DNA from: Burkholderiales bacterium
GTDB taxonomy: Bacteria > Pseudomonadota > Gammaproteobacteria > Burkholderiales > Burkholderiaceae_C
DNA length: 35,515 nucleotides
Reading direction: 5' to 3'
Assembly: GCA_017302655.1 (NCBI GenBank)
Contig: JAFLDE010000039.1
Span: 1 to 35,515 of the forward strand
Shown one piece after another: positions 1 through 35,515 of the stretch; positions within the stretch are counted from its first letter, which is position 1, and each line of letters begins with the position of its first letter. A model generated the notes under the pieces. It saw nothing but the letters and a program-made list of their open reading frames with translations. It was not told where the DNA came from and ran no database searches. The position numbers and the translations under genes were made by a program.

Positions 1-648
1 AATACTGGACAAGGCAAGCAAACCCATATTGGCCGTCGCACCGGTGGCATTGAAACTTTGTTCCGAATGGTACATGCCACCAAAAAAGAAACAACATCCC
101 AGTACCAATAGCAAATTGGACAAGATCGATCCTAACATGCTGGCTTGAACGACCCGAATTTCGTTGGCCAACAAGGCTTGGACCGCTACCACAACTTCCA
201 CGGCATTGCCAAAACTGGCATTGAGCAAACCACCAATTGTATCGTTGGTGTGTAATGCGGCTTCTTCGGTAAAATCACTCAGGATACTTGCCAAGGGGAT
301 CATGACGAGGAAACTCAACCAAAACACATACGTGTCACTCCACTGTGCATGGACCGCCCACAAGGCCAACGGCGCTGCCAAGAGCAAATAACTCAACCAT
401 CCTTTGCCAAAAATCATTCCCCAAATCGCTTGACAGGTCGTGACAGGTTGCAATAGAATCGATTTGTCATCACCGTTGTTGTCGGTGGTGTTGCCTCCAT
501 TGGCCCGGTAGTGATGGTGGTGTTCTGGAATGATTGCATTGGTGGCCGATGTCCCAATGACACTGGGGATCCGACCAACGCCTCCCTTGAGGGAGCGAGT
601 TCCTTCGCCTTCTACTCCTTCTCCTTCATGGAGCAAAGACGAACGCTC
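1..648 (-). CDS. Fragment of eukaryote-type CAX Ca2+/H+ antiporter (foreign to the rest of the window)
   Basis: The minus strand is open without a stop from about 648 to 1 and runs off the left edge. It encodes a Ser/Glu/Gly-rich hydrophilic stretch, then hydrophobic segments, then the hallmark CAX block HTNDTIGGLLNASFGNAVE followed by VQALLANEIRVVQASMLGS and a Cys/Phe/Gly-rich membrane segment. CAX proteins exchange Ca2+ or other cations for H+ across vacuolar or similar membranes; the GNAVE-containing repeat is the cation-selecting c-1 region. Sequence style (ERSSLLH N-terminal region, NAT motif after the membrane helix) resembles algal or fungal CAX rather than bacterial ChaA. GC is clearly lower than in the adjacent genes and the third-position bias is different. 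The start codon is not present: the frame continues into the bacterial sequence. This is known-family recognition from motifs; the diatom/algal origin is inference. Confidence 0.8.
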
Positions 649-665
649 GGAGGCAGCCGGCCAGG
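640..665. other. Probable chimeric junction between eukaryotic and bacterial DNA
   Basis: Left of this point the sequence is moderate-GC and codes for a eukaryote-like CAX exchanger on the minus strand. Right of it the sequence is very GC-rich and codes for a bacterial cyanophycinase on the plus strand. Both coding regions lose their N-termini here: the exchanger has no start codon and the cyanophycinase has no signal peptide or convincing ribosome binding site. I see no repeat, insertion sequence or attachment-like duplication at the join. An assembly or library chimera fits better than lateral transfer. The exact base of the join cannot be fixed by eye. Confidence 0.7.
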
Positions 666-680
666 CCGCCGCAGCCGCCG

Positions 681-1871
681 GTGCCCGAGGAGCCGGTCAT
701 CAAGGGCGCCGCGGTGGCCATTGGCGGCGCTCTGCGCGCCGACAACGACGAGGTCTGGGGCCGCATCGTCCAGTTGGCGGGCGGACGGGGTGCGCGCTTC
801 GTGGTCTTCGGCACCGCCAGCGAAGATCCGGAGGCCAGCGCCAAGCAGGCCGTGGAGCTGCTGCAGCGCCGTGGCGCGGTGGCCGAGGCGCTGCCGGTGG
901 CCCCCAAGTTCGGCTGGGTGGACCTCGACAAGGTGGTGCGCGACCCTGCGCTCATCGCCAAGGTGAAGGCCGCCAAAGGAGTGTTCTTCACCGGTGGGCT
1001 GCAGGAGCGCATCGTCGACGTGCTGCAGCCCGGCGGTCAGTCCACGCCCATGCTCGACGCGATCTGGGACGTGTACCGCCGTGGCGGCGTGGTCGCCGGC
1101 ACCTCGGCCGGGGCGGCCATCATGAGCAAGGTGATGTTCCGCGACGCGCCCTCCATCGTGAAGGTGCTCAAGGGCCAGCTGCAGGACGGCAAGCAACTCG
1201 ACCGTGGCCTGGGCTTCGTTGGGCCGGACGTGTTCGTCGACCAGCACTTCCTCAAGCGTGGGCGCTTCGGCCGGCTCATCCCGGCCATGCGAGCCAAGGG
1301 CTACCAGTTGGGCCTGGGAGTCGAGGAGAACACCGCTGCCGTGTTCAAGGGCGATCAGGTGGAGATCGTCGGTGCCGCAGGGGCGCTCTTCATCGACCTG
1401 GGCGCCGCCCAGAGTGACCCGGGCGTGGCGGCCTTCAACTTGAAGGGGGCGCGTGTGGCGTATGTGGAGGACGGCGACAAGATCGACCTGAAGAACCGCG
1501 CCGTGGTGCCCTCGCCGGTCAAGCTGCGCGGCCAGCGCCTCGAGTCCGGCAGCCCCGAGTTCAAGCCCTACTACACCGAGCCGCGCTTCGTGCTGGACAT
1601 GCTGGGCGACCAGATGGTGGCCAACGCCATGCGCTACCTGATCGACAGCAACCAGAGCGAGGTCAAGGGCCTCAGCTTCGACCTGCTGCCCCCCGAGGAC
1701 GACCCGCTGCGCGAGCTGGGCTTTCTGTTCCGCCTCTACAAGGCGCCCGACAGCGTGGGGTGGAGCACCGACGAGTTCGGCGGCGAGCAGTACACGGTGA
1801 TCAATGTGCGCCTGGACATCACCCCGGTGCGCCTGCCGCAGCCCCTGTTCAGCCCCTGGACGCCGCCTTGA
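681..1871 (+). CDS. Cyanophycinase, exported type, 5' end truncated
   Basis: Peptidase family S51 protein that would hydrolyse cyanophycin (multi-L-arginyl-poly-aspartate) to beta-Asp-Arg dipeptides. From the GTG at 681 the protein is 396 aa. It shows an AIGGALR opening strand, FFTGG, and the nucleophile elbow GTSAGAA with Ser at residue ~142, then DQHFLKRGRFGRL, the conserved segment following the active site in cyanophycinases. The C-terminal ~150 residues go beyond the ~270 aa cytoplasmic CphB core, as in larger secreted forms. The frame remains open upstream of 681 (Pro/Gln/Arg-rich), with no good start or signal peptide before it runs into foreign DNA near 650. I therefore think the true N-terminus, probably a signal peptide, is missing and GTG 681 is only a convenient boundary. 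The 3' end overlaps the convergent channel gene by 23 bases. Confidence 0.85.
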   Translation: MPEEPVIKGAAVAIGGALRADNDEVWGRIVQLAGGRGARFVVFGTASEDPEASAKQAVELLQRRGAVAEALPVAPKFGWVDLDKVVRDPALIAKVKAAKGVFFTGGLQERIVDVLQPGGQSTPMLDAIWDVYRRGGVVAGTSAGAAIMSKVMFRDAPSIVKVLKGQLQDGKQLDRGLGFVGPDVFVDQHFLKRGRFGRLIPAMRAKGYQLGLGVEENTAAVFKGDQVEIVGAAGALFIDLGAAQSDPGVAAFNLKGARVAYVEDGDKIDLKNRAVVPSPVKLRGQRLESGSPEFKPYYTEPRFVLDMLGDQMVANAMRYLIDSNQSEVKGLSFDLLPPEDDPLRELGFLFRLYKAPDSVGWSTDEFGGEQYTVINVRLDITPVRLPQPLFSPWTPP

Positions 1872-3441
1872 ACACACGCCGGCTGCGGTGGCAGCCGGCC
1901 AGCAGCAGCAGGTCGCCGGGGAGCAGTTGGAGGTCTTCGTCCGGGCACAGCTGCGCCATGCCGAAGCGCATGTGCAGCAGCGGCACCATGTGCACCCTGC
2001 CGGCGAAGCCCTGAACCTCCTCGCGCATGGCGCGCAAGGTCTGGCCGCGCCAGACGCTCTGCGTCCAGCTCTCCAGAATTTGATCGCCCACCTCCTGGCG
2101 CAGGCGCTCCAGCAGGGCCGCGGCCCAGGTCTCGTCCTGCTGTGCCGCCGTGGCCAGGAATTGGCCGAGCAGCGGCGCCCGCGTGTGGCGCAGCACCTCG
2201 GTGGCGATCAGGTAGCCGGTGGCCATGATGAGGCGCGCGCCGGCCTCGCGGAACAGCAGCGCGTTGCGCGACTGGGTGCGCCGCAGGATCAAGGGCACTT
2301 CCGGTGCCAGCTCGTGAGCCGCCATGGCGATGGCCAGGTTGTCGAGGTCCACATCGGTGGCCGCCACCACCAACTGCGCGTCCTCGATGCCGGCCTTGCG
2401 CAGCACCTGCGCGTCCACGGGTTGGCCGCGGGTGACCCGCTCACAGCTCGCGTCGGGTTCCGGGTCGACGATGTGCAACTCGAGGTCCTTGCCGCGCAGG
2501 CGGTGGCGCAGCGCGCGGGCCAGCGGGCTCCAGCCGCAGATCAGCCAACGCCCCTTGGGCAGCGGCTGCGCCGGCACCATCACCGTCTGGCGCTGCGCCG
2601 TGATCGCCTCGTAGATGACATGCAGGCTGGGTGCTTCCAGCGCGATCGCCATGCGTTCGGCGAACACGTCGAAGGGGTTGATCAGCGCATCGACCCCGGC
2701 TTGCGCCATGCGCGGATGCCAGACATGGTGGCTGACCGCGCTCAGCACCTGCAGGTCGGGCGCCAGCATCTTGGCGCTGAGCACGATCTTGGTGTTCACC
2801 GCATCGTCGCCGGTGAGCGCCAGCACGCCCTTGCACATCGGATGGCGCAATCCGGCGGCCAGCAGCACCTGCGGGTCACTGGCGTCGGCCTCCAGGGCTG
2901 GCACCGGCAGTGCCAGGGGGTCCACGTCGGCGGCTTCCACGCGCTCGGGGTCGCGGTCCAGCACCACCACCTGCATGTCGTCGGCGGTCAGCTCGCGGGC
3001 CACGCGGCGGCCGGCGTCGTCGTAGCCGCAGAGCAGGTAGAAGGGTTCGCGCAGGCCGTTGACCAGGCGGTAGAAACGACCCTGCAGCAGCAGGCGGCGC
3101 ATGGTCGGGTCCTGCAGCACCGCGAACAGCGCGCCGAAGCTGTACAGCCAGGCGATCACCGTCATGTAGATACTCAGCGTGCCCCACAGGCGCTGCGCCG
3201 GGGTGAAGGGGTAGGGGATCTCGCCCAGGCCGATGGTGCTGCCCAGGAAGCTCACGAAGTAAGTGGCGTGCAGGAAGTCCATGCGCCAGGGCTTCCCGTC
3301 CGGGGTCTCCCCAGGCACCATCACGAAGCCAAGGATGGCCACCGCGTACGCCAGGATGAGAACGGCCAGTGGCCGGCGCATGCGCCGCAGCAGGATGAAG
3401 ACGCTGTGGCGCCCGGCCAGCGCGCCCTGCGAGCTGGCCAT
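1849..3441 (-). CDS. Potassium-channel-like protein with two TrkA-N (RCK) domains
   Basis: 530 aa inner-membrane protein. Residues ~1-110 contain two hydrophobic helices flanking a pore loop with the filter-like motif T69-I-G-L-G-E74. The remainder holds two Rossmann-type RCK/TrkA-N domains, beginning near FYLLCGYDDAGRRVA and RWLICGWSPLARALR, then a TrkA-C-like end (LLPGDLLLLAG). This is the architecture of ligand-gated K+ channels of the MthK/Kch type with duplicated RCK modules in one chain. Canonical filters read TVGYGD; here the aromatic residue is Leu and the acid is Glu, so ion selectivity is uncertain. Start ATG at 3441 shares one base with the stop of the upstream small membrane gene (TGATG), so the two are translationally coupled. 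A longer in-frame reading upstream lies entirely over that gene and was rejected. Confidence 0.85.
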   Translation of the reverse strand: MASSQGALAGRHSVFILLRRMRRPLAVLILAYAVAILGFVMVPGETPDGKPWRMDFLHATYFVSFLGSTIGLGEIPYPFTPAQRLWGTLSIYMTVIAWLYSFGALFAVLQDPTMRRLLLQGRFYRLVNGLREPFYLLCGYDDAGRRVARELTADDMQVVVLDRDPERVEAADVDPLALPVPALEADASDPQVLLAAGLRHPMCKGVLALTGDDAVNTKIVLSAKMLAPDLQVLSAVSHHVWHPRMAQAGVDALINPFDVFAERMAIALEAPSLHVIYEAITAQRQTVMVPAQPLPKGRWLICGWSPLARALRHRLRGKDLELHIVDPEPDASCERVTRGQPVDAQVLRKAGIEDAQLVVAATDVDLDNLAIAMAAHELAPEVPLILRRTQSRNALLFREAGARLIMATGYLIATEVLRHTRAPLLGQFLATAAQQDETWAAALLERLRQEVGDQILESWTQSVWRGQTLRAMREEVQGFAGRVHMVPLLHMRFGMAQLCPDEDLQLLPGDLLLLAGCHRSRRVFKAASRG

Positions 3442-3830
3442 CAGCGGCGCTGGTTGGCGGTCTCGATGACCAGCAGCACGACCGAGATGACGTTCGCCAC
3501 CATGGCCCCGGTGGCGAAGGAGACCACGGTGGCCATTTGCTTCACGCCCAACTCGGCACCTGGCGCCAGCTGGGCCACCGCCACGCCCCACACGCCGGCC
3601 GCAGCCAGCAACTGCACGTCGGCCACCAGGCTGGTGGCCAGCATGGTCGAGCCCAGCGGCGAGCGGTCACCGAACTTCATGACCGTGGCCACCAGACTGA
3701 CGATGATGGCGAGGAACAGTTCGACGGAATCGTGATGCGCCGGGTTGTCGATGTCGCCCACCACGAAGCCGACGTTGAGGGTCAGCGCCAGCACGATGAC
3801 AAAGGCAAACAGGACGCGTTCGAGGCTCAT
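3441..3830 (-). CDS. Small four-helix membrane protein (DUF6394-like), partner of the channel
   Basis: 129 aa, almost entirely hydrophobic, with about four predicted transmembrane helices: an opening FAFVIVLALTLNVGF helix, a central AIIVSLVATVMKFGD segment and two more near the C-terminus. It resembles the proteobacterial family I know as DUF6394 (GDIDNPAHH after helix 1, KFGDR after helix 2). That family has no established function to my knowledge. It is the first gene of a two-gene operon and its TGA overlaps the ATG of the K+-channel-like gene by one base. An accessory subunit or assembly factor of the channel is the natural inference, but nothing in the sequence proves it. Confidence 0.75.
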   Translation of the reverse strand: MSLERVLFAFVIVLALTLNVGFVVGDIDNPAHHDSVELFLAIIVSLVATVMKFGDRSPLGSTMLATSLVADVQLLAAAGVWGVAVAQLAPGAELGVKQMATVVSFATGAMVANVISVVLLVIETANQRR

Positions 3831-3902
3831 GGTGGAGGGAAATCGTGACCAACGGGACGGCAGTCTAGGGCGGCTAGGCTTGCCTACCTACATGGAGAAG
3901 CC

Positions 3903-5186
3903 ATGCCCCGACGGATCACCGCACTGAACACCGCTCTGAGCGCACTTGCCCTGGTCACGAGCACCGCGTTCGCCCAGGCCCTGCCTGAGCCCGCCGCACC
4001 GCCGGCCGCGCCCACCGGCATGAAAGGTGCCGAGCTGCTGCCCGCGCTCGTCGAGCATTCGCGCAGCCGTTTGGAGCTGCAGGGCGGGCGGCTCGCCGGC
4101 GAGGGCCTGCCGGCGCTGCGCCGCCTGCTCGCGCCCACGCAGTTCGTGCTGCTCGGCGAGGATCATTTCGTCAGCGGCATTGCCGACTTCGCCACCGCGC
4201 TCTGGCAGGAGCTGCAGCCCCTGGGCTACCGCCACGCGGTGCTGGAGGCCGACCGCTGGAGCGTGGCACAGCTGGAGCAGCGCCTGGCCCGTGGCGACGC
4301 CCTGCAGCCCTGGCTGCAGACGCAGGGCGGCGCAGGCACCATCCCCTTCTACACCCTGGCCCCGGAAGTGCGCTGGCTGCAGGCCATCGTGGGCAGCCAG
4401 CCGGCGCCGCGCGGGCCGCGGCTGTGGGGTGTGGATCAGGTGTTTCTGGGCGGCGTGCCGCTGGTGCTCGACGCGGTGGCCCGCGAGGCGCGCGACCCCG
4501 AGGCCCGCCGCCAGGCCCAGGCTTTCGTGGATGCCTCGCGCGGCAATCTGCAATGGCTGCCAAAGGTGCCGGTGGCCGAGCTGGAGGCCCTGCACGCGCG
4601 CCTGAAGGCCCAGCCGCCACTGGCCGAACGGGTGCGGGCGCTGATCGACTCGCGCGCCATCTACCAACCGTTCACCGGCGGCGAGGGCGAGGCCTGGACG
4701 GCCAACGAACGGCGCGAGCAGGGCATGCGCCGCGACTTCCTGCGTCACTACCGCGCCGCCGAGAAGCAGGAGGGTGCGCCGCCCAAGGCCATGGCCAAGC
4801 TGGGTGCGAACCACTTGTTCCAGGGTGCCAGCACGACCTGGGTGCAGTCCTTCGGCAACGCCCTGGTGGAGCTGGCGCGCCAGCACGACCGTGCCACGCT
4901 GTCCATGCTGGTGCTGTGCGTGCCCGGCGGACAGTCGGGCACCTTCCAGGGAGGCGAGGCGCCTTGCAATGCCGCGCGTTACGGCGGCGACTGGGCGTTC
5001 ATCGAGCCCTTCCTCCACGCCGATGCCATCACCGTGTTCGACCTGCGCACCTGGCGCCTGCGCCCCGGCCGCTTCGCGCACCTGAGCCACGGCGTGCAGC
5101 GCGCGGTGGCGGGCTTCGACCTGCTGGTGTTCGTGCCCAGCGGGCCACCGGCGCGCTTCCTGGAGGGCCTTCAGCCGCCGCGCTGA
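3903..5186 (+). CDS. Exported ChaN/erythromycin-esterase-like (TIKI/EreA clan) protein
   Basis: 427 aa. An N-terminal signal peptide ends near TAFAQA (Ala-rich, cleavage after the Ala-Phe-Ala). The mature protein has LLGEDHF near residue ~85, matching the GE-x-H motif of the EreA/ChaN/TraB/TIKI clan, a second acidic/aromatic strand (AVLEAD), and KLGANHLFQG near residue ~300, matching the distal conserved Gly-x-Asn-His. These residues form the metal- or substrate-binding centre in that clan. Members include haem-binding ChaN lipoproteins, erythromycin esterases and metalloproteases, so the reaction cannot be assigned. There is no lipobox Cys, so it is probably soluble in the periplasm. It is transcribed alone, divergent from the channel operon; the gap of 72 bases holds both promoters. 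The C-terminus overlaps the convergent sirtuin gene by 16 bases. Confidence 0.65.
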   Translation: MPRRITALNTALSALALVTSTAFAQALPEPAAPPAAPTGMKGAELLPALVEHSRSRLELQGGRLAGEGLPALRRLLAPTQFVLLGEDHFVSGIADFATALWQELQPLGYRHAVLEADRWSVAQLEQRLARGDALQPWLQTQGGAGTIPFYTLAPEVRWLQAIVGSQPAPRGPRLWGVDQVFLGGVPLVLDAVAREARDPEARRQAQAFVDASRGNLQWLPKVPVAELEALHARLKAQPPLAERVRALIDSRAIYQPFTGGEGEAWTANERREQGMRRDFLRHYRAAEKQEGAPPKAMAKLGANHLFQGASTTWVQSFGNALVELARQHDRATLSMLVLCVPGGQSGTFQGGEAPCNAARYGGDWAFIEPFLHADAITVFDLRTWRLRPGRFAHLSHGVQRAVAGFDLLVFVPSGPPARFLEGLQPPR

Positions 5187-6013
5187 TCGTCGCGCTGGAG
5201 CGCGGCCTCGATGCCTCGCAGCGCCGCCAACGCGCCCATCGGCAGGCTGAGGCCCAAGCTGCGTGGCAGCGCCGCCTCGCGCGGATTGATGCGCAGCAGC
5301 CGGCCGCCGCCTTCCAGCACCACTGCTTCACCGAACCGGCGCACCGAGGGGATGGCGGTGCCCGCGCCCAGCTCCACCACCAGCGGCCGTTCGCAGCGGC
5401 GCAGCCAGCTCTGCAGGCGCACCGCCTGCGCCTCGTAGCGCGAGCCGTCCCAGCCCCCGTCACCGAACATCAGGATGTTGGGCCGGAGCAGCGCGCCGCA
5501 GGCACAGCGCGGCAGCACGCCGCGCCAGCGGCAGGTGGCTTCGTCGATGTCGGGCCGCAGCGCATCGGCCGGCTCGGGCGGGCGGCCGCAGCCGTTCAGG
5601 CACTGCAGCCAGTGGATCGAGCCATGGCACTCGTGCACGGTGTCGAAGCCAGCCGCCTGGAACTGCCCATCGACATTGCTGGTGAACACCGCCGCGCCGC
5701 CCGGCAGGCGCTCGCCCCAGGCCTTCAGGAGCGCAAAACCGGCGTGCGGCAGCGTGTCGCGGTACAGCTGCAGCCGGTGGCCGTAGAAGCCCCAGGCCAG
5801 CTCGGGCTCCTGCGCAAAGGCACGCGGGTTGGCGATCTCGGTGAAGTCCAAGCCCGCGCGGCCCAGCGCCGGATAGGCACGCCAGAAGCCCTCGTTGCCT
5901 CGGAAGTCGGGCAGGCCGGAGTCCACCCCCATGCCCGCGCCGGCGCACACCAGCAGAGCGTCGGCCTGCTCCAGCAGCTCGGCGGCTTCTTCGAACAGCA
6001 GGTCGTCGTTCAC
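5171..6013 (-). CDS. Sir2-family NAD+-dependent protein deacylase (sirtuin)
   Basis: 280 aa from a GTG start at 6013. Rossmann-fold NAD motifs are clear: CAGAGMGVDSGLPDFRG near residues 23-39, TSNVDGQFQ, and the catalytic HGS. LRPNILMFGD and ELGAGTAIPSVR are typical of one bacterial sirtuin group. The enzyme would remove acyl groups from lysines, giving nicotinamide and O-acyl-ADP-ribose. The small zinc module is odd: the first pair is C-x3-C (QCLNGCG) and the last is C-x-C (PRCACGA), where I expect C-x2-C, as if one residue were deleted. An additional Cys lies between. Zinc binding may be altered. The GTG overlaps the stop of the upstream gene as GTGA, so the two genes form a coupled operon. 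Confidence 0.88.
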   Translation of the reverse strand: MNDDLLFEEAAELLEQADALLVCAGAGMGVDSGLPDFRGNEGFWRAYPALGRAGLDFTEIANPRAFAQEPELAWGFYGHRLQLYRDTLPHAGFALLKAWGERLPGGAAVFTSNVDGQFQAAGFDTVHECHGSIHWLQCLNGCGRPPEPADALRPDIDEATCRWRGVLPRCACGALLRPNILMFGDGGWDGSRYEAQAVRLQSWLRRCERPLVVELGAGTAIPSVRRFGEAVVLEGGGRLLRINPREAALPRSLGLSLPMGALAALRGIEAALQRDDQRGG

Positions 6014-6711
6014 AGCGGCTCCTGCGCCTCGTCCAGCGGCGGCGCCAGCGGCACGGCGCGCGCCAGCGCCAGCCAGGTGGGGAAGTCCGGCTGGTGGCTG
6101 CGCCGGGGGGCCGGGCGGGCCAGCTCGAAATGCGTGGCGTGCGCGAACCACACGCCGTACTCGGGCGGTACCTCCTCCACCCGCGCGATGCCGGCGGCGA
6201 GCACGAAGCAGGTCTGCCCCGAGAGCGCCGCGTAGGCCGCGCTCTTGGCGGGGCGGCGCAGCTCGCCGAGCAGGTCCGCGCGGCTCACCTTCACCTCGTG
6301 GATGCACACCTCCAGGCCCTCGGGCTTGCTGCTCGGGCGCAGCGAATAGACGTCGGGCTGGCAGAGCAGCCAGCGCAGGCGCTCGGGTTCCTCTTCCCGT
6401 GGCAGCCCGGCGCGCAGGCTGAGCCGGGTCCAGCAGATGCGTCCGGCCCGCTGCAGCTCGAAGGCCACGCGCGCCACGAGCAGTTCGTGCGCGTCGCGCA
6501 GGCGGCGGTTGGTCTCCAGCCCCAGCGCCGCGGCCTGGATGCCGGCGTCGGTCAGGCGCAGGCGCTCGCGCCCATCGGGGTCTTGCACCCTCGCCAGCCA
6601 GCCGGCGGCCAGCAGCTCCAGCTCCAGCGCATCCAGGCAGGGCCAGCCGGCGCTGCGGTAGAGCTGGCGCAGGCGTCGGACCTGGGGCCGGGTGGGCATG
6701 TTGCCGGGCAT
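6010..6711 (-). CDS. Winged-helix plus PD-(D/E)XK nuclease-like protein, coupled to the sirtuin
   Basis: 233 aa. The N-terminal ~65 residues look like a winged helix (RQLYRSAGW, then DALELELLAAGWLAR and RLRLTDAGIQAA, a DNA-binding-type helix-wing pattern). The C-terminal half has a nuclease-fold signature: QPDVYSLR, then EVKVSRADLLGELRR, then CFVLAAGI and PPEYGVWFA. This D...E-x-K order matches the PD-(D/E)XK clan and particularly MmcB-like DNA-repair proteins. Function is inferred from this fold only; no activity is known to me for this exact family. The TGA stop overlaps the GTG of the sirtuin gene (GTGA), which argues for a shared process such as DNA repair or chromatin-like regulation. 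An internal ATG at 6699 is an alternative start. Confidence 0.6.
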   Translation of the reverse strand: MPGNMPTRPQVRRLRQLYRSAGWPCLDALELELLAAGWLARVQDPDGRERLRLTDAGIQAAALGLETNRRLRDAHELLVARVAFELQRAGRICWTRLSLRAGLPREEEPERLRWLLCQPDVYSLRPSSKPEGLEVCIHEVKVSRADLLGELRRPAKSAAYAALSGQTCFVLAAGIARVEEVPPEYGVWFAHATHFELARPAPRRSHQPDFPTWLALARAVPLAPPLDEAQEPL

Positions 6712-6795
6712 GGAATGGGTGAATCTATCGGACCGGCCAGTGCCGCGCTGCGTAGGCCGGGCTTCTGCTGCCTTTCGATCCGGGGAAATCGAGCT

Positions 6796-7290
6796 TCAGC
6801 CCGGTCTTCGCAACAGCTTCACGAAGCGCTGACGCTGGCCGCCCAGGGGCTCGCTCCAGCGTTGCCATTCCTTGAATCCAGCCTGGGCGAACAGCGCCAG
6901 TGCGGGGGCGTTGGCATGGGCCAGCCGCACACTGACCGGCCGACCCAGTCCCTGACGGGACAGGGCTGCGTGCAGCAGCAGCGTGGCCACGCCCCGCCGC
7001 TGCTCACACGGCAGCACGCCCAGCGCACCGATGCAGCCCACCGCCTCGTCGTCGGCGTCGGCATGGAGGCTCACAGCGCCCACCAACCGGCTCTCCTCCC
7101 AGGCACCGATCCAGTCCTCGCCCCCCGTCTGCAGCGCATGCACCGGGTGCTGCAAGGGCGGGAACTGCGCCGGGTCCACGCCCAGCAGCAGGGCTTCCTG
7201 CGTGTAGGCTTGCTGCAGCAGCGCGTGCAACTCGGTGGCCAGGGCGGCGTCCTGGGCATCGAGCGGGGCCAGGTGGGGGAGGGGCGACAT
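6796..7290 (-). CDS. GNAT-family N-acetyltransferase
   Basis: 164 aa from ATG 7290 (a longer upstream reading has no supporting start). The GNAT acetyl-CoA site is visible as GALGVLPCEQRRGVATLLL (motif A, with Q-R-R-G in the Q/R-x-x-G-x-G/A loop), preceded by the V-x-G strand RLVGAVSLHADADDE. It is followed by a C-terminal AHANAPALALFAQAGF, the usual Asn-x-x-Ala...Tyr/Phe helix. The substrate is unknown. It is a single gene transcribed away from the RHS locus. Confidence 0.8.
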   Translation of the reverse strand: MSPLPHLAPLDAQDAALATELHALLQQAYTQEALLLGVDPAQFPPLQHPVHALQTGGEDWIGAWEESRLVGAVSLHADADDEAVGCIGALGVLPCEQRRGVATLLLHAALSRQGLGRPVSVRLAHANAPALALFAQAGFKEWQRWSEPLGGQRQRFVKLLRRPG

Positions 7291-7636
7291 GGCCGGGATT
7301 CTGAGTGGGTGTTCGCCGCTCACTCGCTGCACACATCGAAGCCGGTCGATCTGGCCGCGAGGCACCGACTGCAGCCCTGCGCGAGACCTACCGGCCGTTG
7401 GTGCAGCAGGGGACTCTTAGGGCGGAGTGCTGGGGGGTAGTCGCGCAAGGAAAGGGCTAGGGATGCGATGACGGCTGATCTGGGGTTACAGCCGGAGACG
7501 TCTTCGCGTGATTCCACGGAGATCCAAGCGACGGGTGCTTTGAGCAGAATCGATCCCCGCTGCAAGCCTTGATGCTTGACGGCAGAGATCCTGTCCAGGG
7601 AGGACAGGCCGAACCACAGGCACTGTAGGGATCGTC
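7291..7636. other. 346-base non-coding leader upstream of the RHS gene
   Basis: There is no convincing reading frame on either strand. The stretch must hold the promoters of the divergent GNAT and RHS genes. I see one compact inverted repeat near its right end (reported separately) and several GGG-rich patches around 7415-7470, but no known riboswitch motif, tRNA or intact mobile element. It is unusually long for this tightly packed window. Confidence 0.6.
7590..7608 (+). promoter_or_regulatory. Perfect 7-bp hairpin in the RHS leader
   Basis: CCTGTCC, loop AGGGA, GGACAGG: a perfect 7-base-pair stem with a 5-base loop ending 28 bases before the ATG at 7637. A ribosome binding site (TAGGGA) sits between the hairpin and the start. 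It could shield the leader or mark an operator; it has no T-run, so it is not a standard intrinsic terminator. The role is inferred. Confidence 0.45.
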
Positions 7637-10600
7637 ATGCTGTTCAATCGCGCTTACGCCAACACGGCGACCTCATCCTTGACCCGCCAGCTGAGTGGTA
7701 TCGCTCATCGGCGCATGGTCTCCCCTGGGATAGGCGCAATGCTCGCATCCGCGCTGGCGTTTGCCCCGAGCGCAGCATCCGCAGAGACCGCAGCCCAGTT
7801 GGACCTGGTGGTGGTGACCGCCAAGAAGCCGCAGCGAGACCCCGATCCTCAGCCAATCAGGATGGGCGGTTTCTCCACGTTGAGCGCCAGCCCGGCAGGC
7901 GCACCGGAGTTCATCGCAAAGGGTGAGCCAGATCCCGACAAGAACAACCCGCGAGGACCCTGCGACAAGGGCAGTTCGTCGCCGTCTACACGGCACCCCG
8001 TCATCATCGCCACCGGCGAGAAGTTCCTTGAGGAAACCGACTTCACCGACGCCTCCCGCGCCGGCCTGAGCCTGCAGCGCCTCTACCGAGCCAACACCCC
8101 TTCCACCGAAGCGATGTTCGGCCCGAACTGGCGCACCGGTTGGCTCTTCCCCAAGCTGGTCGCCAGCACGCAGTGCTCGGGGCCGCTCAAGACCCCGCTC
8201 AGCCTCGAGCTGACCGAGCGCGCCAAGCAATCGGTGCAGCCCACCGCAGCGCTGGCCGCCATCAGCCCGGCCTTCGTGGCACCCGCCGATGGCCGCAGCA
8301 CCACGTCCAGCACCTGCTACCCGGTACACATCACACTGACCCTCCCCAACGGCGCCAACTACCGTTTCGTCAACGAAGGCGGCCGGGTGTATGTGCCCAG
8401 CAATCTCGGCCCCGACTCCACCGTCGGTTGGCTCGACGTGCGCGGCTTCACCGCCAGCCACGAGTGGGTGGTCACCATCGCCGACACGGTCTATGCCTAC
8501 CACGCGATCACCAAGCAGTTGAAGTACATCGCTGCAGCCAAGGGCGCCGAGCTGCTGCAGGCCTTCGAATACGACACTGCCGGCAAGCTGACCAAGGTGA
8601 CGGGCGCCAGCGGCGCCAACATCCGCTTCAACTACACCGGCAACCGCGTCACCAGCGTCATCGACAGCGTGGGCCGCACCTGGGCCTACGGCTACAACGC
8701 GGCCGGTCACCTGAGCAGCGTCACGCCGCCCAGCGGCACGGCGGGTGCCAAGGTCTACCACTACGAGTCGCCCCACGGCGCCGACCTGCTCACCGGCTAC
8801 TCGACCGATGGCGTGCGCAACACGCGCTACGCCTATGACAGCAGCCGCCGGGCCACGCGCAGCGGCAGCGACAACGGCGAAGAGGTGGACAACTTCAGCT
8901 ACGCCGGCAGCACCACCACATTGACCGACCAGCGCGGCCAGCCCACCACCTACAACTTCTCCGGCAGCACCTACAAGCGCCTGGTGTCGGTGGACCGCGC
9001 GGCCACCAGCACCTGTGCAACGGCAATTCGGGAACAGAGCTACGACTCGCGGGGCTTCGTCACCAGCAGCACCGATTGGCGCAATACCACCACCGCCACC
9101 ACCTACGACAGCAGCGGCCAGCCAACCCAGCGCATCCTGGCCTCCGGCACTTCGAGCGCCTTGCGCACCGACTACACCTGGGTCGCCGGCAACCTCACCG
9201 CCGCTGACGAATTCACCAGCAATGGCCAGCTGTTCCGCCGCACCACACGCACCTACCACAGCAGCGGCCTGGCCAACGGCAAGCTGGCCAGCGAGACGGT
9301 GAGCGACGCCGGCGGCAGCGTGCAGCGCGTGCGCACCTTTGCCTACACCTTCCACGCCAACGGTGTGCTGGCCTCGGTGAGCGAAACCCTGAACCTGCCC
9401 ACCGGCAACGTCAGCCGCAGCCAGGCCTTCAACACCGCCGGCTGCCTGACCGGCCAGACCAACGAGGCCGGCCACACCGTCAGTTACGCCGGCCACAACG
9501 CCCAATGCCATCCAGCCAGCGTCACCGACGCCAACGGCGTCGTCACCCAACTGGCCTGGGATGCCGCCGGCCGCCTCACCGGCAGCACCCAGCTGCTGGC
9601 CGGCGGCAACCGCAGCCGCAGCCTGGCCTACAACGGCCTGGGCCTGCTCAGCAGCGTGACCGAGGTGGGCGTGAGCACGCAGTTCGCCCGCAACAGCGCC
9701 GGGCGCGTCACCGGCGTGGGCTATGCCGGCGCCAGCACCACCGAGGCGCTCGACGTGGCCAACCGCACCGAGACCTCTACGGCGCCGCGCCTGTTGCCCG
9801 CCGGTGCCACCACCGGCGCCCCATCCAGCACCGCCGCCAGCGCCTTCAGCCGCACGGTGGTGCGCGACAGCCTGGGCCGCCCCTACACCGCCTTCGGCGG
9901 CAACGGCCAGCGCAGCGACATGCGCTACGACTTCAACGGCAATCTGCTCACCCAGGACGATGTGAACGGCCGCCGCGTGAGCTTCAGCTACGACGCCCTG
10001 GACCGCCCGCGCACCCGCACCGAACCCGGCCTGGGCACCATCACCACCACCTACGACCTCAGCGGCCGGCTCGACACCGTCACCGACGGCCGCGGCCTGG
10101 TCACCGACTACAACTTCGACGCCCTGGGCAACCTCGTGCGCCTGGCCAGCCCCGACACCGGCGTGCGCACCCAAGTACCCGACCGCTGGGGTCGCATCAC
10201 CGCCCTCACGCGCAACGACGGCAGCAGCATCAGCCAGAGCTGGGACGCGCTGGATCGGTTGACCAGCCGCGCCAGCGGCGGCGTCACCGAAACCTTCGGC
10301 TACGACGCCGGCGCCTTCGGCAAGGGCCGCCTCACCAGCCTCTCGGATGCCAGCGGCAGCAGCAGCTACAGCTACAACGGCGCTGGCCAGCTCACCCAGC
10401 AGGTCAACACCATCCAGGGCCAGAGCTTCACCACCGGCTGGGGCTACAACGCCGCTGGCTTCCTGAGCAGCCTCAGCTACCCGGTGGGCGCCCTCTCCTT
10501 GAGCTACGGTTACGACAGCTTTGGCCGCATCAGCAGCGTCGTCGCCACCCTCAATGGCAGCACCATCACCCTGGCCGACAGCTTCGTCTACCAGCCCGGC

Positions 10601-11128
10601 TCAAGCATTCCGCTGGCCTGGCGCCTGGGCAGCAATTTGCAGCGCCGCCTCGTGCAAGACGCCTCCGGCCGCCTCATCCAAATCAGCAGCCCCGGTGCGC
10701 AAGACCTCACGGTGGCCTGGAACCCCAACGACACCGTGGCCAGCTTGGGCAACACGACCACCCCGAGCCAATCCGCCACCATAGGCTACGACGCCGCCCT
10801 GCGCGTCAGCAGCTACAGCGGCAACGGCACGGCCGCCAACCCGAACCTTGCCTACGGCTATGACGCCGTGGGCAACCGCGTGAGCGGCGTTGAGAATGGC
10901 GCCACCGTGACGCCCACCGTCTCCCTCGGCAGCAGCCGCATCACCGCCCTGAGCGGGCCGCAGTGGCGCAACTTGCCCCACAACGTCCTGGGGGCGCGCG
11001 AGGGGGCGCGTGGCGCGGCGCGAGGGTCTTTCGCGCAGCGGGAAGTCAAGAATCTTCAGCCGACTTCCGACGGTCAGGCGCGCTCTTACCCCAAGACGCC
11101 ACCCCTGGCGTTCCGCTCTTCAGTCTGA
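7637..11128 (+). CDS. Secreted RHS/YD-repeat protein with an abruptly replaced C-terminus
   Basis: 1163 aa. ATG 7637 follows TAGGGA at good spacing. An Ala-rich signal peptide ends near PSAASAETAA (about residue 50). Residues ~115-180 look like a DUF6531/RHS N-terminal block (HPVIIATGEKFLEETDF, then FGPNWRTGW). From ~residue 240 to ~1100 there are many YD repeats (for example YDAAGRL-, YDALDRPRTRTEP, YDLSGRLDTVTDGRG, FDALGNLVRL types), the beta-cocoon shell that encloses toxins or forms surface proteins. After SRITALSGPQ the pattern stops and the last ~54 residues are Arg/Gly/Ala-rich with no YD repeat, no RHS core protease motif and no toxin domain. The stop is at 11128. The gene may be a degraded RHS, a tip-swapped allele or an assembly collapse. 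No immunity-like gene follows; the next gene is convergent. Confidence 0.8.
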   Translation: MLFNRAYANTATSSLTRQLSGIAHRRMVSPGIGAMLASALAFAPSAASAETAAQLDLVVVTAKKPQRDPDPQPIRMGGFSTLSASPAGAPEFIAKGEPDPDKNNPRGPCDKGSSSPSTRHPVIIATGEKFLEETDFTDASRAGLSLQRLYRANTPSTEAMFGPNWRTGWLFPKLVASTQCSGPLKTPLSLELTERAKQSVQPTAALAAISPAFVAPADGRSTTSSTCYPVHITLTLPNGANYRFVNEGGRVYVPSNLGPDSTVGWLDVRGFTASHEWVVTIADTVYAYHAITKQLKYIAAAKGAELLQAFEYDTAGKLTKVTGASGANIRFNYTGNRVTSVIDSVGRTWAYGYNAAGHLSSVTPPSGTAGAKVYHYESPHGADLLTGYSTDGVRNTRYAYDSSRRATRSGSDNGEEVDNFSYAGSTTTLTDQRGQPTTYNFSGSTYKRLVSVDRAATSTCATAIREQSYDSRGFVTSSTDWRNTTTATTYDSSGQPTQRILASGTSSALRTDYTWVAGNLTAADEFTSNGQLFRRTTRTYHSSGLANGKLASETVSDAGGSVQRVRTFAYTFHANGVLASVSETLNLPTGNVSRSQAFNTAGCLTGQTNEAGHTVSYAGHNAQCHPASVTDANGVVTQLAWDAAGRLTGSTQLLAGGNRSRSLAYNGLGLLSSVTEVGVSTQFARNSAGRVTGVGYAGASTTEALDVANRTETSTAPRLLPAGATTGAPSSTAASAFSRTVVRDSLGRPYTAFGGNGQRSDMRYDFNGNLLTQDDVNGRRVSFSYDALDRPRTRTEPGLGTITTTYDLSGRLDTVTDGRGLVTDYNFDALGNLVRLASPDTGVRTQVPDRWGRITALTRNDGSSISQSWDALDRLTSRASGGVTETFGYDAGAFGKGRLTSLSDASGSSSYSYNGAGQLTQQVNTIQGQSFTTGWGYNAAGFLSSLSYPVGALSLSYGYDSFGRISSVVATLNGSTITLADSFVYQPGSSIPLAWRLGSNLQRRLVQDASGRLIQISSPGAQDLTVAWNPNDTVASLGNTTTPSQSATIGYDAALRVSSYSGNGTAANPNLAYGYDAVGNRVSGVENGATVTPTVSLGSSRITALSGPQWRNLPHNVLGAREGARGAARGSFAQREVKNLQPTSDGQARSYPKTPPLAFRSSV

Positions 11129-11178
11129 TCGGCACCGGTACAGGCACTTTGGCAGGAAGAGGGCGAGAGGCAGGCCCA

Positions 11179-12063
11179 TCAGCGCCTCGCCCCGAACTGA
11201 GCCAGTGCCACGCCGCCCAACACCACACCAGCGCCTAGCAGCTTGGCAGCGCCGAACTGCTCGCCGGCCCACAGCCAGCTGGCAAAGCCGGCCACCACCG
11301 GCATCAGGTAAATCAGCGGCGCGGTGGGTGCCACGCCGTTGCGCTCGTTCGCCCAGCCCCAGGCCAGCCACCCCAGGAAACCGCCGCCGGCCACCTGCCA
11401 GAGTTGGCCCCACCACACCCAATTCGGCACGGCGGCCCAGTCCAGGCTCAGCAGGGCGGGGCTGGTGAGCAGCAGCGCCGGCAGCGTGGCGGCGAAGGTG
11501 CCGTAGCAGAGCATGACCACCCCGCCGTGGTGAGCGATGAGGGGTTTGCTGGCCACGGTGTAGTAGCTGAAGAGCGCGGCGGCGAGCAGCAGCACGAGGT
11601 CACCGAAGCTCGCTTGCCATTGAAGCTGCAGCAGTTTGTCGCCGGTGAATGCCAAGGCCCCGGCGCAGGCCACGGCCACGCCGGCGATCTGCGCGCGGCC
11701 CAGGTGCTCCACACCGCTGGCGCGCAGGATGAGCAGAGTGAACACCGGACCCACGGCCAGCAGCACGCTGGCGCTGAAGGCAGTGGAGTGCTGCATGCCC
11801 CAGGCGGCGAACACCAGGTGCAGCACCTGCCCGACCACCGCCACCACCCCCAGCGGCCGCAGTTCCTCGGGCGACAGGCGCGGCCAATGCCAGCCGTAGC
11901 GCCACAGCATGAGCAGCAGCGCGCACACCGGGGTGATGAAGTAGCGCGTGCCGACGTTCGCCAGCGGCGACACCTGGCCCAGGATGGCCTTCTGCAGCGG
12001 GAAGTTCAGACCCCAAACGGCGATGACGGCCAGGCCGGCCAGCAGGGGGAGGCGGTGATGCAT
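11179..12063 (-). CDS. EamA/DMT-superfamily transporter
   Basis: 294 aa integral membrane protein with about ten hydrophobic helices in two EamA repeats. It opens with LAVIAVWGLNFPLQKAIL, the typical first helix of the drug/metabolite transporter family, and the second repeat contains FSYYTVASKPLI and APLIYLMPVVAG. Substrate could be an amino acid, nucleotide or other small metabolite; the sequence does not say. ATG 12063 is preferred over a TTG nine bases upstream. It is convergent with the RHS gene (50-base gap, no clear terminator) and divergent from the PilZ gene. Confidence 0.85.
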   Translation of the reverse strand: MHHRLPLLAGLAVIAVWGLNFPLQKAILGQVSPLANVGTRYFITPVCALLLMLWRYGWHWPRLSPEELRPLGVVAVVGQVLHLVFAAWGMQHSTAFSASVLLAVGPVFTLLILRASGVEHLGRAQIAGVAVACAGALAFTGDKLLQLQWQASFGDLVLLLAAALFSYYTVASKPLIAHHGGVVMLCYGTFAATLPALLLTSPALLSLDWAAVPNWVWWGQLWQVAGGGFLGWLAWGWANERNGVAPTAPLIYLMPVVAGFASWLWAGEQFGAAKLLGAGVVLGGVALAQFGARR

Positions 12064-12139
12064 CACAGGCAATCCTTCGAATCAGACAAAGGCTGCAGCC
12101 CTCAGAATGGCGGCGTGTTTCAGGGAGAGCCGATAGAGC

Positions 12140-12493
12140 ATGGAACTCAATGCCTTCGCGGAGCAGCGCGCCCACGAGCGACGCCCTTTGCGCACCCAGG
12201 TGGAGCTGCTGCTCCCGGGCCGGCCTGCGATGGCCATGCGCACCACCGACATCAGCGTGACCGGCATCGGCCTGGTGGCCAGCGCCAACCCGCCGCTGGG
12301 CTTGCGCGTGGGTTTGCGCATCCCGCTGCCGAACCTGGGCACGGCCTTGGCGCCCAGCACCGTGTTCGAGGTGCAGGCCCTGGTGCGGCACAGCGTGTAC
12401 AGCGTTCGCGAGAACGGGTTCCGGATCGGCATGGTGTTCGTGCAGCCCACGGACAAGCTGATCGTCGCCATCGGCAACTACATCGCCCGCTGA
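12140..12493 (+). CDS. PilZ-domain protein (c-di-GMP binding)
   Basis: 117 aa, a single PilZ domain. The two c-di-GMP contacts are present: R-x-x-x-R as RRPLR at residues 14-18 and D-x-S-x-x-G as DISVTGIG at ~37. The domain continues to FRIGMVFVQPT, the usual closing strand. It should bind cyclic di-GMP and relay it to motility, adhesion or secretion machinery, but no partner is encoded nearby. It is a single gene in the divergent interval with the EamA transporter. Confidence 0.85.
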   Translation: MELNAFAEQRAHERRPLRTQVELLLPGRPAMAMRTTDISVTGIGLVASANPPLGLRVGLRIPLPNLGTALAPSTVFEVQALVRHSVYSVRENGFRIGMVFVQPTDKLIVAIGNYIAR

Positions 12494-12523
12494 CCTCTCG
12501 GTTTTGCTGGCATCATCTCAGAA

Positions 12524-13111
12524 ATGAGAGAAGACGCCGCCACGCCGGAAGAACAACAGATGGCCCTGCGCCTGGCGCGGCGCCTGGCGCAGCTGCGCGT
12601 GCAGGCCGCGCGTTCGCTGGATGAACTGGCCGAGCAGACTGGCTTGAGCCGCGCCACGCTGTCGCGCTTCGAGCGCGGCGAAAGCAGCCCGAGCGCGGCA
12701 CAGCTGAGCCGCCTGGCCATTGCCTACGGGCTGACCGCCAGCCGCGTGCTGGCCGACGTGGAGGCGCTGCCGGTGCGGCATCTGCCGCTGGCCAGCCAGC
12801 CGCAATGGCGAGACGCGCCCGCCGGCTTTGCACGGCGCATGGTCTGCCCGCCGCTGGCCGGCTTTGCGACCGAAGTCATCGCCGTGGAGCTGGCCGCCGG
12901 CAGCGAGGTCGACTACCCGGAACCCGTGGTGGCCGGCATGGAACACCACCTGTGCCTGCTGCAGGGGCGACTGGCACTGCAGGTGGACGCGCAAGGATTT
13001 GATTTGCGGGCAGGCGACTCGGCGAGCTGGCAGTCCAGCGGCCGCACGCGCTTTGCCAACCCTGGGCAGGAGCCGGCGCGCTACCTGCTCGCCATGAGCA
13101 CCCCCCGATGA
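12524..13111 (+). CDS. XRE-family regulator with C-terminal cupin domain
   Basis: 195 aa. Residues ~15-70 are a lambda-repressor-type helix-turn-helix (SLDELAEQTGLSRATLSRFE, then a GESSPSAAQLSRLAIAYGL tail). Residues ~115-190 form a small cupin barrel with EHHLCLLQGRLALQV and the LRAGDSASW turn, expected to sense a small ligand. Regulators of this type usually control an adjacent metabolic or acetyltransferase gene. It heads a three-gene operon: its TGA overlaps the ATG of a GNAT gene (ATGA), which in turn overlaps a second GNAT gene. Confidence 0.88.
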   Translation: MREDAATPEEQQMALRLARRLAQLRVQAARSLDELAEQTGLSRATLSRFERGESSPSAAQLSRLAIAYGLTASRVLADVEALPVRHLPLASQPQWRDAPAGFARRMVCPPLAGFATEVIAVELAAGSEVDYPEPVVAGMEHHLCLLQGRLALQVDAQGFDLRAGDSASWQSSGRTRFANPGQEPARYLLAMSTPR

Positions 13112-13569
13112 AGCTTCAGCCGCTCGACCCCTTCCACCCCGAAGCCCTCGCCTTGCTGAAGGCTTCGGACGACTTTCATGCCGCGCTCTATCCGGCCGAG
13201 AGCAATCACCTGCTCGACCCAGCCGCGCTGCTGCCGCCGCAGGTGCTGCTGCTCGGCGCCCATGCCGAGGATGGCCGCCTGCTCGGCATGGGTGCGGTGC
13301 GCCGGTGTGAGGAGGCGGGCTTGCGCTACGTCGAGCTCAAGCGCTTCTTCGTCCGCCACGACGCGCGTGGGCGCGGCGTGGCGGCTGCACTGTTGGAGGC
13401 GCTGGAAGCCGCAGCGCGGGCCGAGGGCTTTGCCTGCGCACGTCTGGAGACCGGCATCCACCAGCCCGAGGCGCTGCGCCTCTACCGGGCCGCGGGCTAC
13501 CAGGACTGCGGCCCCTTCGGCGACTACGCGCCGGACCCTCTGAGCGTGTTCATGGAGAAACCCCTGTGA
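13108..13569 (+). CDS. GNAT-family N-acetyltransferase (first of a pair)
   Basis: 153 aa. Acetyl-CoA binding motif A is FFVRHDARGRGVAAALLEAL with R-G-R-G-V-A, followed by LETGIHQPEALRLYRAAGY and a C-terminal F-x-DYAPDPLSVFMEK strand. This arrangement resembles the RimI-like/YjgM-like group of small-molecule or amino-acid-derivative acetyltransferases. ATG 13108 overlaps the regulator stop by four bases, and its own stop overlaps the GTG of the next gene. The substrate is unknown. Confidence 0.82.
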   Translation: MKLQPLDPFHPEALALLKASDDFHAALYPAESNHLLDPAALLPPQVLLLGAHAEDGRLLGMGAVRRCEEAGLRYVELKRFFVRHDARGRGVAAALLEALEAAARAEGFACARLETGIHQPEALRLYRAAGYQDCGPFGDYAPDPLSVFMEKPL

Positions 13570-14075
13570 GTGTGGAAGCCCTGCATGCCCCCGATGCGCA
13601 AACGCTGGCCGAACTGACCGACCTGCTGATCGACACGGTTCAGGCCGGCGCGAGCATCGGCTGGGTGCGCCCTCCCAGCCACGAGGCCGCGCTCACCTTC
13701 TGGCAGCGGGTGGCGGCCAGCGAGTCGCGTGGCGAGCGCTGCTGGTGGGTGGCGCGGCAGGACGGACGCATCGTGGGCACGGTGCAGCTGGTGCTGGACG
13801 CGCCGGAGAACGGCCAGCTGCGCGCCGAGGTCTGCAAGCTGATGACCCACCCAGTCGCGCGTCGCCAGGGTCTGGCGCGCAGCCTGATGCTTGCCGCCGA
13901 GGCCGAGGCCCGGCGCCAGGGCAAGCGCCTGGTGCTGCTCGACACCAACACCGACAGTCCGGCGCAGCGGCTCTACGAGCGTCTGGGCTGGCAGGTTTGC
14001 GGCGTGATGCCCGACTACGCCCTCCAGGCCGATGGTTCCCTGGGTGCGACGACCTGGATGTTCAAACGTCTTTGA
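13566..14075 (+). CDS. GNAT-family N-acetyltransferase (second of a pair)
   Basis: 169 aa from GTG 13566. Motif A reads KLMTHPVARRQGLARSLML, followed by LVLLDTNTDSPAQRLYERLG, a strong GNAT end motif; the C-terminus has DYALQADGSLGATTWMFK. Like its neighbour it should use acetyl-CoA, and the TNTDSPA segment recalls phosphinothricin/aminoglycoside-like subfamilies without being diagnostic. It overlaps the preceding GNAT stop (GTGA) and the convergent arfB gene by 14 bases. Confidence 0.82.
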   Translation: MSVEALHAPDAQTLAELTDLLIDTVQAGASIGWVRPPSHEAALTFWQRVAASESRGERCWWVARQDGRIVGTVQLVLDAPENGQLRAEVCKLMTHPVARRQGLARSLMLAAEAEARRQGKRLVLLDTNTDSPAQRLYERLGWQVCGVMPDYALQADGSLGATTWMFKRL

Positions 14076-14469
14076 CTCTGCCGCGCCCGGCCTTCACGCC
14101 GGCGCGCACGGCCTTGCCTGCCAGGCGGCGCTGCTGCGAGCCTCGTGTGGGTCTTGTGAGGCGCCGGGGCCGCGGCACCTGGGCGGCTTCGGCCACCAGG
14201 GCCGCGAGGCGCTCCAGTGCCTCCTGCCGGTTGCGCTCCTGGCTGCGGTGAGACTGCGCCTTGATCACCAGCACGCCGTCCTGCGTCAGACGCTGATCGC
14301 CGAGTTGCAGCAAGCGAGCCTTCACGGCTTCGGGCAGGCGCGAGGCGCGCACGTCGAAGCGCAGTTGCACGGCCGTGCTCACCTTGTTGACGTGCTGGCC
14401 ACCCGGTCCTTGAGCGCGGGTGAACTGCCACTCGATTTCGTCGTCGGCCGGGTGCCAGTCTGGCGTCAT
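14062..14469 (-). CDS. arfB: Ribosome-rescue peptidyl-tRNA hydrolase ArfB (YaeJ)
   Basis: 135 aa. The release-factor catalytic loop is QGPGGQHVNKVSTAVQLRF (GGQ near residue 24), followed by a short domain and a very basic C-terminal tail (RPRRLTRPTRGSQQRRLAGK) that enters the empty mRNA channel. ArfB hydrolyses peptidyl-tRNA on stalled ribosomes without a stop codon. Length matches the family (~135-140 aa). ATG 14469 overlaps the stop of alr by four bases, so it is the second gene of an alr-arfB operon. Confidence 0.93.
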   Translation of the reverse strand: MTPDWHPADDEIEWQFTRAQGPGGQHVNKVSTAVQLRFDVRASRLPEAVKARLLQLGDQRLTQDGVLVIKAQSHRSQERNRQEALERLAALVAEAAQVPRPRRLTRPTRGSQQRRLAGKAVRAGVKAGRGRVKDV

Positions 14470-15602
14470 GACGCTGCTGCGTCTTCCACCCGCACCGGCA
14501 CGCGCGGGGCCAGCGCGCACATCAGCTCGTAGCCGATGGTGCCGGCGGCATGCGCCACTTCGTCGATGGACAGCAGAGCGGCGCCATGGCGCTCGCTGGC
14601 CTGACCCCAGAGCGTGACCTCGCTGCCGAAGCCGCTGCCGGGCAGGTCGGTCAGATCCACGGCCAGCATGTCCATGCTGACGCGGCCGAGGGTGCGCGTG
14701 CGCCGCCCGTCCACCAGCACCGGGGTGCCGGTGGGGGCCAGGCGCGGGTAGCCGTCGGCGTAGCCGCAGGCCACGGTGCCCACGCGCATGGCGCGTTCGG
14801 CCACGAAGCGGCCGCCGTAACCCACGGCCTCGCCGGCCGGCACCTCCTGCACGGCCAGCACTTTTGCGCGCAGGCTCATGCCAGGGCGCAGGCCGTGGTG
14901 GGCGGCATCGTTCTCGGGGAAATCGGGCGCGCTGCCGTAGCCCATGATGCCTGCGCGCACCCAGTCGGCGGCCAGGCTGATGCCGCCGCGCAGCGGCGTG
15001 CCGGCATGGCGCAGCACGGCGGCGCTGTTGCAAAGGCTGCGTTCGCCGGGCAGGTCGCTGCTGGCGGCCTCGAACACGGCTTGCTGCGCGGCCACGCCGC
15101 CGGCGCCGTCGGCGTCGGCGAAGTGGGTCATGAGCACGATGTCCTCGACCTGCGGCATCTGCGAGAGGCGCTGCCAGGCGGCGCGAAAGGCCTGGGGGCG
15201 AAAGCCCAGCCGGTTCATGCCGCTGTTCATCTTCAGGAACACACGTTGCGGTTGTTGCAGCTTGTGCGCGGCCAACCAGTCGATCTGCTCTTCGCAGTGG
15301 ATGGCGTGCCAAAGGTGCAGGCGCGAGCAGAGCTCCAGGTCGCGCGGCTCGAACACGCCTTCCAGCAGCAGGATGGGGCCGCGCCAGTCGAGGTCGCGCA
15401 GGCGCTGGGCCTCGTCAAGGTCGATGCAGGCGAAGCCATCGGCCACCTGGCGCTGGGCGTCGAAGCAGCGCTCGATGCCGTGGCCGTAGGCGTTGGCCTT
15501 GACCACCGCCCAGACCCGCGCGCCGCCGGCTTGCTGCCGCGCCACGCCGAGGTTGTGGCTCAGGTGCGCGCAGTGGATGACGGCTTCGATGGGACGTGGC
15601 AT
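14466..15602 (-). CDS. alr: Alanine racemase
   Basis: 378 aa, PLP-dependent racemase making D-alanine for peptidoglycan. The PLP lysine lies in VWAVVKANAYGHG near residue ~36. KMNSGMNRLGF follows in the barrel, and RVSMDMLAVDLTDLP and AGTIGYELM mark the C-terminal domain with the catalytic Tyr in CGYADGY. ATG 15602 (MPRPIEA) is preferred over a start 18 bases upstream because the barrel normally begins here. It is divergent from lplT and coupled to arfB downstream. Confidence 0.95.
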   Translation of the reverse strand: MPRPIEAVIHCAHLSHNLGVARQQAGGARVWAVVKANAYGHGIERCFDAQRQVADGFACIDLDEAQRLRDLDWRGPILLLEGVFEPRDLELCSRLHLWHAIHCEEQIDWLAAHKLQQPQRVFLKMNSGMNRLGFRPQAFRAAWQRLSQMPQVEDIVLMTHFADADGAGGVAAQQAVFEAASSDLPGERSLCNSAAVLRHAGTPLRGGISLAADWVRAGIMGYGSAPDFPENDAAHHGLRPGMSLRAKVLAVQEVPAGEAVGYGGRFVAERAMRVGTVACGYADGYPRLAPTGTPVLVDGRRTRTLGRVSMDMLAVDLTDLPGSGFGSEVTLWGQASERHGAALLSIDEVAHAAGTIGYELMCALAPRVPVRVEDAAAS

Positions 15603-15689
15603 GGCTGGGGATTCTGTCAATAACGTTGCGTTACGCTTCGCGCCCCCGTGGATTCCAAGAAGAGCCGGCGCGAAGACGCACGCTTTGCG

Positions 15690-16955
15690 ATGAAAAAAGG
15701 CTTCTACACCATCATGTCGGCGCAGTTCTTCAGCTCGCTGGCCGACAACGCGCTGTTCATCGCCGCCGTGGAGCTGCTGCGCCCGCTCGACGCCACCGGC
15801 TCGCAGCGCGCCAGCCTGGTGCCGATGTTTGCGCTCTTCTACGTGCTGCTGGCGCCCTTAGTGGGCGCTTTTGCTGACAGCCGGCCCAAGGGCCAGGTGA
15901 TGCTCATCTCCAACGCCATCAAGGTGCTCGGCTGCCTGCTGATGCTGGCGGGCCTGCACCCGCTGCTGGCCTTCGCCGTGGTGGGCCTGGGAGCGGCCGC
16001 CTATTCGCCAGCGAAGTACGGCATCCTCACCGAGCTGCTACCGCCCTCGCAGTTGGTCAAGGCCAATGGCTGGATCGAAGGCCTGACCATCGCGTCCATC
16101 ATCCTGGGCGTGCTGGTGGGCGGCCAGTTGGTCGGCCCGCATCTCTCGCCCTACCTGCTCGCCTTGAACCTGCCCGGCGTGCATCAGCCGGCCGAGGCGG
16201 CGCTGGCCGTGCTGGTGCTCGTCTACGGCGTGGCGGCGGCCTTCAACCTGCGCATCCCGCGCACTGACGCGCCACTGCAGCCCATGCACAACCCCTTTGC
16301 GCTGGTGCAGGACTTCCGTCAGTGCAACCGCCGACTTTGGAAGGACAAGCTGGGCCAGATCTCACTGGCGACCACGACGCTGTTCTGGGGCGTGAGCGGC
16401 AACCTGCGCTACATCGTGCTGGCCTGGGCGGCGGCGGCGCTGGGCTACTCGGTCACGCAGGCCAGCAACCTGGTCGGCGTGGTCGCCGTGGGCACGGCCA
16501 TCGGTGCGCTGGTGGCGAGCTGGAGCATGCAACTGGACAAGGCGGTGAAGGTCATCCCGCTGGGCATCGGCATGGGCTTGCTCATCTTGCTGCTCAACGT
16601 CATCGACAACGTCTGGCTGGCAGCGCCCTTCCTGGTGCTGCTGGGCGCGCTGGGCGGCTTCCTGGTGGTGCCGATGAACGCCCTGCTGCAGCACCGTGGC
16701 CACAACCTGATGGGCGCGGGGCGCAGCATCGCGGTGCAGAACTTCAACGAGCAGGCCTGCATCCTGGGCCTCGGCCTGCTGTACGCCAGCCTGACTCATT
16801 TTGGCCTCAGCGCTTTCGCGGCCATCAGCGCCTTCGGCCTGGTGGTGGCCTGCATCATGGAGTTGATCCGGCGCTGGCACGCCAGCAATCTGCGCTGGCA
16901 CCCGGCCGAGGTGGAGCGCCTGCTGCAGATCGCGCGCTCCGACCCCGGGCATTGA
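15690..16955 (+). CDS. lplT: Lysophospholipid transporter LplT (MFS)
   Basis: 421 aa, about twelve helices. MKKGFYTIMSAQFFSSLADN at the N-terminus is the LplT signature, and EGLTIASIILGVLVGG and NFNEQACILGLGLLY are further matching segments. LplT flips lysophospholipids into the inner leaflet, where Aas reacylates them; no aas gene is present in this window. ATG 15690 is chosen over a GTG 42 bases upstream because it begins the conserved region. The gene is divergent from alr. Confidence 0.92.
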   Translation: MKKGFYTIMSAQFFSSLADNALFIAAVELLRPLDATGSQRASLVPMFALFYVLLAPLVGAFADSRPKGQVMLISNAIKVLGCLLMLAGLHPLLAFAVVGLGAAAYSPAKYGILTELLPPSQLVKANGWIEGLTIASIILGVLVGGQLVGPHLSPYLLALNLPGVHQPAEAALAVLVLVYGVAAAFNLRIPRTDAPLQPMHNPFALVQDFRQCNRRLWKDKLGQISLATTTLFWGVSGNLRYIVLAWAAAALGYSVTQASNLVGVVAVGTAIGALVASWSMQLDKAVKVIPLGIGMGLLILLLNVIDNVWLAAPFLVLLGALGGFLVVPMNALLQHRGHNLMGAGRSIAVQNFNEQACILGLGLLYASLTHFGLSAFAAISAFGLVVACIMELIRRWHASNLRWHPAEVERLLQIARSDPGH

Positions 16956-17025
16956 GCTGCGCGGGCAAGCCCGGGCTCGCCGGGTCGGTTGGCTCGCTAC
17001 CATCAGCCATCGCATCCTTGAGGCG

Positions 17026-17541
17026 ATGACCGGTATGGCCGACGATCGGGACGAGATCAGCAGCCTGGACTTTCCATGCGGGGCCTTCCCTGCGCATGGT
17101 GAGTTCCGCGTGCGTTTTCAGGACGGGCTGTTCCGCTGGACCAACCGAGGTCCGTTCAACGCCGAAGCCCTTCAACAGTTCGACCAGGCGCGCAAGGCGG
17201 CCTTTGCGCGGTGGTGCCGAATGCAGGAGCCGGTGGCCGCGGTAGTCGAGTGGCGCGAGAGTGCGCTGATGTCACAGGATGCCTTTGACCTGTACCGTCA
17301 AGGCTTGGAGCGCTTTTTGGCCAGCCCTCACCAACTGCGCGCGGTGGCTTGGGTGGCACCGCAGGAGCTGGAGGGCATGCGCTTCATGAGGCAGCGCTTC
17401 ATCGATCTTTTCGAACACCACCAACTACCGCTTCAGCTGTTCGAGTCACTGGCTGAGGCGCTCACCTGGGTGGCGGCGATGCAGCGAGGCAAGCACTCTC
17501 CATCCGCTTCATCGGGCCAAGCGGGCCGCACGAACGCCTGA
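17026..17541 (+). CDS. Uncharacterised 171-aa protein, STAS/SpoIIAA-like size
   Basis: I do not recognise this family with confidence. The protein is soluble and rich in Phe, Arg and Gln, with EFRVRFQDGLFRWTNRGPFN near residue 25 and a regular alternation of strands and helices (VAAVVEWRESALMS, RAVAWVAPQELEG, LFESLAEALTWVAAM). This is reminiscent of a STAS/SpoIIAA-like fold. The last ~20 residues (Ser/Gly/Gln-rich) look unstructured. Two in-frame ATG codons (17026, 17035) are possible; a weak GAGG precedes the first. It is a single gene between lplT and the convergent SGNH-like gene. Confidence 0.6.
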   Translation: MTGMADDRDEISSLDFPCGAFPAHGEFRVRFQDGLFRWTNRGPFNAEALQQFDQARKAAFARWCRMQEPVAAVVEWRESALMSQDAFDLYRQGLERFLASPHQLRAVAWVAPQELEGMRFMRQRFIDLFEHHQLPLQLFESLAEALTWVAAMQRGKHSPSASSGQAGRTNA

Positions 17542-17600
17542 TCGGGCGGACGGCCAGGCGCAACGCCAGGATTCAGGCGCAGCCAGCGCAGGCCAGCGCT

Positions 17601-18560
17601 TCAGCCCTTGCGTCCGCGACCCTTCGTGGGCGCAGCCACCACCAGCGGCTTGCCAGAGAGCACCGCCTCGATGTGCGTGCTCCAAGCCCGCGCAATCTTG
17701 AAGCAGCCGCTGTGGTTCAGGTGGATCTCGTTGTGCCAGTCGCCGCTGATGCCGCTCGAGCCCGGCGCCGCCGGGGCAATAGGCACCTGCGTCGAGTCGA
17801 ACACCTGCAGGTTCGGGTACTGGGCCGTGTCTGCAGCACAGGCCTTCAGGAGCGCAGCCAACTTGGCCAGCATGAGCCGGCTCATGGCCGCCCAGTCGGC
17901 CTGGGGGATCGCGTAGGCCTTGAGCGCCGGATAGAGCCAGGGGCCGGAGGAGGCATCGGCACTTTCACCCGCCGGTCGCGGCATGGGGACGGCGTAGCAG
18001 TGCATGAAGACAGGTTTGCCCTGGTTCGGACCGTCGTCGCGCATGCTCAGCACATGCTTGAGATTGGCCTTCACGTACTCGGCATAGGTCAGCCAGCCGT
18101 CTTCGCTGAAGTAGCGCGATACGCCCTTGCTGGGCGCGTCCCACTCGGTCTGGCGGCGCAGCAGGCGCTGGTGCAGGGGCGTCGGCTGGCCGTTGCCGAG
18201 CAGCGCCGGCACCATGGCGGCCGCCACGAGGTCGTTGCCGCCCATGCTGAGCAGGATGCCGTCCCACACCGGTCCCGAGGCGTCGTCGCCGTCCAGCAGT
18301 TGGACGAAGTCCCGACTGCCCTCCAAATCCACCATGCGGCGCAGCGCGTTGTGGTGACCTGCGCAGCTCACGGCCACCGTGGGCTGGCTGAACACCAATT
18401 CCTCGAGCAGATTCGCATGCGCATCCACGCGCGCCGAAGTGAAGGAGAACCAGGAGTCGCCATGCGCCAGCAGCCGCCAGCGAGCCGGGTCGAGCTGGCC
18501 CTTGCGCCGGCGGAACTCGTCCGGCGTCAGGCACTGCAGGTGTTCGAGACGGGCTTCCAT
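17601..18560 (-). CDS. SGNH/GDSL-like hydrolase, cytoplasmic
   Basis: 319 aa from ATG 18560. The SGNH blocks are present in order: block I LLAHGDSWFSF with the nucleophile Ser (G-D-S), a Gly in SCAGHHNALRR, block III SMGGNDLVAAA (G-x-N-D), and block V DWHNEIHLNHSG with the Asp/His pair. This supports an esterase or lipase-like serine hydrolase. There is no signal peptide, so it acts in the cytoplasm unless the start is wrong; upstream residues do not supply one. The C-terminal tail is basic (KGRGRKG). The substrate is unknown. It is divergent from the glutathione peroxidase gene. Confidence 0.72.
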   Translation of the reverse strand: MEARLEHLQCLTPDEFRRRKGQLDPARWRLLAHGDSWFSFTSARVDAHANLLEELVFSQPTVAVSCAGHHNALRRMVDLEGSRDFVQLLDGDDASGPVWDGILLSMGGNDLVAAAMVPALLGNGQPTPLHQRLLRRQTEWDAPSKGVSRYFSEDGWLTYAEYVKANLKHVLSMRDDGPNQGKPVFMHCYAVPMPRPAGESADASSGPWLYPALKAYAIPQADWAAMSRLMLAKLAALLKACAADTAQYPNLQVFDSTQVPIAPAAPGSSGISGDWHNEIHLNHSGCFKIARAWSTHIEAVLSGKPLVVAAPTKGRGRKG

Positions 18561-18664
18561 GTCGCAGACCCCTTCATTCGCCCCGGTTCGGGGCGGCGCA
18601 TTGTGGGGGCAAAAGACATGCACTTCGGTGGCGTCCTACCATGCGTGCCCTTCAGGAGAAACCC

Positions 18665-19153
18665 ATGCCCGCTTCCATCCACGACTTCGACGTGCAGTCC
18701 ATCACCGGCCAGACGCTGAAGATGTCTGATTGCGCTGGGCGCGTGCTGCTCATCGTGAACACCGCATCCAAGTGCGGCTTCACCCCCCAGTTCGAGGGGC
18801 TGGAGCAACTTTGGAAGGAGTTTGGCGACCGAGGCCTGACGGTGATCGGCTTCCCGAGCAATCAGTTCGGCGCGCAAGACCCGGGCAGCAATGGCGAGAT
18901 CGCCGAGTTCTGCCAGCTCAACTACGGTGTCAGCTTCCCGATGATGGCCAAGGTGGACGTGAATGGCGCCGACGCCCACCCGCTCTGGCAATGGCTGAAG
19001 AGCCAGAAGAAGGGCTTGCTGGGCACCGAGATGATCAAGTGGAACTTCACCAAGTTCCTGGTGGGCAAGGACGGTCAGGTGATCGAGCGCTACGCCCCCA
19101 ATGACGAGCCGGCCAAGCTGCGCAAGGACATTGAAAAGGCGCTGAAGGCCTGA
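18665..19153 (+). CDS. Glutathione peroxidase-like thiol peroxidase
   Basis: 162 aa, family size. The peroxidatic Cys37 lies in NTASKCGFTPQFEGL, with the conserved Gln in GFPSNQFGAQ and Trp/Asn in KWNFTKFLV. A second Cys in FCQLNYGVSFP is in the position used as resolving Cys by thioredoxin-dependent members, so glutathione need not be the reductant. It reduces H2O2 and organic hydroperoxides in the cytoplasm. AGGAGAA at ~18652 precedes ATG 18665. The TGA overlaps the start of the reductase gene (TGATG). Confidence 0.92.
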   Translation: MPASIHDFDVQSITGQTLKMSDCAGRVLLIVNTASKCGFTPQFEGLEQLWKEFGDRGLTVIGFPSNQFGAQDPGSNGEIAEFCQLNYGVSFPMMAKVDVNGADAHPLWQWLKSQKKGLLGTEMIKWNFTKFLVGKDGQVIERYAPNDEPAKLRKDIEKALKA

Positions 19154-20055
19154 TGAGGGTTGTCGTCTGCCTGCCCGAAGGCGGCCAGCCCTGGGCTGAA
19201 GCCCTGCAAGCCGCCTTGCCTGAAGCGCAGGTGCAGTGGTGGCAGCCGGGCGCCGAGCAGGCGGACTTCGCGCTGATCTGGCAGCCGCCCGAGGCGTTCT
19301 TCGCCGAGCAGACGCAGCTGAAGGCCGTGTTCGGCGCCGGTGCCGGCGTGGACGCCTTCGTGGAGCGCGTGCCGCCCACCCTGCCGCTGTACCGCACCGA
19401 GGACGCCGGCATGGGCGCGCTGATGGCCGAGTACCTGCTCTACGCGCTCCTGCGCTGGCACCGCCAGTTCGACCGTTACGACACCCACGAGCGCTGGGAA
19501 CCCCTGCCGGCTCAGAAGCGCGAGGATTGGACGGTCGGCGTCCTCGGTTGCGGCGTGCTGGGGCGCCAGGTGGCGAGGGCGGCGCAGCAACTCGGGTTTC
19601 CCGTGCGCGGTTGGGTGCGCACGCCGCGCGAGGACGCCGAGATCCCGCTGTGCGCCGGGCTCGACGCGCTGCCCGACTTCCTGGCCGGCACCCGCGTGCT
19701 GGTGGCGCTGCTGCCGCTCACCGCGGCCACGCGCGGACTGCTCAACGCCGAACGCTTCGCGCAGCTGCCGCCGGGCGCTTGTTTCGTCAATCTGGCGCGG
19801 GGCGGCCTGGTGGTGCAGGAAGACCTGCTGGCCGCGCTGGACAGCGGGCACTTGCACGCGGCGCAACTCGACGTCACCAGCCCCGAACCCCTGCCGCCCG
19901 AGCACCCGTTTTGGCGCCACCCGCGCATTCGTCTCACCCCGCATGTGGCCGCGCTCACGCCTCGCGCGGCGGCCGTGGCGCAGATCGCCGACAAGATGCG
20001 GCGCCTCGCGCGGGGCGAGGCGGTCAGCGGTCGCGTCGGGCCGGAAGGTTATTGA
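19153..20055 (+). CDS. ghrA: Glyoxylate/hydroxypyruvate reductase A-type D-2-hydroxyacid dehydrogenase
   Basis: 300 aa. The C-terminal NAD(P) domain has GVLGCGVLGRQVARAAQQLG, LLPLTAATRGLLNAE, NLARGGLVVQEDLL with the catalytic Arg nearby, and LTPHVAALT with the catalytic His. The domain plan and ~300 aa length match GhrA, which reduces glyoxylate to glycolate and hydroxypyruvate to glycerate. The gene starts inside the stop of the glutathione peroxidase gene, so the two are cotranscribed. Confidence 0.85.
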   Translation: MRVVVCLPEGGQPWAEALQAALPEAQVQWWQPGAEQADFALIWQPPEAFFAEQTQLKAVFGAGAGVDAFVERVPPTLPLYRTEDAGMGALMAEYLLYALLRWHRQFDRYDTHERWEPLPAQKREDWTVGVLGCGVLGRQVARAAQQLGFPVRGWVRTPREDAEIPLCAGLDALPDFLAGTRVLVALLPLTAATRGLLNAERFAQLPPGACFVNLARGGLVVQEDLLAALDSGHLHAAQLDVTSPEPLPPEHPFWRHPRIRLTPHVAALTPRAAAVAQIADKMRRLARGEAVSGRVGPEGY

Positions 20056-20077
20056 TCAGCAGCCGGCCGGCCGTGCC

Positions 20078-20569
20078 TCACAGCAGGAGGCCCATCTCCA
20101 CCGTCTCAAAGAACACCCCCCGGTGGCACAGGCCCTTGGCACGGCGACCTTCGAGCACAAATCCCAGCCGCTCGTAAAGCCGGATGGCCGGTCCGTTGTC
20201 GGCGCGCACCTCCAGGTCGATGCGAGTGATGTCGCCTTGGGCATGCGCCGCGGCGATCACCGCTTCGCCCAGCCGTTGCCCCAGGCCCCGGCCACGCCAC
20301 TCGCGGCGCACGCCCATGCCGAACTGGGCACGGTGGCGCAGGCCGTCGGCCCAAAGCGGGATGGCGTCAGCCCAGCCCAGCACTTGATGGCCGTCCCAGG
20401 CCACGAAGGCCGGATGGCCCGCCGCCACGTTGTCGGCCACGAAGGCCTGCACGCGTTCAAGCGACGGGGCGCCCGATTGGCCAAGCATCAGGCTTTCGCG
20501 CGCCACTGCGTCCAGGCAGTCGCGGAAGGATGGGGCGTGCTCCAGGCGCAGCGGGATGACATCGGGCAT
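20078..20569 (-). CDS. GNAT-family N-acetyltransferase
   Basis: 163 aa from ATG 20569. Motif A is MGVRREWRGRGLGQRLGEAV with R-G-R-G-L-G. RIDLEVRADNGPAIRLYERLG is the standard GNAT second half, and EGRRAKGLCHRGVFFETVEM closes the domain. The family resembles L-amino acid or YhbS-like acetyltransferases; substrate is unknown. It is convergent with ghrA and divergent from tyrB. Confidence 0.85.
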   Translation of the reverse strand: MPDVIPLRLEHAPSFRDCLDAVARESLMLGQSGAPSLERVQAFVADNVAAGHPAFVAWDGHQVLGWADAIPLWADGLRHRAQFGMGVRREWRGRGLGQRLGEAVIAAAHAQGDITRIDLEVRADNGPAIRLYERLGFVLEGRRAKGLCHRGVFFETVEMGLLL

Positions 20570-20622
20570 GGGCCCATTCTGCGCAACCGAGAATGCGCAC
20601 CGTCCTCCGCGAGTTCCCACCC

Positions 20623-21813
20623 ATGTTCGAACACATCCCTCCCTACGCCGGCGACCCCATCCTCAGCCTCAATGAGGCCTTCCAGAAGGATCCGCGCCCT
20701 CACAAGGTCAATCTTTCGATCGGCCTGTACTTCGACGAACAGGGGCGCATTCCCATGCCCGCCTCGGTGGCCGAGGCGGAGCGCCGCGTGGTGGCCCGTG
20801 CCGGCAGCCGGCCTTACCTGCCGATGGAAGGCGCGGCCAACTTCCGCGCGGCCGTGCAGGAGCTGCTGTTCGGCGGCAGTGCCGCCTTGCAGGAGAAGCG
20901 CATCGCCACCATCCAGGGCGTCGGCAGCTCGGGCGGCTTGCGCGTGGGCGCTGACTTTCTGAGGGCCCATTTCCCGGCCAGCCCGATCTACCTGAGTACG
21001 CCGACCTGGGACAACCACCGCGCAGTCTTCGAAGGCGCGGGCCTGGAGGTGCGCGCCTACCCCTACTACGACGCCAGCACCGGTGGTCTCGACTTCGCCG
21101 GCCTGCTCGCCGCGCTGGAGGCCGCCCCGGCGCGCTCGGTGGTGCTGCTGCACGCCTGCTGCCACAACCCCACCGGCGTGGACTTGAGCGCCGCGCAGTG
21201 GCATGAACTGGCCGTGCTGCTCAAGCGGCGCGAGCTGCTCGCCTTCCTGGACCTGGCCTACCAGGGCTATGGCGACGGCCTGCAGGAGGACTTGCTGGGC
21301 GTGAAGGCGCTGCTGGATGCCGGCTTGCTCTTCTTCCTGGCCAACAGCTTCAGCAAGAACATGAGCGTGTATGGCGAGCGCTGCGGCGCGCTGTCGGTGG
21401 TCTGCGAGAGTGCCGAGGCGGCCGAGCGAGTGCTCGGTCAGCTGAAGTTCACCATCCGCCGCAACTACAGCAACCCACCTACGCATGGCGGGCAGCTGGT
21501 CGCCACGGTGCTGCTGGAAGCCGACCTGCGCGCGCAGTGGGAGCAGGAGGTGACGCAGATGCGCCAGCGCATCCAGTCCATGCGCCGCCGCCTGCACGAG
21601 GTGCTGAGTCAAAAGCTGCCGGGTCGCGACTTCGGGTACTTCCTGAGCCAGCGCGGCATGTTCAGCTACACCGGTCTGAGCGCCGAGCAGGCCGAGCGCC
21701 TGAAGACCGAGCATGCCGTGTACATCCTGCGCAGCGGGCGCATGTGCGTGGCGGGCCTGAACGAAGGCAATGTGCAGGCCGTGGCGGAAGCCATGGCGAC
21801 AGTACTCGGGTAA
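20623..21813 (+). CDS. tyrB: Aromatic-amino-acid/aspartate aminotransferase (class I)
   Basis: 396 aa, matching TyrB/AspC length. MFEHIPPYAGDPILSLNEAF at the start and NLSIGLYFDEQGRIP are typical. HACCHNPTGVDLS contains the substrate/PLP Asn, FLDLAYQGYGDGL the Asp and Tyr that hold PLP, NSFSKNMSVYGERCG the PLP Lys, and the C-terminal RMCVAGLNE region has the carboxylate-binding Arg. It transfers amino groups between aromatic or acidic amino acids and 2-oxoglutarate. It is a single gene; a divergent GNAT lies upstream and the bufferin operon follows after 89 bases. Confidence 0.93.
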   Translation: MFEHIPPYAGDPILSLNEAFQKDPRPHKVNLSIGLYFDEQGRIPMPASVAEAERRVVARAGSRPYLPMEGAANFRAAVQELLFGGSAALQEKRIATIQGVGSSGGLRVGADFLRAHFPASPIYLSTPTWDNHRAVFEGAGLEVRAYPYYDASTGGLDFAGLLAALEAAPARSVVLLHACCHNPTGVDLSAAQWHELAVLLKRRELLAFLDLAYQGYGDGLQEDLLGVKALLDAGLLFFLANSFSKNMSVYGERCGALSVVCESAEAAERVLGQLKFTIRRNYSNPPTHGGQLVATVLLEADLRAQWEQEVTQMRQRIQSMRRRLHEVLSQKLPGRDFGYFLSQRGMFSYTGLSAEQAERLKTEHAVYILRSGRMCVAGLNEGNVQAVAEAMATVLG

Positions 21814-21838
21814 GTACTGAGAAGCCGCTCGGCCGGCC

Positions 21839-21902
21839 GGCGCGTATGGCAGGTACCGCGCCATGTCGGCGTGGGCTAGTTCATCCTTCCTAGGAGCCTC
21901 CT
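21839..21902 (+). promoter_or_regulatory. Leader of the bufferin operon with palindromes around the ribosome binding site
   Basis: The 89-base gap before bufA holds an inverted repeat GGCGCG...CGCGCC (21839-21862) without a T-run, and immediately before the ATG the palindromes TCCTAGGA (21888-21895) and AGGAGCCTCCT (21892-21902). AGGAG is the ribosome binding site, six bases from ATG 21903. Whether these act as an operator, a translation control or chance cannot be told by eye. Confidence 0.4.
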
Positions 21903-22163
21903 ATGCAAGTCAAGTCCGCCGTCGCCCTGGCCACCACCGCCGCCGCCCTGTTCGCCACCGCCCTGCCCACCGCCGCCCTGGCGGACAACCATGGGGCCAA
22001 GGTGAAGTGCTCCGGCGTGCACAGCTGCAAGGGCAACAGCGATTGCAAGGCTGCCACCCACGCCTGCAAGGGCCAGAACGCCTGCAAGGGCCAGGGCTGG
22101 GTCTACAAGAAGTCCGCTGAAGAGTGCAAGAAGGACGGCGGCAAAGTGGTGGACGGCAAGTAA
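21903..22163 (+). CDS. Bufferin-type Cys-rich RiPP precursor (exported)
   Basis: 86 aa. Residues 1-26 are a Sec signal peptide (basic MQVK start, Ala/Leu/Thr core, TAALADN cleavage). The mature ~60 aa contain six Cys spaced as C-x5-C-x5-C-x6-C-x5-C-x13-C, with repeated CKG-x-N/Q motifs (SCKGNSDCK, ACKGQNACKGQG). This is the pattern of BufA2-like bufferin precursors, whose core Cys are converted to thiooxazole-containing heterocycles by an MNIO enzyme and which sequester copper in the periplasm. A strong AGGAG precedes ATG 21903. The MNIO gene begins 4 bases after the stop, confirming the assignment. Copper as ligand is family knowledge; the metal for this peptide is not shown by sequence. Confidence 0.85.
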   Translation: MQVKSAVALATTAAALFATALPTAALADNHGAKVKCSGVHSCKGNSDCKAATHACKGQNACKGQGWVYKKSAEECKKDGGKVVDGK

Positions 22164-22166
22164 GCC

Positions 22167-23018
22167 GTGATCCAAGGCTTCGGCCTGGGCGCCCGCACCG
22201 AGCACTATGAAGGGCTCAAGCGGGCGCACGACGAGCGCTGGGGGAGCGCCCCCCAGTGGCTCGAATGCATTTCCGAGAACTACTTCGTGAAGGGGGGCGC
22301 CCCGCTGCGCCACCTGGACGAGCTGCGCCAGCGCTACCCGATGGTGCTGCACGGCGTGAGCTTGAACCTGGGTTCCACCGACCCGCTGCGCGCGGACTAC
22401 CTGGACGATCTGGCGCGGCTCGTGGATCGCGTGCAACCCGCCTGGGTCAGCGACCACCTGTGCTGGACGGGCACCGCCCATGGCCAGGTGCATGACCTGC
22501 TGCCGCTGCCGTACGCGCGCGCCACGCTGGAGCATCTGCGCAGCCGCATCCAGCAGGTGCAGGACCGCCTGCGGCGGCCGCTGGTGCTGGAGAACGTGAG
22601 CAGCTATGTGCAGTTCGCCGCCGACGAAATGGGCGAGGCCGAGTTTCTGGCCACCCTCGTGCGCGAAAGCGGCTGCCAGCTGCTGCTCGACGTGAACAAC
22701 GTCTACGTGAGCCACCGCAACCACGGCTTCGACGCGCAGGCTTTTATCGACGCCATGCCGGCGCAGGCGGTGGTGCAAATCCACCTCGCCGGTCACGAGG
22801 ACCTGGGCGAGCTCGTCATCGACACCCACGACGCGCCGATCCGCGACGAGGTCTACGCGCTCTACGCCTACACGCTGCGGCGCCTGGGCATGAAGCCGAC
22901 CATGATCGAACGCGACGCCGACATCCCCCCGTTGGCTGAGCTGCTGCTTGAACTGGATCGCGTGCGCGGCGTGGCCGCCGAGGCGGTGTCCAAGCCGCGC
23001 GTGGCAGAGGTGGCCTGA
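22167..23018 (+). CDS. MNIO (DUF692) multinuclear iron oxidative enzyme, bufferin maturase
   Basis: 283 aa from GTG 22167, three bases after the bufA stop. TIM-barrel MNIO motifs are present in order: ECISENYFVKGG, HGVSLNLGSTDPL, WVSDHLCWTG, LVLENVSSYVQF, LLLDVNNVYVSHRNHGFD, VVQIHLAGHEDLG, IDTHDAPIRDEV and MIERDADIPP. The His, Glu and Asp residues in these blocks ligate the di/tri-iron centre. Related MbnB makes methanobactin oxazolone/thioamide groups; BufB-type members make thiooxazoles on bufferin Cys. It should act on the precursor before export, using O2. Its TGA overlaps the ATG of the DUF2063 gene (TGATG). Confidence 0.92.
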   Translation: MIQGFGLGARTEHYEGLKRAHDERWGSAPQWLECISENYFVKGGAPLRHLDELRQRYPMVLHGVSLNLGSTDPLRADYLDDLARLVDRVQPAWVSDHLCWTGTAHGQVHDLLPLPYARATLEHLRSRIQQVQDRLRRPLVLENVSSYVQFAADEMGEAEFLATLVRESGCQLLLDVNNVYVSHRNHGFDAQAFIDAMPAQAVVQIHLAGHEDLGELVIDTHDAPIRDEVYALYAYTLRRLGMKPTMIERDADIPPLAELLLELDRVRGVAAEAVSKPRVAEVA

Positions 23019-23761
23019 TGCTCGCGGCCCTCCAAGCCCAGTTCCAGGCCGCCGTGCGGGGGCAGGTCGACGCGTCGCCGACCCTGCTGCGCGCCGGTGC
23101 CCAGTCGGCGCTCGGCTTGCAGGCCTATCGGCATGCCTACCGCGCCCGTCTGGTCGAGGCCCTGCAAGACAACTACAGCGCCTTGCACCAGGCGCTGGGC
23201 GACGAGGCCTTCGTCGATTTGGGTCACGCCTACCTGCTGGCGCACCCGCCGTCGGAACCCAGCATCCGCAGCTTCGGCCATGCCTTGCCCGCTTTCATGG
23301 ACGCCTGGCCTGAACTGCCGCACCCTGCGCTGGCCGACCTGGCCCGCCTGGACTGGGCGCTGCGTCACGCCTTCGATGCCGAGGCACGGCCTGCCCTGAG
23401 CGCCGGGCGCTTGCACGACGCCGAGCAATGGGCGCTGACTCCGCTGCGCCTGCAGTCGCACGTGAGCCTGCTGTCGCTGCGCTGGGCGGTGGCGGGCGCT
23501 TGGCATGCGCTGCAAGAGGCCCGCGAAGCCGGGCAGGAAGCCATGCTGGAGCCGCCCGAGGCGCTTGAGCACCACGTGCTGACTTGGCGACAGGGCGAGT
23601 CACCGCAGTGGCGCACGCTCGGTGACGACGAAGCCAGCGCCTTGGCGAATCTGCGAGGCCAGAGTGCCACGGATTGGCTGAGCGCCCGAGGCGAGGCGGC
23701 GCTGTCGCGCGCCGTGGCGTGGCTGCAAGCCTGGGTGAAGGACGGCTTGCTCGTCGCTTGA
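23018..23761 (+). CDS. DUF2063 partner protein of the MNIO enzyme (BufC-like)
   Basis: 247 aa. The N-terminal ~90 residues match DUF2063: GLQAYRHAYRARLVEALQDN (the conserved Y-R-x-x-Y...L...ALxxxYP helix pair) and LGDEAFVDLGHAYLLAHPPS, then SIRSFGHALPAFM. In MNIO systems this protein recognises the precursor and presents it to the enzyme. The C-terminal half is a helical and beta domain (HHVLTWRQGESPQWRTLGDD). No DoxX-like (BufD) gene follows; the next gene is a depolymerase 28 bases away, so the operon core is three genes, possibly extended by readthrough. Confidence 0.85.
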   Translation: MLAALQAQFQAAVRGQVDASPTLLRAGAQSALGLQAYRHAYRARLVEALQDNYSALHQALGDEAFVDLGHAYLLAHPPSEPSIRSFGHALPAFMDAWPELPHPALADLARLDWALRHAFDAEARPALSAGRLHDAEQWALTPLRLQSHVSLLSLRWAVAGAWHALQEAREAGQEAMLEPPEALEHHVLTWRQGESPQWRTLGDDEASALANLRGQSATDWLSARGEAALSRAVAWLQAWVKDGLLVA

Positions 23762-23789
23762 TGCGCCGAAAGCCGGGCAAGATGCCGGC

Positions 23790-24782
23790 ATGCGCCTCCA
23801 ACTGACTTTCTCCCTTGTCGCTCTGCTGCTCGGTGTCACCACGGGCGCTCGCGCCCAGGCCACAGCGCCCGCCTTGCCGGCTCTCGGTGTCGAGTTGCGT
23901 GGCGCCACGGTGTCGGGTGTTTCGTCCGGCGCCTACATGGCCTTGCAGATGCAACTGGCGGTGCCTGAGCGGTTTACGCAGGGCGCCGCTGCCGTGGCGG
24001 GCGGGCCGCCCGGCTGCGCGGAGGGTTCCGTGTTCAAGGCCATCGGCCCCTGCCTGGGCCGAAGCAGCATCGACACGGCCTCGCTGGTGCGACAGGCGCG
24101 CGAGCGATCCAGCGCCCAGCAGGCGCCGCTCGAGCCCTTGGCCAGCACGCGCATCTACCTGTTCGCTGGCGCCAAGGACGGCGTCGTCCAGCCCGCCACC
24201 AGCCAAGCCGCCCAGGCCTTCTATGCCGAACTGCTGCCGCAGGCGGCGGTGAAACTGGAGACGGGCGTGCCCGCGGGTCATGGCTGGGTGGTGGAGCGGG
24301 CCGGCGAAGCCGCCGACTGCGAGCGCATGTTGGCCCCGCACCTGCGGCCCTGCGGCTTCGACCTGGCCGGTGCGCTGCTGCAGCACTTGCTCGGGCCCCT
24401 GAAGCCACGCGGCGGCGAGGGCGAGCTGCTGCGCTTTGACCAAGGTCCCCATGCCAGCGCGCAAGCGGCGTTGGGTGAACAAGGCCTGCTCTTCGTGCCG
24501 GCCGCCTGCCGTAGCGAGCGGGGTTGCCGCGTGCACGTGGTGCTGCACGGCTGTCAGATGAACCTCGACGCGATCGGCGATGCCTTCGCCCGGGGCAATG
24601 GTTTGAACGAGTGGGCGGCCAGCAACCGGCTGGTGCTGCTCTACCCGCAAACCGGCTCGAAGGCCGTCAATGGCTGCTGGGACTGGTGGGGCTACACCGG
24701 CCCGCAGCATGCGAGCCGCGATGCCCCGCAGATCGCGGCCATTGGGGCCATGCTCCAGCGCCTCGCCGAAGTGCCGCGTTAG
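23790..24782 (+). CDS. Exported poly(3-hydroxybutyrate) depolymerase-like esterase
   Basis: 330 aa. The signal peptide (residues ~1-24) ends at ARAQA. The lipase box G43-V-S-S-G47 (Ser46) is close to the N-terminus, an Asp follows in AGAKDGVVQP (~130) and a His in PAGHGWVV (~163). The oxyanion-hole segment VHVVLHGCQMN comes near the C-terminus with NGCWDWWGY. This order (lipase box before oxyanion hole) is the permuted type II catalytic domain of PHB depolymerases. It would cut PHB or oligomers outside the cytoplasm or in the periplasm. No substrate-binding or linker domain is visible. It begins 28 bases after the bufferin operon and may share its transcript. Confidence 0.78.
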   Translation: MRLQLTFSLVALLLGVTTGARAQATAPALPALGVELRGATVSGVSSGAYMALQMQLAVPERFTQGAAAVAGGPPGCAEGSVFKAIGPCLGRSSIDTASLVRQARERSSAQQAPLEPLASTRIYLFAGAKDGVVQPATSQAAQAFYAELLPQAAVKLETGVPAGHGWVVERAGEAADCERMLAPHLRPCGFDLAGALLQHLLGPLKPRGGEGELLRFDQGPHASAQAALGEQGLLFVPAACRSERGCRVHVVLHGCQMNLDAIGDAFARGNGLNEWAASNRLVLLYPQTGSKAVNGCWDWWGYTGPQHASRDAPQIAAIGAMLQRLAEVPR

Positions 24783-24786
24783 GAAT

Positions 24787-25161
24787 TCAAGCGCCGTTGC
24801 AGCCCGCGCACAGACCGTACAGGGTCAGCTCGTGGTCTTGCACGGTGAAGCCGGCCGGGGCCAGGCGGGCGAGATTGCCCGGGCAGGCGTGCACGTCGAA
24901 CACGCGCTGGCAGCCACGGCATTGGAAGTGGTGGTGGTGCTGGTGGCCGGCGCGTTCATAGCGCGGGTTCTCGCCGGGTAGCTGCACCACCTGCAGCTCT
25001 GCCGCCTCCACCAGGTTCTTCAGGTTTCGGTAGACGGTGGCCAGGCCGAGGCCTGGCACGTCCTGCTGCGCCAACTCCAGCACTTCCTGCGCCAGCAGGG
25101 GGCGGGCGGCGTGATCGACGGCGGCACGGATGGCGGCGCGTTGGCGGGTCGAGCGTTCCAT
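24787..25161 (-). CDS. zur: Fur-family regulator, probably the zinc uptake repressor Zur
   Basis: 124 aa from ATG 25161 (ATG 25167 also possible; a longer reading upstream has no ribosome binding site). The N-terminus is a winged helix (RQRAAIRAAVDHA, then LGLATVYRNLKNLVEAAELQ, the DNA-recognition helix of Fur proteins). The dimer domain has the His-rich HQHHHHFQCRGC metal site and the closing LCAGC, giving the two C-x-x-C structural zinc pairs. The adjoining divergent operon (COG0523 GTPase, metal-binding ABC components, His-rich outer membrane protein) points to Zur rather than Fur or PerR. Stop is 5 bases from the convergent depolymerase stop. Confidence 0.85.
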   Translation of the reverse strand: MERSTRQRAAIRAAVDHAARPLLAQEVLELAQQDVPGLGLATVYRNLKNLVEAAELQVVQLPGENPRYERAGHQHHHHFQCRGCQRVFDVHACPGNLARLAPAGFTVQDHELTLYGLCAGCNGA

Positions 25162-25198
25162 GGGCATGGATTGTCGGATCAGGCATGAGGGCCTGTTA

Positions 25199-25230
25199 GC
25201 ACCACGGTAAGCGCTGGCTTCCCGTGGTGC
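25199..25230. repeat. Perfect 9-bp inverted repeat in the zur leader
   Basis: GCACCACGG, 14-base loop, CCGTGGTGC: a perfect stem 38-69 bases upstream of zur and about 75 bases upstream of the GTPase gene. It has no T-run. It could be a regulatory stem in the zur 5' UTR or an operator-like element; I found no second copy in the window. Confidence 0.5.
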
Positions 25231-25253
25231 CAACAAGCCATAGTGAGAAGGCA

Positions 25254-25293
25254 TTCGCATGTTCATTTAGAATTGATGCGAAAGCAATCTCAT
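25254..25293. promoter_or_regulatory. Candidate Zur operator region between zur and the zinc-uptake operon
   Basis: This is the AT-rich part of the divergent intergenic region. TTCGCAT (25254-25260) and ATGCGAA (25276-25282) form an inverted pair with a 15-base gap. The second arm is part of an 18-base imperfect palindrome, ATGCGAAAGCAATCTCAT (25276-25293), 12 of 18 positions symmetric. It lies 10 bases before the GTPase ATG, where a Zur dimer would block transcription or initiation. The assignment rests on position, symmetry and the flanking Fur-family gene; no consensus comparison was possible. Confidence 0.5.
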
Positions 25294-25303
25294 TAGAACG
25301 CCC

Positions 25304-26515
25304 ATGCGACCCTTGCCCGTGACGGTGCTGTCCGGCTTCCTCGGCGCCGGCAAGACCACCTTGCTCAACCACGTGCTGGCCAACCGCCAGGGCTTGCGCG
25401 TGGCCGTCATCGTGAATGACATGAGCGAGGTGAACATCGACGCCTCGCTGGTGGCGCAAGGCGCCGAGAAAGCCGGCGCAGCCTTGCACCGCACCGAGGA
25501 AAGGCTGGTCGAGATGAGCAACGGCTGCATTTGCTGCACCTTGCGCGAGGACCTGCTGCTGCAGGTGCGCCAGCTGGCCGAGGAAGGCCGCTTCGACCAC
25601 CTGCTCATCGAGAGCACCGGCATCGGCGAGCTGCTGCCGGTGGCCGCCACCTTTGACTTCACGGACGAGAACGGCCAGTGCCTGAACGACGTGGCGCGCA
25701 TCGACACCATGGTCACCGTGGTGGACGGCCACAACCTGCTGCGCGACTTCAGCAGCCGCGACCTGCTGGCCCATCGCGGCCAGGTGGCCGCCGAGGAAGA
25801 CAAGCGCAGCCTGGCCAGCCTGCTCACCGAGCAGATCGAGTTCGCGAATGTCATCGTGCTGAACAAGCTCGACCTCGTCAGCCCCGAACAGCGCGAGGAG
25901 CTGCATGGCCTGCTGATGGCGCTGAACCCGGGCGCGGAGATCGTCGAGGCGGTGCGCGGCAACGTGCCGCTGGATCGCCTGCTCGGCACCGAACTGTTCG
26001 ACCTCGAAGAGGCCAGCGAGCAGCCCGGGTGGGCGCGCGCGCTGGAGGGCGAGCACTTGCCCGAGACCGAGGCCTATGGCATCGGCAGCTTCGTGCTCAG
26101 CAGTCGCGAGCCCCTGCATCCCGAGCGCTTCGCCGCCTTCATGGAGATGCCCTTCGCCGGCCTGCTGCGCGCCAAGGGCTACGTCTGGCTGGCCAGCCGG
26201 CCCGACTGGGTGTTGGCCTACAGCCGCGCCGGCCATGTGGCCACCCACGAGGCCATGGGCCGCTGGTGGGCGGCGGCACCGCGCGAACGCTGGCCCGCGC
26301 CCGGCACGCCCGAGCGAGCCGGCATCGAAAAGAACTGGCGCGAGCCGCATGGGGACCGCCTGAACGAAGTGGTGTTCATCGGCCGAGAGCTGGATCGCCC
26401 GGCCATCGAAGCCGCCTGGAAGGCCGCGCACCTGAACTTCACCGAGACCCGCAAGGGCCGCGCCCACTGGGCGTCGCTGCCCGACCCCTTCCCGCAATGG
26501 CAGGCCACGGCCTGA
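25304..26515 (+). CDS. COG0523 G3E-family GTPase, putative zinc chaperone
   Basis: 403 aa. GTPase motifs are clear: Walker [13 protein letters not shown] (residues ~9-20), MSEVNID switch-like segment, the metal-binding [16 protein letters not shown] (C-x-C-C), [14 protein letters not shown] and NKLDL. The C-terminal half contains the CobW_C domain ([10 protein letters not shown], then W-x-x-x-P-rich loop). Zur-regulated COG0523 proteins such as ZigA/ZNG1-like enzymes deliver zinc to essential clients when zinc is scarce. It is the first gene of the operon facing zur, 36 bases before the outer-membrane gene. The function in zinc is inferred from context and family. Confidence 0.88.
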
Positions 26516-26551
26516 GCGCCGCCCGATCTGCCCTCAACCCAAGGAACAAAC

Positions 26552-27700
26552 ATGAAGAAGACCCCGTGGATCGCCACACTGCTGCTGCTGGCCAGTGCCA
26601 CCAGCCTGGCGCAGGGCAAGAAGGACAGCTGGCAGTTCGGCGGCGTGTTGGACATCACCCACACCACCCGTGCGCTGGAGCTTGGCGCTCGCGACCAGGG
26701 CCTGCAGCTCGGTCACAGCGACCTGTCAGCCACCGGCCCGGTGGGCCCCTGGCTGCGTGCCTACCTGGGTGCCGTGGTGGAGACCCACGATGGCAAGCTG
26801 GAGAAGGGTATCGAGGAAGCCTTCCTCGAAACCACCGCCTTGCCCTACGGCCTGCGTGCGCGGGCCGGTCGCTTTGCCTCTCAAGTGGGCTACCTGAACC
26901 AGCAGCACCAGCACGCCGATGACTTCAGTGAGCGGCCGCTGCTGTACCGGGCCTTCTTCGGCGGGCACTGGAACGATGACGGCGTGCGCCTGAACATGAC
27001 CCTGCCCACGCCCTTCTACTGGATGGTGGGTGGCGAAGCCTTCCGTGGCAAGAAGCTGGTGCCCGAGACCTGGGACCGTGTGAAGAACCCGGGCATCGCC
27101 ACCTTGGTCACCAAGTTCGGCGGTGACCTGGGCCGCTCGCAAAGCTGGCAGCTCGGGCTCTCTTACATCAAGAGCCGGCGCGTGGCCGCCTTGGAAGAAG
27201 AGCACGAGCATCACGACGACGGCGACGAAGGTCATGAAGAAGGCCACGAACACGAGCATGGCCATGGTGCCGCCTTCAGCGGTCGCAACACGCGCATGCT
27301 CGACTTCACCTGGAAGTGGGCACCCAGCGGCAACAACCGCGAGCAGCAGGTGCGCGTGAGTTTCGAGACCGCCCGCATCACCAAGATCAATCCCTTCGCC
27401 GGCAAGGGCGACACGCACCGCGCCAACGCGCTCTCGGTGGTGTGGCGCTTCCACCCCTCATGGGAAGTGGGCGCGCGCACCGATTCGCTGACCGTCGCCA
27501 TGCCGCACGACGATCACTTCCACAAGGGCCGTCTGCGCGAGGACGCGCTGATGCTGGCCTGGAAGCCCTCGCACATGCAGGCGCTGCGCCTGCAGTACAG
27601 CCGCCAGCGTGATGCCCAGGAGTTCGAGCACCCCAGCAAGCGCACGCTGCAACTGCAGTGGGTGCTCGCCTTCGGGGGGCATGGTGCGCACAGCTTCTAA
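26552..27700 (+). CDS. Outer-membrane beta-barrel porin with metal-binding loop, zinc-locus associated
   Basis: 382 aa. Signal peptide MKKTPW...SLAQG (residues ~1-21). The mature protein is a porin-like barrel, closing with a strand ending in a C-terminal Phe (VLAFGGHGAHSF). Residues ~215-238 are a long acidic, His-rich stretch (HEHHDDGDEGHEEGHEHEHG), probably an extracellular or periplasmic loop that binds zinc; smaller His clusters occur at NQQHQHADD and PHDDHFHKG. It is too short for a TonB-dependent receptor and lacks plug motifs. Position in the operon suggests it brings zinc across the outer membrane. A good AAGGAAC precedes ATG 26552. Its stop lies 20 bases inside the next gene. Confidence 0.72.
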   Translation: MKKTPWIATLLLLASATSLAQGKKDSWQFGGVLDITHTTRALELGARDQGLQLGHSDLSATGPVGPWLRAYLGAVVETHDGKLEKGIEEAFLETTALPYGLRARAGRFASQVGYLNQQHQHADDFSERPLLYRAFFGGHWNDDGVRLNMTLPTPFYWMVGGEAFRGKKLVPETWDRVKNPGIATLVTKFGGDLGRSQSWQLGLSYIKSRRVAALEEEHEHHDDGDEGHEEGHEHEHGHGAAFSGRNTRMLDFTWKWAPSGNNREQQVRVSFETARITKINPFAGKGDTHRANALSVVWRFHPSWEVGARTDSLTVAMPHDDHFHKGRLREDALMLAWKPSHMQALRLQYSRQRDAQEFEHPSKRTLQLQWVLAFGGHGAHSF

Positions 27701-28565
27701 GTGCCTGGCCGCGGCACTGCTCTGCGTGAGCAGTGCCACGCAGGCCTTCACCGTCTTCGCCTGCGAGCCCGAGTGGGCAGCGCTGACCCGGGTCCTGCTG
27801 CCCAGCGCCAAGGTGTTCGTGGCCACGCACGCCGGTCAGGACCCGCACCACATCGAGGCCCGCCCGAGCCTGATCGCCCAGCTGCGTTCGAGCGACCTGG
27901 CGGTGTGCACCGGCGCCAGCCTGGAGTCCGGCTGGCTGCCCATGCTCCAAGAGCGCGCCGGACGCAAGGTGCCGCTCTTTGAAGCGGCCGACCACGTGGA
28001 GCTGATCGATCCTCAACCTGGTGCCATCGGCAGCCCCTGGGCGGGCGACGTGCATGCCGAGGGCAACCCGCATCTGCACGCCGACCCGCGCAAGCTGCTC
28101 GAAGTGGCGCTGGCGCTGAGCACCGAACTGCAGCAGCGTGTGCCGGCTGAAAAGGCGGCCATCGCCCAGCGCGGGCAGGTCTTTGAATCCGCGTGGCGCG
28201 CAGGCATCGCGCGGTGGCAGGGCCAGGCCGCGCCGCTCAAGGGCAAGCGCGTTGCGGCGCAGCACAGCAGCTTCGGATACCTGTGGCGCTGGCTGGGCAT
28301 CACGCAACTCGCCGACCTGGAGCCCAAGCCCGGCATGGCGCCCACGCCCGGGCACTTGCAGCGCTTGCTGGATGGGCTGAAGAGCCAGCCGCCGTCGGGC
28401 ATCGTGTTGACGAGCTACCAGGATCCGCGCGCCGGGCGTTGGCTGCAGGAGCGGCTGAATCTGCCGCTGTTGGTGCTGCCCTCCACCGTGCCAGAGGAGG
28501 CCGGTCAGGACGGCCTGATTCTCTGGATGGACGGACTGCTCGCGGCGCTTGGCGGGCTGAAGTGA
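27681..28565 (+). CDS. ZnuA-like zinc/manganese ABC transporter substrate-binding protein
   Basis: 294 aa from ATG 27681, overlapping the porin end by 20 bases. Signal peptide residues ~1-22 end at ATQA. The cluster A-I metal ligands are visible in order: His in GQDPHHIEARPS, His in GNPHLHADPRKL, His in AAQHSSFGYLWRWLGI, and Asp in TSYQDPRAGRWLQE. Unlike many ZnuA proteins, it has no His-rich central loop; that feature sits instead in the neighbouring porin. It should bind Zn2+ in the periplasm and deliver it to the permease, whose ATG shares one base with its stop. Confidence 0.85.
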   Translation: MVRTASKCLAAALLCVSSATQAFTVFACEPEWAALTRVLLPSAKVFVATHAGQDPHHIEARPSLIAQLRSSDLAVCTGASLESGWLPMLQERAGRKVPLFEAADHVELIDPQPGAIGSPWAGDVHAEGNPHLHADPRKLLEVALALSTELQQRVPAEKAAIAQRGQVFESAWRAGIARWQGQAAPLKGKRVAAQHSSFGYLWRWLGITQLADLEPKPGMAPTPGHLQRLLDGLKSQPPSGIVLTSYQDPRAGRWLQERLNLPLLVLPSTVPEEAGQDGLILWMDGLLAALGGLK

Positions 28566-29299
28566 TGGCGGAGTTGTGGTTTCTGGCGCCTGCCGCAGCA
28601 CTGCTGGCGGGCTTGCTGGCCCTTGCGCCGCTGGGGGTGCAGGTGCTTCGCCGTGGCGTGGTCTTCATCGACCTGGCTGTGGCTCAAGCCGCCGCCGCGG
28701 CGGCCCTGGGCGTGGCTGCCTGGGTGGAACACCCCGGTTGGTGGATCGCTCAAGGCGCCGCCCTCTGCGGCGCGCTGCTGGCGGCAGCGCTGGTGGCCTG
28801 GCTGGCGCGGCGCGCGCCAGCTCAGCGAGAGGCGCTGATCGGCCTCGTCTACGTGGCTGCAGCCTGCGCGGCCTTGCTCACGGCGCGTAGCGACCCGCAT
28901 GGCCGGGAGCGCATGGCCGAACTGCTGGCTGCCGATGTGCTGTGGGCCGGTTGGCCGCAGGCCGGCGTGCTGGCCGCCTGTGCGCTGGGCGTGGGCTTGC
29001 TGCAGCGTTGGCTGGCGCAGGATCGTTGGTTCTTCCCCTCCTTCGCGCTGGTCACCAGCCTGGCGATGCCCGTCCTGGGGCTCTTCGTCGTTTTTGCCCT
29101 GCTCATCGCGCCTGCGTTGTGGTGGCGGCGCAAGCCAAGCACTGCGATGTTGGGTGCGAGCCTGGCGCTGGTCCTCGGCCTGGGCATCAGCGGCGTGCTG
29201 GATGCCCCCAGCGGCGCTTGCGTGGCGCTGATGCTGGCCCTGTTCGGAGCGCTCAGCGCCTTCAGGCGATCGGCCGCACCGCCTGATCTTCAGCCGTAG
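28565..29299 (+). CDS. ZnuB-like metal ABC transporter permease
   Basis: 244 aa, about eight transmembrane helices. It has the features of the ABC-3 permease family: PLGVQVLRRGVVFIDLAVAQ (cytoplasmic coupling segment preceding the Ala-rich helix), LLAADVLWAGWPQ, and VTSLAMPVLGLFVVFALLIAPA near the C-terminus. It should form the inner-membrane zinc channel with ZnuA and a ZnuC ATPase. No ATP-binding gene is encoded in the operon or elsewhere in this window. The gene starts at ATG 28565 (TGATG with the preceding stop) and overlaps the convergent amgK end by 10 bases. Confidence 0.85.
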   Translation: MAELWFLAPAAALLAGLLALAPLGVQVLRRGVVFIDLAVAQAAAAAALGVAAWVEHPGWWIAQGAALCGALLAAALVAWLARRAPAQREALIGLVYVAAACAALLTARSDPHGRERMAELLAADVLWAGWPQAGVLAACALGVGLLQRWLAQDRWFFPSFALVTSLAMPVLGLFVVFALLIAPALWWRRKPSTAMLGASLALVLGLGISGVLDAPSGACVALMLALFGALSAFRRSAAPPDLQP

Positions 29300-30342
29300 G
29301 CCTGCTGCGTGACGCCCGGTCGCAGCCCTTCCAGCAGCGGCAGCAGCGGCGCCAGTTCACGGTATCGGGTGGCCGTCTTGACGGCGTAGGCGAAGAAACG
29401 CGGCAGGTCGTCGGCGTAGTGGGCCTTGCCGTCGCGGTGTTTGAGGCGGCAGAAGATGCCCAGGATGCGCAGGTGGCGTTGCAGCGCCGTCCATTCCATC
29501 AGGCGCCAGCAGTCGCCGAAGTCCGCGCTCCAGCCGATCCCGGCGCGGCGGGCCGCCTCCCAGTAGCGCACCGCCCAGTCGAGCTCCTGGGCCTCCTCCC
29601 AGCTGATGAAGGCGTCGCGCAGCAGCGAGACGAGGTCGTAGCCGGCCGGGCCGTGCAACGCGTCTTGGAAGTCGAGCACGCCGGGTGGAGCATCGGCTGC
29701 CAGCGGCTGCATCAGATTGCGCGGCATGTAGTCGCAATGCACCAGCACTTGGGGCTGCTCGGCAAAGGCGCGCACCAGCGCGGCGCACACCGCCTCCCAG
29801 TGGCCACGCTCGCGCTCGCCCCACTGGATCCCGTGCTCCCGCTCGACACACCAGACGGGGAAGAGATCCAATTCGCGGCGTATGACCTCCTCCGAGTAGG
29901 GCGGCAGGCCTTGGGTGGGCGCGCCCGCCTGCAAGCGCACCAGGCTTTCGATGGCGGCACGCATCAAGCGGTCGGCCGCACGGGCATCGCCCGCTGCCTG
30001 GGCTTGCTGGAGTGCGGGCAGGTAGGTGTGCTGCCCCAGATCGCTGAGCAGCAGGAAGCCCTGTGCGCCCTCCTGGGCGTGGCAACGCGGGGCCAGCACC
30101 TGGGCGGCAAGCAGCCGATCCATCACGTCCAGAAAGGGCGTCAGCTCGTTGTGGGCGGGGGGCGCGTCCATGACCACGTAGGAATCGCCCTGCGCATTGC
30201 GAACCCGCCAGTAGCGGCGTGGGCTGGCGTCCGAAGCCGCCAGTTGCAGGGACTCCAGGTTCAGCGCCTGGGGCAGGGTGGGCAGCCAGGCGCGCAGCTG
30301 GGCTTCGCGGGACGCGTCGAAGAAGGTGGGGGTGGGAGGCAT
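29290..30342 (-). CDS. amgK: N-acetylmuramate/N-acetylglucosamine anomeric kinase AmgK
   Basis: 350 aa aminoglycoside-phosphotransferase-fold kinase. SDASPRRYWRV is the glycine/Ser loop, the catalytic segment reads VLVHCDYMPRNLM (H-x-D-x4-N) and the metal segment VLDFQDALHGPAGYDLVSLL (D-F-x-D). These, and the length, match AmgK, which phosphorylates the anomeric hydroxyl of MurNAc/GlcNAc in the peptidoglycan-recycling bypass that leads to UDP-MurNAc and fosfomycin resistance. It is divergent from lptD, a conserved arrangement in betaproteobacteria. The partner uridylyltransferase gene murU, usually just downstream, is not here; znuB-like sits convergent instead. Confidence 0.85.
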   Translation of the reverse strand: MPPTPTFFDASREAQLRAWLPTLPQALNLESLQLAASDASPRRYWRVRNAQGDSYVVMDAPPAHNELTPFLDVMDRLLAAQVLAPRCHAQEGAQGFLLLSDLGQHTYLPALQQAQAAGDARAADRLMRAAIESLVRLQAGAPTQGLPPYSEEVIRRELDLFPVWCVEREHGIQWGERERGHWEAVCAALVRAFAEQPQVLVHCDYMPRNLMQPLAADAPPGVLDFQDALHGPAGYDLVSLLRDAFISWEEAQELDWAVRYWEAARRAGIGWSADFGDCWRLMEWTALQRHLRILGIFCRLKHRDGKAHYADDLPRFFAYAVKTATRYRELAPLLPLLEGLRPGVTQQAYG

Positions 30343-30415
30343 CGGGGCGCTGCGGGGCAGAGCGAGGAACGCTGCTGCGGATAATCAAGGGTCGAAATTC
30401 TCCCCTGCGCCGTTC

Positions 30416-32698
30416 TTGCCCAGCCCGCTGCCGCTGCTTGCCGCTTTGCTCACGGCGGGCGACCTGCCCCCCCCCGAGGCCCTTCCGCCCTTGCGCACCG
30501 TGCGCCAGTTGCCTGCGCGCGCCCAGCAACGCAGCGTGGTGTTGCGGGCGCAGCGTCTGGAAGGCCAGCTGGGCGCGAAGCTGCGCCTCACCGGCGATGT
30601 GGAACTGCGCCATGGCGACACCCTGCTGCGCGCGCCGGAGCTCAATTACGACGAGGCTCAGGACCTGGTGCAGAGCGAAGGTCGCGTGAGCATCGAGCAC
30701 TTGGGCAATCAGATGCAGGGGCATGGCCTGCGCTTGCAGCTGGATCGCTTCGTGGGCGAGTTGCTGGAGCCGCATTACCGGCTGTCGCTCACCGGAGGCA
30801 GCGGCCGTGCGGCGCGCATCGACTTTTTGGGCGACGAGCGACTGCGCGCCGAGGAGGCGAGCTATTCCAGCTGCCCGCGCGAAGACGACGCCCCGCCGGC
30901 CTGGGAGCTGCGCACACGCAAGCTGGACCTGAACCTGCCGGCCAACGAGGGTCGTGCGGAGGGGGCCGTGCTGCGCTTCCAAGGCGTGCCCATCTTGGCT
31001 GCGCCAGAGTTCAGCTTCCCGCTGACTGACGAGCGAAAGAGCGGCTGGCTGCCACCGCACTTCGGCGCCGACAACCGTGGGGGCGTCGAGTTCACCCTGC
31101 CCCACTATTTCAACCTCGCACCGAACTACGACGCGACCGTGGCCCCTTTCGTGATGACGCGCCGTGGATTCGGCGTGGATGCCGAACTGCGCGGCTTGCA
31201 GTCCTGGGGCGGCGCCAGCCTCAATGCCAGCTTGCTGCCGCACGATCGCGTGGCCGGCGAGCGGCGCTGGCTGTGGCGGGCACTCGCCGATGCCGAACCC
31301 TGGCAGGGGGCCCGCCTGGAGGCGCAGGCTGAGTCAGTCAGTGACAACGACGTCTGGAAGGACTTGCGTCGGCGCATCAACAGCCCCACGCCGCGCCTGC
31401 TCGGCCGCGACCTGCGCGCCGAGCAGCGCTTCAGCCTGCTCGGGGGTGACGGCCTGCTGTACGCCCGTGCGCAGGGTTGGCAAGTGCTGCAAACCGCCGA
31501 GGCGGACACGCAGATCACGGCGCCCTATCAGCGCGCGCCGCAGCTGGGCCTGAGCTTGCAGCGGTCCGCAGACAGCCTGCCCTTGCAGGCCTCCCTGGCG
31601 CTTGAGTACAACCGCTTCACTCTGCCTTCGCAGGCCCTGGCCGCGCAGGACCCCGGAGGTGAGCGAGTGCATGCCAGCGCCAGCCTGGCTCTGCCCCTGA
31701 GCGGTGCGGCGTGGTGGCTGACCCCGCAGTTGGCCGCCACCGCGGCCGAGTACCGCTTGGAGCGTGCTACGCAGGCGGGCCAGCGGCGGCTGCGTCGCAG
31801 CCTGCCCACGGCGTCGCTGGACGCCGGCATGGTGCTGGAGCGCGACACCCGCCTGGCCGGGCGACCCATGCTGCAGACCCTGGAGCCCCGGCTGCTCTAT
31901 GTGCATACACCCTTCCGCGACCAAGCGCAGCTGCCCCTCTACGACACCGCGCCGCTCGACTTCAATGTCGAATCCTTGTTCGCCACCAACGCCTTCAGCG
32001 GCGTGGACCGGATTGCCGATGCACAGCAGCTGAGCTTCGGCGGCACCAGCCGCTGGCTCGACCCCGCGACGGGCGAGGAGCAATTGCGCCTGGGCCTGGT
32101 GCAGCGCTACCAGTTCCGCCCCCAGCGCGTCACCCCCGACGCCGGCACGGTCAATCAACGCTTCTCCGATCTGCTGCTCGCTGGCGCCGCGCACCTGCGC
32201 GAACCTTGGTGGCTGGATGCTGCCTTGCAGTTCAACCCCGACAGCGAACGCCTGGTACGTTCGGTGGCCCGGGTGCGCTACAGCCCTGGCGAGCACCGCA
32301 CGGTGAGCCTGGCCTACCGGCTGACGCGCAATCAAAGCGAACAGCTCGACCTGGCCTGGCAGTGGCCGCTGGCCGGCGGCAAGCGACGTGTTGCGAGCGG
32401 TGGCGACAAGGACTGCCGGGGCGCCTGGTACAGCGCCGGCCGCATTCAGTACTCACTGCGCGACAGCCGCATCACCGATTCCCTGGTGGGGCTGGAGTAC
32501 GACGCAGGCTGCTGGGTGCTGCGCATGGGGGTGGAGCGCCTCTCGACCGGCCTGGCCGAGGCCAACACCCGCTTCCTGCTGCAATTGGAGCTGGTGGGCC
32601 TGTCGCGCCTGGGCTCCAATGCACTGAAGGTCCTGAGGGACAATGTGCCCGGTTACCGCCCTCTGGCCAGCGACAGCGGCCTCTCCAGCCTTCCATGA
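30416..32698 (+). CDS. lptD: LPS-assembly protein LptD
   Basis: About 760 aa; outer-membrane beta-barrel that inserts LPS with LptE. An N-terminal OstA/LptA-like beta-jellyroll ([19 protein letters not shown], then [20 protein letters not shown]) is followed by the LptD barrel ([19 protein letters not shown], then [20 protein letters not shown]). Start is uncertain: TTG 30416 precedes a hydrophobic segment that could be the signal peptide but has no ribosome binding site, and the frame stays open upstream into the divergent amgK. Only three Cys are seen; the N-terminal Cys paired in the E. coli disulfide network appears absent. Its TGA overlaps surA (ATGA). Confidence 0.85.
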
Positions 32699-34080
32699 CC
32701 CGGTTCTCCTCGCAAGCGCTCGTTCTGGCGCTGGTCTTGCTCGCGGCAACTCCGCTCTCCCAGGCCCAGCCGGCCAACGCCAAGCCACCGCTGGACACGC
32801 GCACAGGTCCCACGCCGACCGCCGCCGCCGCCCAGGAAGCCGCCGCCCGTGCGCGGCGCCTGCCGGGCGATCACATCGCGGTGGTGGTGAATTCCGAAGT
32901 GGTCACGGCCGGCGAGATCAGCGGTCGTTTCGAGCGCGCTCGCGAGGAAGCCCAGCGCCGCGGTGCGCCGGTCAACCCTGAGGAGCTTCGCAAGGACGCG
33001 CAGGAGTCCCTGATCGACGAACGGGTGCTGGTGACGCACGCGCGCGACTCGGGCGCCAAGGTCGAAGAGCCCGAACTGGATCGCGTGGTGGCGAACGTGG
33101 CCGCACAGAACCGCCTCACCGTGCCGCAGCTGCTCGAGCGCTTGAAGGAAGAGGGCACGGACATCAAGCGCTTCCGCGAGAACTTGCGCGATCAGATGCT
33201 CATCGAGCGGGTGCGTGACAGTGAAGTGGCACGTCGCATCCGCAGCACCGAGGCCGAGATCGACAAGCTGCTGGAGGAGCGCCGCGCCGAGGCGGTGGCG
33301 AAGGCGCCACTGAACCTGGCGCAGATCCTGATTCCGGTGCCCGAGAAGGCGAGCAGCGAGCAGCGCGAGAACCGCCGCAAGGAAGCCGAGCTGGCGCTCA
33401 AGCGGGTGCTCGCCGGTGAGGACTTCGCAGCCGTGGCTCGTGAGCTCAGCCAGGACTCGAACCGTCAGAACGGTGGCGTGATCGGCTTGCGGCCGGCGGA
33501 CAAGTTGCCGGAAATCTTCGTGAACGCGGTGGCCGGGCTGGAGAGCGGACGAGTCAGCCCCCGCGTGCTGGAATCCGGCGTGGGTTTCCACGTGCTCAAG
33601 GTGATCGAGCGTCAGGTGAGCGACGCCGGCAAGATCACCGAAACGCGCGCGCGACACATCCTGCTGCGCCCCAGCGAGCAGCTGCAACCCCAGGTGGCGG
33701 CGCAGCGCTTGGCCGAAATGAAGCGTGCGGTGGAGAGCGGCAGTGCCAAGTTCGAGGCCCTGGCTGCCGAGCATTCGGCTGATGGCAGCGCGGCACAGGG
33801 GGGTGACCTGGGCTGGGCGCCACCGGGCCAGTTCGTGCCCGAGTTCGAGGAGGTCATGAATGGCCTCGCGCCGGGCGCCATCAGCCCACCCTTCGCTTCG
33901 CAATTCGGCATCCACATCATCCAGGTGCTGGAGCGCCGCGAGGTGGCGGTGGACCCGCGTCAACAACGCGAGCAGGCGCGCAACGTGCTGCGCGAGCGCA
34001 AGTTCGGCGATGCCTACAAGGAATGGGTGGCGGATCTGCGCGCCAAGGCCTTCATCGAGATGCGCGACGCGCCGCTGTGA
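32695..34080 (+). CDS. surA: Periplasmic chaperone/peptidyl-prolyl isomerase SurA
   Basis: 461 aa. Signal peptide residues ~1-24 (ATPLSQAQP). The N-terminal chaperone module begins [20 protein letters not shown], and two parvulin domains follow: the first around [12 protein letters not shown]...[14 protein letters not shown]...[13 protein letters not shown], the second around [13 protein letters not shown]...[18 protein letters not shown]. SurA escorts outer-membrane proteins, including LptD, to the BAM complex. The ATG overlaps lptD stop by four bases, and the stop overlaps the rsmA GTG. Confidence 0.95.
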
Positions 34081-34847
34081 ACGCTGCGCCGCATCAGGCG
34101 CGCAAGCGCTTCGGCCAGAACTTCCTGACCGACCACGGGGTCATTGACGCCATCGTGCGCGCCATCGCCCCGCGCGCGGGCGAGAACATGGTCGAGATCG
34201 GGCCGGGGCTGGCGGCGATGACGCAGCCCTTGGTCGAGCGCCTCGGGCGGCTCACGGTGGTGGAACTGGATCGCGACTTGGCGGCCCGGCTGCGCCAGCA
34301 TGCGCAGCTGACGGTGGTCGAGGCCGATGTGCTGAAGGTCGATTTCGCGCAATTCGGCGAAAGCCTGCGCATCGTGGGCAACCTCCCCTACAACATCAGC
34401 TCGCCCATCCTCTTCCACCTGCTGCCCTACGCCGATCGAGTCATCGATCAGCACTTCATGTTGCAGAAGGAAGTGGTGCTGCGCATGGCCGCGCAACCCG
34501 GAGGCGGTGACTATGGTCGGCTCAGCGTGATGCTGCAGTGGCGCTACGACGTGGAGTGGCTCTTCGACGTGTCACCCGAGGCCTTCGATCCGCCACCGCG
34601 CGTCACCTCGGCCATCGTGCGCATGACGCCGCTGCGTTCGCCGGCGGCGTTGGATGTCGCAATGCTCGAGGAGTTGGTGCAGGTCGCTTTCAGCCAGCGC
34701 AGAAAGCTGCTGCGGCATTCGCTGGGCCGCTGGCTCGAAGCCAGAGCCTTCGGGGGCACCTTCGACCTGCAGCGTCGCGCCGAGGAGGTGCCGGTCCAGG
34801 AGTACCTGGCGCTGGCTCAAAACCTGAAGGCCGCGCCGACGGTGTAG
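34077..34847 (+). CDS. rsmA: 16S rRNA dimethyladenosine transferase RsmA (KsgA)
   Basis: 256 aa from GTG 34077, overlapping surA stop as [23 protein letters not shown] is the KsgA N-terminus, [17 protein letters not shown] the SAM-binding glycine loop, VVELDRDLA the acidic residue, and [15 protein letters not shown] the N-x-P-Y catalytic motif. It dimethylates A1518 and A1519 of 16S rRNA. The usual E. coli-type intervening pdxA is absent, so lptD-surA-rsmA is contiguous. It overlaps the convergent beta-barrel gene by 31 bases. Confidence 0.95.
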
Positions 34848-35476
34848 GCGTTCACGCCGCCCAGTCCGAGTTCATTGCCCATGCTGTAGCGGCCGTACTC
34901 GGCGCGCAGCATGGTGTGTGTCCCCAGCTTCAGGTTCAGGCCCAGCCCAAATTGGACATCCTGCGTGGAGTAACTCTCTAAGCGGGTCGCGAAGAGCGGG
35001 CCCTTTTGTTCCGTGCGTGCCCAGAGGCGACCGACCTTCACGATGGGTTCGACAGACCCCAAAGGCAGCTTGAAGAGCACGTCGATGCCAATACCGCGCG
35101 AAAGCAGCCGTCCCTCCAGCCCGCCCGGACCTTGCTGAATGACTTGCCCAAGCGAGGTCCAGCCCAGCTCCAAGGCAGCGAATCGCAGATCGTGACCAAG
35201 CCAGACCTTTTTGGCTTGGGTATCGGGGTGGGTGCTCAGTCCGTTCTGGAAGCCGACGTCCCAACGCGACGTCCCGTAGGAGGCCCCCAGGTAAGTCCGC
35301 TGCGCCCAGGCGTCCTCAGGCAACTCGATCACTTGCGGGTCGGCGCTCGCCGTCCCCGCCACCCCAAGGGCCATCGCCCCGAGCATCCAACGAATGAAAG
35401 GGACTTCCCCGTCCCGAGCTAGCCGCACGTAGCGGCAAACGGCATCGAAGTGCCACGATGGGGTTGCGAATCTCAT
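34817..35476 (-). CDS. Outer-membrane beta-barrel protein (OmpA-like/OMP_b-brl type)
   Basis: 219 aa from ATG 35476, or 189 aa from ATG 35386. A hydrophobic segment [17 protein letters not shown] serves as the signal-peptide core. The mature protein alternates polar and hydrophobic residues in about eight strands ([15 protein letters not shown], then [23 protein letters not shown]) and ends in a strand closing with F (YTVGAAFRF), the BAM recognition end. It fits an eight-stranded OmpA-like barrel. I see no PagL Ser-His catalytic pair. Function unknown. Start choice is uncertain because the region before ATG 35386 has a long basic, charged segment. Confidence 0.65.
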
Positions 35477-35500
35477 CAACTCACTCGGAAGGGGAAGCCC

Positions 35501-35515
35501 ATGACCATTGTGTGC
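35501..35515 (+). CDS. Start of a gene cut by the right edge
   Basis: ATG 35501 is preceded by a purine-rich site (GGAAGGGGAAG) at good spacing and gives MTIVC before the window ends. The five residues do not identify a family. It is divergent from the beta-barrel gene. Confidence 0.5.

Follow-up and report, generated by a model that had tools for sequence, protein, structure and literature searches.

A Buf2 bufferin operon in a Burkholderiales genome and the promoter motifs and sigma factor genes associated with its relatives

The bufferin operon and its genomic setting

The window, a stretch of 35,515 nucleotides of a Burkholderiales bacterium (contig JAFLDE010000039.1), carries at 21903-23761, on the + strand, three genes arranged head to tail that encode a precursor peptide, an MNIO enzyme and a DUF2063 protein. 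The first gene, bufA2 (21903..22163, +), is preceded by AGGAG and encodes a Buf2 bufferin precursor of 86 aa, which matches NF050166 with 91.3 bits (cut-off 60). The second, bufB2 (22167..23018, +), starts with GTG and encodes an MNIO (DUF692) bufferin maturase of 283 aa, with matches to NF050167 (BufB; 352.7 bits, cut-off 310) and to PF05114 (347 bits, cut-off 25), while the third, bufC2 (23018..23761, +), encodes a DUF2063 partner of 247 aa that matches PF09836 (70.4 bits, cut-off 27.2). The family matches of all three products are far beyond chance, and the three reading frames are intact. A gap of 3 bases separates bufA2 from bufB2, and bufB2 and bufC2 overlap by 1 base (TGATG), the layout described in an earlier note on this DNA; the span given there, 21839..23761, does contain the three genes, but position 21839 falls in the upstream spacer.

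The gene order bufA-bufB-bufC is that of Buf2 bufferin operons. In related loci, some of them cut by contig ends, the precursor is followed by an MNIO in 71 of 80 and by an MNIO and a DUF2063 protein in 65 of 80. An AlphaFold2 model of BufC2 (pLDDT 93.0, pTM 0.89) retrieved TglI (8hci_A, E 1.6e-6) and NGO1945 (3dee, E 1.8e-5) from the PDB with Foldseek, so that BufC2 is predicted to fold like these two proteins, with a DUF2063 and an RRE-like domain; a phmmer search of BufC against the PDB gave a single match at chance level. According to PMC12452194, NGO1945 is typical of the DUF2063-RRE proteins that partner MNIO enzymes. Since the NCBIfam models for BufA2 and BufB are passed, the predicted partner fold is NGO1945/TglI-like and the A-B-C order recurs in relatives, the operon is a standard Buf2 (6-Cys) bufferin operon, one more in a large known family. 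The bufferin-type RiPP operon proposed in the earlier note is thus confirmed by NF050166, NF050167, PF05114, PF09836 and the partner fold, and can be assigned specifically to the Buf2 family.

The locus agrees with Buf2 (BUF_6/12Cys) as portrayed in PMC12452194 in its six-Cys precursor, whose signal looks Sec-type by eye, and in its MNIO, DUF2063 partner, A-B-C order and lack of DoxX. Buf1 operons (DUF2282; gigPABT of Cupriavidus metallidurans) use the same enzyme and partner families, but their precursors have four conserved Cys and match DUF2282, and DoxX is often present. When the precursor was compared with the BufA1 and BufA2 groups, as the earlier note had advised, it passed the BufA2 model and had no match to PF10048 (DUF2282) at E <= 1, and it has six Cys against the four of Buf1. 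The Lys-Cys captophorins (oxazolin, fontiphorin, gonophorin), as presented in PMC13097082, share the MNIO and a DUF2063 (PME1) partner, and thiooxazole chemistry would be expected in both; however, their precursors have EGKCG repeats, whereas that of the window has Cys-Lys motifs, and repeats of the EGKCG/oxazolin (HvfA) type are absent from its sequence.

The genome of the window (G000) is a 203-contig draft of 4.43 Mb with a completeness given as 99.96%. A second MNIO, on contig C171, lies with a DUF2282 precursor, a DUF2063 partner and DoxX, forming a Buf1 operon, so that the genome carries one bufferin operon of each type. The genome search for a DoxX-like gene recommended in the earlier note therefore finds one, in the Buf1 operon. 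That note was right that the window operon has no DoxX-like gene, but this is no peculiarity, as DoxX of the Buf1 operon, used as query, matched in four of the 80 related loci, three of which also match a Buf1 precursor; more divergent DoxX proteins could escape this search, as could genes beyond the contig ends at which some loci stop. The note rested on the window alone, and the Buf1 operon and the lack of the promoter and of the sigma factor were outside its view.

Upstream of bufA2, at a distance of 89 bases, an aromatic amino acid aminotransferase gene ends (20593..21813, +; NF006719, 550.9 bits). In the congeners G003 and G004 this gene also lies upstream, but some 2.1-2.2 kb away and with other genes intervening, and it is absent from the 18-kb stretch of a third congener, G002. 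Downstream, a cluster of zinc-type genes at 24787-29299 includes a Fur-family regulator (24787-25266, -), a ZigA-like GTPase (25304-26515; 561.7 bits, below the cut-off of 600) and a ZnuA family protein (27609-28565) with an ABC-3 permease nearby; no ABC ATPase was recognised among the listed frames of at least 220 aa within 24787-29299. A further gene of this cluster encodes a protein of 382 aa that has a His-rich stretch and for which neither Pfam nor NCBIfam gave a match. Elsewhere in the window, a frame of 1163 aa (7637-11128) shows YD/RHS-like repeats by eye.

Precursor and maturase among their relatives

As judged by eye, BufA2 has a Sec-like signal peptide of about residues 1-27, with K4, a hydrophobic stretch at about 7-22 and an ALA/DN junction, and the mature part, D28-K86, holds all six Cys. 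These lie at positions 36, 42, 48, 55, 61 and 75. Three are part of a CKG motif, a repeat to which the earlier note had pointed. Searches with BufA2 provided 146 loci, of which the best 80 were kept; 130 precursors were collected and, after identical sequences were merged and a 16-aa fragment (L129_17697) was left out, 129 were aligned. In this set, which was gathered by similarity to the BufA2 family and whose selection favours conservation, Cys36 and Cys48 are each kept in 128 of 129 precursors and the other four Cys in all 129. Both exceptions belong to one broken copy (L078_8324), a tandem precursor in which Tyr and Arg replace two of the six Cys and which is perhaps a decaying duplicate. 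PMC12452194 gives six conserved Cys for 90% of Buf2. The possible distinct modification pattern that had been read from the CKG repeats and one distant Cys is not supported, given that the six Cys positions are filled in 128 or 129 of the 129 precursors.

Lys follows the four central Cys in 128, 100, 120 and 129 of the 129 precursors, respectively, and the residue after the first and the last Cys is mostly not Lys; the window precursor has Lys after Cys75, as do just 7 of 129. Because of this distribution of Lys, Cys36 and Cys75 resemble, at the level of sequence, the outer Cys pair, which forms a disulfide in Buf1 (PMC12452194, Fig. 3 legend). An AlphaFold model of BufA2 is weak (pLDDT 62.2, pTM 0.39) and uninformative on a Cys36-Cys75 pair. 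Among the relatives, one Buf2 precursor of 174 aa (L026:482) bears a long His/Lys/Gly-rich tail beyond the six-Cys domain. Three or four tandem Buf2 precursor genes precede one MNIO in L043, L045, L047, L054, L074 and others, and several of these arrays come from Reyranella and Rhodospirillales records.

The polar positions H62, H97, E142, D175, H206, D219, H221, E248 and D250 of the MNIO are identical in 107 of 108 ungapped rows, and BufB2 of the window keeps all nine; we take them to serve as ligands or base. A base role among the conserved positions is described in PMC13097082, and the Cys-Lys MNIO logo published there has Asp at position 251, for which a contact with the substrate Lys was proposed from a model. 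BufB2 has Ala at this position, and the 14 nearest MNIOs collected all have Asp; across 68 BufA2-linked MNIOs, Asp occurs in 39, Ala in 25, Gly and Glu in one each and a gap in two. Asp251 is a trait of the published logo, absent from the window enzyme, and no strict definition of Buf2. A changed substrate motif was considered as the reason for the two states and rejected, as the CK motifs are alike in both groups: Lys follows the second and the fifth Cys in every precursor that fits the spacing, in the Ala251 group (49 of 50 fit) as in the Asp251 group (41 of 41). From these unchanged motifs, Asp251 seems dispensable for a CK substrate. The MNIO of the window is 75-79% identical to those of G003 and G004, and that of G002 is more distant (about 51%).

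Promoter motifs and sigma factor genes

In relatives, an ECF-type promoter, TGTAAG-N16/17-CGAC, often precedes bufA1 and bufA2. Of the 129 regions upstream of bufA2, 39 contain the motif GTAA[GCT]-N15-18-CG[AT][AC], predominantly with a spacer of 16 or 17; first-order Markov control sequences gave 2.3 on average (sd 1.6). The other 90 regions have no match, and the 129 comprise second and later members of tandem arrays as well as many sequences from alphaproteobacteria. A weight matrix was built from 38 motif sites, the window being excluded, and any identical site was left out when scoring. Within the same order, 15 bufA2 upstream regions from 13 genomes reached matrix scores of 11.9-19.5, and none of these regions was equalled by any of its 60 shuffles; 14 of the 15 had supplied training sites. 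In G058 the scores of the four bufA2 copies do not exceed 5.0 and lie in the range of their shuffles, despite two sigma matches in that genome. The bufA1 genes that lie beside a sigma gene provide a more independent test of a matrix derived from bufA2: in 15 relatives their scores were 8.9-22.6 and all exceeded the respective 95% null, those of G033 and G035 staying below the highest of 60 shuffles. Genome-wide, the strict motif occurs twice in G012, once before bufA1 and once before bufA2, four times in G018 (two before buf genes), four times in G034 (one buf, three elsewhere), once in G032, away from the upstream regions of buf precursors, and in neither G003 nor G004; a reversed control gave 0-6 hits per genome in six genomes. 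The literature searched contained no paper tying bufferin MNIO operons to a sigma factor promoter; other papers may describe such a rule.

Upstream of the window operon, the sequence GGGTAAGTA (21808..21816, +) contains GTAAGT at -95, with no CGAC -10 at the right spacing, and the congeners G003 and G004 have a complete element, TAGTAAGTT...CGAC, at the same distance of -95 (for G004, the more upstream of its two ATGs serves as reference). The DNA alignment of the three congeneric upstream regions is poor, the G003 stretch being partly coding, and spacing was compared directly instead. GGGTAAGTA is possibly a -35 remnant of an ECF-type promoter; since it overlaps the stop codon of the aminotransferase gene, it may also be there by chance. 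The region before bufA2 has a matrix score of -0.8, or 5.4 when other spacings are allowed (null mean 3.8, sd 3.5, 95% value 9.9), and contains no TGTAAG-N16-CGAC site with up to two mismatches. The bufA1 of the same genome scores 4.6, below its 95% null of 5.4. Across the genome, TGTAAG-N15-18-CGAC has 5 matches against 14 for the reversed control, none of them on the two buf contigs. A sigma-70 promoter scan of 21700-23900 found no promoter, and the sole terminator-like site in this interval lies on the - strand, inside bufC2. The upstream aminotransferase gene is a possible source of read-through transcription into bufA2.

In 15 of the 19 loci inspected, bufA1 has an ECF sigma gene as its divergent neighbour, 194-865 bases from the first Cys codon of bufA1. 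In G001 it is followed by a gene for a short protein with an H-x3-C-x2-C motif, which we take to mark a zinc-finger anti-sigma factor. A plasmid-borne relative of this sigma factor (46% identity) adjoins a protein annotated as zf-HC2, with no bufferin gene annotated within 5 kb. At E <= 1e-20 the bufA1-side sigma factor had one match each in 19 of 20 chosen genomes and none in G000, whose best match, at 4.3e-7, is no close homologue. Among 60 genomes, 30 have both an MNIO and the sigma factor, 6 the MNIO alone, 3 the sigma factor alone and 21 neither (Fisher p 4.7e-8, relatedness ignored); the sigma factor is accordingly missing from 6 of 36 MNIO genomes, G000 among them, and present in 3 of 24 without MNIO. 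In G008 and G040, which have an MNIO and no such sigma factor, an NrsF gene lies within about 1.2 kb of an MNIO. In G000 the position divergent to bufA1 is taken by a different large reading frame, and the sequence there is contiguous, so that an assembly gap does not explain the absence of the sigma gene from its usual place; such a gene could still sit in a gap elsewhere in the 203-contig draft, despite its high completeness.

The operon CC2907-CC2906-CC2905 of Caulobacter vibrioides presumably corresponds to Buf2 of later papers. In the 2012 account, CC2907 is labelled DUF2282, and the operons CC2907-CC2905 and CC3254-CC3257 depend on sigma-F, with the consensus GTAACC-N16-CGAA (PMC3511200). 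Sigma-F drives CC2907-CC2905 from such a site, whereas the 300 bases before bufA2 of the window hold none with up to two mismatches. Before bufA1 of G000, a two-mismatch site is present (L005 7396-7421, -), about 0.05 such sites being expected per 250 bases on one strand. The genome also encodes a SigF-NrsF pair on contig C141, unlinked to the buf operons, with a perfect GTAACC-N16-CGAA at its start; as this site overlaps the assumed ATG, the true start should lie further in. According to PMC12452194, Buf2 clusters do not contain sigma genes. An exception occurs in another genome (G031, L123 8022-10985), where a SigF-NrsF pair and a Buf2 operon are divergently arranged and sigma-F sites point in both directions.

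In the gig region of C. metallidurans (L187, NC_007974.2 1310000-1320000), taken from a record without annotation, a homologue of the SigF of G000 occupies the place of RpoQ (49.7% identity over 161 aa) and is followed by an NrsF homologue (32.7%). The gigP-rpoQ divergon contains two perfect GTAACC-N16-CGAA sites, at L187 5144-5169 (-) and 5204-5229 (+), which are directed at the Buf1-type precursor gene, gigP, and at the sigma gene. If one mismatch is allowed, the expectation for the 10 kb is 0.24 sites, and 5 of 200 shuffles had as many as two. PMC10304878 and PMC11022561 state that no gig promoter was identified and that control of gig by RpoQ was not demonstrated. It has been reported that deletion of rpoQ raised gig expression, which was ascribed to compensation among sigma factors, and that rpoQ-rsqA is RpoD-dependent (PMC10304878).

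Proposed maturation, expression and regulation

According to PMC13097082, 5-thiooxazole is the modification made by the characterised MNIO-PME1 clusters, and Cu binding is general among them. For the window operon, we propose that BufB2 and BufC2 would oxidise Cys of BufA2 to 5-thiooxazoles in the cytoplasm, with a change of about -4 Da each; the modified set would most likely be the four central Cys (42, 48, 55 and 61), Cys36 and Cys75 being kept for a disulfide like that of Buf1. Export of the modified peptide by Sec and chelation of copper in the periplasm are predicted to follow. Switching on by the ECF sigma factor that goes with bufferin operons in most of the relatives examined is unlikely, since no close homologue of this sigma factor was found in the genome and no -10 for it upstream of bufA2; more likely, the operon is transcribed jointly with the aminotransferase gene before it or from a promoter that escaped recognition. 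Against this account count Ala251 in place of the Asp of the logo, the draft state of the genome and genomes such as G058 that break the motif rule. Taken as a whole, this account of a Buf2 operon with thiooxazole maturation, Sec export, copper chelation and no ECF switch is considered highly probable.

Three other readings have been weighed against it. That a different set of Cys is modified in a Buf2 variant is suggested by the rare Lys after the last Cys (7 of 129) and by an Ala251 that stands among Asp-bearing close relatives, yet Ala251 is common, with 25 of the 68 BufA2-linked MNIOs, and the CK motifs are the same in the Ala and Asp groups, and we regard such a variant as unlikely. A zinc-linked metallophore, with the operon as a part of zinc homeostasis, draws on the neighbourhood, for the operon ends 1 kb before the Fur-family gene and the ZigA-like GTPase and ZnuA/permease-like genes lie further on. 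A PHA-depolymerase-like gene, however, separates the operon from the zinc-type genes, and these had tblastn matches (E 1e-4) in none of the 80 related loci (flanks up to 8 kb, less at contig ends), nor in further loci compared, including those of the congeners (L115-L117); as the adjacent zinc genes are not conserved, a zinc role is rejected as very improbable. About as improbable is a decaying, unexpressed relic left by the loss of promoter and sigma factor, neither of which was found, for against it stand the three intact frames, the AGGAG before bufA2, the conserved MNIO positions and an enzyme that retains 75-79% identity to those of G003 and G004.

Beyond the preferred account of the window operon, a wider and more tentative reading, to which we give somewhat less than even chances, would unite the bufferin operons of Burkholderiales in a single ECF regulon served by either of two interchangeable types of switch. 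The first would be an ECF sigma factor, probably held by a zinc-finger anti-sigma factor, that reads TGTAAG-N16/17-CGAC; the second would be SigF/RpoQ with NrsF, reading GTAACC-N16-CGAA. The window lineage, as a natural mutant, would then have lost the first sigma factor and its promoters, and its Buf2 operon would have shifted from a response to metal stress to constitutive expression coupled to the aminotransferase gene. Several results weigh against the regulon: the 90 bufA2 regions and the G058 copies without the motif, the G033 and G035 scores below the highest shuffle, the low selectivity of the strict motif outside G012, the 6 MNIO genomes that lack the sigma factor and the 3 genomes that have it without MNIO, the plasmid relative with no annotated bufferin gene within 5 kb and, in C. 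metallidurans, the raised gig expression after rpoQ deletion and the reported RpoD dependence of rpoQ-rsqA.

In itself, the operon is one more Buf2 of a known kind, and its interest may lie in the switch that it seems to lack and in the concrete promoter rule, covering both bufferin types, that comparison with its relatives suggests. The perfect sigma-F sites in the gig/rpoQ divergon may bear on RpoQ control of gig. The bacterium of the window would be a natural strain seemingly without the usual switch.
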